Positions 1 to 52,413 of a stretch of 52,413 nucleotides of DNA are shown piece by piece. Under the pieces are notes generated by a model. That model was not told the DNA's origin, searched no databases, and worked only from the letters and a program-made list of their open reading frames with translations. Source of the stretch: a virus; the IMG/VR virus record IMGVR_UViG_3300047472_000261, positions 1 to 52,413 of that record; one strand, written 5' to 3'. Within the stretch, counting starts at the first letter, position 1. Each line of letters opens with the position of its first letter. Made by a program: the position numbers and the translations under genes.

Positions 1-127
1 CGAAGCGCTTCGACGCGCCTTTGCCAGTGGTCGCTTTCTTCTCGAGCTCGACTCTCGGTTGAAGCCGTTCGGTGAAGTTGCGCACGGAGTAGCCGGCGGC
101 GGCGGCGGCGTGCGTCTTCGTGAGCCA
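1..127. repeat. Left copy of 127-bp terminal overlap
   Basis: These bases are identical to 52287-52413. An exact 127-base overlap matches the largest k commonly used by de Bruijn assemblers, so I read it as the closing overlap of a circular contig and not as a biological direct terminal repeat. An open reading frame continues in frame through the join, which supports true circularity. Confidence 0.95.
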
Positions 128-178
128 GGCCCACGCGTCGATCGACGCGGGCTTGGGTTTCTTCTTCGTTCGCTTCAT
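1..178 (-). CDS. Terminase small subunit, N-terminal part (gene wraps to 52413)
   Basis: This is the 5' part of the small terminase gene. The ATG at 178 opens a frame that reaches base 1 and continues, through the 127-bp overlap, to a stop at 51931, giving about 177 residues. The N-terminus is lysine-rich, followed by a segment containing WAWLTKTHAAAAAGYSVRNF that looks like the winged helix of Nu1-type subunits, which bind the packaging site. The large subunit gene follows with an 11-bp overlap, as expected for a packaging operon. Identification rests on position before a gpA-type terminase and on overall shape. Confidence 0.75.
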   Translation of the reverse strand, partial: MKRTKKKPKPASIDAWAWLTKTHAAAAAGYSVRNFTERLQPRVELEKKATTGKGASKRF

Positions 179-350
179 CGCTGTTTTCACCGCGCCACGG
201 CGGCGGCGGCACTAGGAAAAGGCCTATTTTGTAGGGGCAAGATTTCTGGCCCGCCGTCGCACCGCACCGGGCCGTCCACCCGAAAGGGACCCTAACAATA
301 AAATCGTAAGTCCTTTATTTATCTCAGCCTGCGAAAACACTGGGGTTACG
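179..350 (-). promoter_or_regulatory. Intergenic region before terminase; likely cos/late control region
   Basis: These 172 bases lie between the end of the appendage operon and the small terminase start. In lambda-type phages cosN and cosB sit directly before the small subunit gene, so this is where a packaging site would be expected. The stretch at about 296-325 is clearly AT-richer than its surroundings. I see no convincing -35/-10 pair and cannot place a nick site. Two near-identical 15-mers occur at its right edge (324-338 and 351-365). Confidence 0.35.
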
Positions 351-365
351 TCAGCCTGCCAAAAC
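324..365. repeat. Near-identical 15-bp direct repeats
   Basis: TCAGCCTGCGAAAAC at 324-338 and TCAGCCTGCCAAAAC at 351-365 differ at one base and are 27 bp apart. The second copy contains the stop codon and last four codons of the minus-strand gene ending at 351, so the first copy repeats the end of that gene downstream. Role unknown. Confidence 0.7.
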
Positions 366-1067
366 GTCAGCAATTCCTAGTTCTACTGACCAGCGATCCG
401 AACCGTTTGCGCCACGCACGTGGTAAGCGTGCCGTCCGAGCGCCACCGTCAAATCGTTGAGCGTGAGCGTGACCTCAAGGCAACGGGCGTCGCCCGTTGC
501 GACACTCACGGCGACGGTTCCGGTCAGCGTTACGCCAGCATTTTGGTTCTCAGGGTGTTGGACGAATGTGATCGACCAATCCCACTGCGAGAGATCGAGT
601 GGCCATGATGCAGACCGGTTGCGCGTCACCAGGAACGGCCGACCCCCACCCCCGTATGTGTCGCCATTGATGATCGTGCGGGTCATGTACTGCTGAGCGC
701 CGCCTGACGTGGGCGCATCGCTCTGCAGCATGGCGATGATCTCGTCGATCTTGGCCTCTTGCTCTGGCGTGAGGGCACCAACGCCACCACTCACCGCCGC
801 CTGAACCTCGCGCACATCCATCACCGGATCATCCGCGATGAGCGCGGCGCCAGCTCGAAGATGCAGTGAGTACTCGGCTGTGTCGTCGGGCAGGGTGCCG
901 CGGAAATTTCCGTTGCCTTTGACGACAGCGGCGATCGCGTACGTGGCAATGTTCGCTGCGTTGTAGTCAACGAACGCCGTGCCGTTCCACCACTGACCAG
1001 CCGCGTTGCGCGCGGTGAACACATGCGTGCCGGTGGCCGCTGAGTATGCCGGTGCGGTGATGCTCAT
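351..1067 (-). CDS. Putative tail appendage/fibre-associated protein (238 aa)
   Basis: I do not recognise a named family. The ATG at 1067 overlaps the stop of the upstream gene (ATGA), which decides the start over the longer open frame. The N-terminal third has a repeating beta-like pattern seen in phage appendage proteins, ending near DVREV. A short linker with a helical EQEAKIDEIIAML segment follows. The C-terminal 110 residues are beta-rich with an immunoglobulin-like look. It is the last gene of the lysis/appendage operon and the terminase follows. Probably a virion accessory or host-recognition protein; inference from place and composition. Confidence 0.5.
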   Translation of the reverse strand: MSITAPAYSAATGTHVFTARNAAGQWWNGTAFVDYNAANIATYAIAAVVKGNGNFRGTLPDDTAEYSLHLRAGAALIADDPVMDVREVQAAVSGGVGALTPEQEAKIDEIIAMLQSDAPTSGGAQQYMTRTIINGDTYGGGGRPFLVTRNRSASWPLDLSQWDWSITFVQHPENQNAGVTLTGTVAVSVATGDARCLEVTLTLNDLTVALGRHAYHVRGANGSDRWSVELGIADVLAG

Positions 1068-1624
1068 GGGGTGATGTCGAAGTGGCTCGGGAACTCGGCC
1101 GCCATGACGACGAAGATGCCGCCCATGCTGTTCTTGACGATCCAGTCGCCCACATTGGCGGCGATCTGATCGCCGAGCCACGGCTGAACATCAATCACCT
1201 GAATGTCGGGCGGTGGCGGCTGCGGATTGTGTCGCGACTGCGGAAGCCGCGGTGCCGGAATCGCTCGTCGCGTGCCGCCGGCAAACGAGGCTGAGGCGTC
1301 GAGGTTGTTCGGAGTGATCTGCAGAGCCTCGACCCGCACGCCCGTAACCCGGTGTGCGGCGTTGGGCACGCAGGCGATCTCTGTACGGCCGTCCATCACT
1401 TCCGACTCGGCGGCAGCGTGGACGATGAAGGGCCCGGACTTGTAGACGGCACCGCCGGCCGCGAAGGCGACGTTCTGATGATCGTCGCGCGGGTCGACGC
1501 CCAGCATGAGCAAAGCGTCGAGCAGCATCTGGCCGTTGGCACCCTGCCAGATGACGGGGAACGAATTCCAGTCCGCCACGGCCGACACGACCTCATTGAA
1601 ATTCGCTTCGGGCTTGGTGGGCAT
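1064..1624 (-). CDS. Hypothetical protein downstream of tailspike (186 aa)
   Basis: Unrecognised. The start ATG at 1624 shares its A with the stop of the tailspike gene (TAATG), implying coupled translation. The middle has a proline-rich stretch (PQPPPPDIQV). The C-terminal segment (GDWIVKNSMGGIFVV) resembles a short PGDWIV-type motif common in small phage proteins of unknown role. Its position between two appendage genes suggests a tail accessory or fibre assembly function, but nothing in the sequence proves this. Confidence 0.5.
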   Translation of the reverse strand: MPTKPEANFNEVVSAVADWNSFPVIWQGANGQMLLDALLMLGVDPRDDHQNVAFAAGGAVYKSGPFIVHAAAESEVMDGRTEIACVPNAAHRVTGVRVEALQITPNNLDASASFAGGTRRAIPAPRLPQSRHNPQPPPPDIQVIDVQPWLGDQIAANVGDWIVKNSMGGIFVVMAAEFPSHFDITP

Positions 1625-4287
1625 TAGCGTCCAGTCTTAAAGATGGCTGCCGCGCGTGTGTGGAACGCCTGGCCAGTGGTCGCCTTGATGAAGGTGCAAT
1701 GGCTGACCTGAGCGTCTGACTTCTGGCTGCCGCCGCCGGTCGCACCAAGGACGATCGCCTCTTGTGTCGGCTGAGCAAGCGCGCCGGTCTGTGTGCCGCC
1801 GTTCACCGCGACGCCGTCGACCCAGAGGACCATTCCTACGCCGGTTGTGGTGTTGAGCGTGCCGGGCGAGTAAGTCGCCGCCACGAGATGCGGCTTGCCG
1901 TCGTTGACGCCAGACGTCGTGATTTCGACCGGCGAGCCGCCGAGGAAGAAGATGATGCTGAGCGTCGTCCCTGTATGGCGAAACTGCCACACGCGGCCGC
2001 TGCCGTCACGGTCGAAGAACGACTTGGTGCCCGACGTCGACGTCGTTTTGATCGCCGCGAACAGGCTGATCGCCGGCGTGTTGAAGGTCGCGGTGTACGC
2101 GCGAGAGGCGTAGCTGGTGGCTCCGTCCCACAGGACCGAGTGCGTGGGATCCTGATAGGCCAGCGGCGATGATTCGAGGGTCGGCGAGCCTGAGATCGTG
2201 AAATCAAAGCCGTTCCCGCTCACGTCGGTGAGCGTCGTCGACCCGATCCGATCATCGCCCGGGACAAGCAGCGTCGGCGGCGTCGTGTGCGTCAGCAGGT
2301 GATCGACGAGCTGCGGACGCGAGACGTTGACGTAGCCGCTCCCGTTGTGGAAGTAGAGCCTGCCACCCATGCCGAACAGCCGACCCGCGACGTCGGTCGC
2401 CGGGATCGCCGACACAGGCGCGACGATGAGGCCCTTCTCGTCAACCGTGAGAGTCGATCGGCCACCGGCCTGGCTGTCGAACCCGACGTGCCAAGACGTG
2501 CCGTTGCCAAGCCGCACGCCGGCCGAGCCGCCGACGATGCCGAGCCCGAAGTAATCGCCGGGCTGCTTCGCCTTGAAGTCAATACTGAGCTTCGTCGTGC
2601 CGCCGCCGTCGGCGAACTGACAACCCGGAAATCGGTTGTTCCGGCCGTTGTCGATCATCACGGTGCCGGCCGGACCACACGAGATGAACGTGTTGTCGTC
2701 GCCGTTCATCGTGTGCGGACCCTCGGCATAGCAGTTCATGAAGACGCTGTTGTTGCCGTCGTTGTAGATGCCCCCGCCGGTGTTCACTTCGAGATCGCCG
2801 CCGATGATGATGCAGCTCGATGTCTCGCTGATGTAGATCGCGCGGCCACCGTTCAGCTCGCTGATCAGCGCAGGCAACTCGGTCGGACCTGAGCATTTCA
2901 GCACGACGCCGTCGCCAGAGCAGCCGACCACGATGGCGTGGAAGCGGCTCGTCGTTGTCGCCGCCGCCCCGACAATGTCGACGTCCTCGTCGAGATAGAC
3001 TCCGCTGATGCCCATCGTGGGCGAGGGGCTCTTCGTGCCATAGACGCCGAACCGCATGTAGCCGGTGTTCCCGACGTGGAACTGGCTGTGGTAGCCGTAG
3101 CGTGTGAAGCTGTGGCCCCAAATGTCGAAGTGCGAGTGGTGGACGTGCATCAGCCGCGCGATGTCCCGTGCGGTGTTCGAGCCATCGACTTCGAGACCAC
3201 CGACAATCCGCAGATTGAAGGTCATCACGTCGTTGCCCATGCTCGTTTCCGAGCTCACGATCGCGTCGCCACTGCCGGTGTAAATGAACTTCGCGCCGAA
3301 GCACAAAATCGTCCAGTCGCGCAGGCCTGTCACGTCGAACGATGCCGCTGAACGGAAGACGCCGTTGATCGCCATCCGGCGAGGACCTGCAGCGGCAGCG
3401 AACGCTGCAGCCAGGGCGGCTTCGTAACCTTCCCAAGGCGATGCGTCCGTGCCCGCGCCCGTGATCCCCGCGAGCGTGTTGAACACGATGACATTCGCGG
3501 TGGCCGCGGCGGCCGCTTGAACGGCCGCGGTGAGCCGAGCGACGGCGACGGTCCCGGTATTCAGGTTGCTCGCGTTGTTCGCGCCGATGTTCGCGCGGGC
3601 CGTGGCGGGATTACTAACGTCGCTGAGGTTGTTGGTGCCCAGCAGGGCGCCGACGATGTTGTGTTCCAGGACGACCCAACTCGTACCGACCGCGGCCTCG
3701 GTGCCGCCGGCGTTGTCGGCCATCGCGACAACCATGTCGCCGACGTCGACCGACTTCCCCGATGCGCCGCCGACCTTGCCCGCGACGTTGACGACGTAGG
3801 CGTCGCCCTTTGACGCCGACAGGTAATTCGGGTTCGCGCTGGCATCGGTCGAGCCCTTGAGGTCGAGCAGGCCAGAGACAGCCGCGGCGAGCGCAGACTG
3901 GACGGCCGCCATCGTCGCGACGCGGTTTGTGTTGTCGTTGCTGGCCGGCGTCGTCGCAGTCGGCGTGCCGGTCAGGTTCGTGTTGTTCAGCAGGCCGCTT
4001 ACGGTGTAGCCGCTGTCAACCAACAACCCGCCAGCGTCGATGATCGGCAGGTGGTTCGTGAGGCCCGTCGAGAGCTTCGGAAGCTTCCCCGCGATCGCAA
4101 CGGCATTGTTGCTGATCGCGTCAGACAGTGCGCCTGTGATCACGTCCGATTCGGCGATCGAGTAGATGTCGACGACTTCCCAGCTTGAGCCGTCGCGCTT
4201 GACGCGTGCCGTCTGACCGGGAGCGATGGACGTGACGCGGCTGATCGCCCCGTACGCGGAAAAGATGACGGGCGCAGGCCAGCTCAT
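1624..4287 (-). CDS. Tailspike/tail fibre with beta-helix and LamG-like domain (887 aa)
   Basis: This is the likely receptor-binding appendage. The start at 4287 (TAATG with the upstream stop) is preferred over the longer frame because of the coupling. Residues up to about 270 hold alanine/serine-rich fibre-like repeats (VARLTAAVQ, NNTNLTGTPTATTPASN). About 280-640 has the turn pattern of a right-handed beta-helix (a GIYNDGNNSVFMNCYAEGP-type run, asparagine and glycine turns). About 690-880 resembles a LamG/concanavalin-like carbohydrate-binding domain (VLWDGATSY, VLWVDGVAV, VVLGA-like strands). No catalytic residues were identified. The operon also carries lysis-type genes. Confidence 0.75.
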   Translation of the reverse strand: MSWPAPVIFSAYGAISRVTSIAPGQTARVKRDGSSWEVVDIYSIAESDVITGALSDAISNNAVAIAGKLPKLSTGLTNHLPIIDAGGLLVDSGYTVSGLLNNTNLTGTPTATTPASNDNTNRVATMAAVQSALAAAVSGLLDLKGSTDASANPNYLSASKGDAYVVNVAGKVGGASGKSVDVGDMVVAMADNAGGTEAAVGTSWVVLEHNIVGALLGTNNLSDVSNPATARANIGANNASNLNTGTVAVARLTAAVQAAAAATANVIVFNTLAGITGAGTDASPWEGYEAALAAAFAAAAGPRRMAINGVFRSAASFDVTGLRDWTILCFGAKFIYTGSGDAIVSSETSMGNDVMTFNLRIVGGLEVDGSNTARDIARLMHVHHSHFDIWGHSFTRYGYHSQFHVGNTGYMRFGVYGTKSPSPTMGISGVYLDEDVDIVGAAATTTSRFHAIVVGCSGDGVVLKCSGPTELPALISELNGGRAIYISETSSCIIIGGDLEVNTGGGIYNDGNNSVFMNCYAEGPHTMNGDDNTFISCGPAGTVMIDNGRNNRFPGCQFADGGGTTKLSIDFKAKQPGDYFGLGIVGGSAGVRLGNGTSWHVGFDSQAGGRSTLTVDEKGLIVAPVSAIPATDVAGRLFGMGGRLYFHNGSGYVNVSRPQLVDHLLTHTTPPTLLVPGDDRIGSTTLTDVSGNGFDFTISGSPTLESSPLAYQDPTHSVLWDGATSYASRAYTATFNTPAISLFAAIKTTSTSGTKSFFDRDGSGRVWQFRHTGTTLSIIFFLGGSPVEITTSGVNDGKPHLVAATYSPGTLNTTTGVGMVLWVDGVAVNGGTQTGALAQPTQEAIVLGATGGGSQKSDAQVSHCTFIKATTGQAFHTRAAAIFKTGR

Positions 4288-5042
4288 TAGCGGACGGATT
4301 CCTTTTGTGCGGCAATCGGCTTGAGTAGCACGTCGAGCTGGGCCTTGGTCGCAGACGAATCCCACACGCCCCACAGATCGATCCGCTTGGCCTCGCCGAC
4401 GTCGCGGATCGCGGCTGCTTCCGGATGCCGCCACGCGCGAACGGTCGCCACGTTGTCGAATCCGGGCCGGCCACCGAGCAGCGCCATCAGCGGGAGGCCG
4501 CAGGCGACGCGGTATCCCTCGTCGAGCCGCGCGGCGAACGTGTGTGCCATCGTCTCGGCCGTGTCTTCGGCGGTCGGGTAGTAGGCGACCATCGCGAAGT
4601 CGGATGCCAAAACGACATCGCGGCGATCGTCGTTGCGGACCCGTGCCTCATGCGACAGCACAAGGCCGTTCTTCATCCCGTGAACGCGATCGACGCGGGC
4701 GAGGTAGCTGGCTTCGGTTTCGCCCGGTGCGATGGGCGCGAACTTTGGCGTGGCCAAGCGGACGAACTCGGCACCACTGTCGCTGTTGTCGATGGCCGCA
4801 TAGATGCCGACCTTCGATCCGGGGCACGCCTCGTGGAAGACGTCGCGGACGGCGATGAACTGATCGAAGGTTGGGAACGGCTTCTCGAAGTCGATGCCGA
4901 TCCATGGCCGCGAGGCAGTGATGCTCTTCGCGGCCGCCAAAGCGCCTTCGACCGTCGGCATGTCGCCGTCATGCCGCGCGCTGTACCAATACAGCCGCTG
5001 CCGGCCGGTGACGCCCTGAGTTGTGCCGTCGAGGATGGGCAT
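4287..5042 (-). CDS. Putative glycoside hydrolase-like TIM-barrel protein (251 aa)
   Basis: A 251-residue protein with alternating strand/helix pattern. PWIGIDFEKPF (about 47-57) places an aspartate and a glutamate at the end of a strand, and GSKVGIYAAIDNS follows, which recalls GH25-like hydrolases (DxE then GIY). It lies between the candidate spanin/holin genes and the tailspike, so it could be the endolysin or a virion-associated hydrolase. The similarity is weak and catalytic residues are not assured. Start at 5042 follows directly from the upstream stop; the downstream tailspike is coupled through TAATG. Confidence 0.45.
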   Translation of the reverse strand: MPILDGTTQGVTGRQRLYWYSARHDGDMPTVEGALAAAKSITASRPWIGIDFEKPFPTFDQFIAVRDVFHEACPGSKVGIYAAIDNSDSGAEFVRLATPKFAPIAPGETEASYLARVDRVHGMKNGLVLSHEARVRNDDRRDVVLASDFAMVAYYPTAEDTAETMAHTFAARLDEGYRVACGLPLMALLGGRPGFDNVATVRAWRHPEAAAIRDVGEAKRIDLWGVWDSSATKAQLDVLLKPIAAQKESVR

Positions 5043-6334
5043 CAGGCGGCGATCGCCTTCTTGTTGAGGGATCCGGTCGAGCCCTTGAGGATCTGCGCGG
5101 CGAGCGCGAGATCTTTGGTCCCGAGGCCGCCGGTCGTGGTAACAGGGCAGTTGATGATGAGCCGAGACGACGCACGTTGCGGATCATCCGTCATCGACCA
5201 CGGCAAGTCCGGATACGTGTTCTTGATGGCGCCCAGCAGGTTGGTCAGCGTCAGGTCGCAGTCCGGATCGAATTCGCCCAGGCTGCCGGCCTCGGGTGAA
5301 AGATCGAGCGCGACGATGCGCGTGTTCTTATGCACGGCCCGACCGGTGAGCCTAATCATCGCATCGCGATCGGCCAGCGTGCGATCACAGTCGGCGTCGC
5401 TGAGTGCGGGGCACGGTTTGCCGCCGCGCGTCGCGACGGCCGCCGCCGCACGGACAAGTTGTCGGCGATCGGTGACGCCGCGCGATTTGGCCGCCGCCAT
5501 TGCCGCGCGGCACTTTTCCCAGCCGCCGGCGACGCCATTGACCAAGTCATCAGCAACCCAGACGCCGGTGGACAAGCTGAACTCGACGACGCCGCGTCCT
5601 TTGCCGCCGTTCACTTCGCCGAGCGGGTTCCACGGCGCGTGCGTGATCGTGGGCGCTTCGATGTCGCAGCTGTCATAGGAGATGAGCGGGCCATCGCCGC
5701 GCGAGATCGCCTTGCCATGCTTGGCGCGGATCCGGACACGCAGGTGGCGGACGGTGGATTTGCCCCAGCGGTCAACGCTCTGCGAGATCGAGCCGGCGTC
5801 ATGCTCGACGGGGTCGTCAATGTTGACATCGATGACGTCAGCGTCGGCAGTCTCAAAGAAGAGCGGGTACTGATTGACTGTCGCGATCTCGCCGCGCTCG
5901 ACCCGGCACTTGCCGGTACCCCAGATGCCATCGCGCGAGTCGTCTTCAATCCGAAAGTCTTCAACCGTGCCGCCGTACAGCTCGATGCGATCGCTCGTGC
6001 CGGGCCGCGCGAAGTAACGGAAATTCCTGGCGATCGCGCCCTTATTCACCGCGATGCGGCCGCGGTAGAGCTTGCCGCCACCGTCCCAGATCTTGCCGGC
6101 GGCGACGCTGATCACCGCGTTGTCGACGACCTCATCCGATTTGGTGAGCCGCGGCGGGTTAGGCTTGCGCGATGCTGCCGGCGTTACCACGTCTGCATCG
6201 GGAGCAGCGATCGTGGGCACGACTGCCGCCAACGCGACCCCGAGCCCAGCCGCGGTGCCCGTGAATGCGCCGGCAGCGCTGAACAGCGGCGAGATCGCGG
6301 CGTCGATGACGGCGAGGGCCTTGGATTTGGTCAT
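5042..6334 (-). CDS. Exported or membrane-anchored beta-helix protein (430 aa)
   Basis: The first 45 residues form a long hydrophobic, alanine/glycine-rich segment resembling a signal anchor. Residues about 65-270 have repeating short strands typical of a parallel beta-helix (NAVISVAAGKIWDGGG, RIELYGGTVEDFRIEDDS). The C-terminal half is more helical and contains four cysteines. Start at 6334 overlaps the upstream stop (ATGA). A phage protein with an export-like N-terminus next to candidate lysis genes may act in the envelope, or may be a spike with a hydrophobic head-binding tip. Function unknown. Confidence 0.5.
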   Translation of the reverse strand: MTKSKALAVIDAAISPLFSAAGAFTGTAAGLGVALAAVVPTIAAPDADVVTPAASRKPNPPRLTKSDEVVDNAVISVAAGKIWDGGGKLYRGRIAVNKGAIARNFRYFARPGTSDRIELYGGTVEDFRIEDDSRDGIWGTGKCRVERGEIATVNQYPLFFETADADVIDVNIDDPVEHDAGSISQSVDRWGKSTVRHLRVRIRAKHGKAISRGDGPLISYDSCDIEAPTITHAPWNPLGEVNGGKGRGVVEFSLSTGVWVADDLVNGVAGGWEKCRAAMAAAKSRGVTDRRQLVRAAAAVATRGGKPCPALSDADCDRTLADRDAMIRLTGRAVHKNTRIVALDLSPEAGSLGEFDPDCDLTLTNLLGAIKNTYPDLPWSMTDDPQRASSRLIINCPVTTTGGLGTKDLALAAQILKGSTGSLNKKAIAA

Positions 6335-6549
6335 GGGGACTCTGGCTCCAATCCAATGGCACCGATGCGCCGAAGCTTGTCGCGCATCACGGCCACGGTG
6401 CCTTCGAGGCGGTTGCGGTTCTCGGTAAGCACACGCATTTCGGTGGCGGCGTAGATGATGAGCTTCCGGGCATCTGCGGTGCGGCCGGCCTCGAGCTCTG
6501 CCAACGCTTGAGTCAGCGTCGGGATGGGCTCGTGGTCAACTTCGATCAT
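6331..6549 (-). CDS. Small coiled-coil protein (72 aa)
   Basis: A short, charged, mostly helical protein (TQALAELEAG, EMRVLTENRNRLEGTVAVMRDKLRR) with heptad spacing that suggests a coiled coil. Start at 6549 is coupled by TAATG to the holin-like gene, and its stop overlaps the next start by ATGA. Unrecognised. It might be a holin partner by position only. Confidence 0.55.
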   Translation of the reverse strand: MIEVDHEPIPTLTQALAELEAGRTADARKLIIYAATEMRVLTENRNRLEGTVAVMRDKLRRIGAIGLEPESP

Positions 6550-6818
6550 TACGTCGTTGGTGGTTCGCGGTCCGGGTCGCTGAAATGCTCTCGCCAGGAG
6601 CGATCAATTTCTTCCTGCATCGCGCGGGCTCTGCGCTTCTGCTCACGCCGATCGCACCACGCGTTGAACGCGTTGAGCGCCGAGAAAACAGCGAGCACAC
6701 ACCCGGCGATAGCCGTGATCAGGCCGAGCAGGGTGTTCAAGTGCGAGAGGGGCCAGCTGGCCGCATAGAGGAACTGAGCCAACATGCCCGCCTTGGCGTT
6801 GGTGATGACTTCCCTCAC
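6549..6818 (-). CDS. Holin-like small membrane protein (89 aa)
   Basis: A GTG start at 6818 is chosen because it forms a GTGA overlap with the upstream stop; the longer open frame upstream is compositionally unlike protein. The product has one strong membrane segment (NTLLGLITAIAGCVLAVFSA) followed by a highly charged cytoplasmic-type tail (DRREQKRRARAMQEEIDRSW). Size, single segment and charged C-terminus fit a class III-type holin or a membrane partner of the adjacent lipoprotein. Inference from topology and neighbours. Confidence 0.5.
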   Translation of the reverse strand: MREVITNAKAGMLAQFLYAASWPLSHLNTLLGLITAIAGCVLAVFSALNAFNAWCDRREQKRRARAMQEEIDRSWREHFSDPDREPPTT

Positions 6819-7555
6819 TCGATTCCCTTCGCCACGGCACGCCAGCCCGCGATTTTCTTGATGAGCCAGCTGATGCCGAGCGTGCCGATGTGCATGACGG
6901 CCGTCGACAGCCACTCCAGTGCGCCGCCGAATGGGCCGCCGATCGCAACACCGATCGGGCTGCCGAGGAGTCCGACGACGACCGCCAGGATGACGCCGAG
7001 GCCAGCCCAGAAGGCGATTTTTCGGATGCCCATTTCGATCCGATAGCCAAGCGTGGCCTCGGCGGCGTCGGCACGATCCGTCTCACGTCGCAAATCGTCG
7101 GCGAACTTCATCCGCTGTGCGGCGTGTTCGTGCTGCAGTTCGCGCTTTTGGCGGTTGGCTTCGACGAGCTTCGCAGCGAGATCGGTTACCTGCAGGCGCG
7201 TCGTCGTCACGACCTGCTCGAGCGACGCGATGGTCGCGCGGGTCTTTTCGTTGGAGCTGTCCGCCTGGCCGAGTTGCGTGACGGCCGACGTGATTCCCTC
7301 CGCAACACCGGTCGAGAGCGACTGGAGCGCGCCGTGGATGTAGTCCGCGGTGTCGCCGGCATATTCGCCAGCGGATGCCGTGAGCTGGCCCATCGTTTCG
7401 ATCGAGCCTTCGACGCGGGCGGTGAGAGCAGAGGCCTCGGCGATCGCCGGCACGGGGTCGAGATCGTCCACCGGCGGGGACGATTTACATCCGGCCAGCG
7501 CGTGAACGAGCGTCGCGACCAACGCCAAGGCGAAGATCGGTCGGTATCGGATCAT
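6815..7555 (-). CDS. Lipoprotein with coiled coil and C-terminal membrane segment; candidate u-spanin (246 aa)
   Basis: The N-terminus is a lipoprotein signal with lipobox LAGC (Cys23). Residues about 40-170 are helical with coiled-coil character (TTRLQVTDLAAKLVEANRQ). Residues about 180-198 form a membrane segment, followed by a second glycine-rich hydrophobic stretch to about 236. A lipidated N-terminus plus a C-terminal membrane anchor is the layout of unimolecular spanins such as T1 gp11, which join inner and outer membranes at lysis. This one is longer than that example. The holin-like gene follows with a GTGA overlap. Confidence 0.55.
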   Translation of the reverse strand: MIRYRPIFALALVATLVHALAGCKSSPPVDDLDPVPAIAEASALTARVEGSIETMGQLTASAGEYAGDTADYIHGALQSLSTGVAEGITSAVTQLGQADSSNEKTRATIASLEQVVTTTRLQVTDLAAKLVEANRQKRELQHEHAAQRMKFADDLRRETDRADAAEATLGYRIEMGIRKIAFWAGLGVILAVVVGLLGSPIGVAIGGPFGGALEWLSTAVMHIGTLGISWLIKKIAGWRAVAKGIE

Positions 7556-7827
7556 GTTCGGCTCCTCAGGGCTCGATCGACGTACCAGGTCGCGCGGTCG
7601 AGCGCCTCGCGCCAGTTCGGCCGATAGATGCAGATCGTTTCGTAGTCACAGGTGATGAGGCTGATGCCCGACTCGCGGATCGCGTGCACCGCTTCTTTGA
7701 ACCGCTGACCGTCGAAGCCGAGTTCGATTGCGAGCGTGATCGCACACACCGGCGTCGTGCCGAGGTGCGCGAGGATCTCCATGCCGTCGTCGCCGGTGAG
7801 GGCGATGCGGCGTTCGAGAGCGTTCAA
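7552..7827 (-). CDS. Small HTH-like protein (91 aa)
   Basis: Likely starts with TTG at 7827, four bases after the upstream stop; an internal ATG would give a shorter form. The segment ILAHLGTTPVCAITLAIELGF followed by KEAVHAIRESG resembles a winged-helix, in which residues after TTP would form the recognition helix. The stop overlaps the lipoprotein start (ATGA). Possibly a regulator of the lysis/appendage operon; unproven. Confidence 0.5.
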   Translation of the reverse strand: MNALERRIALTGDDGMEILAHLGTTPVCAITLAIELGFDGQRFKEAVHAIRESGISLITCDYETICIYRPNWREALDRATWYVDRALRSRT

Positions 7828-7830
7828 AGG

Positions 7831-8028
7831 TCAGATGAGCCCGGTGGAAGAGAGGCTGTGGCGGTTGCCTTGTGGCTGCGATCGCGGGCGTCCCTGCCGA
7901 CGAGCGATGCCGGCGCGGGAGAGAAGACACTGCAAGGCGCGGAGGCGAATGTTCAACGATGAACAGATGGTGGCATAGTCATCGCCGGCTTTGAGCATCT
8001 CGCTCACCTCAGACTGTCGCGGTGTCAT
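7831..8028 (-). CDS. LuxR-type HTH protein (65 aa)
   Basis: The product opens with TPRQSEVSEMLKAGDDYATI, which has the spacing of the LuxR/FixJ C-terminal DNA-binding helix-turn-helix (LTxRExEVLxLxAxGxxxxEIA). No receiver domain is present. The start ATG at 8028 is the methionine that opens this domain. It is the first small gene after the 8120-8920 gene and may regulate the downstream operon. Confidence 0.5.
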   Translation of the reverse strand: MTPRQSEVSEMLKAGDDYATICSSLNIRLRALQCLLSRAGIARRQGRPRSQPQGNRHSLSSTGLI

Positions 8029-8068
8029 CTGTCTCACGCCCTCTATAAAGGGTGGAAAATGCGCACAT

Positions 8069-8087
8069 CCCCGATCCGGCATCGGGG
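8069..8087 (-). terminator. GC-rich hairpin, possible terminator or attenuator
   Basis: CCCCGAT at 69-75 pairs with ATCGGGG at 81-87 around a 5-base CCGGC loop, giving a perfect 7-bp stem in the gap between two minus-strand genes. A T-run follows only after several bases (CATTTT on the minus strand), so this is at best a weak intrinsic terminator. Confidence 0.35.
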
Positions 8088-8119
8088 GTTTCACCATAAG
8101 CGGTAGATGGCGTCAATGG

Positions 8120-8920
8120 TTACGGCGTGGCGACGCGTGCGTTGATGTACTTCGTGACGAGGCGGCGGACGACGGCCAGCAGTTCGGCCTGCTCAACACG
8201 TGATCCTCGGCGTGGGTCGTCGTGGTCGAGTATCTCTTTGCGATCGTTCTCGACCTCCTCCATGACCTTCACGCCATCGATCTCTATCTCCTTCGCGTAA
8301 ATCATTGGCCCGGCCAGCTCGATGAGCGCCATGCGCTCGCTGTTGAACAGGTCATCGGCCGCCCGGGCGAAGTCGCCCCATGCGGCGATGGAGTGATCGT
8401 TGTCCGCCATGATCTGGGCCAGGGCGTCGTTCGGATTTTCGGCGGCCAGGCGATTCCACTTCTGTCGCAGCGCGTGTGATGGCCGGACGAACCCGACGCC
8501 GAGGTCCCCGTGCTCCTCGAAGAATCGTTGGCGGTCGCGCCAGTACATGAAGAGGTAACAGTCGAAACAGATCTCACCGCTGAACATCTCAAGCATGCGC
8601 TGGGCGGGCTTCGGGTTGGCGGCCGTCGCCGGCGGCGTTGCCATCGCGCGCCGCGTCCAGCTCGTCCGGAAACCGATCGGCACGTCTCCTGGCCAGCACT
8701 CGTGTTCCGGATGTTGGCGCGGGCACTCGGTTGCTCGGATGACGTGCGCCTGCACATCGGCGTCGAAATGCTCGCCCGTGTAAGCGTCCATCGAGCCGCG
8801 CCGGGCTGCGCCGGCAAAGCCGGGCTCGAATCCCCAACGCTGATTCGCCTCTCGCGCTGTCGACGCGGGCGCTGCGCGACGTTTCTTGGTCGTCTTCTTT
8901 TTGGTGCGCACTTCGGTCAT
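8120..8920 (-). CDS. Hypothetical protein (266 aa)
   Basis: Unrecognised. The N-terminus is strongly basic (KKKTTKKRRAA). A region with several cysteines and histidines follows (ECPRQHPEHECW, then ICFDCYLFMYW), which could bind a metal. The C-terminal 120 residues are helical and acidic. Start is the ATG at 8920. It is the first gene of the segment leading to the lysis/appendage genes, and the 118 bases upstream are shared with the divergent PadR gene. Confidence 0.55.
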   Translation of the reverse strand: MTEVRTKKKTTKKRRAAPASTAREANQRWGFEPGFAGAARRGSMDAYTGEHFDADVQAHVIRATECPRQHPEHECWPGDVPIGFRTSWTRRAMATPPATAANPKPAQRMLEMFSGEICFDCYLFMYWRDRQRFFEEHGDLGVGFVRPSHALRQKWNRLAAENPNDALAQIMADNDHSIAAWGDFARAADDLFNSERMALIELAGPMIYAKEIEIDGVKVMEEVENDRKEILDHDDPRRGSRVEQAELLAVVRRLVTKYINARVATP

Positions 8921-8990
8921 CGATCTCGATTCTACCGATGGCGGTCAGTTATTTCGCGCCATCAACCCCGTTCGATTCTCAGAAATTGTC

Positions 8991-9019
8991 TTGACCGTGT
9001 AATGCGACGTTACTAAGGT
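8991..9019 (+). promoter_or_regulatory. Possible sigma70-type promoter before padR-like gene
   Basis: TTGACC at 8991-8996 and TAAGGT at 9014-9019 are 17 bases apart. The -35 match is good (5/6) and the -10 is poor (3/6). The padR-like ATG is at 9039. Confidence 0.35.
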
Positions 9020-9038
9020 GGGGTTACACAGGTTTTGT

Positions 9039-9368
9039 ATGCCGATCCCAAAACTCACACACCTTCAGTTTCTGGTTCTTCTTGCAATCGGCGCGCGGGA
9101 GCGTGCAGGGCGTGACATTCGAACACGCTTGGGCAAAGAGGGAGCGTCGAAGTCACTGCCCGCATTCTATCAGCTCATGGCGCGGCTCGAAGATGCCAAG
9201 CTTGTGGCGGGTAGTGATCACGAGATCAAAGTGGGGAATCAAACCGCCATCGAGCGGCGTTACACCGTCACGCGAAGCGGTACCAACGCAATGCGCGAGA
9301 ACATCGATTTTTACGGTGCACCGGCTGCCGCTCTCGAGTGGAGAGGGGGCGAGCGTCATGGCACGTAG
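9039..9368 (+). CDS. PadR-family transcriptional regulator (109 aa)
   Basis: The whole protein is a PadR-type winged helix: LTHLQFLVLLAIGARERAGR opens helix 1, PAFYQLMARLEDAKLV is the recognition helix region, and ERRYTVTRSG is the wing end. This LTHLQFLVL...PAFYQLM form is very common in Planctomycetota. The ATG at 9039 is preferred to an upstream alternative start because it opens the domain directly. The next gene overlaps its end by 11 bp, so the regulator and a membrane protein form a unit. It is one of the few plus-strand genes, with a lower GC content than the phage core, suggesting an acquired host cassette. Confidence 0.8.
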   Translation: MPIPKLTHLQFLVLLAIGARERAGRDIRTRLGKEGASKSLPAFYQLMARLEDAKLVAGSDHEIKVGNQTAIERRYTVTRSGTNAMRENIDFYGAPAAALEWRGGERHGT

Positions 9369-10041
9369 CGTTTGGGGTCCAAATTACGTGGCCCTTGGAG
9401 GAAGATACCAACATATGCTGGGCAGTTTCGTTGCTGGTTGGCAACTCGCGCTCACGAATTTCGGTATGACAGCCCACCGTTTTTTCGGCGAGATGGATGA
9501 ATTCCGTGCGCTTGTGTTTCTCCAATGTATTGTCCTCCAGCAAGAAGTTCATCCGAAGATGTGGACGTACGCTGAGGTATCGAATGACGCCAACGTTGAA
9601 ACTCTGAAGCGATGGTCTCGGATCGGCTACAGACTTGGTTTTCGCTGTGGCAGGATTGAGATCGTTCTGCGTTTCCCACTGGAATCTGCCGTCCCGCTTC
9701 TGACTTTCTTCTTGCGCATCGTATGCACTTTCCTGAGGTCGCAAAGCAGGTCGTGTTGGTTGTTGGCGCCGACTTACCCACAGGTTTGGACATTGATTGG
9801 CTATCTGCTGCTCCCAGCAGTCCGCAAGCGCAGCTATACGCCGACGATCGGTGAGATGATCGTCGACTACGAAGACGTGATGTCGCGTTTTCAAGGTCGT
9901 TGGGCAAGACTTTGGTTGCGATTCTGCTTCTTCGCTTGGACCGTGAGTGTGATCGTGGAGTGTTGGGGGCAATGCAGTGCGGCCATCGTGTTCAAAGTCA
10001 TTAGATGGTTTGTCCCCGTTTCCATCCCTCGCGAGACTTAG
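9358..10041 (+). CDS. Membrane-associated partner of PadR regulator (227 aa)
   Basis: ATG at 9358 lies behind a purine-rich GAGAGGGGGCG and inside the padR 3' end. The protein has hydrophobic segments around FPLESAVPLLTFFLRIV, YPQVWTLIGYLLLP and FFAWTVSVIVECWG, separated by charged stretches including EMIVDYED. In Planctomycetota, PadR genes are often followed by such integral membrane proteins of unknown role. The pair may be a moron affecting the lysogen; the function is not known. Confidence 0.6.
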   Translation: MARSVWGPNYVALGGRYQHMLGSFVAGWQLALTNFGMTAHRFFGEMDEFRALVFLQCIVLQQEVHPKMWTYAEVSNDANVETLKRWSRIGYRLGFRCGRIEIVLRFPLESAVPLLTFFLRIVCTFLRSQSRSCWLLAPTYPQVWTLIGYLLLPAVRKRSYTPTIGEMIVDYEDVMSRFQGRWARLWLRFCFFAWTVSVIVECWGQCSAAIVFKVIRWFVPVSIPRET

Positions 10042-10092
10042 TCGTTGCGCTCTCTCGCGGGCGACGCGATCGCCACGCTTACGTGCATCGTC

Positions 10093-10512
10093 TCAAAGCT
10101 TGTCAGAGATTTCTCTGTCGATTTCCGAAGCGACTCGTTCAGCGTTGGCGTGCGCGATATTTGCAAGTGAAGCAGCAGTTGCCGGCGGCGTAACTTCGCG
10201 TCGAATGCTGCCGTCGATGGTCACCGCTGGTCCCGTGCCGCGGACCGCACAACGTTCCAGTCGCGCTGCCTCGGCCAGATATAGGGCACCGGCGCGAACG
10301 AGATTATCGAGTCGTGCCAGTGGCTTGAACGTGATCGACGGCCACGGCCAGCCCCACGAACGCGTTGATGGCGTCTCGCGATCGAACACTTCAAAGTGTC
10401 TAGCTGCTTTGGCCAGCTCGCCATCGATGTACATGTCGTCGCGCTCGCTTGTGTGGCCTTCTTCAGCAACCTGTCGACGACGCTCGGATTCGATGAGTTC
10501 CATTCCTGTCAT
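10093..10512 (-). CDS. ERxRQ-motif phage protein (139 aa)
   Basis: The N-terminal block ERRRQVAEEGHTSERDDMYI, followed by GEL, a WPW motif and NLVRAGALYLAEAARL, is a small domain often seen in phages and near nucleotide-metabolism genes. The same block occurs at the C-terminal half of the MazG-like protein at 15827-16687, so the two are paralogous domains. Start at 10512 has GAGG seven bases upstream. Biochemical role unknown; a link to nucleotide pools is inferred from the fusion. Confidence 0.6.
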   Translation of the reverse strand: MTGMELIESERRRQVAEEGHTSERDDMYIDGELAKAARHFEVFDRETPSTRSWGWPWPSITFKPLARLDNLVRAGALYLAEAARLERCAVRGTGPAVTIDGSIRREVTPPATAASLANIAHANAERVASEIDREISDKL

Positions 10513-10544
10513 ACGAGAACCTCAGTTGCCGCTCGCGCGGTACC

Positions 10545-11423
10545 TCATCCTAATCGGCCACGCAACGACGCCCAATTGCACACGACGATCCCGCCGCCGT
10601 CGTGGATCCGGTCCTCGATTCGGTCACCCAGTGACGCGACCAACTCCACGGGCGTCTGCCCGGCCGCTGGATTGCCGACGAGGATGGTCGAACGGTTCTT
10701 CGCGTAGCGGTGATCGATCAGTTTAGAAAGCTGGCGGTTCTCCCACGGCGTGTCGCCGCGCACCTGGATCTCATCGAGCACGAGCAGAGCGACGCCGCGG
10801 TACCGCTCGTCGACGGCCGCTTCATTACCGCCTCGCTTGAACTCGGCCTTGATGGCTTGGAAGTAGTCATCGGTCGTGGTGTACCGCGCGCTCTTGCCGG
10901 CAATGCACAGCTCGCGGACGAGGCCGCTAGCGATGTACGTTTTGCCCGGGCCGGGGTTGCCGACGAGGCCGATGATCGCGCCCGGCCGCGTGATGCCCGC
11001 GCGGAGCACCATGACCACTTCGGCATACATCGCTCGAGCGTCCTTCGGAATGTGATCGAAGTTATCGAGCGACGCGTTCGCGAACCTGTCGAACAGCCCT
11101 GCGCCGTGGAGACGTTGCAGCAACTCGTTCGAACGGATGGCGTCCTGCCGTTGCTTCGCGTCCTCAGGCGACTCGAACACATTCTGCGGCCGCCGCTGAT
11201 CGACACGCCGCGCTTCGACGCTGACGACCGGCATGTCGACGGCGATACGCCTCGGCGCGGTGCGGCGATCATTCGAGCGTGCCTGGCCGGCAGCCTTCCA
11301 GAGGATCTCCTCAACCTGCTTTGGCGTGCGGTCCGGGCCCGGCGGGCGGCCCGCCGTTGAGGGTTGGTGCGGGGCGGCGGGATTGCTGAGCTGGTCCGGC
11401 GGATGCTGCGTTGCGCTGTCCAT
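10545..11423 (-). CDS. DnaC-like helicase loader ATPase (292 aa)
   Basis: An AAA+ ATPase of the DnaC/IstB type. Walker A is GNPGPGKTYI (about 154-163) and Walker B is VALLVLDEIQVR (about 209-220). The order is standard, and the N-terminal 90 residues are a low-complexity, proline/arginine-rich adaptor. It would load the replicative helicase at the phage origin. No helicase gene was found, so the host DnaB is probably used. It overlaps the initiator gene by 113 bp, with GAGGAAC upstream of ATG 11423, matching the initiator-loader pairing of lambda O and P. Confidence 0.8.
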   Translation of the reverse strand: MDSATQHPPDQLSNPAAPHQPSTAGRPPGPDRTPKQVEEILWKAAGQARSNDRRTAPRRIAVDMPVVSVEARRVDQRRPQNVFESPEDAKQRQDAIRSNELLQRLHGAGLFDRFANASLDNFDHIPKDARAMYAEVVMVLRAGITRPGAIIGLVGNPGPGKTYIASGLVRELCIAGKSARYTTTDDYFQAIKAEFKRGGNEAAVDERYRGVALLVLDEIQVRGDTPWENRQLSKLIDHRYAKNRSTILVGNPAAGQTPVELVASLGDRIEDRIHDGGGIVVCNWASLRGRLG

Positions 11424-12393
11424 TGTTCCTCACCTGCTGAATGACTTGGACGCCTTTTGCGATCTGTACCCACGTTGTGAGTTGATCGGTCAGGCCGAAA
11501 AGTGGACGGCCGCGCCGCGCGATGAACGAGTCATCCGCGGTGAGGTATGCCATCGCGATCGCCTTCGCTCGCTCGAGGTCGTCATTGACGGCCCGAAGGA
11601 GCTTCTTCACGGCCGCGCCGTTGCGCGTGGCCTCGGCGCCAAACTCGTATTCGACGCCGCCCATCCGGCTCGGATACGCCTTACGACACCACCAATCGAT
11701 AAACGCCTGGTGATGCGGCGAGGCGGTTTCACTCCGCGGTCGTCTGAGTTTGGGTGTCGAGCCTTCGGCACGTGTGGCCGAGCCAGCGGACCGCGTGTCG
11801 CGATCGGGCGGCGGGGCGGTGTCGTGACGTTGACCGTCCGCGTTCTCGGAGACGTCGACGCCGAAGATGTTGGTTCCATCGTCGGCGGACGGCTGCGAAG
11901 CGGCCGGCCGAGAAGAGGGGTCTGGGGATACTTCCCCAGTTCTCTGACTCTGACTCTGACTAATAGCCTTAACCCGGGGGTTAAGGGGTCGGTTAACCGG
12001 GGGGTTATCCGACCTCATCAGCTTCGGATTCCCGCCACGCTTCCCGTTCTCACGGTTGACCACGCGACGGTGTTCGTCGCGGACCATCCGGCGGGAGCGA
12101 AGGAGGAACGTGCCGCCGCTGAGTGCTTCAAAATCGGCCACGGGTCGGCCGCTTGGATTGTTCGGATCGCGGATCTCGTCCAGGACGTGCTGCGCCTGCT
12201 CGGGCGATGAGTTCAGGCATCGAGCGAGTTGCAGGACGGTGCCGCGCCACTCGCCGCGCGCGGCGGCGAAGTGCATGCGGCAGAGGATCTTCATCCAGCC
12301 GCCGACAGCTGCGAGAGACAAATGCTCAGCCTCTCGCTGAAAATCAGCGGGGTAGAACTGGAACCACGGGAGTTTTTCTTCGTGCGCGTCCAT
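11311..12393 (-). CDS. Replication initiator, DUF1376/O-like (360 aa)
   Basis: The N-terminus (LPWFQFYPADFQREAEHLSL and the following GWMKILCRMHF) is the DUF1376-type domain found in phage replication proteins. A long low-complexity linker (about 120-215) follows, and then a C-terminal helical region ending in a proline/glycine tail. The linker DNA holds four 12-bp iterons and three 6-bp repeats, the same arrangement as the lambda origin inside gene O. The helicase-loader gene overlaps its 3' end. I infer that it binds these iterons and recruits the loader. Confidence 0.7.
   Translation of the reverse strand: MDAHEEKLPWFQFYPADFQREAEHLSLAAVGGWMKILCRMHFAAARGEWRGTVLQLARCLNSSPEQAQHVLDEIRDPNNPSGRPVADFEALSGGTFLLRSRRMVRDEHRRVVNRENGKRGGNPKLMRSDNPPVNRPLNPRVKAISQSQSQRTGEVSPDPSSRPAASQPSADDGTNIFGVDVSENADGQRHDTAPPPDRDTRSAGSATRAEGSTPKLRRPRSETASPHHQAFIDWWCRKAYPSRMGGVEYEFGAEATRNGAAVKKLLRAVNDDLERAKAIAMAYLTADDSFIARRGRPLFGLTDQLTTWVQIAKGVQVIQQVRNNGQRNAASAGPAQQSRRPAPTLNGGPPAGPGPHAKAG
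11943..12010. other. Candidate replication origin: tandem iterons within the initiator gene
   Basis: Three TCTGAC units lie at 11943-11960. Then four 12-bp units begin at 11967, 11979, 11991 and 12003: CCTTAACCCGGG, GGTTAAGGGGTC, GGTTAACCGGGG, GGTTATCCGACC. TTAA (TTAT in the last) recurs exactly every 12 bases at 11969, 11981, 11993 and 12005. A 16-bp palindrome spans 11969-11984. The last unit contains TTATCC, a partial DnaA-box match. The segment encodes the flexible linker of the initiator. Confidence 0.6.
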
Positions 12394-12415
12394 GCGACTA
12401 TCTATCTGCCAGCGT

Positions 12416-12736
12416 TCAGGCGCTCACTCGAATTCTTACGGTCGGGGCGTTTCCCATGCGAAGCGTCATCTCGTCCGGGCGATGGGGGACGACCTTCTCC
12501 CAAATCACATTCGCTGCCTCGGCGAATTCCACGCTTGCTCTCGACGGCTTCAGGGGCTTTCCGGTTGAGACGACTCTCTCGATGGCCTCGGATGAAATGG
12601 CGTTTGCCATCATCCCCGCCGGCGCGGACCGGCCCGTTGCACACTCGACCTCGGCGATCGCTTCAGTCCGCTTGATGCCGAGCTGCTCGATCAGCCTGAA
12701 CACGCGCCACTCGAATTCTTTGTCTTTCACCGGCAT
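12416..12736 (-). CDS. Hypothetical protein (106 aa)
   Basis: Unrecognised. Mostly helical, charged at the N-terminus (VKDKEFEWRVFRLIEQLGIK). It sits between the HerA-like ATPase and the initiator, so a replication or recombination accessory role is possible but not shown. Start at 12736 has an AAAGG about eight bases upstream. Confidence 0.5.
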   Translation of the reverse strand: MPVKDKEFEWRVFRLIEQLGIKRTEAIAEVECATGRSAPAGMMANAISSEAIERVVSTGKPLKPSRASVEFAEAANVIWEKVVPHRPDEMTLRMGNAPTVRIRVSA

Positions 12737-12765
12737 CGGAAACCTTTCTGCTCGCTGCGGCTACG

Positions 12766-14550
12766 TCACTTCTTCTCGACGCCGTTGATCGTGGCCTCAC
12801 GATTGCGCTGGTAGCCGCCGTCTTCGATGGTGAGTGCGCCCCACGTGGCGAGATCTGACATCGCACGACCGAACGTGCGGTTGTCGTAACTGACGCCGAG
12901 TCGCTTCAGCTCTTTGTGAATGGCTTCGTTCTGCACGGGCTTGTCGAAGAAGCCTTTGACGATGAGTCGGCCGATCTTCCCGTCTAGCTTGCTCGGCGTG
13001 AGGTTGATGACGCTCGGTTCAAACTCGACGTTGATGTGCGGCTTGCTCACCACGATCCTCAGCAGGGCCGGCGCTTCTTTCGTGAGCCGTTCCTTGAATC
13101 GGCGATAGAGAGCCTCCTCGTCGGCCACGGCCGCTGCCGGCCCGCCAGGCCGCGCAACGGTTGCGCCGACCTCGAGCAATTCGATGATGCGATCGAGTTT
13201 GTTTTCTGCTGCAGTGCTCAATTCGTCCTCGCTTTCAGGGGTTTCTTCGTTGTCGTCGCGCTCGGCCGTCGACGTCGGCGGCTCACAGGCGATGTGCAGG
13301 TCTGAGGCTTTGCCAATGCAGTCGGGATCTCCGACGGGGCATCCGTCGTCGTCTTCGTCATCAGCGTTGGCCACATGGACCGCGGCCGGATCCACGCGGA
13401 CACCACCGACGGAGAATGATTCTCCGTAGACAAGGCGATCGCGGATCAGATCGGGATTGGTTTCGTGATTGACCAAGTCGGCAATCTGCTCACCGGTCAT
13501 CGCTACGGGCGGAGGCAATACCGCGGAGGTCGGAGCGATCAGGATGACAGGGACTTCGGGCCGTTCGCCGCCGCGCAGCGCGTAGTCACGCGCTGCGGCG
13601 TCACTCATGCCTGCCGGCTGAACGTACGTCTTGATCGCATGCGAACCCCAGCAGGCGAAGAACTGGCCGATGCCGAGCGTCGCGACGTCGGAAGGTTTCG
13701 GCGGCTTGATGCCGCTCGACTTCACGACGTCGAGCGTCCGCTTCAATTCGTTGGCCTCGCGCTGGACGCCGATCAGCCACACGCTCGCCGCGCCACGGAT
13801 GACCGTGTCGACGCCGGCGATGTCCTGGCTGTCGCACAGCAGGAAGTTTCCGAGCGCGGAGCCTTTCCGAGCCATCGCGATCGCCTCGCTCTTTGCCGGC
13901 GCGTTGCGTTCACGCGGTGCGAATTCCCACGCCTCCGGGAAAACCGTGAGCACGCCGTGCTCTTTCGTGTTGATGTGCTCGAGCGCGGCGCGGATGGCGA
14001 TCGCCTGCATCTGCGGCCCGGCATCCGACAAGTCCATCATGTTCAGGCCGACGCGCAGATCCAACTTGTCTGTCGCGCGAAGGGCTTTCATCTCGGGCAG
14101 GACGAGATCGAGATACTCGCCGACGAGCATGTAATCGTCGGCGGTTCGGCCCTTCGATTTGTTCTTGAGCCGCTCGACGTTGCGCCGCACGTCCGCGAGC
14201 GAACGCGCATCGCGGGCGGCATTGATGATGAGCAGCCGCTCGTTGCGCATCGACTGCTGGCCGAGCGCGGACGCGATGATCGATTCGACGAGCCGCCAGT
14301 GGATTGGCTGATCGCCTTCGCGCGGGAGGTAAGGTCGAATGAGGCGACCGCTCGTCTTCTCGCCGCGCTTCGTGACGAACGCGAGCGCACGACGACCAAG
14401 CGCGGCAGCGCGGTCGACGATCGCGACCAGCGTCGTCGTCTTGCCTGAGAGCTGGGTCTGCCCGGCGACGTACGTGTGCGCCAACGGGATGTCGACCTCG
14501 GCGCCGGTGCCAACTTCGTAGCCCAAGCGGATTTTCTCGGCCTTCTTCAT
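12766..14550 (-). CDS. HerA/FtsK-like P-loop ATPase (594 aa)
   Basis: The start at 14550 forms an ATGA overlap with the upstream gene and precedes the P-loop; a longer frame upstream is not protein-like. Walker A is GQTQLSGKTT (30-39), in the AHTYVAGQTQLSGKTT context typical of HerA/DUF87 and VirD4-like DNA-pumping ATPases. A hydrophobic strand ending VLTVFPEAWEFAP may carry the catalytic acid, and NFLLCDSQDIAGVD resembles the sensor strand. The acidic region around 410-460 is a linker. The C-terminal 120 residues look like a winged helix (EAIHKELKRLGVSYDNRTF). Possibly DNA translocation during replication or recombination. Confidence 0.65.
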   Translation of the reverse strand: MKKAEKIRLGYEVGTGAEVDIPLAHTYVAGQTQLSGKTTTLVAIVDRAAALGRRALAFVTKRGEKTSGRLIRPYLPREGDQPIHWRLVESIIASALGQQSMRNERLLIINAARDARSLADVRRNVERLKNKSKGRTADDYMLVGEYLDLVLPEMKALRATDKLDLRVGLNMMDLSDAGPQMQAIAIRAALEHINTKEHGVLTVFPEAWEFAPRERNAPAKSEAIAMARKGSALGNFLLCDSQDIAGVDTVIRGAASVWLIGVQREANELKRTLDVVKSSGIKPPKPSDVATLGIGQFFACWGSHAIKTYVQPAGMSDAAARDYALRGGERPEVPVILIAPTSAVLPPPVAMTGEQIADLVNHETNPDLIRDRLVYGESFSVGGVRVDPAAVHVANADDEDDDGCPVGDPDCIGKASDLHIACEPPTSTAERDDNEETPESEDELSTAAENKLDRIIELLEVGATVARPGGPAAAVADEEALYRRFKERLTKEAPALLRIVVSKPHINVEFEPSVINLTPSKLDGKIGRLIVKGFFDKPVQNEAIHKELKRLGVSYDNRTFGRAMSDLATWGALTIEDGGYQRNREATINGVEKK

Positions 14551-14855
14551 CGGCTTTTGCCTTTCCGCGCGGGGATCGGGAGCCAGAGGCCGGCGAGGTA
14601 GCCGTTGTCGCGCTTGTTGCCGTCGATGCGGACATGCATCGATAGGTCGTCCGGATTCTTGATTCGCGTGACCACACCGGTTGTGCCTCTGCGTCCGAGA
14701 CATCCCATAATGCCGTGTGATCCCAATCGAACACGCTGGCCGACATGGAACGAACGTGCTCGCACGGACCATTGGGCGATCGACGCCAGCTTTCGGCAAC
14801 GCTGCATCTGTCGCTCGATCTCTTTCATGATTTCGAGTGGGCTTTTCTTCCTCAT
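14547..14855 (-). CDS. Small basic SH3-like protein (102 aa)
   Basis: Start at 14855 is set by an ATGA overlap with the upstream gene. The N-terminus is a basic helix (LEIMKEIERQMQRCRKLASI). The rest looks like a small beta barrel (FHVGQRVRLGSHGIMGCLG, TGVVTRIKNPDDLSMHVRI), as in KOW/SH3-like proteins. Unrecognised. Its stop overlaps the start of the HerA-like ATPase gene (ATGA), so it might be its partner. Confidence 0.55.
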   Translation of the reverse strand: MRKKSPLEIMKEIERQMQRCRKLASIAQWSVRARSFHVGQRVRLGSHGIMGCLGRRGTTGVVTRIKNPDDLSMHVRIDGNKRDNGYLAGLWLPIPARKGKSR

Positions 14856-15028
14856 CGCTTGGAGTCCTTTCCTTTTGGTTGCACGTCGACCCACTGGCCG
14901 TCGACGAGCTTCTGATTGATGTCGCTCAGCACGGTCGTGACGCGCTTGCCGTTCCGTGTTGTGGTGAACGTCACGTGGAAGATCTGCAGGCTCCCTGTCG
15001 CCGCCGGCGTTTTCTTCGTCTTCGTCAT
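14852..15028 (-). CDS. Small hypothetical protein (58 aa)
   Basis: Lysine-rich at both ends with a strand-like core (LQIFHVTFTTTRNGKRVTTV). The start ATG at 15028 overlaps the previous stop (TGATG), and its own stop overlaps the next start by ATGA. Unrecognised. Confidence 0.5.
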   Translation of the reverse strand: MTKTKKTPAATGSLQIFHVTFTTTRNGKRVTTVLSDINQKLVDGQWVDVQPKGKDSKR

Positions 15029-15564
15029 CACGCGTCTCCGGCGGCAACGGCCGTGTCCGTTCGGCGGTCCTTCGCGACCACGAGCCATCCCGCACGCCAG
15101 TGTTCGTAGAGATCGTTCGGCAGATCTGCATGCGGCGTGAACGGGTTCTGCTGGAGCTTTCCGCCGGCCGCATGCGTGACGACGCCATCCTGGTGTGCAT
15201 CAGGAAGCCGTCTGTCTTCGCAAGCGCTGCAAAGATCCGGCTCATCTTCATTGGCCCAGGAGCAAGGGCCTTCGGCGATCGCGATGCACGCGCGGCAATA
15301 GTTGTCGGTGCAACCGCACACTCGGCAGTGCCTGCCTTCTAACAGCGTAAACCAACGCAATTCGAGCAGCCGTCTAAGGTGACCAACCGGCTGCCAACTC
15401 ACCTGTCGCACGCCATCATCGAAGTCAGCAACTTGGGCTGCGCGGTTACGGCCGCGTCCACTCAATGCGTGGATGGCGATCACGCGACCACGCGGCGCGA
15501 TGAAAACATTGCCGACGGCAAAGGGGCGACCGGGAACGAGATGTGGACGTCGCTCACGACTCAT
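15028..15564 (-). CDS. Zinc-binding small phage protein (178 aa)
   Basis: The first 60 residues look like a small beta domain. Residues about 79-115 hold a cysteine cluster (HCRVCGCTDNYC, then CSWANEDEPDLCSAC) that matches a small zinc-binding module frequent in phage genomes (CxxCGCT...CSW...PDLCSxC). The remaining tail is polar. Coupled to both neighbours (ATGA upstream, TGATG downstream). Function unknown. Confidence 0.6.
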   Translation of the reverse strand: MSRERRPHLVPGRPFAVGNVFIAPRGRVIAIHALSGRGRNRAAQVADFDDGVRQVSWQPVGHLRRLLELRWFTLLEGRHCRVCGCTDNYCRACIAIAEGPCSWANEDEPDLCSACEDRRLPDAHQDGVVTHAAGGKLQQNPFTPHADLPNDLYEHWRAGWLVVAKDRRTDTAVAAGDA

Positions 15565-15827
15565 CGTGGTCCTCCGGCTGTCAGTCGCTGTTTGAACGCC
15601 TCATACGCCTCGCCCATCACCGGCGCGGCCGCGCCGCGCGCCATCCACACGCATACTTCGTTGTTGGCGACGGTGCCGACCTGCAGGAACGCGGCTTCCT
15701 TCCGGTCGAGCCAGGCGGCCGCGAAGGCGATGAACGCGTCGACCATGTCGTCGTCATTCAGGTTGTTCGTCATCTCGACGAAGGCCCTAATCGACGTGCG
15801 CGTGTCGGGATGGAGTACGAGCGCCAT
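15561..15827 (-). CDS. Hypothetical protein (88 aa)
   Basis: A short helical protein (MTNNLNDDDMVDAFIAFAAA) with no recognised motif. Coupled on both sides: start at 15827 abuts the MazG-like stop and its stop overlaps the next start by ATGA. Confidence 0.5.
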   Translation of the reverse strand: MALVLHPDTRTSIRAFVEMTNNLNDDDMVDAFIAFAAAWLDRKEAAFLQVGTVANNEVCVWMARGAAAPVMGEAYEAFKQRLTAGGPR

Positions 15828-16687
15828 CAGAATCGCCTTTCTTCGAGCTCGAAGGTGCCGTCGTTTGTTTCCAGCTCTTCGGGTTCGAGCGGGCTGTCAG
15901 CTTCAGGCGTGGTCAGGCCACGTTGAATCGACGCTCCGTTCCAGAGCATCTCCTGCACATCAGCGGCGGGGTTGCTTGATGGCAGAGGACAGCCGCAACG
16001 GATGAGCCGATCGATCTCGGCCGCGATCATCGCCCCGGCTTTGGCGAGGTTGCGGATCGGGTTTTTGTGAAGCTTTGGTGTTTCCTCGTCGTCGCCGTCG
16101 CCTTGCCAGGGCCACGTGATCGAGGCGTCGAACCCGACGTAGAGTAGGCCCAGCTCATCGACAGATGCGCCCCGCACCATCGCGGAGGCCGCATCCGCGT
16201 AGCACGCCGCGCCTTGCGACAACTCGCCACCGATGTACGCGTCGTCACGCTCGGCGGTGAAACCTTCGTCCCCGAGTTGTCGCGCACGTTCTGCGTCGAT
16301 GATGGACACGCCCGTCGCAGGCGGACGAACCCCGAGTCGCTCGGGGAAACCTTCGCGCTCGCTGATGGCGTTGAACTTGCGGATGATCGCATCCGCGAGC
16401 GAGCGGCCCATGCGCGACGCAATCAGATCGGCGTACGTTACGGTGTCGGCCAGCTCCTCCATGATCTTGTCTTCAGCCTCCGTCAGAGACGTGGGCACGT
16501 TGCCATGCTGCTGAAGGCCGGAAAGGATCCGTCGATGCTTTTTGCCGGCGTTGCATGCTTCGCCGGCCTCACCGCCGAGCGCGACGAGCCAATCGTTAAT
16601 GCTCCACTCCTCGAGCCCGCCCTTGTGCCAGCGAGTCGCGCGCGAGAGGTTCGTGGTTTGAAGTTGCGTGAAAGAAAGTTCGCTCAT
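15827..16687 (-). CDS. MazG-like NTP pyrophosphohydrolase fused to ERxRQ domain (286 aa)
   Basis: Residues about 20-110 read as a MazG-like fold: SINDWLVALGGEAGEACNAG carries the paired glutamates of the EExxE metal site, and EAEDKIMEELADTVTYADLI supplies the second ExxD pair. Such enzymes hydrolyse nucleoside triphosphates to monophosphates. Residues about 130-245 form the ERxRQ domain also present at 10093-10512 (ERARQLGDEGFTAERDDAYI, WPW, AKAGAMIAAEIDRL). The fusion ties the second domain to nucleotide metabolism. Start is set by ATGA with the upstream frame. Confidence 0.7.
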   Translation of the reverse strand: MSELSFTQLQTTNLSRATRWHKGGLEEWSINDWLVALGGEAGEACNAGKKHRRILSGLQQHGNVPTSLTEAEDKIMEELADTVTYADLIASRMGRSLADAIIRKFNAISEREGFPERLGVRPPATGVSIIDAERARQLGDEGFTAERDDAYIGGELSQGAACYADAASAMVRGASVDELGLLYVGFDASITWPWQGDGDDEETPKLHKNPIRNLAKAGAMIAAEIDRLIRCGCPLPSSNPAADVQEMLWNGASIQRGLTTPEADSPLEPEELETNDGTFELEERRF

Positions 16688-17760
16688 CGTTCGTTCCTGC
16701 CGGCAGTCGCCGGCTGTTCGTTGTTCAACTCACTCACACACTCATCGCCGCCGACGTCGCCGCGCGCAGGATGCGGCGCGTGGACAACGTCAGCCCGCCC
16801 AATCGGATGCAGTGGGACTACGCCTTGCGCCGCGTCCGCGCGATGCGCGGCTGGTTGCGCAACGCTCAGCTGGCCCTCGCCAGCCGCGGGATCGATCGCG
16901 ATTACGACGTCAGCACGGACATCACGCGCGCGATGATCTCCCTGCAGGCGCTCGAGCGGCGGATCGAGGAGACGATCCGGTACAAGACATGAGGCAGGCG
17001 TGCAGACACGAAAGGTGATCGCCCAAACGAAGGGGTTATTCGTCCACGAATCTTGACCCCGACTGAGGGTCCACTGGCGCGCGAATGCGTGAATGGGGCT
17101 GACTTCCCAGTCTTTCCAGTGCCATCCGTAATCATCATTTCCGGGCAGGCCGTCGAGATCCGGCATGCCGTACTTCCAGGTGCGGCCGTTGTCCTTCGTA
17201 AGCTGCGCCAAGCCATCGGCGATCGCATCTTGTTCGCTGATTTCCCAAAGCCGTTGAACGCGAACGTTGGTGATCTCCAAGCTGATGCGCGACAGCTCGC
17301 GCGGCATGTGACCGGCAGGCCGCCAGCCGCCCCAATACTTCTTCCATTCGCCTCTGTCCGTGGCGCGATAGTGCCGCGCGAAAATCGAAGCGAACTTCAC
17401 CTGCGCCGCTGGTCTGTTCCAGGAGAACCCGCTCACCTGCCACGCTTCTCGCACCCACAACGTGTCGCCGACGCGTCCGAGAGGACAGCGGGACGCGATC
17501 CGACGCTCCTCCTGATCACGGAAGGTCAAGAATGATCCCGAGTCGCTGCAGACGGCGTTGTAACGCGATGTGCTCGCGCCTCCCGGCGACCACATGAAGT
17601 GTGGTCCGCCGGGGACTTGAGATCCGTACCACGGCTTCGGGTTCAGCGGGATCCGCATCTGCGTTTTTCGTCCGGCGAGCGCGGCGACGACCTCGTGCGC
17701 CTTCCAGTTGATGGGGCGTTCCGTTGGCGCATTCGTCTCCTGCAGGAGTGCGTGACTCAT
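16684..17760 (-). CDS. ASCH/PUA-like phage protein with long C-terminal extension (358 aa)
   Basis: The start at 17760 is fixed by an ATGA overlap. Residues 1 to about 255 match a phage family seen near ASCH proteins: GRKTQMRIPLNPKP near the N-terminus, HMPRELSRISLEITNVRVQR, DISEQDAIADGL-like helix and the closing NNPFVWAITF. After this point about 100 residues are arginine/alanine/histidine-rich and unlike protein, and they lie antisense to a well-formed plus-strand frame (16771-16992) with much higher third-position GC. The extension may be translated but non-functional, or a stop may have been lost. The stop still overlaps the next start (ATGA). Confidence 0.6.
   Translation of the reverse strand: MSHALLQETNAPTERPINWKAHEVVAALAGRKTQMRIPLNPKPWYGSQVPGGPHFMWSPGGASTSRYNAVCSDSGSFLTFRDQEERRIASRCPLGRVGDTLWVREAWQVSGFSWNRPAAQVKFASIFARHYRATDRGEWKKYWGGWRPAGHMPRELSRISLEITNVRVQRLWEISEQDAIADGLAQLTKDNGRTWKYGMPDLDGLPGNDDYGWHWKDWEVSPIHAFARQWTLSRGQDSWTNNPFVWAITFRVCTPASCLVPDRLLDPPLERLQGDHRARDVRADVVIAIDPAAGEGQLSVAQPAAHRADAAQGVVPLHPIGRADVVHAPHPARGDVGGDECVSELNNEQPATAGRNER
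16771..16992 (+). CDS. Small antisense gene (73 aa)
   Basis: A plus-strand frame inside the minus-strand operon. It encodes a compact helical protein (QWDYALRRVRAMRGWLRNAQ, ALERRIEETIRYK). Nearly all codons after the internal ATG at 16807 end in G or C, whereas the overlapping minus frame has much weaker third-position bias, so the plus frame is the better coding candidate here. No strong ribosome site is visible at either ATG. Function unknown. Confidence 0.5.
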   Translation: MRRVDNVSPPNRMQWDYALRRVRAMRGWLRNAQLALASRGIDRDYDVSTDITRAMISLQALERRIEETIRYKT

Positions 17761-18176
17761 GCCGACCTCCTGACCGCGCTCAACACGAGCTTGAACGTCA
17801 GAACCCAAACCGGTTGGCGCGGCTGCTTTCGATGAAGGTCATTCCAACTCGTCAGGAATGCGGCGAGGTCGGCGAATCCCTCAGAGCGTGCGTCTTCGTC
17901 GGAGATCAGCGTCGGATCGTCTTCGCGGCGCAGATCCAGGAGGAGGATCCGTCCCTTTGCCGAGTGACAGCGTTCGGGCTGTACGGCATACGTGTGACCG
18001 ACGATCCATCGCGGGCGCGGGCGGCCGGCGAGGTTTTCGAACACGGCCTTACGCTTCGCCGTTACGCCGTCGACCTTGGTCGTCGCGTAGCCGAGCGAGT
18101 CACCGGCATAGCAGAGCCGCCGCGTCTGTGTTTTCGAGCCGTCGAGGACCTGTCGGATGGTGCGCGAGAAGATCAT
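17757..18176 (-). CDS. ASCH/PUA-like domain protein (139 aa)
   Basis: The sequence opens IFSRTIRQVLDGSKTQTRR, the hallmark helix of this family (xxILxGxKTxTRR). GHTYAVQPERC and GRILLLDLR are the next strands, DEDARSEGF the next helix, and QPVWVLTF the closing strand. These folds bind modified bases or RNA. It is one of three related genes in a row (with 16684-17760 and 18418-18912), beside a DNA methylase. Coupled to both neighbours. Confidence 0.65.
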   Translation of the reverse strand: MIFSRTIRQVLDGSKTQTRRLCYAGDSLGYATTKVDGVTAKRKAVFENLAGRPRPRWIVGHTYAVQPERCHSAKGRILLLDLRREDDPTLISDEDARSEGFADLAAFLTSWNDLHRKQPRQPVWVLTFKLVLSAVRRSA

Positions 18177-18424
18177 GCGACCCCCGATTCGGCTGGCTCT
18201 TCAGTCAGCGCCCAATGTCCGCCGGTCGGGCCGCCTTCTCGAAACTCGATGAACGTCTCAAGGCCGACCCTGGGCGCGACGGCGTCGGTCGATGTCAGCA
18301 GCACGGTCGCCGCGCGCGACTCGCCGAGATGCTCACAGACGATGCCGCGCGTCCGGCCGCGCTCGACGACTTCGATGATCCTCACACGCTTGCGCGTGCC
18401 GTATGGCCATGTGCAAGTCAGCAT
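18173..18424 (-). CDS. Hypothetical protein (83 aa)
   Basis: Start ATG at 18424 overlaps the upstream ASCH gene by seven bases; the longer frame is antisense-like. A beta-rich small protein (RKRVRIIEVVERGRTRGIVC) of unknown function, between two ASCH-like genes. Confidence 0.45.
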   Translation of the reverse strand: MLTCTWPYGTRKRVRIIEVVERGRTRGIVCEHLGESRAATVLLTSTDAVAPRVGLETFIEFREGGPTGGHWALTEEPAESGVA

Positions 18425-18912
18425 TGAGAAACCTCCGCGCCGGCTACGGCCGCACTTACGCGATCGATCAGATCCGGCTTTGGCGTCCAAAGACCTTGTT
18501 TGCCGTCGACGACCGCCGGCGAAGTCAGTCGGCGCACGTTCGCGAGGATCCAGCACACCGGACCTTCGGTATGCTCGTGGTCATTCATCCACGCATGGCG
18601 CTTCTCGGCCCAAGCCGGCAAACGCCACGGCCGCTGGCGGTAGTGACGCATGTCGACTTCGACCAGCTCGACGCAGTCGATGAGATCGGCAACCGCGATG
18701 ACGGCACCGAAGACGAGAGACGCCGGCTCGAGCTCGTATTGCTTCGCGATGTCGAACACGGGTTCGCCGCCGTAACGCTTCGCCTTTCCGGCGTGGATGA
18801 ACAGCGGGCCGCGATAGTTCGTCGGCCATGTGCGGTTCTCAACTCGCTTCACGCCAGCGGCGATCAGCTCGGCGTACGGCTGAATGATGGTGACCGACTT
18901 GATCGGGGTCAT
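18418..18912 (-). CDS. ASCH domain protein (164 aa)
   Basis: A clear ASCH fold: IIQPYAELIAAGVKRVENRT, then NYRGPLFIHAGKAKRYGG, the strand GAVIAVADLIDCVEL, and the closing strand region PVCWILANVRRL. ASCH proteins are PUA-related beta barrels that bind RNA or modified bases. It directly follows the DNA methylase gene with an ATGA overlap, so recognition of a modified base is an attractive but unproven idea. Confidence 0.75.
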   Translation of the reverse strand: MTPIKSVTIIQPYAELIAAGVKRVENRTWPTNYRGPLFIHAGKAKRYGGEPVFDIAKQYELEPASLVFGAVIAVADLIDCVELVEVDMRHYRQRPWRLPAWAEKRHAWMNDHEHTEGPVCWILANVRRLTSPAVVDGKQGLWTPKPDLIDRVSAAVAGAEVSQC

Positions 18913-19856
18913 GCCGCGTCCGATCTGGCCGCGTAGCTTGGGCCGTTAAGGATGAGCAGCTCGTTCGCCGCTTCGTTCGTCTGCAGACGCCCGGCCGGCC
19001 GCGTGATCACCCAGTGGTCGTCGTTGCCGTACAGCTCCTGGATCAGCGGGTGATCGTGGTAGCGCAGCACGACTCGTGTGCGCCGCAGTGATCGCAGTCG
19101 CATGGCGAGCTGGCGGTGATCGGCGACGGTGAATCGGAATCGGTACGCGTCACCAGCGCCGGGGAAGGGCGGATCGCAGTACGCGCCGTTCGCGAGCTTC
19201 ACGCCGGCCGCTTCGGCTTCAGCGTCGACACGCTGAATCTGGGCGAGTACCTCGAACGCGTCCATCACGACGAACGTCCAACGCTCGAGGATCGGGCCCC
19301 ACGGGTCGATCGAATCGATAGAGCTGAGCCACCGCTGCGAGCTGCCACCGCCGCCGGACTTCCAGCGGACCGACAGGCCGCCAGTCAGCTCGGCTTCAGT
19401 ACCGGCCGCGCCGGAACGGGACATGAAGCTCGCGATGTAATAGTCGGCCGCCCAATCGACGTCGGGGATGTTCGATACATTTTTCGCGGTGCGGAAGGGG
19501 ACTGGATTGAACAGGTCGCCGCCGTCCTTCTGCCAAAGAGACTGCTCGCGCTCGCGGGCAATGAGCCGCGCCTGCGCCTCACCGAGGACCTCCTCATGCA
19601 GCGGCAAGCCCATGAGCCGACGTTTGAGCTGCTCGCGCATCGCCGGGTGTTGAATGACGCGTGCCAGGTTGATGACATGGCGATGCAGGTCGGACGCGAC
19701 GCCAATGTTGCATTGGAGCCGTGCGAGAACACCTCCGCCGCCGAAGAAGGGCACGCCGACCCAACTGCAGCCGCGCAGCTCCGTGGCGATCGTGTCGCAG
19801 AGCATGCGGTCGGTGCCGAACCAATTGGCGAGGGCCGTAGTGGAGGGCTGATTCAC
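18909..19856 (-). CDS. D12-class DNA adenine methyltransferase-like protein (315 aa)
   Basis: The GTG start at 19856 forms a GTGA overlap with the upstream gene. Motif I region is SWVGVPFFGGGGVLARL, motif IV is YCDPPFPGAGDAYRF (DPPF in place of DPPY), and RVVLRYHDHPL resembles the following strand. This order matches Dam-like N6-adenine methylases, which protect or mark phage DNA. The substitution of Phe for Tyr in DPPY is accepted in some family members. No cognate nuclease lies nearby, so it is probably a solitary methylase. Confidence 0.7.
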   Translation of the reverse strand: MNQPSTTALANWFGTDRMLCDTIATELRGCSWVGVPFFGGGGVLARLQCNIGVASDLHRHVINLARVIQHPAMREQLKRRLMGLPLHEEVLGEAQARLIAREREQSLWQKDGGDLFNPVPFRTAKNVSNIPDVDWAADYYIASFMSRSGAAGTEAELTGGLSVRWKSGGGGSSQRWLSSIDSIDPWGPILERWTFVVMDAFEVLAQIQRVDAEAEAAGVKLANGAYCDPPFPGAGDAYRFRFTVADHRQLAMRLRSLRRTRVVLRYHDHPLIQELYGNDDHWVITRPAGRLQTNEAANELLILNGPSYAARSDAA

Positions 19857-20095
19857 TTGCGCACCGCCTCTCCGCATCCGCGCACGTAGGGCGTGCAGTC
19901 CGACAGGAGTTGCGGGCCGTCAAGTCCTTCGACCAGCACGACGGGGATTTCGTTGCCGATCATGTACGCCTTGGATCGCGTCTTCCCGACGTGAACCTTG
20001 CCGGCGCCAAGAGCCACTTCGACGGTCTGGCCGATGTTGAACTGGCGGTTGAATTTCTCGTGCCGCTGCCAGCGGAGGGAGGATTGAAGGGTCAC
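19853..20095 (-). CDS. Hypothetical small beta protein (80 aa)
   Basis: GTG start at 20095 by GTGA overlap. A basic N-terminus is followed by FNIGQTVEVALGAGKVHVGK and a second strand pair (IPVVLVEGLDGPQLL), as in a small barrel. Unrecognised. Confidence 0.45.
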   Translation of the reverse strand: MTLQSSLRWQRHEKFNRQFNIGQTVEVALGAGKVHVGKTRSKAYMIGNEIPVVLVEGLDGPQLLSDCTPYVRGCGEAVRK

Positions 20096-20523
20096 GTGAG
20101 ATCCACCTTTCCGCCGTCGCCTTCTTTGGTCAGCGGAAGCCCGGCGTCGAGCCGCGCACGCATGACCTCGACGGCCGCTGCGGCTTTCACGCGCGGTGAC
20201 ATCGGCTTCTCGGGTCGAAGGACCTCGCCCTCGGCGACGACGCCGTATTGATTCGTCGTGTGGTTCTCCGTGTTGTGCTGAATGATCGTCGCGCCCTTGA
20301 ACGCCGCGCCGCCTAGCACCTGGTCGAAGACGAATTTGATCGCAGAGGTGTCGCCTTTCTTCGCGCGCTCCACTTGGCCCTTCACGATTTCCTCGACGTC
20401 TGCCTGCGAGATCTGTGCGCGGGCGGCCTCGCGCATCTGCTGCATCCACGCCGGCACGGCTGATGGCGACGCGGTCGGGAGGTCGGCTAGTTTCACGGTG
20501 ACGTTCTTGCGATCAGGCAACAC
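20092..20523 (-). CDS. Conserved hypothetical helical protein (143 aa)
   Basis: Start is GTG at 20523 or TTG at 20520, inside the end of the HTH gene. The core AQISQADVEEIVKGQVERAK followed by DTSAIKFVFDQVLGG resembles a conserved protein of unknown function common in planctomycete genomes. Not a good match to the packaging small subunit, which is elsewhere. Confidence 0.5.
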   Translation of the reverse strand: MLPDRKNVTVKLADLPTASPSAVPAWMQQMREAARAQISQADVEEIVKGQVERAKKGDTSAIKFVFDQVLGGAAFKGATIIQHNTENHTTNQYGVVAEGEVLRPEKPMSPRVKAAAAVEVMRARLDAGLPLTKEGDGGKVDLT

Positions 20524-21439
20524 GGTTGACCTCCGCCGGCGCGACGGCCGGTGTTTGTGGGTTTGGTTGGACCTGGAGCGGAAGGGTGTAGACGCAGACC
20601 GATTCGCCCCGACCCTGGCCAGTGACCTTTCGGACGCGGCCAAGGCTCACGACAAGGCCGCGCGCCGCGAGATGCGCGAGAAGGGATCCCTGCGGATCAT
20701 TACTTACCAGCGATTTGCGCGGCCCTTTCCAAGGCATGCCGATCGCGTCGGCAAGTTCTCGGCGTGTCATTGGGCCGATCGTGTAAAGCGCGTGAAGAAC
20801 CTGCAGATATCGCGGTCCAAGGTCATCGGGCCAGCCCAGCCGTTGTGCGTGTTCGCGCCAGACCTTCAGGCGCAACTCGGCCATGCTCTTCAGACCAGCT
20901 GCGCGGAGCTGCGCTTTCGTCTTCTCGCGCACGCGGGCACGCTGATGGTCGCTGTGAAGGACCTTTGCGAGTCCGAGCTTCGCGCGGCGATAGCCGACCG
21001 TGTGGCGGTCTACTTTGAACGTCAGCCGCTTGGAATATTCGTCAGCGATCTGAGTGTCCGACCAGCCGGCGGCGTTTTTCTCCTGGATGAACGCATCGAA
21101 CTCGGCGCCGTGGTAGATGCGGGTGCGGCCCGTTTTCAATCTCGATTGAAGCTGGCGGACGGATTGGACCGTCCTGCCGATCCGACCAGCGATCTCCCTG
21201 GCCGTGTACTTCCCGACCATCTCTCGGAACGTGGCTAGTTGCTCTTTCGTCCACTCCTGATGCGCTGGACCGACCAGACCGCGCTTACGACACCAGGTGC
21301 GGACTGAGTCGTACGAACGCCCGAGCGCCGTCGCCATCTCGCGATAGGTGCGCGTTTGCCAGGATGCGACGACGTAGGCCTCTTCCTTCGCGGTCCAGCC
21401 GCGCGCGGGCGCCGTGTGGTCGAGGGCGACGGGTTTCAT
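20513..21439 (-). CDS. Multi-HTH DNA-binding regulator (308 aa)
   Basis: At least four helix-turn-helix-like units can be read: WTAKEEAYVVASWQTRTYRE with ALGRSYDSVRTWCRKRGL; WTKEQLATFREMVGKYTARE with GRTVQSVRQLQSRL; AGWSDTQIADEYSKRL; and a winged-helix-like PMTRRELADAIGMPWKG near the C-terminus. The first two resemble SANT/Myb or GcrA-type tandem units. It is the first gene of the early operon, behind the promoter carrying the TGTTCGG repeats, and is a candidate for the phage early regulator. Confidence 0.65.
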   Translation of the reverse strand: MKPVALDHTAPARGWTAKEEAYVVASWQTRTYREMATALGRSYDSVRTWCRKRGLVGPAHQEWTKEQLATFREMVGKYTAREIAGRIGRTVQSVRQLQSRLKTGRTRIYHGAEFDAFIQEKNAAGWSDTQIADEYSKRLTFKVDRHTVGYRRAKLGLAKVLHSDHQRARVREKTKAQLRAAGLKSMAELRLKVWREHAQRLGWPDDLGPRYLQVLHALYTIGPMTRRELADAIGMPWKGPRKSLVSNDPQGSLLAHLAARGLVVSLGRVRKVTGQGRGESVCVYTLPLQVQPNPQTPAVAPAEVNRVA

Positions 21440-21464
21440 CGGCCCACCCCTTGCTCAGCGAAGT

Positions 21465-21485
21465 TATTAGGGGCACCATTAGGGG
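21465..21485. repeat. Integrase arm-type repeats, left pair
   Basis: ATTAGGGG occurs at 21466-21473 and 21478-21485. A similar pair (ATTAGGGG, ATTGGGG) lies at 21722-21739 on the other side of the tRNA-like core, in the same direction. This is the usual layout of arm sites bound by the N-terminal domain of a tyrosine integrase. Confidence 0.5.
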
Positions 21486-21543
21486 ACGACGTTTTGCTGG
21501 TATCGGATGAGGCGTTAGCGAAGCCAGAACCGCGATGACAAAC

Positions 21544-21600
<57 letters not shown>

Positions 21601-21613
21601 TTCTAATAAACGT

Positions 21614-21675
21614 CGTGGATTGCACGGTAATACCGAGTGATCCGCGACGTTTTGCGTTTCGCGTGCATTGCACGG
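21614..21675. repeat. 14-bp direct repeats in attP region
   Basis: CGTGGATTGCACGG at 21614-21627 and CGTGCATTGCACGG at 21662-21675 differ at one base and start 48 bp apart. The second is also an inverted repeat (CGTGCA/TGCACG). They could be excisionase or host-factor sites between the core and the right arm sites. Confidence 0.45.
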
Positions 21676-21681
21676 ATCGCC

Positions 21682-21710
21682 GTTATACGATACCGAACAT
21701 CGCCTGAACA
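21682..21710 (-). promoter_or_regulatory. Early minus-strand promoter with direct-repeat operator
   Basis: On the minus strand, TGTTCA (710-705) and TATAAC (687-682) are 17 bases apart; the -10 is 5/6 and the -35 weak. TGTTCAG and TGTTCGG lie 11 bases apart across the -35 and spacer. The same TGTTCGG pair, with the same spacing and a following TAT, is found in the promoter before the RecT fusion gene (31876-31903). It would drive the early operon that starts at 21439, reading through attP. Confidence 0.5.
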
Positions 21711-21721
21711 TGCCCAGAGCT

Positions 21722-21739
21722 ATTAGGGGCCTATTGGGG
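21722..21739. repeat. Integrase arm-type repeats, right pair
   Basis: ATTAGGGG (21722-21729) and ATTGGGG (21733-21739) repeat the motif found at 21466-21485 on the other side of the tRNA-like core. Confidence 0.45.
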
Positions 21740-21819
21740 GATGCCGCTGAGCAGCCGCTGTGGCTGTTCACGAACGTCGAACTTGCCGGCCGTTCGCCGG
21801 TTGTTTGGCACGGTGTCAT

Positions 21820-23217
21820 ATGAATTGCGAAGCCCCGATCGACTGGCCCCCGAAGGTCCCGCCCAAGTTCCCGCTCACCGTCTACAAAGACGGATGGTGC
21901 AAAACGATCGGCGGGAAGTGGCGACACATCTGCGGAAAGCTCGCGCCGATGCGGGCGAAGGAGAAGTACGAAGAGGGCATGCGCGCCGGCAAGTGGGGCA
22001 AGCGCCCCGTCGTGCCGCTCGGCGCGGCGAGCCTCACCGTGAAGCAACTCGCCAACCTCTACGGCGCGTGGCTGCAGCTCAGGATGACGCCAGGTCACCG
22101 CCGAAAGCTCGACCCGCGCACGTACCACGACTATGCGAAGTCTATCCAGCTCTTCCTGGACACGCCGGCCGATGAGAACCGGATTGCCGACCTCCGTGTC
22201 GAGGAACTCACACCCGACGACTTCAACGCCTACCTGTCGCGGATCCCGGGCAAGAGCCCGAACACTCGGTCGCGCTACGTCGCGGCCGTGAAGGCGATGT
22301 TCAAATGGGCGGGGCCGGAGAAGGAGGGCAAGATCAAATCGCTCCCGGCGTACGGCGCCGACTTCGCCAAGGCTACGAAGGATGAGCTGCGCGAGGCGCG
22401 AGCCGATCTGACGAAGAGCTTCACACACGACGAGATGCGGGCGCTTTTGCAGCGGGCGATGCACACCCGCATCTGGTGGCCGCTGATCCTGCTCGCGCTC
22501 AACGGCGCGTTCAGCAATGTCGAGCTGGCGCGGCTCCGTCGCGATCAGATCGACCTGGACCGTGGCACCGTCTGCAGCGTGCGTGGCAAGAAGGGACGCG
22601 CTTACCGAAAGGTGATGCTGTGGCCGATCACAATCACCGTGCTGCGCCAATACGAGAGGCCGGCTCCGGCGATGCCGACGCTCGAGAACCTGTTTTTCCT
22701 GACGGGCAACGGGCTGCCGTACTCCCGAGCAGCCGTGAGCCGCAACGCTGCCGGCGCGGTGACCGAGGCCAAGCGGCAGGACACCCTGGCCGTCGACTTC
22801 GGCAAGCTGCTCACGCTGGTCGGCCTGCCGCGCGATGGGCGCAGCTTCAGCGGCATGCGCACCACGTTCCGCACCGAGGCAGAGGGCATGATCTCGCCGC
22901 GTGACGACGACGCCATCGACCTCATCATGGGTCATCCGCGGAAGCACATCAGTGCCGAATATGTTGAGCGATTCCCGGAGCATCGTTTGACCGCCATCAC
23001 GGACTACATCTTCAACGCCCTGTTCAATGGGTGGGCGTACGACCCGGTGGCCGACCTTCCTAAACGAACAGTTCAACCGTGGGCGGGGCGGCCGAATGAG
23101 CATGGCCCTTCGCCGCGCGACCTACCGAAGCGGAAATACCGGCCACGGAGGAAGTGGGTCGGCGGAGTGCTGACGTCTGTCGAGACTTCCGCCACCGCGC
23201 CGCTTCACTCGGCATGA
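21820..23217 (+). CDS. int: Tyrosine recombinase/integrase (465 aa)
   Basis: Catalyses site-specific integration at attP. The ATG at 21820 is chosen over an upstream GTG at 21760 because the family-like sequence begins there. A SAM-like core-binding region spans about 65-155 (LTVKQLANLYGAWLQ; PNTRSRYVAAVKAMF). The catalytic region shows a Lys in RGKKGRAYRKVMLWP, the SFSGMRTTFRTEAEG segment with the second Arg, MGHPRKHISAEYVERF with the His and the nucleophile Tyr. The first catalytic Arg expected after LNGAFSN is not visible, a feature I recall from planctomycete integrases (NCGFGNAD type). Its last 158 bp overlap the opposite excisionase-like gene. Confidence 0.85.
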   Translation: MNCEAPIDWPPKVPPKFPLTVYKDGWCKTIGGKWRHICGKLAPMRAKEKYEEGMRAGKWGKRPVVPLGAASLTVKQLANLYGAWLQLRMTPGHRRKLDPRTYHDYAKSIQLFLDTPADENRIADLRVEELTPDDFNAYLSRIPGKSPNTRSRYVAAVKAMFKWAGPEKEGKIKSLPAYGADFAKATKDELREARADLTKSFTHDEMRALLQRAMHTRIWWPLILLALNGAFSNVELARLRRDQIDLDRGTVCSVRGKKGRAYRKVMLWPITITVLRQYERPAPAMPTLENLFFLTGNGLPYSRAAVSRNAAGAVTEAKRQDTLAVDFGKLLTLVGLPRDGRSFSGMRTTFRTEAEGMISPRDDDAIDLIMGHPRKHISAEYVERFPEHRLTAITDYIFNALFNGWAYDPVADLPKRTVQPWAGRPNEHGPSPRDLPKRKYRPRRKWVGGVLTSVETSATAPLHSA

Positions 23218-23368
23218 TCCGATAGCGCGACTTCTTCGAACTCGGCAGACGGTGATCCTCGGCGACGATCTCGCCGGCTTCGATCAACGCGATCACGCCG
23301 TCGGCGTTCTTGCCGATGAGCTTGCCGAACGCTTTCGCGCCCAGTGGTTTTTCGAGCTTGGTTGTCAC
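23060..23368 (-). CDS. Excisionase-like HTH protein (102 aa)
   Basis: GTG start at 23368 (GTGA overlap with the DUF5131 gene). The first 60 residues read as a short winged HTH (GAKAFGKLIGKNADGVIALI, then a wing SRYRIMPSEAARWRK), as in small excisionases. It is the last gene of the minus operon and faces the integrase, the gene it would antagonise. Its last third is antisense to the integrase 3' end and may be dispensable. Confidence 0.55.
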   Translation of the reverse strand: MTTKLEKPLGAKAFGKLIGKNADGVIALIEAGEIVAEDHRLPSSKKSRYRIMPSEAARWRKSRQTSALRRPTSSVAGISASVGRAAKGHAHSAAPPTVELFV

Positions 23369-24435
23369 TGCCCGACCTCCGCCGGCGCGGCCGGCATTCC
23401 ATCCCATGTGCGACCATCGAGTACTCGGCCGGCGGCGTGCTTGCCGACCGGATATGCGAGCGACGTGTCCTCGAACTGGTGAGCGAAGCCGAAGCTGTCA
23501 CGGTCCATCAGTTTCAACCAAGCCTGTTCGGCGGCGTGATTTAGCACACCGTCATCCGGAGAAGCCGGATCGTTCCAGATCTGCGTCTCGTGGGCGTATT
23601 CGCCGTGCTGCTTGAATAAGAAGGGAACGCCAGCTTCGGCGCACTGATAGCGAATTTCTCTCGCCCATTCCGGGTGCATGGCTCTCGCCTTTGACCCGCT
23701 CTCGCCACCGACGATGACCCAATTGATGCCACGGTCGCATCGGTCGTCGTGATGATGATGCGGCTCGCGCGGGCAATCTGGCGTTCCGACACCGCGATGC
23801 TTTCCGTTGCAGCCGCGCTGTCCGCCAATCCAGAGCGTCCCGCCAAGGCTCCTATTCAGATCAACCGGCCCCAGCAACGGCTCGCACGACAGGAACAGAA
23901 CCTTCGCGGGGATCTTCAACAGCTCAGGAATGCGTTTGTCGGCAGCGTCCTGATCTTCGACGGACGTGCCGATCCACACGTGCTTGCAGTCAGCGAGCCA
24001 TGATGAGCACAGGCGGCCCGTCGCGTCGGAGATCCCGCGGTCGACGTATTGTGGTCGCTTCGTCAGCAGCAACCAATTGAGGTTGCGAGTCTGCTCGATC
24101 AAACCGCAAAGCCGCCGACGCGCATCCTGGACGAGCGGCCAGCACGCCTCGGGCATCGTGTCAGGACCTTCGAACACGTCAGCGAGCGACGCACAGAAGA
24201 CGTTGTGCCGCTCGCCGGCGGCCTTCGCGGCCGCGTTCCATTTGAGCGGCTGACGCCAATAGCTTTCGGCGGCGATCACACGCGTGCCGCGCGGCCCCCA
24301 AATGCCGAGCGACTTCGGATTGCGGCCGCTGAGCGTTTCCGCGTAGCAGTGCGCGCAGCCGGCGCTGACCTTAGTGCACCCGCGCCACGGGTTGAACGTG
24401 TGTCGAGTCCATTCGATCGCGGAGTTTTCAGCCAT
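23365..24435 (-). CDS. DUF5131 family protein (phage Gp37/Gp68-like) (356 aa)
   Basis: The N-terminus IEWTRHTFNPWRGCTKVSAG followed by CAHCYAE is the signature of this family, whose CxxxxxxCxxC-like cysteines suggest a radical-SAM or metal site. Also characteristic are LLLTKRPQ, HVWIGTSVEDQDAADKRI and LFLSCEPLLGPVDL, and the later WVIVGGESGSKARAMHPEWA. Found in many phages and mobile elements; the reaction is not known to me. It follows the 90-aa gene with an overlap of eight bases. Confidence 0.8.
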   Translation of the reverse strand: MAENSAIEWTRHTFNPWRGCTKVSAGCAHCYAETLSGRNPKSLGIWGPRGTRVIAAESYWRQPLKWNAAAKAAGERHNVFCASLADVFEGPDTMPEACWPLVQDARRRLCGLIEQTRNLNWLLLTKRPQYVDRGISDATGRLCSSWLADCKHVWIGTSVEDQDAADKRIPELLKIPAKVLFLSCEPLLGPVDLNRSLGGTLWIGGQRGCNGKHRGVGTPDCPREPHHHHDDRCDRGINWVIVGGESGSKARAMHPEWAREIRYQCAEAGVPFLFKQHGEYAHETQIWNDPASPDDGVLNHAAEQAWLKLMDRDSFGFAHQFEDTSLAYPVGKHAAGRVLDGRTWDGMPAAPAEVGQ

Positions 24436-24700
24436 GCTTCACCTCGATCAATCCCAACCGCGCCTCAAGCCATTCAACCTCTGCAGCAACCGCCCGCTCC
24501 CTCAGTACGAACGGCCCGAGCTTCGGACCGCCGACCGGTGCCAGGTCGGCCCACCACGAGCCGAGTCCATCCGGCTCCACGTGCGACGCTCGCGCGATGC
24601 GAGAGATGCCGCCGACTGCCGGCAGGAACGGCTGCAGCTCGTCGGCGTAGACGAACTGGATCCGTCCGTCATTGCTTATGTTCAGCACGTGTGCCGGCAT
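24428..24700 (-). CDS. Conserved small phage protein (90 aa)
   Basis: The ATG at 24700 begins MPAHVLNISNDGRIQFVY; the longer frame upstream overlaps DUF2997 out of frame. The sequence ISRIARASHVEPDGLGSWWA with LAPVGGPKLGPF and AVAAEVEWLEAR belongs to a short protein frequently seen beside DUF2997 genes in phages (recall, not a search). Function unknown. Confidence 0.55.
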   Translation of the reverse strand: MPAHVLNISNDGRIQFVYADELQPFLPAVGGISRIARASHVEPDGLGSWWADLAPVGGPKLGPFVLRERAVAAEVEWLEARLGLIEVKHG

Positions 24701-24869
24701 CTGCGTTCGCCTGTTGGAAATACTCAGTCTTCTTCGTGTCAGCCGTGACGGTGCCAAGGGCGTTTTCGATGCCGCGGGTGAGAGCCTGGCATCCCGAGCC
24801 GCGGACTCCGTTGGCTTCGACCGTCACGTCGCCCTTGGCACTGATCTCGATGTTCACTACGGATCTCAT
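24669..24869 (-). CDS. DUF2997 protein (66 aa)
   Basis: VVNIEISAKGDVTVEANGVR, then GSGCQALTRGIENALGTV and a TEYFQ tail, match DUF2997: a small two-strand/helix protein with one conserved Cys after GxxC. In cyanobacteria and other bacteria DUF2997 is a neighbour of Ycf35/DUF1257 and Ycf46 AAA proteins. The same three are present here in one operon, which strengthens the identification. Confidence 0.75.
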   Translation of the reverse strand: MRSVVNIEISAKGDVTVEANGVRGSGCQALTRGIENALGTVTADTKKTEYFQQANADAGTRAEHKQ

Positions 24870-24981
24870 TGGCCCTCGTTTTTTCAGTTGCTGCTGTCAC
24901 CCAAACCATCGCCGCCAAACACACGGACGGCACGACGAAGATTGCCGCGCAGGCGTCCGGCCATGTCAGCCATGCGAGCAT
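24739..24981 (-). CDS. Small single-membrane-span peptide (up to 80 aa)
   Basis: An ATG at 24981, three codons after the DUF1257 stop, starts MLAWLTWPDACAAIFVVPSV and continues as one membrane segment to about residue 31. The frame then enters the DUF2997 gene in another frame, where it is less protein-like. I think at least the first 40 codons are real, as short membrane peptides of this kind are common in phages. Confidence 0.4.
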   Translation of the reverse strand: MLAWLTWPDACAAIFVVPSVCLAAMVWVTAATEKTRANEIRSEHRDQCQGRRDGRSQRSPRLGMPGSHPRHRKRPWHRHG

Positions 24982-24984
24982 CAG

Positions 24985-25443
24985 TCACCCCTTCATCGCG
25001 ATCATCTTGATGGAGCCATCGGCGTTGCGTGTCGACTGCACGGTGAAGCCCTGAGCCATCGCCTGTCGCTTCGCCACCACGTATGCGTATTCGCGCTTCA
25101 CGTTGCAGCAGTCGTTGCCGGCGAGCTTCTGCAGGCCCCGCCCGCCCGCCCAGAAATCCCACATCAGCGTGTAGCCAGGACGGCCGTCACGTCGGCCAAA
25201 GACGCCGATTTCGTAGGGCTTGTGGTCCTTGTCGCTGTGGTCGCCGGGGATGCGGATGGCGTGATCGCACTTGCCGAGATCCTCTTTCACGAATCCCGCA
25301 GGCACCGGGTAGTCACCGACATGGGTGCCGTACCACTCGTACGTTTGCTGGCCGCGAACAAGCTCGAGGCCGATGGCGTTGCACGCCTCAGCCAGGGCGT
25401 CGAGATCCTTCACTTCCAGATCCACCGTCGCTACGTGACTCAT
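24985..25443 (-). CDS. DUF1257 (Ycf35-like) protein (152 aa)
   Basis: The start SHVATVDLEVKDLDALAEAC is the DUF1257/Ycf35 signature (MSHFTxIxxxIxDLxxLxxAL). Later strands IRIPGDHSDKDHKPYEIGVF and WDFWAGGRGLQKLAGNDCCN fit the family, whose members are about 110-150 residues. The function of Ycf35 is not established; its constant neighbours are Ycf46-like AAA+ proteins and DUF2997, as seen here. Confidence 0.8.
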   Translation of the reverse strand: MSHVATVDLEVKDLDALAEACNAIGLELVRGQQTYEWYGTHVGDYPVPAGFVKEDLGKCDHAIRIPGDHSDKDHKPYEIGVFGRRDGRPGYTLMWDFWAGGRGLQKLAGNDCCNVKREYAYVVAKRQAMAQGFTVQSTRNADGSIKMIAMKG

Positions 25444-25630
25444 CGCCCACCAATCCCTTCGAATTCCTCAACGCCCTCACCGACAATGCCACCTGAATCA
25501 ACCTCGCGCCGAGCGCGAACTCAAGGGCCGTCATGTGGGTTTTCATGAGTCGACTCAACAGATGGCTCTCGATCAGCAGCGAGATGAATAGGATCGCCTC
25601 CGCCAAAAACGGCCACGCTCTCAGCCACAT
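25388..25630 (-). CDS. Small hydrophobic protein (80 aa)
   Basis: ATG at 25630, inside the end of the 214-aa gene. The sequence begins MWLRAWPFLAEAILFISLLI, a membrane or amphipathic segment, followed by a helix. Third-position GC is clearly higher in this frame than in the overlapping C-terminal tail of the upstream gene, which supports it. It overlaps the DUF1257 start by 56 bp. Confidence 0.5.
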   Translation of the reverse strand: MWLRAWPFLAEAILFISLLIESHLLSRLMKTHMTALEFALGARLIQVALSVRALRNSKGLVGDESRSDGGSGSEGSRRPG

Positions 25631-26165
25631 CCGGCCGATGCGGAAGCACTAACGCTGCCAGTACATTTGAGATGGCACCAATGGCCCCGAGCTGCAGCGC
25701 GGTCGCGAGTTCGCCTTTGAGCGCATCGGTGTCGCCTTTCGGATCGGGTTCGTTCCACCGCCGGAACTCCTGCAGCAGCACGCCGCGGACGTGGCCGAAG
25801 GTCCAGGCTGTTGCCTCGTGATCGTCGCTGTCCTCGTCCGAGCCGCAGTTGATGCTCATCGCCGACTGCACGGGCGCGGAGGGCGCTACGCCGCCGACGT
25901 GCTGCCATTCTTTCGGCAGAGTGCCGGTTGCCACGAATTCCTGCAGCAATGGAATCAACGTCGCCGCCATGCCGCGCGTCAGGTGCATGCGGCTGCTCGT
26001 CGCGCCGCTGCGGCTCTTCTCGACGCCGAGCCAGAGTCGGCAATCCTCGGTCGTCGATCCTTCTTGTATCGCACAACTCGAACCGTACGCGTCGGTGAAC
26101 GTGCCGCGCCTGCAGCCGGCGGACGTCTCTGAAAACGTGATGATGGTGGTCGGGTCTGGGTTCAC
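25521..26165 (-). CDS. Hypothetical phage protein (214 aa)
   Basis: GTG start at 26165 (GTGA overlap with the DUF3150-like gene). The N-terminal half (FTDAYGSSCAIQEGSTTED, LWLGVE, SRMHLTRGMAATLIPLLQEF) matches a short conserved phage protein of unknown role. The C-terminal half is different, and its last 35 residues appear to be an out-of-frame overlap with the next gene. Part of the Ycf46-like operon. Confidence 0.5.
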   Translation of the reverse strand: MNPDPTTIITFSETSAGCRRGTFTDAYGSSCAIQEGSTTEDCRLWLGVEKSRSGATSSRMHLTRGMAATLIPLLQEFVATGTLPKEWQHVGGVAPSAPVQSAMSINCGSDEDSDDHEATAWTFGHVRGVLLQEFRRWNEPDPKGDTDALKGELATALQLGAIGAISNVLAALVLPHRPDVAESVAVFGGGDPIHLAADREPSVESTHENPHDGP

Positions 26166-27211
26166 GCTGCGACGCCTCCTTCGGATTCGTTTTTCTTGGT
26201 GTCCGTGGCGGCCGGCTCGTCGTCTTCCAGCTTCATCTGCCGCTTGGGCAGCGCGACCATGAGCCCGCCGATTTCTTTCTCGATCGCGGCGAGCTGGTCG
26301 CTGACCTTCGATCGAAGATCGAGGTTGCCGCGCAGCTCATCCGGCGTGATGCCCTTCACCACGTTCTGCGCCGCGTCGATCACCTTCTGCAGCTCGCCGC
26401 TGCTGCCGACGTCGAGCGATCGGAACTCTTCGAAGAACGCATTGAGCCGAGTGACCGACGTGTCCTGAAACACTTTGGGCTTGCCGTCGTCGGTGCCCTT
26501 CAGGCGGTCGGCCAAGTGCCCGACCAGCTCGTGGAACTTCTCGACGAAGGCCTGCTCTGTCAGCCGCACGGCCTCTTCGAACCGGCCGCGGATGCGTTCG
26601 ACTTCCTGTTCGTAGAGCTGTGGGTGAAGGTTCTTCAGGTACGCCGGCGGCTCGATCGATGGGAAGTCCCAGTACAGATCGAACTCGACGTCAATGCGGT
26701 CGGGATAATCGCCGGCGTTGTAGAGCGTCCCCAGTTTCTCTTGGGCGCGCGTGCGAAGTTCTTCGTACTTCGATTGAAGCTGCTCGCGTGCCTCGACCAG
26801 CAACGCCTTAATGTCCTTCAATTGGTTTACGAACATGTCGACGTTCTCGCGGCGCAGGAGCCTGACGCCGGGCTCCGGGTAAGGGACCGTCAATGCCTTC
26901 CACAGGTGGCCGGCCCGGCCCATGAGCTTCGACACGGCACGCCATGCCGGATCCCGCGTGTCGAGCACGCGCTTGGCGGCGCTGATGACGCTGCTGTCCG
27001 CGCCGAACTCGTCCGCGGCGATGCGGATCTGTGCTGGCGTGAACGTCCGCCGCACGCCGAACCGCGAGCGCCGCACGCGGCACGCGACCGTCTGGGCGCG
27101 GAGCTTCTCGGCGAACTCGCGCTTCTCGGCCTTGGTCTGAGCGGCCGGCGATGCCGATGCCGCCGGAGCCGTTGTTGGCGTTGTGGGGTCTGTCGCTTCG
27201 CTCATGATCAC
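26162..27211 (-). CDS. DUF3150-like protein, partner of the AAA+ ATPase (349 aa)
   Basis: A mostly helical protein. RRSRFGVRRTFTPAQIRI at about 46-63 introduces the core; AKRVLDTRDPAWRAVSKLMG, GVRLLRRENVDMF, GDYPDRIDVEFDLYWDFP, DTSVTRLNAFFEEFRSLDV and ELQKVIDAAQNVVKGITPDE follow in the order I recall for DUF3150 proteins. In bacteria these accompany MoxR/Ycf46-type ATPases. Here it directly follows the AAA+ gene (GTGA overlap), so a chaperone-substrate or adaptor relation is likely. Family call is from memory. Confidence 0.55.
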   Translation of the reverse strand: MIMSEATDPTTPTTAPAASASPAAQTKAEKREFAEKLRAQTVACRVRRSRFGVRRTFTPAQIRIAADEFGADSSVISAAKRVLDTRDPAWRAVSKLMGRAGHLWKALTVPYPEPGVRLLRRENVDMFVNQLKDIKALLVEAREQLQSKYEELRTRAQEKLGTLYNAGDYPDRIDVEFDLYWDFPSIEPPAYLKNLHPQLYEQEVERIRGRFEEAVRLTEQAFVEKFHELVGHLADRLKGTDDGKPKVFQDTSVTRLNAFFEEFRSLDVGSSGELQKVIDAAQNVVKGITPDELRGNLDLRSKVSDQLAAIEKEIGGLMVALPKRQMKLEDDEPAATDTKKNESEGGVAA

Positions 27212-28749
27212 GTCTCCAAGACGCTGATGCGCCGACTCGGTTTGCCGTTCGTGCCGTTGTGTGCTGACTCGGCCGTGTCTGTTCGGGAATAAACACCGGG
27301 TTTGCTGGCCGACAGGAATCGACCTTCAGCCGCCTTGCGCAGCCGCTCGAGCTGCTCGCTCGCCGACTTGCTCACCGGGACGACATAGCGGCCGGCCTCG
27401 TCGACTGTGCACCCCAGCCGCCAGGCGATGTCACAGCACTGCCGGATCTCGGCGCCGGTCCAACCTTCGTCAGGCACCTTGCCCTTCTTCAGGCTGTAGT
27501 TGCGTAAGTACAGATCCCATATCGAGGCGCGCTCGTCTGCGTCGGGCAGGTCGAAAAAGAACGTGCCAAGCGTGAACCGCCGGCGAAGTTCGGGCGGGAG
27601 GTCTGCGATCGCGTTGCATGTGGCGATCCAGAGCGTGCGGCCGTTGCTCACGGCCGTGATGACTTTCAACGCGTTGCGGAGGTTTTGCTCACTCTGGCCG
27701 ACGAGCGAGCCCTTCATGCCGCCCAGGTCGAGCGAGATCGTGGGCACACCCGCTTCGCTGCCGGTCGCCTTCGCCACCATGCTCTTCGCCGAGCCCGGTG
27801 GCCCCACGAAGATGCACCCGGCGGCTGATTGGTCCTGCATGTAGCTCAGCAACTGGCCGAGCTGATCCTGCGAGACGCCGCTGGAATCGCCACCGCCGCC
27901 GGAGCCGGCCATGAACTTCTCGATTTCGTCGATGAAGACGATCGCGTTCGGACGTGTCTTGCCGCCGAGGATCCGCGAGAGGAACGACTTGATGACTTCG
28001 ACGCCGCCGATGTCAGAGAACTTCACCGGCTCGCGCTGAACCTTCAGGCCCGGCGTCTGCTCGATCTGCTTTCGCTTCCGTTCCCACAACGCGCCAAGAT
28101 CGATGCCGGACCGCTTCAGTGACATCGCCACTGTTTGTTCGGCCTGGAATGCGGGCAATCCCTGAACCGCTTCGACCGCGAGTGCGATGCCAGCGTCGTC
28201 GATCTTCAGATCGACCTGGTCGTGAGACTCGCGCACGATCGTCGCGAGACGGTCGGCTTCCGGCAGCGGCTCGTCGAGTGACACGACGTCGCCGGCAAGC
28301 TCCGGAGGGAGTTGGCCCGCTGCGCTCAGCAACACCAGCATTCGGCCGTTCGCTTTGAACAGGTCGCGCAGATTCCAGATGGCTTGGATGACGGATGGGT
28401 CGGTCATCAAGCGGTCGGCCATCGACACGAACAGGATCGCGTCTTTCGGGAGGCGTTTCGCAGTCCTGAAAAGCTCGATCGGATTGCCTTGGGTCTGGTC
28501 GAACGTTCCGAGGAGCGCCGCGACAGCCATCTCTGCCGGCGTCGCTTCGTCCTTTGCTTTCGCCGCCAACTCGGCGGGCCGATTGACAGCGCGAAGACCG
28601 TCCACGATGTCCCACGCGATGATCACGCCGCCGGCCAGGGCTGCCGCCATCGTGGTGATCGTCTCCGCCGGATCCGGCGTGTTGATCGACACGATCGGCA
28701 CGCTGACGCGGCGGGCGGCTTTCAGTTGTTGGAGGAGATCGTTGGTCAT
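27208..28749 (-). CDS. Ycf46-like AAA+ ATPase with permuted Walker B/Walker A order (513 aa)
   Basis: Residues 1-240 match the degenerate N-terminal ATPase-like domain of Ycf46 (DAILFVSMADRLMTDPSVIQ, LLSAAGQLPPEL). FSDIGG at 244-249 starts the AAA+ core. Then, against the usual order, the Walker B block IVFIDEIEKF (270-279) and its helix GVSQDQLGQLLSYMQD come before Walker A GPPGSAKS (316-323). KGSLVGQSEQNLRNAL, sensor 1 ATCN (376-379) and RRRF (389-392) follow as normal. All key residues are present. The ATG at 28749 opens the family-like sequence. First gene of the DUF3150/DUF1257/DUF2997 operon. Confidence 0.85.
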   Translation of the reverse strand: MTNDLLQQLKAARRVSVPIVSINTPDPAETITTMAAALAGGVIIAWDIVDGLRAVNRPAELAAKAKDEATPAEMAVAALLGTFDQTQGNPIELFRTAKRLPKDAILFVSMADRLMTDPSVIQAIWNLRDLFKANGRMLVLLSAAGQLPPELAGDVVSLDEPLPEADRLATIVRESHDQVDLKIDDAGIALAVEAVQGLPAFQAEQTVAMSLKRSGIDLGALWERKRKQIEQTPGLKVQREPVKFSDIGGVEVIKSFLSRILGGKTRPNAIVFIDEIEKFMAGSGGGGDSSGVSQDQLGQLLSYMQDQSAAGCIFVGPPGSAKSMVAKATGSEAGVPTISLDLGGMKGSLVGQSEQNLRNALKVITAVSNGRTLWIATCNAIADLPPELRRRFTLGTFFFDLPDADERASIWDLYLRNYSLKKGKVPDEGWTGAEIRQCCDIAWRLGCTVDEAGRYVVPVSKSASEQLERLRKAAEGRFLSASKPGVYSRTDTAESAHNGTNGKPSRRISVLET

Positions 28750-29093
28750 TCCGACACTTTCGATTCGATTGATGCGGGCCGGTTTGATCCGGCTGAGACG
28801 CCTCATAAGCAATCTGCGGGTGCACACCGCTGCGTGTCTCTCCACGCCGCCGCAGCAAGAGGCCTTGGCTCGCTGACGAGTTGGAGACCAGCGCCCGAGG
28901 CTGCTGCCGTTTTTTCATGACACCCACCACGCACAGCTGGGCGGGGGATTGAAAGATCACGCCGCGCCCGGAGGCGCGACGTGACTCGGAGGGAGAATCA
29001 CTGCGCGCCGGCGCATCGACTCAGATGAAGGGCCTCGACGAAGGGAAGCGGATCGGGGGAGGCCGCTGGGGAATCCTTCGCCGAGGTGGACGG
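28750..29093 (-). other. Leader/intergenic region before AAA+ operon
   Basis: These 344 bases hold no convincing gene: the open frame on the minus strand is a shadow of the AAA+ gene frame. A perfect 6-bp GC hairpin with a CGGA loop lies at 28963-28978. I see no clear promoter. The region could be an untranslated leader. Confidence 0.4.
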
Positions 29094-29225
29094 TCACTGG
29101 CCGCGGCGCGCCTTCAGTACTCGGCGCGAGACGCGGACAAGAAATGATTCGACCTTCGCGCTCTTGGCCGCGGCTTCCGCCCGCCGGCGTTCCAAGCCAA
29201 GGGTGATTCGATCCCGCATCTTCAT
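29094..29225 (-). CDS. Small basic protein (43 aa)
   Basis: ATG at 29225 with GGAGAA nine bases upstream. The product is short and very basic (DRITLGLERRRAEAAAKSAK). Unrecognised. It is too short for confident calling; the ribosome-binding site is the main support. Confidence 0.4.
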   Translation of the reverse strand: MKMRDRITLGLERRRAEAAAKSAKVESFLVRVSRRVLKARRGQ

Positions 29226-29337
29226 GGCGTTCTCCGTCGAAATCTGCCGGCCGAGTCGCCTCGGCCGGCAGTCCAGAAGCGCGGGCATGCACCGCGCCGC
29301 CTAGGGGTTTGAAAGAACTGCATGCGTTCTAATTGCG

Positions 29338-29382
29338 AAAAAACGAGCCCGGGCTGATGCTTAACATCCTCACCTCGGGCCC
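29338..29382 (-). terminator. Intrinsic terminator after the RHH gene
   Basis: On the minus strand CGGGCCCG (from 383) pairs, with one G-U wobble, with CGGGCTCG, and a TTTTTT run follows at 29343-29338. An inner GATG/CATC stem extends it. It lies 15-60 bases after the stop of the ribbon-helix-helix gene (29397). Confidence 0.55.
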
Positions 29383-29396
29383 GCGCACTGGGCCGT

Positions 29397-29600
29397 TCAC
29401 GCCTGGCCGGCTTGCGCCATGGCGGGTCGATCCTTCTCCTTTTTGCGAGCTTCAATGAGCAGATCGATTGCCAGATCGGCAACGTCGACGAGCTTCAAAC
29501 GCGTCGACCTCGACACGCGATCGAATTTTCGTCTGGTCGATTGGCGGACACCGATCTTCGGTTCCCGGCTCATTTGTTTCGTACTTTTTCGTACGGGCAT
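29397..29600 (-). CDS. Ribbon-helix-helix DNA-binding protein (67 aa)
   Basis: EPKIGVRQSTRRKFDRVSRS followed by TRLKLVDVADLAIDLLIEAR has the strand, helix, turn, helix pattern of CopG/MetJ-type proteins, with the strand IGVR making DNA contacts. Start is taken at ATG 29600; the -10 of the best promoter ends seven bases upstream, so the mRNA may be leaderless. The gene faces another RHH gene across CGTAC repeats. Confidence 0.6.
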   Translation of the reverse strand: MPVRKSTKQMSREPKIGVRQSTRRKFDRVSRSTRLKLVDVADLAIDLLIEARKKEKDRPAMAQAGQA

Positions 29601-29657
29601 GCCGGGAGAATAGCGAGCCGCAAGCACGAGTCAACACAAAACGTACGTTTTAGTACG
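29580..29657. promoter_or_regulatory. CGTAC repeat operator between divergent RHH genes
   Basis: CGTAC occurs at 29580-29584 and 29590-29594, then CGTACG at 29642-29647 and GTACG at 29653-29657. Each pair is spaced by 10-11 bases, about one helical turn, which is how ribbon-helix-helix dimers line up on tandem sites. One pair covers the first codons of the minus gene, the other lies upstream of its promoter and before the plus-strand gene. Confidence 0.5.
29607..29634 (-). promoter_or_regulatory. Promoter of the minus-strand RHH gene
   Basis: TTGACT (634-629) and TATTCT (612-607) on the minus strand are 16 bases apart. The first base of the transcript would fall at or next to the ATG at 29600. 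No ribosome-binding site is visible. Confidence 0.55.
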
Positions 29658-29696
29658 GATAAGTTCTCGCACGTTCCATAACTCTCGGGGGATGCT

Positions 29697-30002
29697 TTGC
29701 TTGCAGTGGCAGAAAAAGCTTTCAAAGTCGATATAGATACGACCGTCGCCGATGGTGTGAACACGTTCGCCGATGGACTCGGCATGAAGAACAAGGCCGT
29801 GGTCGAACGGCTGTTCAGATATTTCCTTGCACAGCCGGATCCCGTGCAGCGGTACATGATCGGGCTGGTGAAGGGCAATGAGGGCGCGGCGATCGATAAG
29901 CACGTCGATATCGCCGGAAAGATCGGCGGAGAGCGGCCCGACAAACGCGTGCTGCGAACACCGCGTGCCGCGCGCAGGCTCCCAAGGGATGAACGGAAGT
30001 AG
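29697..30002 (+). CDS. Ribbon-helix-helix-like regulator (101 aa)
   Basis: FKVDIDTTVADGVNTFADGL then KNKAVVERLFRYFLAQ has the strand-helix-helix pattern of RHH proteins; the C-terminal third is basic and unstructured. Start is TTG at 29697 or GTG at 29706, behind a GGGGGA stretch. Divergent from the other RHH gene, so the two may form a switch. Function not proven. Confidence 0.5.
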   Translation: MLAVAEKAFKVDIDTTVADGVNTFADGLGMKNKAVVERLFRYFLAQPDPVQRYMIGLVKGNEGAAIDKHVDIAGKIGGERPDKRVLRTPRAARRLPRDERK

Positions 30003-30043
30003 GGGAGAGAAATCCGTGTAGAGCCATACTGAGCGAGGTTCCG

Positions 30044-30553
30044 ATGAAGCGTGTGCTAACCATTACTGCAGTCCTTTTCATGCTCGGCGCCGCGCCGGCT
30101 ACCCAGCCCGCGTCGCGACCCGGTGAACAATATCCAGCGCTTCAAAAAAGGCTTGCTGAGCTTCAGGCCGAACTCGATGAGGCGCGTGCCATCAACCAAA
30201 AGTTGGCGGGGGAAAACGCCGATCTCCGCGAGAAGCTGAAGGGCTTAGAACCGAAGCCTCCGGCTGACGCGAAGGAACCAAGATCAACGATCACGACACC
30301 CGAAGAACTGAAGGCGGCCCTTGTTTCGCGCATTCATGTTGGCCAATCACGTGCTGAAGTGGAATCGGTGTTTGGGAAGCCGAGCGATGAGACGCGCGAA
30401 GGCGAATTTGTGGTGCGTGAGTACTCGCGATACTGGAAGGGTCATACTAACGCTCAAACCGGAAAACTTGAGGGTTACGGCCGATTCACAGTGAAGTGCT
30501 GGTATCGGGAAAATCAGCTCGCCGATGTGCGCAGCTACACAGCGGATTACTAA
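30044..30553 (+). CDS. Exported protein with coiled coil and BamE/SmpA-like domain (169 aa)
   Basis: A signal peptide (KRVLTITAVLFMLGAAPATQ) ends near an ATQPA sequence that is frequent in exported proteins of Phycisphaerae. A coiled coil follows at about 30-68 (LQKRLAELQAELDEARAINQ). The C-terminal part (IHVGQSRAEVESVFGKPSDE) matches the G-x-s-xxEV-xxxxGxP pattern of BamE/OmlA-type domains. Likely an envelope protein made in the lysogen. It overlaps the opposite RecT gene by four bases. Confidence 0.6.
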   Translation: MKRVLTITAVLFMLGAAPATQPASRPGEQYPALQKRLAELQAELDEARAINQKLAGENADLREKLKGLEPKPPADAKEPRSTITTPEELKAALVSRIHVGQSRAEVESVFGKPSDETREGEFVVREYSRYWKGHTNAQTGKLEGYGRFTVKCWYRENQLADVRSYTADY

Positions 30554-31818
30554 CGCCCGCCGCCCCAACGTCGCTTGGCCTCTTCGTACAACTGAACCTT
30601 GAACGCCTCGCGGTTGTCGTCTTCCGCGCCCGCCCATTTGTCACGCATTTCTCGGATCAGCTCTTCGCGCTTCGCGCGCCGCACGAGCGACGACACGCGC
30701 AGAATCGTCTGATGCAGATCGGCATCTGATGACGGTTCCTCATCGTCGCCGCCGGCGTCGCTGTCGCGCTCCATCAAGGCCGTGTGGGATGTTGCCGGCG
30801 GATCCGAAAGCTCCTCGAGCTGCTCGTCCAGCCGTTCCTCGCGCACGAACTTCTTGCCGCGCCGCTCGATCGTGGCCGCCTGGCCGAGCGAAGGCACGTC
30901 ACTTCGCATCGCCTCGATAAGTGCGAGTCCGTCGAGCTGGGTGAATGCTTTAGCGAGCGCCAGGCTCTCACTGCATTTCGCGAGCATGTGATCGTCCATC
31001 TTGTCCCAGAATGGATCGAGCACCTCGCGGCCGTCGATGACGACCGTCTGTACGAATGAGTCCCAACGTGCGACGCCCCAGAACGGTTCGCTCTTATCGG
31101 TGCGCTTCACAGACACCTGAGCAAACATCGGCCGGCCCTTGGACGTCGGCCACACGTTGACGAAGACGCCATCCTCACCAGCCCATTCCGGCCGGCTGAT
31201 GCTGTCGAGCACGCCGCTGCGGTGCGCGACACGTCGCATAGCCTTGATCGTCGTGCCGAGTTCGATCGCGATCCGCTTGCCGTTCTTGACGGACTTGCGC
31301 GCGTAGCAGTCGCCGAGCAGGGGATTCAGGCCGGCCGCTTCGTAGAGCACGCGATACTGTTCGAACTGTAGATCGGTCAGATCCCAGCAGTGGACGTGCC
31401 GGATGACGGCCGTCTGGCGGTCGCTTGGTGAGGATTCCAGCCAGGGCACGAGCGAGAGGGCGGTTTCGTTCCCCTCATGCGGCAGGCCCATCATTTCAGC
31501 GAGAGTCGCGTGGCCTCCCTGCCGCGCGAACTCCGCCACGAACTTCGGCATCACGTCTGCGAAGCTCTCGCAGAACGACTCGATCGATGTGGGCAAGCGC
31601 TCCTCTGGATGTCTGCCGAGCCAGGCATGGCCGACCTCATGGGCGAGGGTGCCGAATGCACTTGGGAGCGACTGACCGCGAAGGATCTGGATCTCCGCTT
31701 GGGAGTAGATGATGCATCCGACGGCATCGGGGTCGTTGTCGGCGATGACATCGAGGACTCGCACGTTGAACGGAACGCCGTTGATTTCGAACTGCAGGTC
31801 GGACGGGGTGTCGGACAT
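30550..31818 (-). CDS. Zinc metallopeptidase-RecT/Bet fusion protein (422 aa)
   Basis: Two domains in one frame. Residues about 1-120: zincin core with AFGTLAHEVGHAWLG (HEVGH 60-64) and glutamates in SIESFCESFADVM (80, 84) that could be the third ligand, as in ImmA/IrrE-type peptidases. Residues about 140-305: RecT/Redbeta-like annealing core: LYEAAGLNPLLGDCYARKSV, TIKAMRRVAHRSGVL, FAQVSVKR and FWDKMDDHMLAKCSESLALA, the family's MLaKCAEalALRKAF motif. An acidic linker and a basic C-terminal helix follow. It promotes strand annealing in phage recombination; the peptidase role is unknown. Confidence 0.75.
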   Translation of the reverse strand: MSDTPSDLQFEINGVPFNVRVLDVIADNDPDAVGCIIYSQAEIQILRGQSLPSAFGTLAHEVGHAWLGRHPEERLPTSIESFCESFADVMPKFVAEFARQGGHATLAEMMGLPHEGNETALSLVPWLESSPSDRQTAVIRHVHCWDLTDLQFEQYRVLYEAAGLNPLLGDCYARKSVKNGKRIAIELGTTIKAMRRVAHRSGVLDSISRPEWAGEDGVFVNVWPTSKGRPMFAQVSVKRTDKSEPFWGVARWDSFVQTVVIDGREVLDPFWDKMDDHMLAKCSESLALAKAFTQLDGLALIEAMRSDVPSLGQAATIERRGKKFVREERLDEQLEELSDPPATSHTALMERDSDAGGDDEEPSSDADLHQTILRVSSLVRRAKREELIREMRDKWAGAEDDNREAFKVQLYEEAKRRWGGGR

Positions 31819-31875
31819 ATCGGGCTCCTGAAGAGCGCCACCCGTGGCGAGAGAAGTGCGTCCTTGCGGGGCGGG

Positions 31876-31903
31876 AGCATACCGAACATATTCCGAACAG
31901 CAA
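31876..31903 (-). promoter_or_regulatory. Promoter and operator of the RecT fusion gene
   Basis: TTGCTG (903-898) and TATGCT (881-876) on the minus strand are 16 bases apart. Two TGTTCGG copies at 899-893 and 888-882, 11 bases apart, fill the -35 to -10 interval. This 21-base arrangement matches 17 of 21 positions of the one at 21690-21710. Confidence 0.6.
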
Positions 31904-32036
31904 GGATTAAATCAACTGAGCCGCGGCGTGCCTCCATGTCGTGTCTGTCAGTTCTTAGAGCGACAAAATTATCAGCGACGTCCGCCGAGTAGAGTGGTTA
32001 CGCTGCGCGAGACGATGATGGCCGGGCGCATTTTCA

Positions 32037-32852
32037 ATGGCACTGACGATCAATATTCGGGTGGAAGGCAGCGTCTCAGTTGCGGACCTTCGCACGCTCG
32101 TAGATTCGTTTGCAGAGCTGATTGAAGCTCTGACCGCTGAAACCGTTGCGCGCGACGAAACCAAGCCCACTGTCCTATGGCTAGTCGACGCCATGCAGGG
32201 CGGTAGCGCCGAGATCACCACGCGAGGCGTTAGCGGCGACAACCGTGCCGCAGATGCCACCATTGAAACCGTCGTGGCGCTATACGACCAAGTCGCTGCG
32301 GACGCCGAGGGTGGGGCGATTGAGAGATACTCCGGCGCTATCCGATACGCGCTGGGGAAGATGACGAGCATTCTGAAGCCTTCGACACCTTCGCTGAAAA
32401 TGTGGGCGCGTGAGAGACCTCGTGAGATCGTTGCCTCTCTCGAGCCGGATGTGGAGGGTGACCAATGGGCCGCGGAAGCGCCGCCCTTGGTGTTGCAGCC
32501 CAGGACAAGATCCTCTGTCCGCGGAAAGATCGTGACACTCGATCAGAAGCGGGGCCTATATTTCACGCTTCAAGAAGCGCACACCCGGCGCAACATTCGA
32601 TGCTATCCGGACGGCCGCGACAAAGACTCCCTCGGCAGGTATTGGTCGAGTGGTCAGTACGTCACGGTCGAAGGTACTTACGTCAGGTATGGGCAACATC
32701 CGACGCTGACAGACATCACAGACATCGTTGAGCACCCGATTCTAGATCGCGATGCGTGGCGACAAGCAGTCGGCGCTGCGCCGCCGTTGAAAGACGGTCT
32801 CAAGATCACGTCCGCCGAAGCCGTCAGGAGGACACGTGATGGCGAAGGCTGA
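32037..32852 (+). CDS. OB-fold-like protein upstream of a PIN nuclease (271 aa)
   Basis: The N-terminal half is helical (LRTLVDSFAELIEAL, SGAIRYALGKMTSILK). The C-terminal part (RSSVRGKIVTLDQKRGLYFT, GQYVTVEGTYVRYG, LTDITDIVEH) has five short strands typical of an OB fold, a nucleic-acid-binding unit. The next gene, a PIN nuclease, starts 14 bases before this one ends. The pair may act as a toxin/antitoxin-type or RNA-processing module. Lower GC than the phage core suggests acquisition. Confidence 0.55.
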   Translation: MALTINIRVEGSVSVADLRTLVDSFAELIEALTAETVARDETKPTVLWLVDAMQGGSAEITTRGVSGDNRAADATIETVVALYDQVAADAEGGAIERYSGAIRYALGKMTSILKPSTPSLKMWARERPREIVASLEPDVEGDQWAAEAPPLVLQPRTRSSVRGKIVTLDQKRGLYFTLQEAHTRRNIRCYPDGRDKDSLGRYWSSGQYVTVEGTYVRYGQHPTLTDITDIVEHPILDRDAWRQAVGAAPPLKDGLKITSAEAVRRTRDGEG

Positions 32853-33396
32853 AGTTCCACTCGAAAGGTACTATCTGGATGCCTGTGTGCTGCTGGATCT
32901 CATTGAGCATCCTGCGCACGTGGAGCCGGCCAAAACGATCGTCGCTCTATTTGAGGATGCCGCGGCCGGCAGATTTGAGCTGGTCACGTCGGTGTTAAGC
33001 ATTGTCGAAGTCCTCTACGCCAAAGAAGAAAAGGACCGACGCCAACTTGATCCAGCGATCGAAGAGAAGATTCGGCGCCTTTGGCATCCCGGTTCATCGC
33101 CTGTGCGCATCGTGGAGGCGCACGAGCTCGTAGTGAAAGACGCCATGCGTTTGCTCCGAGATGGAATTGTTCACGGCTGGTCGAAAACCGGCGCTATCGA
33201 TGCGATCCATTTAGCAACCGCAAGACGTGAGCGCGCCACCGAGTTTTTCACGACCGAAGACGCAATGAACAAGTGGGCCGAAGTGATCGGGGTGAAGGTC
33301 TGCGCGCCGCATTGGTCGCCGGCGGCTTCTTCTGAACAGGGCGAGCTAATGTTTCCTCCGGTATCGCCACCGCCGGTGCTTCCAACGGGCAGCTGA
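32839..33396 (+). CDS. PIN-domain nuclease (185 aa)
   Basis: ATG at 32839 (or the GTG three bases earlier), behind AGGAGG. The four acidic PIN residues are visible: YYLDACVLL (Asp), VTSVLSIVEVL (Glu), GAIDAIHLATA (Asp) and FFTTEDAMN (Asp). It is like a VapC-type RNase, but longer at the C-terminus. It overlaps the OB-fold gene, not a typical small antitoxin. Confidence 0.75.
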   Translation: MAKAEVPLERYYLDACVLLDLIEHPAHVEPAKTIVALFEDAAAGRFELVTSVLSIVEVLYAKEEKDRRQLDPAIEEKIRRLWHPGSSPVRIVEAHELVVKDAMRLLRDGIVHGWSKTGAIDAIHLATARRERATEFFTTEDAMNKWAEVIGVKVCAPHWSPAASSEQGELMFPPVSPPPVLPTGS

Positions 33397-33420
33397 AACC
33401 GTGTGTTAATCTCCTGAACC

Positions 33421-34101
33421 ATGTGCGGCAGATACACACTCCGAGAACGCGGCCTGCTGGCGAAGCTCGTCTACCAGCACAAGTTTGAGGAATTCAGTGA
33501 GATCCGGATCGTGCCGAGCTTCAGCCTCAGTCCGGGAACGCCGGTCCCGATCATCCGCTTCAACCAGGCGAAGAATCGCGCCTTGGGTGTGGCCAACTGG
33601 GGCCTCGTGCCGTTCTGGAGCGAGACGCGGCCGACCGCGCCGCCCATCAACGCGAGGTCGGAGACGGTCGCCAAGCTCATGACGTTCCGCGAGCCGTTTA
33701 AGCGACGCCGTTGCCTCATGCCGGCGGACGGCTTCTACGAGCCGAAGGGACCGAAGACGCTGAAGAAGCGCCAGCCCTATTTCTTCCAGCGACCCGACCG
33801 CGACGTCTTCGCCTTCGCAGGACTGTGGGACCGATGGAATTCACCCGACGGGCAGACCGTCGAAACGTGCGTGTTGCTGACGACGACGCCGAACGAATTG
33901 CTGCAACCGATCCACGACCGCATGCCGGTGATCGTCGAGCCCAAGGATTACGACCGCTGGCTCGATCGAGACGTACCGGGCGAAGAGGTCGAAGACATCT
34001 TGAAGCCTTCGAGCGAGAAGCTTGAGACGTGGCGCGTGCTCGACATGGTCAACGACCCGGACACGAACATTGGGATTCTGCCGGGCGTGACGGATCCGTG
34101 A
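33421..34101 (+). CDS. yedK: SOS response-associated peptidase/HMCES (SRAP) protein (226 aa)
   Basis: Begins MCGRYTLRE with the catalytic Cys2. Other family marks are GLVPFWSE, INARSETV, PADGFYEPKG (Glu) and PIHDRMPVI (His). The normal length is about 220 residues. SRAP proteins bind single-stranded abasic DNA by a covalent link to Cys2. Last gene of the plus-strand accessory cassette. Phages often carry this gene; it may assist in DNA repair during infection or recombination. Confidence 0.92.
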   Translation: MCGRYTLRERGLLAKLVYQHKFEEFSEIRIVPSFSLSPGTPVPIIRFNQAKNRALGVANWGLVPFWSETRPTAPPINARSETVAKLMTFREPFKRRRCLMPADGFYEPKGPKTLKKRQPYFFQRPDRDVFAFAGLWDRWNSPDGQTVETCVLLTTTPNELLQPIHDRMPVIVEPKDYDRWLDRDVPGEEVEDILKPSSEKLETWRVLDMVNDPDTNIGILPGVTDP

Positions 34102-34163
34102 AATCGTCAGCACTACGCGAATTGCTAGTCGCAACGTCAATGCGACCGGACCATCGTTCGGTC

Positions 34164-34700
34164 TTATCGATCATGATCTTTTGGCAGTAGTCGTAGCCGC
34201 GTGTCTCGAGTTGCCGGCGGATTACTCACGTCGGGATGAGGATCGAAACCTCGGCCTTCTGGATTCTCGAAAATCACCGCTGCGAGTGGGACCAGACCAT
34301 CAAAAGCGGCAGCCACTGAAAGCACCACGATGCCGAGCCGGATAAAATTCCCTAACAGCACCGCGAAGCTCGACAGCACGTAAAAGTCGATCGACGTTGC
34401 AGACAGGGGTTCAAACGTCTTCGCATCGACCGCGCCGCTGGCCAAGACCGAGAGTGGAAAGTAAATCTCCAAGCTCGTGCTCGCCATCGGATTTGCCTTG
34501 GCATAGAGGTATGTGAAGACGATCGCGTACCCGAGCGCCATGTACGAGAAGTACATGTAAAGCGAGATGTATTTGCCCAGACGCTTGCAGCGCTCGCGCT
34601 TGACATAGTTCGTGTCCCGAGAAGCGCGCCAGAGCAGCGTCTTAATGATGCCGAGCGACGCTGGAACTACGATGACAAGTGCAACTAGAAGTGGGAACAT
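34164..34700 (-). CDS. Integral membrane protein (178 aa)
   Basis: Three or four membrane segments can be read: FPLLVALVIVVPASLGIIK, LYMYFSYMALGYAIVFTYLY, FYVLSSFAVLLGNFIRLGIV and VLSVAAAFDGLVPLAAVI. A basic loop lies after the first. Unrecognised. It sits between the tail genes and the accessory cassette, so it could be a lysogenic conversion or superinfection protein. Start at 34700 is the first codon of the first segment. Confidence 0.55.
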   Translation of the reverse strand: MFPLLVALVIVVPASLGIIKTLLWRASRDTNYVKRERCKRLGKYISLYMYFSYMALGYAIVFTYLYAKANPMASTSLEIYFPLSVLASGAVDAKTFEPLSATSIDFYVLSSFAVLLGNFIRLGIVVLSVAAAFDGLVPLAAVIFENPEGRGFDPHPDVSNPPATRDTRLRLLPKDHDR

Positions 34701-34751
34701 CTCTGGCCTTGCGCGCAGGAGCGGGTTACCGATGTGGGCGGAGCGTTGCGC

Positions 34752-35159
34752 CTATCTGTGCGTGAGAGCCCCGAGGCACCCCAAGAGGCACGTGCCCATG
34801 AAGCTCAACAGTCCAATAATCGCGGTGGGGCCGGCAGCCTTCGGGTAGAGGGCGACGACGCCGAAGCAAGCTGCGGAGATGATCACGCCGACCACCATAA
34901 GACTTGGGCGGTGGCGGCTAATGAAGTCGATGAGTCGGGCTGCGAGTGTCATGAGTGCCTCGTTGGCACCGAGTTCCGGTGCGTTCGTTGCAACTCTCAT
35001 ATCGACCCGTTGTTGGGGCGTCTCTCGCATAACGGGAGGATTAGTTGAGGTCCGGCATTCAGCCATCTCGCGAACCTGACGTCGCCGGAATTTCGCCGTG
35101 CGCTTCTGCTGCATTGCCTTGCCCATTCTCAGAACCCCATTTCGAATGAATGGCCACAT
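34752..35159 (-). CDS. Small membrane protein with basic N-terminus (135 aa)
   Basis: ATG at 35159 with GGAGG upstream. The first 50 residues are basic. Two hydrophobic segments close the protein (LMVVGVIISAACFGVVALY and AIIGLLSFMGTCLLGCLGAL). Could be a second holin-like protein or an envelope protein; no family recognised. Confidence 0.5.
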   Translation of the reverse strand: MWPFIRNGVLRMGKAMQQKRTAKFRRRQVREMAECRTSTNPPVMRETPQQRVDMRVATNAPELGANEALMTLAARLIDFISRHRPSLMVVGVIISAACFGVVALYPKAAGPTAIIGLLSFMGTCLLGCLGALTHR

Positions 35160-35182
35160 ATCAGCCTCCTGCGTCTGGCGCG

Positions 35183-35458
35183 TCAAATCCGCCCCTCACG
35201 GCGATCCTCCACAGAAGCACCCGACACTGCTCGCCGCCGTAGGTAATACGCTGAAGCATTGAAATTGATGCGCTCGTATCGCCATTTGATCTTGGGTTCA
35301 ATTACGTTCGATTTCTTGGGCATTTCGCGACAGATTTGTGGCTTGGCGCGTTCTATGTCGACAATTTGTTCGAGGGTGGGCACGTCAGAAAGGCGTGTGG
35401 ATCGCCCCCGCCGAATTGCGAATAGGTGACCTAAAATCACCTCTGCCGCGACGCTCAC
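35183..35458 (-). CDS. Hypothetical protein (91 aa)
   Basis: GTG at 35458, eight bases after the previous stop, begins VSVAAEVILGHLFAIRRG; an internal ATG at 35323 gives a 46-aa form. Sequence looks helical with an arginine-rich C-terminus. Unrecognised and possibly regulatory. Confidence 0.4.
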   Translation of the reverse strand: MSVAAEVILGHLFAIRRGRSTRLSDVPTLEQIVDIERAKPQICREMPKKSNVIEPKIKWRYERINFNASAYYLRRRAVSGASVEDRREGRI

Positions 35459-35465
35459 GGCACGT

Positions 35466-35993
35466 TCATGACAGGCACTCCGAGATCGGGATCGCGACCC
35501 GCGAATCGAATCGGTGCGACCATCGCGCATGCTGTTTGATCAGATCCCACTCAGGTTTCGCGAGGCGGCGGTTGACCGCGTTTTGCATCTTCGCCGGTCC
35601 CGTCGCGAAGTACGTTTCCTTCGACGAATAGTCGATGGCGTTCTCCTCAAACCACGTCCGCGCGTGCGCACTGCACTCACAGCCGCTTTGCTTCACGGCG
35701 ACGAGAAGGCGATCGAAGATCCACTTCTCTTCGGCGGCGGCATCGCCGGCGAAGGCAGCCACGCGGCCGTACCACTCGGCCCACAAATGCGAGCCGTCAA
35801 AGTCGGTTGCCGTTCGATCGTCGACGTCGATCACCACTTCAATCAGCGCGGGACCGCCGATGACCGGACGACGCTCCTTACAGAGCGCGCATGCCTTCGG
35901 TGGAGGATATGCGCCGGTCAACTTGTGATTGGCCGCGCAGCCGGCGATCGACCAGTCATGGCAATCGACCTTGAGCGCAATGCGCTTGCTCAC
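35466..35993 (-). CDS. Tail-region zinc-type protein (175 aa)
   Basis: Start at 35993 overlaps the tail gene stop (ATGA), so it belongs to the late operon. Cysteines in VDCHDWSIAGCAANHK and KACALCKERR near the N-terminus could form a zinc site, and SGCECSAHARTW a second pair. The rest is helical. Unrecognised; last gene of the late operon. Confidence 0.5.
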   Translation of the reverse strand: MSKRIALKVDCHDWSIAGCAANHKLTGAYPPPKACALCKERRPVIGGPALIEVVIDVDDRTATDFDGSHLWAEWYGRVAAFAGDAAAEEKWIFDRLLVAVKQSGCECSAHARTWFEENAIDYSSKETYFATGPAKMQNAVNRRLAKPEWDLIKQHARWSHRFDSRVAIPISECLS

Positions 35994-37978
35994 GTTTCAA
36001 ACACGAGGTCGGTGTAGTCGGCGAGGAACCCCGTGTGCGTGTCGATGACCCACGTCAAGCCGCGCGTGCTGTCGATGGTTAGAAGTGTGGCGTTGTAGAG
36101 ACACGTCGCATGCGCGGTCAGGCAGACAGTTCCCTCGTCGTCCGTCACTTCAAGCTCGAATCGCCAGAGCATCGTATTAAACCGGATCGTGAACTGACCG
36201 TTGTCGCCGGCGAGGTTTCCCGTCACGAAAGGGTGATTAATGTCATAAACCCACGGCGTTCGCGTGGTCAGCGGGATGATCAGGGCTTCATTCAACGTCG
36301 GCGTGGCGCCGACGGCCGAACCGCGCAGTGAGGCGCCAACCGACGTGGGCACGCTCGAGAAGAACCCACGGCCGTCGCCTTTGCACTCCGGATGACAGAA
36401 GTGCTGGGAGTCACCGATGGTGCGCGTTGTCGATGTGAGGCCCAGCGAATACGTGACGCCCTCGGCGTCCGCGATGCTGTACACCGTTGCGGTGCCGGAT
36501 TCCGGGCACTTGGCTGCCGTTTCAAATTTGATGGGCGTCGGTGTCGGCGTCTCGGGCCCGCTCGAGTTCAAGATGAAGCCGGAAAACCCGGGCTGCGTCA
36601 CGCCAAGAATTGCCACCGGCGTCCCGTCTCGCGTGACGGCCGTGATGTACCACGGGTCGTAAGACAATCCCCACGTCGCTCCGGCCGAATCCTTTCCTCG
36701 ACCGTAGACTTCAACCCTGCCATCGCTCAGAAAGGGCATCGCAAGCAGTGCTGCTTTTACCGTTGCGTTCGACGCACTCACGCTGATGTTCGCGGAGTAT
36801 TCCTCGGTGCCGCTGATGTTGGCCTTCCAGTTGCCGGATGACGGATCGCTCGGCGAGACGACCGAGTAGAAGGCGCTGTGTGTGATTTGGTGAGCCGTCT
36901 TCACGCTGCCGTAGATCATGGTCTGCAGCGCCACCGAGCATGCGACGGTGAATGTGTTCACTCCGACCGTCGTTCGAACGCCGGGGCCGTTCCAAATCCC
37001 GTAGTACACACCGCACTTCGCCACTGCGGCCATCGCGACGCGTGCGTCGAGCGTCATCGAGTGTGATGCGTCGTCGCTCTCGTACGCGTAGTCGAAATCG
37101 ACCGACAGGAATTTATTGCACCCCTTGTGGGTGAGTGGGTCGTCATTCTCGTCCGCCTCGGGCGCGAGGAACGTCCCCTTCACGCTGCCGGTGCCACCGT
37201 ACTCCGCATCACGTTCGATATCCTCCCCGTACCATTCAAACGCTCCGCCAACGTCGACGCCACTCGATCCCTCGACCAGCAGTTCGTCCGGTTCTACTGT
37301 CGTCGGCAGGCAGACCGTCGCCGGATCGATCGTGCTGGCGAACGTGACGAGAACGTGGCCGCCAGTGCTGAAGTAGATCTTCGGCTTCATGGACGGCGTG
37401 GTTGTCTCGTCAACGTAGATCGGATTGTCTGCCGCAAGCTCGCCGGACCACGACGCCTTGACCGTGCCGGTCACCGCGCCTGTGGTTAGGTTCACGTTGA
37501 TAGAGCCTTCGGCGATACCGCCGCTTCGTCCTGTCGGTGTTCCGGTCGATGAACCAAGCGACGGCGAGCCGCCGACGTCGAACAACTCCACACTGCCGGT
37601 GGCCGTGCCCGTGATGGATCCGAAGAAGCGAAGATTGCCCGTCACGTCGCCGTCTTCGTTGGTCGCGTAACTCAGCTCCGCGATGCCGGCGCCGCCCATG
37701 GAGGCAGCCATGTTGACATTGTTGTGAGCGAGGATAGCCGACGCTGCCATCGCAAAGCTCCAGTCACCGTGCGAGACGACTTTGTAGGCGTCGCCGCCGC
37801 CGCCGACCAGAACGTCGAAACCCTCGGTGTTGACGGCGTTACCGCTGGCGCTCGCCGCGAGTTCGAGCAACACGCGTGCGAGGCGGGCGCTCGTGCACGA
37901 GACGCCAATCACCGGCGATCCGGCACACGCGCCCGGAGAAGGGCATGTGCAACAAATCAGGATGCTCGAGGTCGACAT
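35990..37978 (-). CDS. Large Gly/Ser/Thr-rich tail tip protein (662 aa)
   Basis: An N-terminal run of cysteines (SILICCTCPSPGACAG) opens a protein that is otherwise rich in Gly, Ser, Thr and Ala with many short strands and repeated SGN/TGT motifs, as in phage tail-tip or adhesion proteins. TPTPTPIKFE is a Thr-Pro linker at about 500, which separates two large beta parts. The start at 37978 follows 11 bases after the upstream stop. Function inferred from location downstream of the tape measure. Confidence 0.55.
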   Translation of the reverse strand: MSTSSILICCTCPSPGACAGSPVIGVSCTSARLARVLLELAASASGNAVNTEGFDVLVGGGGDAYKVVSHGDWSFAMAASAILAHNNVNMAASMGGAGIAELSYATNEDGDVTGNLRFFGSITGTATGSVELFDVGGSPSLGSSTGTPTGRSGGIAEGSINVNLTTGAVTGTVKASWSGELAADNPIYVDETTTPSMKPKIYFSTGGHVLVTFASTIDPATVCLPTTVEPDELLVEGSSGVDVGGAFEWYGEDIERDAEYGGTGSVKGTFLAPEADENDDPLTHKGCNKFLSVDFDYAYESDDASHSMTLDARVAMAAVAKCGVYYGIWNGPGVRTTVGVNTFTVACSVALQTMIYGSVKTAHQITHSAFYSVVSPSDPSSGNWKANISGTEEYSANISVSASNATVKAALLAMPFLSDGRVEVYGRGKDSAGATWGLSYDPWYITAVTRDGTPVAILGVTQPGFSGFILNSSGPETPTPTPIKFETAAKCPESGTATVYSIADAEGVTYSLGLTSTTRTIGDSQHFCHPECKGDGRGFFSSVPTSVGASLRGSAVGATPTLNEALIIPLTTRTPWVYDINHPFVTGNLAGDNGQFTIRFNTMLWRFELEVTDDEGTVCLTAHATCLYNATLLTIDSTRGLTWVIDTHTGFLADYTDLVFET

Positions 37979-37988
37979 TCGCGCCCGA

Positions 37989-38480
37989 TCAGCAGATGAC
38001 TTCGTTGTCGCGCGAGAAGAGAAGAAGTGGCTTGAGGTCGTCGCCGACTTTCCGCGTCGACCACCAACAGTGGACGATCTTGCCGTTGGCGATCGGACGA
38101 ATTGAGATCACGCCGGTGTTGATGTAACCGCCTTTCGTCAGCTCCTCTTCGGTGTTGCGACCTTTGTAGATCTCTGAAAATCGGATGAGTCCGCTGTGCG
38201 TCTCGCCGCCGCCGCACACACGCACGAGGTCGTAATCGAACTTGTTCACGGTGTAAGATTCGGAGTCTGCGACGGCGAACGGGCCGGCGTAGACAAACCC
38301 TTCAAGCCCCGCCGGCGGCGGCGGCGACTGAAATCCAACGGGCTTCGCGACTCCACTTAAGTTTGAGTATTTGCGGTTGGCCGCCGCGAGAAGCTGCTCG
38401 ACGGACGCGACGAGCCACTCCATGGTGTCGCGGTCGACCAGGTCGCCAGGCTCGCTGGCTTCTTTGAGTTCCCGTGGCAT
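37989..38480 (-). CDS. Hypothetical tail protein (163 aa)
   Basis: Start at 38480 overlaps the upstream stop. A helical N-terminus (MEWLVASVEQLLAAANRKYS) is followed by a proline linker (SPPPPAGLEGF) and a beta-rich part. Unrecognised; tail assignment is positional. Confidence 0.45.
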   Translation of the reverse strand: MPRELKEASEPGDLVDRDTMEWLVASVEQLLAAANRKYSNLSGVAKPVGFQSPPPPAGLEGFVYAGPFAVADSESYTVNKFDYDLVRVCGGGETHSGLIRFSEIYKGRNTEEELTKGGYINTGVISIRPIANGKIVHCWWSTRKVGDDLKPLLLFSRDNEVIC

Positions 38481-39490
38481 CAGATATTCGCGTCGATGTT
38501 CAGCCCGCTGAAGTCCGCTGCGCCGCGCGTGGGGTCGGTGAGCAGGGCGACGCCGCCATCGCTTTCGATGTAATCAAACGCCGGCGTCCAAGTGCCCGGC
38601 AGTTCTTCGGGATCGACGTACACCATGTTCCCCGACTCGACCTTGGCGACCTTCAACGAAGCGTCGAACGGAGTGCCGTCGGCTCGCAGCAGGACGGGCT
38701 CGGCCAGCGGCTGCATGGGGGAGTAGCGGTTGGTCGGCTTCACCAGCGGCAGGAAATCTCCTTCATCATCGTTCCAGCTGCTCTTGCCCACATTGGGCAC
38801 CTGAATGTGGAACCCGTGCACTTCGATGTCCGTCGCATCGTCACGCTTTTTCGCTGCAATTTTCGGCTTGAACAGGACTCGATAGAGGACTCGCCGCTTC
38901 GTCGCCCCCGATTTGAACTCGTCCGGGATCTCAATCGTCTTGATCAGCGCCTCACCCGGATTAGCGGTGCCGACCGGGAACTCCTGCACGTTGGAGTTGT
39001 ATTTGTTCGAGAACGTCGCCGACTTAGAAACGATGTTCTCCGACGCCGCCTCATAGCGCCACATCTCGAGGATCATGTAGCTGAGCGTGACGGTTAGCTG
39101 TGTCGTGAGTGGCTCGCCGACGACATTCTCAAGCGGCCGGCCCTCGGCATCTAGAATCATCGGGATCTGCTCGTCGGCCCAGAGCACGCGGCAAGTCCAC
39201 TTCTGATCGTTGTATTCGTAGTCGCCGTCACCGACGCCGGGCTCATAGTTGGCGACGGCGCGATACGCAAAGCCTTTGCGCCGCATCTCAATGCCCTTTG
39301 GTGGGATCCCGAGCGGTTCGCCTGCAGGGACCGGCCATTCGTCACCCTCATCAACGCCGTACGCCGCGAGAGCTGCATACGCTTCCGTCTCATTGACGAC
39401 GCCCGAAATGTCGAACTCGCGCGTGCCGAACTTGTCGCGCACATGCACACGCTTGGTCCAGTCCTCTGTGACTAGTCCTGGTACGGGCAT
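38480..39490 (-). CDS. Minor tail/distal tail protein (336 aa)
   Basis: Beta-rich protein directly after the tape measure gene, where lambda and siphophages encode distal tail or tip adaptors. Strand-rich regions include YEYNDQKWTCRVLW, LTTQLTVTLSYMILEMW and VEVHGFHIQV-type runs. No family recognised. The start at 39490 lies 25 bases after the tape measure stop. Confidence 0.5.
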   Translation of the reverse strand: MPVPGLVTEDWTKRVHVRDKFGTREFDISGVVNETEAYAALAAYGVDEGDEWPVPAGEPLGIPPKGIEMRRKGFAYRAVANYEPGVGDGDYEYNDQKWTCRVLWADEQIPMILDAEGRPLENVVGEPLTTQLTVTLSYMILEMWRYEAASENIVSKSATFSNKYNSNVQEFPVGTANPGEALIKTIEIPDEFKSGATKRRVLYRVLFKPKIAAKKRDDATDIEVHGFHIQVPNVGKSSWNDDEGDFLPLVKPTNRYSPMQPLAEPVLLRADGTPFDASLKVAKVESGNMVYVDPEELPGTWTPAFDYIESDGGVALLTDPTRGAADFSGLNIDANI

Positions 39491-39515
39491 AGGTTTTGTT
39501 CTCGATCGAAATGGT

Positions 39516-41216
39516 TCAGCGGCGAACCGTGCGGAGTTCTTTGCCGTTCAACTTGGTCATCAAAAGGTTGATGGCCGTCGTGATGAGGCTTAGCGCTTTA
39601 ACGATCTCGGTTCCGCCGGTTGATGCGCCGTTGCCAACGCCGATCGACTGTGTGGCCGCAACCCGCTCCATCATCTGTGTGAGACGGTTCTGCTGCTGGC
39701 GTTCGAATTGCTGCGTGATCGCAAGCTGCTGCGTGACGCCCACGCCGGCTGAAACCGATATCTGCCTAAAGTTCGTGGCGGCTCGCAACGCGTCGTATAC
39801 GACCTTCTGCTTTTCAAGTTCTTCGCGCTGTTGGCGCGTGGCGAGCAGCTGCCTGGCCTGTGAACGTTGGTCGTCGGTGGCATCGATCGAATCGCGGATC
39901 CTCACCAGCTCACGCCATTCGTCCACGTACTTCCGATGGATTTCTAGCTTCTTCGCTTCGATCTCGAGATCGACACGACCGTCGTTTATCGATGCGCGAA
40001 GGGCGCCAACGGTGATCGTCATCAAATCTCGACGGATGTCGTGCTGACGCTCGAGCGCTGGCATGACGTCAGCGACGGATCTCATGAGCCGCACGACACC
40101 AGGGCCGATGCTTGATCGGCTGATGCTGGCCTCAAAACGTCGCACGGCCGGATCGAAAATAGTCACCAACGTGCTCTTGGCGCGCAACGCAAGTTTCGTC
40201 CAGCCTTCAATTCCACTCGCGCCCTCAATGCTGATGCCGACGTTGGCTTTGAACTCGCGTTTCTTCGCTGACAGTTCAACCGCCGCAGCCTCAGCGACCA
40301 GCTTGTTAACGTCGTCGGCCGCCTTCAGGGCCATGTCTCGCTGTTTGTCTAGCGAATTGCGCAGATCTGATGCCGCCTTGAATGCCGGATTCTCGGCGTC
40401 ATATGTGAAGTCATTGCCATTCGGATCGGTCGCTACCTTCTTGATCGTTGGCGAAGGAAGCGCCTCGGCGAGCGACTTTTGATATTCCTTCCCTGCCGTA
40501 CTTTCCAGGAATGTCTTCAGCGCGAGCTCTGTTCTTTCCTTGGCAGCGCGAGCCAGGTCATCAGCTTGCTTCTTGGCGTCATCGTCAAAGCTCATCTTCG
40601 CCTTGATGATGACATCGAAGGGCTTGATCAGATGAAGGCGATCAACTTCTTTGATCGCAGCTTTCAACTGGGTCTGCTCACTGCTGCGGCCGATCTCCCT
40701 AACCTGTTTCTTTCCCTCGGCCAGCAGATCTTTCACGATCTTCATCGTCGCGATCGTCGCCTCCGCCTCCTTGTTGGCCTTCGCGACCGCAACTGCGGTG
40801 CCATCCCACATTTCCCGGATGTTACGACCGGCCGTCCAAAGGTTGCCGACGATGGGGATCTGCTTCAGGAATTGCTCGGTCACTTCGCCGGCAGACTTCT
40901 CATTGAGTTGCAGCTGCACCTGCATGTCCCTCAAGTTGCCAGTGATATCTGCCAACATGCCGCCGGCGAGCGAGAGACCGGCGACCGCGCCGCCGCCCTT
41001 AACCACTTCGAGAATGCCCTTGAGGTCAGAGCTTTTGCCGATGCTGGCGCTCAGGCGATCGAGCGTGCCACGGATCCCTTTGCCTTTCTCGTAGGCCTCC
41101 TTCTCGAGCTGGTCGATCGACTTCAGGAAGTTCACGCGCACGTCGCGCATGCCGCCGCCGATGTCGTTCTTCGCCAACACGCGAAGCTCGACGGTTTTGA
41201 TTACATCGCTACCCAT
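39516..41216 (-). CDS. Tape measure protein (566 aa)
   Basis: Mostly helical with long coiled-coil character (KSIDQLEKEAYEKGKGIRG, DVNKLVAEAAAVELSAKKR, LATRQQREELEKQKVVYD) and a hydrophobic central segment near residues 70-95 (GGGAVAGLSLAGGMLADITG). It lies after the G/GT-type chaperone genes, the invariant place of the tape measure. At 566 residues it would set a short siphovirus tail of roughly 80 nm, by the usual 1.5 Angstrom per residue rule. Confidence 0.8.
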   Translation of the reverse strand: MGSDVIKTVELRVLAKNDIGGGMRDVRVNFLKSIDQLEKEAYEKGKGIRGTLDRLSASIGKSSDLKGILEVVKGGGAVAGLSLAGGMLADITGNLRDMQVQLQLNEKSAGEVTEQFLKQIPIVGNLWTAGRNIREMWDGTAVAVAKANKEAEATIATMKIVKDLLAEGKKQVREIGRSSEQTQLKAAIKEVDRLHLIKPFDVIIKAKMSFDDDAKKQADDLARAAKERTELALKTFLESTAGKEYQKSLAEALPSPTIKKVATDPNGNDFTYDAENPAFKAASDLRNSLDKQRDMALKAADDVNKLVAEAAAVELSAKKREFKANVGISIEGASGIEGWTKLALRAKSTLVTIFDPAVRRFEASISRSSIGPGVVRLMRSVADVMPALERQHDIRRDLMTITVGALRASINDGRVDLEIEAKKLEIHRKYVDEWRELVRIRDSIDATDDQRSQARQLLATRQQREELEKQKVVYDALRAATNFRQISVSAGVGVTQQLAITQQFERQQQNRLTQMMERVAATQSIGVGNGASTGGTEIVKALSLITTAINLLMTKLNGKELRTVRR

Positions 41217-42023
41217 CGTCGTTTTCCTTGGGCTTAGCCTCGTCTATGGCGATCGCGATTTCGTTCGTTGCCAACTGAATGAGGATCACATCGCGATGAC
41301 GCTGATCTTCGTATCCGCCCGCGCGCGGGAGGATGCCGCGGTCGGCGAAGTCGGCCAGCCGGAGGGCTCGCTTCGATTCGGCGTCAACCCGCAAGCGCGG
41401 GCAACCGCGAATCACGAGATGACCGCGGCCGCTGCAGACGGCGCAACTGTCGCGCTCGGGCTCGAGTCCGCGACAGACGTCGCAGGGGAGGTCTGTCCAC
41501 TCGAGGGATTCAGCTGGCTCGCCGCGTTCGACGGCGGCGGCAGCACAGCACTTTCCGGGCCCGCATTGGTCACAGAGGTTGCCGGCTGCGAGCTGGGCGG
41601 CAACGCGGAGTTTCCCGATGGTTGGGGATTGAGCGTGAGGAAAAGCTCTTCCCACAGCGCCGGCACTTCAACGTGGGTCAGCAGATCGAAGAATTCGACC
41701 TCCCGACCGTTGACGTACGAAACCGCATAACCGTCGGCAGGAGGCGGTTCCTGAACATTGATCGCCGCTCCTACGGCGTACTTCTGGGCGATCGTCGCGT
41801 CATCGGTGCGGATGTTGTCCCAGCCGCGAAGGAGCATTCCCGCAAGCGAGCCCAGGCTGATGCTGGCCTTCTCATCCGTCTTCGAAAGTGTCGCCTTCTC
41901 GATGACACGCTCGTACATCGTGACGCTCGGGTTCGCGAAGATGAATCGCCGGCGTTGCGGTTCGGGGATCTCCGCGTCGGCCTCCGGCGTGATGTAAATT
42001 CGATTGCCTCTGATCTTAACCAT
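41209..42023 (-). CDS. Tail assembly chaperone GT fusion via -1 frameshift (about 271 aa)
   Basis: Reading the 41412-42023 frame to codon 138 and then slipping -1 at GGGAAAC joins 133 residues ending at 41209. The extension begins LRVAAQLAAGNLCDQCG and contains CDQC, a lone CC, CDVC and CAVCSGRG (a CxxCxGxG-like unit), then a helical tail (LADFADRGILPRAGG). A -1 fusion of two tail chaperones before the tape measure is conserved in lambda (G and GT) and many siphophages. The zinc-type motifs in the extension are unusual and could stabilise the fold. Confidence 0.75.
41412..42023 (-). CDS. Tail assembly chaperone G (203 aa)
   Basis: The unshifted product. It starts at 42023 after the tail tube gene. 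Residues 1-138 have a compact mixed fold (RIYITPEADAEIPEPQRRRF, GLSLGSLAGMLLRGWDNI-type region, DLLTHVEVPALWEEL). Residues 139-203 are Ser/Pro/Ala-rich (SGQTSPATSVADSSPSA), as expected for a tail read through in the zero frame over the coding frame of the extension. Confidence 0.75.
   Translation of the reverse strand: MVKIRGNRIYITPEADAEIPEPQRRRFIFANPSVTMYERVIEKATLSKTDEKASISLGSLAGMLLRGWDNIRTDDATIAQKYAVGAAINVQEPPPADGYAVSYVNGREVEFFDLLTHVEVPALWEELFLTLNPQPSGNSALPPSSQPATSVTNAGPESAVLPPPSNAASQLNPSSGQTSPATSVADSSPSATVAPSAAAAVIS
41610..41616 (-). promoter_or_regulatory. Slippery heptamer GGGAAAC
   Basis: In the G frame the codons are TCG GGA AAC, so the heptamer has the required X XXY YYZ phase (G GGA AAC). 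Slipping to GGG AAA continues in the -1 frame with CTC CGC GTT. The two frames overlap from 41655 to 41412. This is one of the strongest -1 signals known in phages. Confidence 0.85.
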
Positions 42024-42065
42024 GTTGATCGATGCTCCTGTGTGGATGTGTTAATGCTTGCACGA

Positions 42066-42995
42066 TCACGCGCGGGTGATCGTCAACTCGTCATCGCCAG
42101 CGGTTTCGTTGCACTGCGCCGTGATGGCATCGCGGAGGATGCCGCTCTCGTCCTCTTCTTCCGGCGGCATAGTGAGTTGCACCTTGCCCGCCGCGATGGT
42201 GATCGTGCCGTCGGTGCCCGATCCGATCTGGATCGAGAGGGCCGCTTCGACGCCGTTCTCATAGTCGTCATACCAGTTCTTAACAGAGAGCCCCTTGGCT
42301 TCCGGGTTTAGCTTGAACTGCGGATCGCGCGCGACGATCTGCGCCGAATAAACGCCGGTGGGGTCCGTGCCGCACATGCGCAGCTGGACGTCGTTCTGCA
42401 GATCCAGCTCGAACTTGCTGAAGCAAATCGATGTGGCACCAACGGTGAGCGTGATGCCTTTCACTACGGGCGGCAGGCCAGCGATGGGCGCGACGGTCAG
42501 GCCGCTGAGGTCGCGTGGGCCGAACGTCGCGCCGATTTGACGCTTCCCCTTGCCGGACCATTCGAAGTAGACCGGCTTGCCGACTTCGCCGGTGATCTTC
42601 AGGTTGAACATCACGCCGGCGAGACTTTTGAATCGGCCGTCGTTGTAGAGGCCGACGGTTGCGGTGTCGCCGACGTCGCCAACACCCTGCAGCGAATAGA
42701 CGCCGCTCGTGTATTTGAAACCGGCGGCCCTCAGCAGCGACAGCGCGAGCGGCTCTGTCGCGGCGTTGCGCGCTTCTGTTTGAAACGTTGTCGCGCCGGA
42801 CTGGATGCCCGGTACGGCTCGCTTCTGGCCGAGGCCCGTGCCCTGGCGTCGAGTGGCGGTTGCATCAAACGTGAGCTTCGGATCGATCGCTTCGAGTTGG
42901 TCGGCGTTCGCGAGCGTCACTTCGACGCCGGTGCTCGTTTCGAGCTTCGCGCCAATGTGACGACGGCGGACGAGCTTTGCGCGGTCCTTTGCCAT
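42066..42995 (-). CDS. Major tail tube protein (309 aa)
   Basis: Beta-rich protein with the start RRRHIGAKLETSTGVEVTLA, typical of lambda-V-like tube proteins. TFQTEARNAATEPLAL, KGITLTVGATSICFSKFELD and the acidic PPEEEDESG turn fit. It stands between the terminator and the G-type chaperone, the tube position in lambda order. Length is at the long end of the family. Confidence 0.75.
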   Translation of the reverse strand: MAKDRAKLVRRRHIGAKLETSTGVEVTLANADQLEAIDPKLTFDATATRRQGTGLGQKRAVPGIQSGATTFQTEARNAATEPLALSLLRAAGFKYTSGVYSLQGVGDVGDTATVGLYNDGRFKSLAGVMFNLKITGEVGKPVYFEWSGKGKRQIGATFGPRDLSGLTVAPIAGLPPVVKGITLTVGATSICFSKFELDLQNDVQLRMCGTDPTGVYSAQIVARDPQFKLNPEAKGLSVKNWYDDYENGVEAALSIQIGSGTDGTITIAAGKVQLTMPPEEEDESGILRDAITAQCNETAGDDELTITRA

Positions 42996-43018
42996 GACTC
43001 AGTTCCTTTCGGGGTAAT

Positions 43019-43534
43019 TCAGGCGGGATTGTTGAACAGCTCGTAGGGGTCGTCTTCGAGCGTGCGGTACGTGGTTTCGACGGCGAGCGTGATGCGCCCT
43101 GAGTGTGCCGTGGCACTCGTCTCTTCGATGAGCGCCGCTTTAAACACGGTGTCGAGCGCGAGGCCCCCCAGCGTTCGATCCTCACAGACCTTCTTTTTCA
43201 GGTCGGCTTTCAGCCGGTTGAGCAGGGTGTCGATGGTGACTTTGCGCGACTCAGGGCACGTCACATCGCAGATGAGGAAGTGTGTCGCGCGAATCTGTTC
43301 GATGCCCTGAGGAACAGTGGCCGGATCATCGGGCTCCTCGGAATCGAGAACGACTTCAACGATCGCCTCCGTCGTCGGTTGAGCTTCGCCAGGCGTCGGC
43401 CGGTACACCGACACGTCGACCGAGAAACCCGTGATCTTCTTCACGAGAGAGCACTGTTTGACCAGGGCGACGGTGATCCGCTCGGCGGCAGGCTCGGCTG
43501 CCCCAGTCATGTCTTGATTCGCGATGTCGTTCAT
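43019..43534 (-). CDS. Tail terminator/U-like protein (171 aa)
   Basis: Sits between the Z-like protein and the tube gene, where lambda encodes U. VEVVLDSEEPDDP, THFLICDVTCPESRKVTIDT and RITLAVETTYRTLEDDPYE give alternating strands and helices expected for the family. No specific signature residue recognised; placement is the main evidence. Confidence 0.6.
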   Translation of the reverse strand: MNDIANQDMTGAAEPAAERITVALVKQCSLVKKITGFSVDVSVYRPTPGEAQPTTEAIVEVVLDSEEPDDPATVPQGIEQIRATHFLICDVTCPESRKVTIDTLLNRLKADLKKKVCEDRTLGGLALDTVFKAALIEETSATAHSGRITLAVETTYRTLEDDPYELFNNPA

Positions 43535-44094
43535 CAGACGGTCCCGCCCATGTTCTTGAGTGCTAGGAGGAGCTTGCTCTCGGTGCGCTTCACGACGCGA
43601 TCGGCCATCCCCTCAAGGATGGGCTGGATCTCTGGCTCGTGCCTGAGCACGGCACCGATCGGCGTGCCGCCCTTGAGACGGCGGATCGGCTTTCGCTTCA
43701 CGCCGATGCGGCTGTAGACGCCGCCCTTGCGCTTCGCCAGAAACGCCTTGCGGATCAGTTCGCGCTTTCCCTTCTGGATCCGGACGGCGACACCTCGGCG
43801 CGTTTCCGTCGGGTGGAAATCCATGAGATCGATCTTCTTGCGCGCAACGCGAATAACCTGGCTGAACCCGCTGGCGTCGTCGCCAGTGGTGATGCGATAG
43901 ATGGCCTCATCGACCCGATCGCGCGACAGATTCAACGTGCGCCGCACGAGACGATTCAATTGTGTCTCGCCCCAGCGCGTCGCATCGTTGACGCCGCTGA
44001 TGTTGATCTGCCGGAGCTTTTCCTCTGGCAGAAGCGCGCTGATCCGCTTCAACGTTGTCGAGGTCGGCCGAATGGTGAAGAGAGCGTCCTTCAT
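43534..44094 (-). CDS. Minor tail protein Z-like (186 aa)
   Basis: Start at 44094 (ATGA with the upstream gene). The C-terminal half FHPTETRRGVAVRIQKGKRE, AFLAKRKGGVYSRIG and KPIRRLKGGTPIGAV match the prophage minor tail Z family, whose members sit between FII and U. This supports the lambda order. Confidence 0.7.
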   Translation of the reverse strand: MKDALFTIRPTSTTLKRISALLPEEKLRQINISGVNDATRWGETQLNRLVRRTLNLSRDRVDEAIYRITTGDDASGFSQVIRVARKKIDLMDFHPTETRRGVAVRIQKGKRELIRKAFLAKRKGGVYSRIGVKRKPIRRLKGGTPIGAVLRHEPEIQPILEGMADRVVKRTESKLLLALKNMGGTV

Positions 44095-44435
44095 TTCAGT
44101 ACGAAACTCAGCATCCCGGCATCGGCCCAACCGTCTGGCTGCTCGCTGATACTGAGCATCCAGTCCTTCATCTTCGCGCTGCCACAACGCTCCGGCAGAC
44201 GGATCCGCGTCCTGCCGAGATCGAACGTCGCCGCGTCGATGCCGATCACGGCATCGTTCGCAGCCTCAATGGAGATCGCACCCTCGAGCTTGCGATTGCC
44301 GCTGAGCACAGGCGCCACCCAATCGACGAGGACTTTGATCGGCCGAGGCTCGGCCCCGAGCACGATGACGAGTGCGTCTTCGCCGAAGTCGTCAAGGAAC
44401 AGGGCGGCGTCATCCTTCAGGAAAGCGCTACTCAT
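44091..44435 (-). CDS. FII-like head-tail joining protein (114 aa)
   Basis: A short beta-rich protein (LFLDDFGEDALVIVLGAEPR, KVLVDWVAP, RTRIRLPERC) in the FII position between the FI-like and Z-like genes. In lambda FII joins head to tail and is 117 residues, close to this length. Confidence 0.6.
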   Translation of the reverse strand: MSSAFLKDDAALFLDDFGEDALVIVLGAEPRPIKVLVDWVAPVLSGNRKLEGAISIEAANDAVIGIDAATFDLGRTRIRLPERCGSAKMKDWMLSISEQPDGWADAGMLSFVLK

Positions 44436-44704
44436 TTCGGATCGCCACCTTCGGCCGGCTTGGCCGCCGGCGCGGGCTTCCCGACCTTTGCCCGCTTCGC
44501 TTGCAGATCTGCGGCGTGCGCTTTCGCCTCGTTTGCGCGCGCTTCGTCACGGCGCTGTTGAAGGCCGCGCAGCTTGGTTTCGAAGTCACGACGCCCGGCC
44601 TGCAGCTCGGCGATCTTGGCGTCTTCGAAAGTGGCTCGCTCATCCTGCAACGCCGAGATCTCTGCCTCGACGGCGGCGGCGGTTTCAGTCTTGGCGGTTG
44701 CCAT
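44432..44704 (-). CDS. Coiled-coil late protein (90 aa)
   Basis: Highly charged and helical (EAEISALQDERATFEDAKIA, LRGLQQRRDEARANEAKAHA), probably a coiled coil. Unrecognised. It lies between the FI-like and FII-like genes. ATGA overlap with the FII-like start. Confidence 0.5.
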   Translation of the reverse strand: MATAKTETAAAVEAEISALQDERATFEDAKIAELQAGRRDFETKLRGLQQRRDEARANEAKAHAADLQAKRAKVGKPAPAAKPAEGGDPK

Positions 44705-44776
44705 TGATGTCTCCGTAAATGGTTACGAGCCACGCCGGCGGCCCCCCGTCCCGCCGGCGTGACGAATGTCGAACGA

Positions 44777-45163
44777 TCAGGCGTTCCCGCCGCCGCCTTC
44801 GGCTTCACGCTTCGCCGCATCCAGGTCAGCGAGCGCCTTTCGGATCTTCTCGAGCATCGGTTTCTTGAAGCCCTCGAGCTTCTCGATCTCGTCATCCTTC
44901 AGCGTGGCAAATTCGCTGACCGGCCGGCCGAGGAATTTGGGTTCCTCGCCGGGTTCTTTCTTCTTCGAGCCGGGATCCTTCCGCTCGCCGGCGCCGAGCT
45001 TGGTGAGGTCGACGCGTTCGCCGCGGGAGAGTGCGTCGAGTTGATCCTGCGATGGCACGCCTTCCAACGTGCTCACGATGCCAACACCGGGAATAACGAC
45101 CTCGCTCCGTTCGCCCACGCGCTGAAGGAGGTACTCACGATCGAAACAAGGGAGTTTGTTCAT
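44777..45163 (-). CDS. FI-like head protein (128 aa)
   Basis: Directly after the capsid gene, in the FI position. The sequence is acidic and lysine-rich in the second half (GSKKKEPGEEPKFLGRPVSE, EIEKLEGFKKPMLEKIRKAL). FI proteins stimulate packaging. Start ATG 45163 lies five bases below a strong hairpin with no clear ribosome site, so it may be translated at a reduced rate. Confidence 0.5.
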   Translation of the reverse strand: MNKLPCFDREYLLQRVGERSEVVIPGVGIVSTLEGVPSQDQLDALSRGERVDLTKLGAGERKDPGSKKKEPGEEPKFLGRPVSEFATLKDDEIEKLEGFKKPMLEKIRKALADLDAAKREAEGGGGNA

Positions 45164-45168
45164 AAAGC

Positions 45169-45195
45169 GCGACCCGGCTTTGCCAGCCGGGTCGC
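45169..45195 (-). terminator. Hairpin between capsid and FI-like genes
   Basis: GCGACCCGGCT and AGCCGGGTCGC form a perfect 11-bp stem with a 5-base loop. On the minus strand it is followed by GCTTTATG, in which ATG is the FI-like start codon. It may be a partial terminator or mRNA-processing structure that lowers expression of the genes after the capsid. Confidence 0.55.
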
Positions 45196-45234
45196 ACGTG
45201 ATTTCGCCAAGTTGTGAGCTTCGACGCCGACCGA

Positions 45235-46236
45235 TCAGGCGGTCGTGCCCTTCACGAGCACGCCCGGGCGCGTGCAGATCGTGAGCGGGTTGCTTTCGGT
45301 ATGGATCAGGATGCCCTTGTCGCCCGGGAGCTCGTCCTGTCGCGCGTAGTAGGGCAGGCCCACGGTATTGGCTGTGCTCATCATGTCGCCGGGCGCGAAG
45401 TACGTTTTGAACAGGCCCGGTGCACCGATCGGCGCGAACTGCACTTCGCCGTCCGGAATGAACGGCTGCGCGCCAACGCGGCCCCGAAACTGTTCGAAGA
45501 TGATGCCGCCATACTCGAACCCGTCGTAACGGTTGTCGGTCTGCAAGCGACGACCGTCGAGCCAGCGCGAATACGCTTCCTTCACCTTCGGATGCTGGAT
45601 GAACGCTTTGAACCAGGTGCGGCCGCAGAAGGCGTGCACATGGTCATAGGGCAGGGTGCCGACAGCATCTTCTACGGCGTTCAGCACATCCGTGCACTTG
45701 TCGAGCGGATCAGTCCCCGCCGTGCCGAGCGCAAAGGTCACGGTCGTCTGGCTAATGCCGAAGATGGTGAACAGGTTCGCGAGCACTGTCGTGCCGTCTG
45801 CGTCCAGGACGGTGCCCTTCAGAGCGCCGACACGATGCCACTCGGCTGTCGTTTCGTGGTTCTGACGCATCTTGTTGATTCGCGTGTCGACCACTTCGGC
45901 AACGCTCGTCAGCTCGTCTGACTCGCCGAACGATCGGATGTTCTGGATGTCCTCCGGCTTGATGTTGTCGTCATACGGAATGTGCGGAACGATGAACGGG
46001 ATCAGCTTGCGCTTGTCCCGCTTCGCAAGCGTCGCCGGCGCACCACGCGGCACCGTCGGCAAGAGGGCAAGCGTGCCGTTCACGCTTTCGATCTGTGCGG
46101 TCGTCGTGATGATGCCCTCCTCTTCGAAGAGGCCCATCGCGCCGAGGCGGTTCGGAACATATGGCGCTGCGTTAATGGCCGCGGTCATCTCAACCAGGCT
46201 GAACGCGTCGCTACGAAAAATGTCTAAGGTCGGCAT
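45235..46236 (-). CDS. Major capsid protein, lambda gpE-like (333 aa)
   Basis: The N-terminus DIFRSDAFSLVEMTAAINAA, then PNRLGAMGLFEEEGIITTTA and KLIPFIVPHIPYDDNIKPED is the phage major capsid protein E family. Length matches lambda gpE (341). The C-terminal strand (PGDMMSTANTVGLPYYARQD) fits the family. Start at 46236 has AAAGGAG upstream. It sits after the decoration protein, as in lambda. Confidence 0.93.
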   Translation of the reverse strand: MPTLDIFRSDAFSLVEMTAAINAAPYVPNRLGAMGLFEEEGIITTTAQIESVNGTLALLPTVPRGAPATLAKRDKRKLIPFIVPHIPYDDNIKPEDIQNIRSFGESDELTSVAEVVDTRINKMRQNHETTAEWHRVGALKGTVLDADGTTVLANLFTIFGISQTTVTFALGTAGTDPLDKCTDVLNAVEDAVGTLPYDHVHAFCGRTWFKAFIQHPKVKEAYSRWLDGRRLQTDNRYDGFEYGGIIFEQFRGRVGAQPFIPDGEVQFAPIGAPGLFKTYFAPGDMMSTANTVGLPYYARQDELPGDKGILIHTESNPLTICTRPGVLVKGTTA

Positions 46237-46310
46237 GGTGGCCGACTCCTTTCGAAAGAGTCAGATTCAAAGAAAACCCGATCGACGGGCCGCATCGCGG
46301 CCGATGCCGA

Positions 46311-46673
46311 TCAGACGATGTTGAGAGCGACCTTCAGTCCGAGCGCCAAGAGCAGGGCGTCCGTGGCGGTCTTGTTTGACGCGTCGGCGGAAGGGCCGTA
46401 CGTCAGGCCATCTCGCTTCAGCAGTGCAGGGCCCCGTTCGAGTACTGCGATCGGTTCACCATCAGCGGCATCGGTGAGGCAGACGCAGATGGCGCTCGTG
46501 CCGGCCGCCACCACACGGGTACGTTGCGTGGCGGGCGCGGTGCCGGCCTTCAGGATCATGCCCTTGGTGACCGCGCCTTCGGCAACGTATTTGCCGCGCG
46601 TGAAACGCGGATCCCATTCGTTGACGAGAAAATCACCAACCGTCGAACCTTCGTTTTGTGCAGTCAGCGCCAT
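46311..46673 (-). CDS. Head decoration protein, lambda gpD-like (120 aa)
   Basis: VGDFLVNEWDPRFTRGKYVA and RTRVVAAGTSAICVCLTDAA, with ALLLALGLKVAL at the end, match the D family that trims the capsid surface. Length (lambda D is 110) and position between the protease and capsid fit. Start at 46673 lies after GGAGGT. Confidence 0.85.
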   Translation of the reverse strand: MALTAQNEGSTVGDFLVNEWDPRFTRGKYVAEGAVTKGMILKAGTAPATQRTRVVAAGTSAICVCLTDAADGEPIAVLERGPALLKRDGLTYGPSADASNKTATDALLLALGLKVALNIV

Positions 46674-46772
46674 GGCGTTGACCTCCGTTCTTGTTGTGGA
46701 TGGAGTTCAGGAAACACGTTCAAGTTGTTGTGACGTTGAAAACTCAGCAGATCTCGCCACCGCGGCTACGGA

Positions 46773-47327
46773 TCAGCGGCCGCCGCGGCGTGCTTTCGCT
46801 GCGGCTTCGCGCTTGGCGCGAACTTTCGCGAGCGGACTCAGGTCATCGCCGCCGCTGCCGCCGCCACCATTGGTGGGTGCACCTTCTTCGACGGTGTTGA
46901 TCGCACTGTCGGCACCCGCCGTCGACGGGTCCTTCCGGCCGAGTTCGGCTTTGAGCTTGCTGTTCTCGGTCCCCTTGTTCGCCAGCTTCTTCTCGAGGTG
47001 GTCGGCGTATGCCGCCTTGTGCTCGAGCATCGTCGCGTCCTTGTCGACGCGTTCGAGCGCGAAGGCTGCGTCGTTCTTGAACGCCTCCTTGATCTCGCCC
47101 GGTGTGGCGTTCTTGACGCTCGCGGCGGCCTTGCCCTTGCCGTCCTTGTTCACCGCGCGCGTGCCGGTGAACTCTTCGCCCGTCGGGCCGAACGAAACAC
47201 CTTCGTCGACGCTCGCTTCCGGTGGCCAAACGCAGGTCGCCGCCAGGGCGGCGGCGACGACTGCGGTACGGGAATGACTGCGAACACGGTTTGTCGGCCG
47301 ATTCCGGCCGCGATGCATGGTGGGCAT
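46773..47327 (-). CDS. Possible internal-start scaffold protein (184 aa)
   Basis: In the same frame as the protease, ATG at 47327 is preceded by GGCAGGGGCAC. In lambda, Nu3 scaffold starts inside gene C in frame, and the sequence layout here is the same. The product would begin MPTMHRGRNRPTN, followed by an unusual hydrophobic alanine run (TAVVAAALAATC) and then a charged helical body. Confidence 0.45.
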   Translation of the reverse strand: MPTMHRGRNRPTNRVRSHSRTAVVAAALAATCVWPPEASVDEGVSFGPTGEEFTGTRAVNKDGKGKAAASVKNATPGEIKEAFKNDAAFALERVDKDATMLEHKAAYADHLEKKLANKGTENSKLKAELGRKDPSTAGADSAINTVEEGAPTNGGGGSGGDDLSPLAKVRAKREAAAKARRGGR

Positions 47328-48038
47328 GTGCCCCTGCCTTTTGCCCGAATCGGGCTGGTTAAAACCGGCGAGTAGGGCAGTGAGCCCCAGCGCCTTCGCA
47401 CGTTGGCTCGGCAGCACGCGCTGCCGATCCTTGTTGTTGATGAACCGCGCGAAATACTTCGCCGCGGAGTTCTTTGGATCCGCAGGAGCGTCGTCGTTCT
47501 CGTCGACGATCTCATTCGCAAAGCCCGCTTCGACCGCCTCGGCCGCGTCGAACCATGTCGTGGCATCCATCATGTCCCGGATGTCGGACCGCGAGTTGCC
47601 CGTCTCGCGTGAGTACGAACGCGCGATGGCGTCGCTGAGCTTGTCGAGCACGTCGGCTTCGCGCCGCAGGTCCTTGGCCTCGCCGCCGGCGAATACCCAT
47701 GGGTTGTGGATCATCACCATTGCGTTGTCGGCAATGCGCACTTCGTCGGCCGCCAGCATCGGCAGCGTGGCGGCGGAAGCGGCAACGCCGTCCACCCAAG
47801 CGATGACGTACGCGTCGTGCGCCTTGATGGCGTTGAACATCGCGAAGGCATCGAACACTTCGCCGCCATAGCTGTTGATGTGCAGATTGATGGTGGCGGC
47901 GTCGATCCGGTTGAGGTCCTGCACGAACCGCTCGGCACTGATCCCCCACATGCCGATGTCATTCATGATGAACACGTCGGCTTCGTCCTCGGACGCCGCG
48001 TTCTTGATGCGATACCAGGTCTTGGACTTCGGCTTCAT
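46773..48038 (-). CDS. ClpP-like head maturation protease with scaffold extension (421 aa)
   Basis: Residues about 1-190 are a ClpP/S49-type serine protease: LHINSYGGEVFDAFAMFNAI, the Ser motif AWVDGVAASAATLPMLA (Ser in GVAASAA), and MVMIHNPWVFAGG with the His. The C-terminal 180 residues are charged and helical, like the Nu3 scaffold, with a GGGGSGGDD end. An internal ATG at 47327 could start a separate scaffold. Coupled to the portal by ATGA. Confidence 0.85.
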   Translation of the reverse strand: MKPKSKTWYRIKNAASEDEADVFIMNDIGMWGISAERFVQDLNRIDAATINLHINSYGGEVFDAFAMFNAIKAHDAYVIAWVDGVAASAATLPMLAADEVRIADNAMVMIHNPWVFAGGEAKDLRREADVLDKLSDAIARSYSRETGNSRSDIRDMMDATTWFDAAEAVEAGFANEIVDENDDAPADPKNSAAKYFARFINNKDRQRVLPSQRAKALGLTALLAGFNQPDSGKRQGHMPTMHRGRNRPTNRVRSHSRTAVVAAALAATCVWPPEASVDEGVSFGPTGEEFTGTRAVNKDGKGKAAASVKNATPGEIKEAFKNDAAFALERVDKDATMLEHKAAYADHLEKKLANKGTENSKLKAELGRKDPSTAGADSAINTVEEGAPTNGGGGSGGDDLSPLAKVRAKREAAAKARRGGR

Positions 48039-49660
48039 CGGGCTCCTCGAGTGCGAACGGCTGCAGGCTTGCGTGTCGCGGTGCGGCCGCGTCCGGCAGT
48101 CGGCTTGCCGGCGTTCGTGCGATTGCGGACAGCGGCTTTCTTCGGTGCGGTCGGCCGACGTCGGGACGCCTTACGCGACCGCGCGACGCGGGATCGCTTC
48201 GCAGCGTTGAGCGCGCGGGCGGTGGCGAGGAATCGCTTGAACTGTTTCAGGCGACGAGCGCGATCTTCCGCCTTCTTCGGCTTCTTCTTCTCGTCGTCGA
48301 CAAGATCATCGTCGTCATCTTCAGTGGACGTGTCGGCGTTTTCGTCGTGGTACAGGCCGAGTTCCTTCATCTTCTTGACGTCGACCGCGTTGTCGTCCAT
48401 GAGCTGATCGAGTTCGTAGCCGAACGACTCGGCGATGTTGCGATAGCTCTCGACGTTCATGTCGACGAGCATTTTCAGACCAGGAGCGTCCTTCGCCGGT
48501 TCGACCAGCGGCCGCGCCGGAGGCACCCACTCGAATTCCCATGAGTTGTCCGGCTCCGCGATCGGCTTTCCCTTGTCATCGACGACAAGGCCGAGCTTGA
48601 TCATCTTGGAGACGAACCACTGATAGATGCGGCGCAGGACGGACTCGACGAAGTTGAGCTGCTCGGGCTCTGCAAACCGTTGTTCCTGAAGAGCAGTCGA
48701 ACGGCTCACGCTGTAATTCGTGCTCGAGAAGTCGAGGAGCACACGTTGCACGGTGAGGCCGAACTTCAGGCCGATGACTCGGCAGAACGTGCGGATGGCT
48801 TCCGGAAATTGCTGGGTCGGCTGCGCGGGATTAAACGCCAGGAGCTCATCGTCGCTGTCGATCTCATTGATCATGCCCGGCTCGATGGGCACGTTCCGCG
48901 GCCGCTGATTGGCTTCGGTTTTCGCGGTGAGTGGGGCGCGATTCTTCCGACGTCGGATGAGGGCGGCGGATGCACCGATGCGCGCTGCGACGACGACAGC
49001 TTCGAAGTAGCCCTCCGTGTTCTCGAACGTCCGGAAGCTGCCGTTAAACGCCGACTCGCCGCGCACCACGTCGAACCGTGGCGACCGGTGATAGAAGATC
49101 AGGTCCCGCGCTTCGACACGCTTGAATTTCACCTGACTGTTCGCGTCGATCGACCTCACCCAATACGCCACCGGGCGGCCGCTGGCGTCGATCTCAACGC
49201 CATCGCGGATGTTGCGAGTAGGGCGATCAGTGGGAGTGGCGATCGAGTTGGCGTCGATGAGCTGGATGCTGAGGCCAGTGCCGTCATCGATGAGCAGGAT
49301 GCCGACGTCGCCGTCGCGCAGCACGGCGCGATAGGCGAGCTGCTGGATCTGCGACCAGGTGAGCATCCGCCGGGCGTCGGCGCGTTTGCCCTTCGTCCAG
49401 TCGTTCCACAGCTTCTTGATGGCCTTGTTGAACGCCGGCACGCTGCTGGTCGGCCGGATCTTGATGCCCGTGCTGATGACGTTCTCGACGCATCGGTCGA
49501 GCACGCCGAACGCCATGACGCTCTGGCGCTCAAGGTTTCGGGCGCGGTTGCGCAGCGAGCGCATGGCGTTCCCGAACAGCGGGATGTTGTTGCGCCCGAC
49601 CCTCTCGACGCCCCATTGGTCATCGATGCGCGTGTGTACTGCTTGGGCGTAGCTCAACAC
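48035..49660 (-). CDS. Portal protein, lambda gpB-like (541 aa)
   Basis: The sequence RNNIPLFGNAMRSLRNRARN, then GVLDRCVENVISTGIKIRP, DLIFYHRSPRFDVVRGESAF and FSSTNYSVSRSTALQEQRFA follow the lambda B/HK97 portal pattern. The portal forms the dodecamer for DNA entry. The last 90 residues are odd: an acidic run (DDDDLVDDEKKK) followed by an Arg/Lys/Ala/Pro-rich tail (KASRRRPTAPKKAAVRNRT) like a histone H1 tail. Overlaps the joiner gene by seven bases. Confidence 0.9.
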   Translation of the reverse strand: MLSYAQAVHTRIDDQWGVERVGRNNIPLFGNAMRSLRNRARNLERQSVMAFGVLDRCVENVISTGIKIRPTSSVPAFNKAIKKLWNDWTKGKRADARRMLTWSQIQQLAYRAVLRDGDVGILLIDDGTGLSIQLIDANSIATPTDRPTRNIRDGVEIDASGRPVAYWVRSIDANSQVKFKRVEARDLIFYHRSPRFDVVRGESAFNGSFRTFENTEGYFEAVVVAARIGASAALIRRRKNRAPLTAKTEANQRPRNVPIEPGMINEIDSDDELLAFNPAQPTQQFPEAIRTFCRVIGLKFGLTVQRVLLDFSSTNYSVSRSTALQEQRFAEPEQLNFVESVLRRIYQWFVSKMIKLGLVVDDKGKPIAEPDNSWEFEWVPPARPLVEPAKDAPGLKMLVDMNVESYRNIAESFGYELDQLMDDNAVDVKKMKELGLYHDENADTSTEDDDDDLVDDEKKKPKKAEDRARRLKQFKRFLATARALNAAKRSRVARSRKASRRRPTAPKKAAVRNRTNAGKPTAGRGRTATRKPAAVRTRGAR

Positions 49661-49908
49661 GGCCTCCGGAATTCAGCGAGAAAAACCTGCCCGAGCGGAG
49701 AATCCGTCGCGGCAACATCGTCCTGCGACGCGCGCTGCGCGTAGTAGTCGCGCAGCTTCAGCAGGATCTCGAGCGAGGGATGCGTCATCTGGCGGCCGCG
49801 GACCGAGTAACTCGTGCCCGCCTTGCCGCCCATGATCAGGCTGTCGAGGTACGTGACGGCCTGCGCTGCCGTGTACTTCGGCAGGGCATCGATTGATTCA
49901 GGTGTCAT
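49654..49908 (-). CDS. gpW-like head-tail joining protein (84 aa)
   Basis: Short protein between the large terminase and portal, where lambda encodes W. It has TAAQAVTYLDSLIMGGKAGT and SLEILLKLRDYYAQRASQDD, the helix-hairpin-helix layout of W. Start at 49908 is three bases after the terminase stop. Confidence 0.65.
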   Translation of the reverse strand: MTPESIDALPKYTAAQAVTYLDSLIMGGKAGTSYSVRGRQMTHPSLEILLKLRDYYAQRASQDDVAATDSPLGQVFLAEFRRPC

Positions 49909-49910
49909 GT

Positions 49911-51941
49911 TTAGTAGCGATCGCGGTGAGCGTTGATCCAACCGGTCGTCGGTTGCCGCGAGTCGACGGCGGCGGAAGCATCCGACTCATTGGTGGCTGT
50001 CATCGGCTGGCCGAACCGGATGCCGGCCGGGTGGGCGGCGCACTGCGCGAGGATGGATGCATCGCCTAAGTGATTGTTCTTGTTGACGGTTTCCCACGAC
50101 GTCACGAGGCCCGTGCCCGGCACGAAACGCTGGACGCGCCGCTCGGCCATGCAGTGCTTCACATACTTCACGTGGTTCATGCCGTCGGGCAGCGTGAAAC
50201 CGCCGATGGCCTGAATCGGTGCGCTGAGCCGACGGTGAAAAACTGTCTTCCAATGGTCGACGTCAATTTCGACTAGCTCGTCGCCGTTCGGTAGCTCGAT
50301 GACGGCGTAGTGGTCGGTTTCTTTCGGATCGCTGATGACCTTCGATCCGGTTTCGCGCTTGTATTCGCCGGTGCGCTTTTGCAGCACGCCGTAACCTTTG
50401 GTCGCAAACCACGGATGACCCGCGGCCCTACACCATTCGATGACGACGCTCTGGTAATAGCCGGCGTCAACGAAGCACATTGCCGGCTTGATCACCGTCG
50501 TCTTGTCCGTCTTCACCCATCCGGACTCTGCACGCTCGCGGAGCATCGTCAGCGCCAGCTCGATCGCGGCCTCTTCGTCGAGTGAGCCGAGCGGGACCTC
50601 TTCAATGTCGTAATCGGCGATGTGCATCCCGCCGCCGTCGAGCCACGCGATCGCAACCCAGTGGATGAGGTGCTTGCCGATGTCGGCGCCGAGCGTGACT
50701 GCGATCGTGTTCGCCGGCAGGACGCCCTTGCCGATGCCGTGCATCACGCGGCTCATGATCCGGCTCGCGTTCAGGCCGGAGACATCTTGCTTCTCCGACT
50801 TGGCGGGGGTGACCCACTCGACCTGGCAAAGATCCCGCTCGAGCGTCTCTTCATCTTCAGGCTCGGCGCGCTTGGCCTTCCACTCCTTGGCGGCGACAAG
50901 CTTCATGCGTTCGGGGTTCACGGCCGCGTTCACGCACGTCCACCGGAACCCAAGGGTTCGCGTCGGCGGAAGCGCGCCGATCGGTCGGCCGTTTCTGTCC
51001 TCCGTGTTGCCGTTCTCGTCGACCGTGATGACGTTGCCGTCTTTGCCGATCTTCTGATCACCGTGCGCGATGACGCCGCGGCGGTTGGCCTCAAGCCGTT
51101 CCTCATTTGTCCACGCGCAGCCGCACTCCGGGCAGTGGATCCGGGCCAGCTCCATTGCCTCGAGTTCGGACTTGGCGTCCTGCCAGCCGATGAAGTGCTC
51201 ACGCTCGGGAGTAACGTAATTGCTGCAGTGAGGGCACGGCAGCGCGATGCGCGACCGGCTGCCCTTCATGTATTCCTGCCAGGTGATTCCTTCTTCGGTG
51301 CCGACGGTGCATTCGCCGAGCGTGAAGGCCTGTTCGCCGAATCCGAGGTTCCGCTTCTCGAGCTGCGCAAACTTTGAACCTTCGCGAGAATTGCTGCCGA
51401 CCTGGTCGAACGCCTCCGCTTCGGTCACCACGACGTTCGGCGACGTGAAGTGCGATCGGCTCTGATCGTTGCCGCCAGCAGTCATCGATCGGAGCACGGC
51501 ACCGTTGCCGAACTGAAGCATCTCCGGCATGCCGCCTCGTGCGCCGCCACCGTCTGACGGCAGCAATCCTGCGTACCGTGTGCTCTCGATCATCGGCTTC
51601 AGATCGAGCTGCCATTTGTCGTTTGCGATCGCGTCATTGGGCGAACCCATGACGACGCGCTCACACCGCTCAAAGAGCAGGTAGAGGATGAAGATCACGA
51701 AGCTCATCACTGTCTTGCCGTCCTGATTCGGCCCCGTGACAAACGCACGCCGCCAGACGCCGCGCTCGAGTTCCTTGAACAGCAGCGCCGCGACCGGGTG
51801 CCGAGATAGTTTGAACCGGAGGTTCTCATGTGGACCTGATGTGAGGCGGATCTCTTCTTCTGCGAATTGCCCGAGCGTCCGGAGCTTCGCGACCATCGCG
51901 AGCACGAAGATTGCCCGGACGAAATCGCGCTCAACTCTCAT
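49911..51941 (-). CDS. Terminase large subunit, lambda gpA-like (676 aa)
   Basis: The packaging motor and nuclease. Walker A-like FVTGPNQDGKTVMSFVIF, and PNVVVTEAEAFDQVG for the Walker B strand. A zinc module CPHCSNYVTPEREHF and IHCPECGCAW lies at about 230-270, as in gpA. The nuclease part has VTLGADIGKHLIHWVAIAWL and KPAMCFVDAGYYQSVVIEW. The gpA type points to cos packaging. Start ATG 51941 overlaps the small subunit stop by 11 bases. Confidence 0.9.
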   Translation of the reverse strand: MRVERDFVRAIFVLAMVAKLRTLGQFAEEEIRLTSGPHENLRFKLSRHPVAALLFKELERGVWRRAFVTGPNQDGKTVMSFVIFILYLLFERCERVVMGSPNDAIANDKWQLDLKPMIESTRYAGLLPSDGGGARGGMPEMLQFGNGAVLRSMTAGGNDQSRSHFTSPNVVVTEAEAFDQVGSNSREGSKFAQLEKRNLGFGEQAFTLGECTVGTEEGITWQEYMKGSRSRIALPCPHCSNYVTPEREHFIGWQDAKSELEAMELARIHCPECGCAWTNEERLEANRRGVIAHGDQKIGKDGNVITVDENGNTEDRNGRPIGALPPTRTLGFRWTCVNAAVNPERMKLVAAKEWKAKRAEPEDEETLERDLCQVEWVTPAKSEKQDVSGLNASRIMSRVMHGIGKGVLPANTIAVTLGADIGKHLIHWVAIAWLDGGGMHIADYDIEEVPLGSLDEEAAIELALTMLRERAESGWVKTDKTTVIKPAMCFVDAGYYQSVVIEWCRAAGHPWFATKGYGVLQKRTGEYKRETGSKVISDPKETDHYAVIELPNGDELVEIDVDHWKTVFHRRLSAPIQAIGGFTLPDGMNHVKYVKHCMAERRVQRFVPGTGLVTSWETVNKNNHLGDASILAQCAAHPAGIRFGQPMTATNESDASAAVDSRQPTTGWINAHRDRY

Positions 51942-52413
51942 CCTCAGACTCGCCCAGCGCTGCTAGCACCGTGTCCTGCATCGCCTCGATGGCCTCGTTC
52001 CAAATCTCGCCGGCCTCGTTCCCGTATTTGTTCACAAGCTTTTTGCCGAGGCCTGACGCCGCGATAAATCCGCCGCTCATCGCGTTGATCAACGCTGCTC
52101 GATCGACGAGTTCGCGCCGCGTTGCCTTGTTGGCCAGCGCGATCTTCTCGGTCGACTCGATGCGGAGTTTGTCGAGCAGCTTCGGATCGCCACGCATGGA
52201 TTCCGCGAACGGGTTGTCCGCATCGGGAGCTGGTTGATTTTGCTCGACCACGTACGCGACTGCCGCGCGAACGACAGCACGAACGTCGAAGCGCTTCGAC
52301 GCGCCTTTGCCAGTGGTCGCTTTCTTCTCGAGCTCGACTCTCGGTTGAAGCCGTTCGGTGAAGTTGCGCACGGAGTAGCCGGCGGCGGCGGCGGCGTGCG
52401 TCTTCGTGAGCCA
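51931..52413 (-). CDS. Terminase small subunit, C-terminal part (gene wraps to 178)
   Basis: The 3' part of the small subunit gene whose start is at 178. The helical C-terminus (RAALINAMSGGFIAASGLGK, NEAGEIWNEAIEAMQDTVLA) is like the oligomerisation part of Nu1/terS proteins. Bases 52287-52413 repeat 1-127. Stop at 51931 overlaps the large subunit start. Confidence 0.75.
   Translation of the reverse strand, partial: WLTKTHAAAAAGYSVRNFTERLQPRVELEKKATTGKGASKRFDVRAVVRAAVAYVVEQNQPAPDADNPFAESMRGDPKLLDKLRIESTEKIALANKATRRELVDRAALINAMSGGFIAASGLGKKLVNKYGNEAGEIWNEAIEAMQDTVLAALGESEDES
52287..52413. repeat. Right copy of 127-bp terminal overlap
   Basis: Identical to 1-127; see the left copy. Joining the ends gives a 52,286-bp circle with an uninterrupted small terminase gene. 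Confidence 0.95.

Follow-up and report, generated by a model that had tools for sequence, protein, structure and literature searches.

The 52,413 bases of the virus record analyzed here (the window), which also carry GpA-type terminase and lambda-family portal genes, encode a 513-residue AAA+ protein in which Walker B lies ahead of Walker A. It is very probably a functioning member of the Ycf46-like tandem-AAA ATPases, with its active second AAA domain rearranged. A preliminary description placed the gene correctly at 27208-28749 without naming a strand; the coding strand is minus, since translation of the plus strand meets stops. As described there, the frame is intact, with no internal stop over 513 codons, and the motifs were found at the residues expected: Walker B before Walker A, followed by the KGSLVGQSEQ segment, which comes after GPPGSAKS (residues 316-323), then sensor 1 and RRRF (residues 389-392). 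All motifs of the AAA+ class (Walker A, the DE of Walker B, the Asn of sensor 1 and the arginine fingers) are present, invariant or nearly so in 91 aligned sequences. Their order is B, A, sensor 1 in 145 proteins instead of the A, B, sensor 1 of the class, and the Pfam AAA model matches the protein in pieces only.

Table 1. Features of the rearranged ATPase gene and its operon (window positions; residue numbers for the last two rows)
Feature	Position	Strand	Basis
Permuted AAA+ ATPase, 513 aa, block order N-B-A-C	27208..28749	-	translation without stop; 145 relatives of like order
N domain, aa 1-262, degenerate AAA (D1-like, without P-loop)	27964..28749	-	ordinary relatives 2-232, E 4.5e-34; p97 D1 superposition
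B unit, aa 263-309: strand b3, Walker B, helix a3, ahead of P-loop	27823..27963	-	hhalign, ordinary relatives 306-349, E 9e-22
Walker B IVFIDEIEKF, aa 270-279	27913..27942	-	D274, E275, K278 invariant, 91 sequences
A unit, aa 310-370: strand b1, P-loop, a1, b2, a2	27640..27822	-	hhalign, ordinary relatives 248-307, E 4.5e-24
Walker A GPPGSAKS, aa 316-323, Ala where Gly is usual before Lys	27781..27804	-	G316, G319, K322 invariant
C unit, aa 371-513: b4/sensor 1, arginine fingers, b5, lid with GAE motif	27211..27639	-	hhalign, ordinary relatives 351-467, E 5.7e-29
Sensor 1 ATCN, aa 376-379	27613..27624	-	T377, N379 invariant
Arginine-finger cluster RRR, aa 389-391	27577..27585	-	R391 invariant, R390 at least 90%
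DUF3150-family protein, next gene of operon	26162..27211	-	24/33 family members match PF11348
phrog_3849 protein, between DUF3150 and DUF1257	25521..26165	-	phrog_3849 E 2e-19; in few relatives
DUF1257 (Ycf35-like) protein	24985..25443	-	PF06868 E 1e-4, above cut-off; family HMM E 1.4e-53
Small DUF2997-like protein (bounds are those of the ORF; start not assigned)	24669..24896	-	HMM E 6.6e-20
109-aa conserved protein, no known family	24428..24757	-	46 permuted loci, same strand only; 7 ordinary loci
Model elements, permuted protein	b3 269-273, a3 292-306, b1 310-315, a1 322-333, b2 337-340, a2 352-368, b4 372-378, b5 396-398		AlphaFold
Model elements, ordinary relative L145	b1 249-254, a1 260-271, b2 275-278, a2 290-305, b3 308-312, a3 330-346, b4 351-357, b5 375-379		

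Profile-profile comparison of each permuted block with 23 ordinary relatives defined what had moved. The units [b1-P-loop-a1-b2-a2] and [b3-WalkerB-a3] have traded places almost residue-exactly, with nearly no residue lost. Median linker lengths read N-5-B-0-A-1-C in the permuted proteins and N-18-A-0-B-1-C in the ordinary ones, from which it follows that the sole change in length is the loss of about 13 residues from the linker normally leading to the P-loop. The term “circularly permuted”, used in the preliminary description, is accordingly inexact: the rearrangement itself is upheld, but the order B, A, sensor 1, arginines results from an exchange of adjacent internal units and not from rotation of the whole domain.

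The residues of the ATP site were compared in 91 aligned permuted sequences, which share 39-64% identity with the window protein. D274, E275, K278, G316, G319, K322, T377, N379, and R391 are invariant, while in the wider set of 145 the Walker B of one member reads EEIEK, with Glu for Asp. Judged from the sequences, this conservation pattern is that of a working ATP site. The earlier claim that all functional residues are kept is upheld; by way of correction, two features depart from those of most ordinary relatives, namely the loop carrying the arginine fingers and the Gly that precedes Lys in the P-loop. At the latter position (residue 321 in the window protein) the 145 permuted proteins have Ala in 83 cases, Gly in 44, Ser in 13, and Cys in 4, with one not parsed, so that Gly is replaced by Ala, Ser, or Cys in 100 of 145, whereas all 96 ordinary relatives have Gly. 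Its loss in most permuted members might alter or slow hydrolysis. The arginine-finger loop is shortened in comparison with the common ordinary form, RKGR.

Both differences lend some weight to an unlikely alternative, in which the swap is real and the protein serves as an ATP-binding scaffold or switch without motor turnover, the rearranged core binding nucleotide and holding the operon partners. However, Glu275, Asn379, and Arg391, which are residues of hydrolysis rather than of binding, are invariant in the 91 sequences, and a short RRF loop is also seen in some of the ordinary sister-group sequences. Ala before the P-loop Lys is found in active AAA proteins of the MoxR/RavA group, hence it need not abolish activity. 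It is far less probable that residues 270-279 are an inserted look-alike of Walker B, with another acidic residue after the P-loop serving the site. The order along the chain is the one feature that speaks for such an insertion. Against it, another acidic pair after the P-loop was looked for and not seen, no hydrophobic-strand-plus-DE motif (hhhhDE) being present between the P-loop and sensor 1 of the window protein; no further B unit lies between A and C in the permuted proteins, D274 and E275 are invariant, and the B unit itself matches the Walker B unit of ordinary proteins (Table 1).

The reversed order is widespread among relatives. A first scan returned six viral proteins with 41-63% identity, in all of which Walker B precedes Walker A, as it does in gp103 of Tunturiibacter phage Tunturi_3 (37% identity) from an annotated phage collection. 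The set was enlarged by scans of viral contigs and GTDB genomes, and order was typed with separate profile HMMs for the four blocks (N, A unit, B unit, and C unit), built twice, from the permuted and from the ordinary alignment, and placed on every long ORF. Among the 241 proteins typed in this way, 145 distinct proteins read N-B-A-C, of which 92 come from viral contigs, 51 from genome loci, and one from an isolated phage, the last being that of the window; the other 96 read N-A-B-C, the order A, B, sensor 1 that the preliminary description had given as ordinary, and in three of these the N match falls into two parts. No intermediate with duplicated A or B blocks occurs among the 243 classified ORFs, in which the sole exceptions to the two orders are two permuted ORFs cut by contig ends.

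It should be noted that both forms are held by one complete chromosome, that of Nitrospira moscoviensis. The permuted profile matches each of its two permuted copies in one piece; the ordinary copy is matched in pieces, A at 3511982-3512158 and then B at 3512162-3512284. Within the phylum of another locus (L108), 2 of the 149 genomes sampled contain the permuted form, which is therefore sparse there. As at least 145 distinct related proteins hold the swapped order with intact catalytic residues, the order is a stable natural rearrangement, neither decay nor error, of a motor fold that ranks among the commonest in biology. That the order reflects faulty assembly or annotation, or a single decaying phage gene, is virtually without probability, and this reading was rejected: nothing was found in its favor, and against it stand the 145 proteins, including that of an isolated phage and the two copies on a complete chromosome, with open frames and invariant active-site residues.

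The predicted fold was analyzed with AlphaFold, using an alignment of 90 permuted sequences with the Tunturi_3 row left out. The model has a mean pLDDT of 92.3 and a pTM of 0.87, and that of the ordinary-order relative L145 has a pLDDT of 85.9. When the two are compared, as the preliminary description had suggested, the secondary-structure elements correspond one by one in the new order (Table 1). The best solved match of the permuted model is p97/Cdc48 D1D2 (7lmz_C, Z 19.2, 394 residues, 4.7 Å), indicating that the N domain resembles a degenerate AAA domain. Superposed on the same solved AAA chains as the ordinary control, the permuted model falls 34-50 aligned residues short of it: 198 (2.6 Å) against 233 (2.4 Å) for 6g2v, 201 (2.7 Å) against 238 (2.3 Å) for 4d82_B, 202 against 249 for 3cf0_A, 209 against 254 for 6oo2_C, and 211 against 255 for 6ap1_B. 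In most rows the rmsd on these shared domains is similar to or slightly above that of the ordinary model. If, as seems to be the case, the aligner follows the order of the sequence, it would drop a moved unit of about 45 residues, and this matches the deficit observed. AlphaFold could, however, be drawn toward the ordinary AAA fold. No sign of a solved permuted homologue was seen among the 60 PDB sequence matches listed of 92, where the best stretch lies on the P-loop block only.

Coevolution was also analyzed. The pairs b3-b4 and b3-b2, whose top ranks are what the sheet order 5-1-4-3-2 predicts, came first among the ten strand pairs in the 145 permuted sequences (about 89 effective), with a weak signal. 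Exactly the four expected strand pairs were on top in the first run, again weakly; in the second, from which the ranks above are taken and which is also weak, three expected pairs were on top, followed by the non-adjacent b4-b5 in fourth place and b1-b4 in fifth. The two runs differ in columns, sequence weights, and gap filters, and the outcome depends on such settings. From the superposition behavior of the model, the conservation, and this weak coevolution we infer that Walker B (270-279) would be located at the nucleotide site. The block mapping, the 145 conserved relatives, and the high-confidence model support a real permutation of strand 3, as had been proposed.

Kinship with Ycf46, also proposed in the preliminary description, is borne out in several ways. 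Residues 5-258 of the N domain match residues 21-287 of phrog_8638, the family of ordinary phage relatives, with a whole-protein E-value of 1e-52 (N block E 4.5e-34), so that a homologous degenerate N-terminal AAA domain is present; the best viral structure matches bear the name Ycf46; and both DUF1257 (Ycf35) and DUF2997, the company expected of a Ycf46-like gene, are encoded in the window. The ordinary A-B order is absent, and for this reason the permuted proteins are placed as a sister group and not filed as ordinary Ycf46. A concatenated tree was calculated from 88 permuted and 55 ordinary sequences with phrog_8638 members as the outgroup; the window protein is not a tip, its ORF having been pooled with locus L007, which the tree does not include. 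All permuted sequences fall into a single clade (split support 1.0; its branch measures 0.99 substitutions per site), which joins 11 ordinary sequences with support of 0.987. These 11 have further traits in common with the permuted clade: several have sensor 1 ATCN together with the short RRF arginine loop (L250, L252, and L263), and several have a DUF3150 neighbor. The swap probably goes back to one ancestral event; in the simplest case the b1-to-a3 stretch would have been duplicated in tandem and the outer copies then lost. No A-B-A-B intermediate backing this route was found among the 243 classified ORFs.

The ATPase gene lies in a conserved operon, and the genes that accompany it were counted at 146 permuted loci; these leave out the window and take in the two ORFs truncated at contig ends. 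The DUF2997-like HMM was seeded from the ORF of locus L104 and grown over the loci. DUF3150 is found at 130 of the 146 loci, DUF1257 at 87, and DUF2997 at 78, always on the strand of the AAA gene; at the 96 ordinary loci the corresponding numbers are 24, 44, and 39. The commonest full order is AAA > DUF1257 > DUF2997 > (109-aa) > DUF3150. A Manganitrophus plasmid has an annotated AAA-DUF1257-DUF2997-DUF3150 set, in which the AAA protein is of ordinary order. Given the common partners DUF3150, DUF1257, and DUF2997, the permuted ATPase appears to replace the ordinary one beside like partners, as a stand-in. In cyanobacteria, DUF2997 and ycf35 (DUF1257) adjoin the ferredoxin gene fed7 (PMC4284462). 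On a Pseudanabaena plasmid (L330), an ordinary Ycf46-like gene is clustered with Hsp70, DUF1257, and DUF2997 genes, a possible hint of a chaperone-like role. At two Nitrospira loci (L120 and L096), the permuted AAA and DUF3150 genes lie upstream of ORFs that by eye resemble a CHC2-type primase, a DNA polymerase sliding clamp, and an integrase, so these are probably mobile islands.

The permuted protein is regarded as a variant of the Ycf46-like remodelling ATPases that is still functional, its ATPase activity and remodelling being presumed. With the b3-WalkerB-a3 unit ahead of the b1-P-loop-a1-b2-a2 unit, the ATP site would be rebuilt from the same residues. Since all connections run from a helix end to the start of a parallel strand at the same sheet edge, the strands can pack again in the order 5-1-4-3-2. 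The subunits would form a ring, probably a hexamer, and ATP would be hydrolyzed at the permuted second AAA domain with arginines from the neighboring subunit. Together with the DUF3150, DUF1257, and DUF2997 proteins, the ring may remodel a protein target, as the ordinary-order relatives would. In classic AAA proteins, the stretch for inter-subunit signalling comes after a3; here, a3 would run straight into b1 and the P-loop and not into sensor 1. On balance we favor the fuller proposal that a single ancient event yielded a fully working AAA+ motor, in which the Walker B/a3 unit is joined to the P-loop instead of sensor 1, the signal path linking neighboring subunits with the ATP site is wired differently, and the relaxed P-loop Gly is an adaptation, making this the first natural rearrangement of motif order within the AAA+ core.

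Comparison with known systems places the protein closest to the ordinary Ycf46-like proteins (phrog_8638 and the bacterial and phage “ycf46”). Common to both are a degenerate N-terminal AAA domain followed by a classic-type AAA domain, the IDEIEK, LVGxSE, PPEL...R, and GAE motifs, and DUF1257 and DUF2997 neighbors, with DUF3150 in some. Only the ordinary proteins have the A-B-C order, a median linker of 18 residues before the P-loop (5 in the permuted), an invariable Gly before the P-loop Lys, and usually RKGR in the arginine-finger loop. p97/Cdc48, Vps4, and spastin have an AAA core fold like that of the permuted model, and the tandem layout is like that of p97, but identity is 16-24%, their strand order is ordinary, and it is in the window protein that the first AAA domain lacks a P-loop. 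Weak similarity to the anti-phage ATPase IetA was observed near the P-loop and lid; membership of that family was rejected, the score of 32.4 bits comparing with an NCBIfam NF042959 cut-off of 510. In circularly permuted GTPases, as far as is known, the G4-G5 part lies ahead of G1-G3 and Walker A still precedes Walker B; the window protein, of the AAA+ class, instead has A and B themselves transposed within the domain. Those GTPases (RbgA/YlqF and RsgA/YjeQ/YloQ) are P-loop NTPases in which a natural rearrangement kept function (PMC6912228).

Permuted P-loop GTPases are thus already known, while the segment swap in the AAA+ core appears to be without precedent, as no earlier report of a permuted AAA or AAA+ protein or of a reversed Walker order was found in the open-licence literature. 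The A-then-B order is treated as fixed in AAA+, and both family models and motif scans assume it; the existence of a family with reversed order means that searches by motif order can miss real ATPases. A large conserved family of this type indicates that the two central units can trade places without loss of the AAA+ fold. It may serve as a natural test of which covalent connections couple ATP hydrolysis to movement, and it bears on the assembly of P-loop folds from strand-helix units.

Three further observations were made in the window. An SOS response associated peptidase (SRAP, HMCES/YedK type) is encoded by the phage at 33421-34101 on the plus strand (Pfam E 4e-62). On the same strand, a PIN-domain protein (32836-33396) directly follows a 271-aa ORF (32037-32852), an arrangement that may represent a toxin-antitoxin-like pair. 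On the minus strand, the gene at 30550-31818 encodes a RecT/Bet-type single-strand annealing protein, in which an N-terminal extension contains HEVGHAWLGRH, resembling a zinc-peptidase motif.
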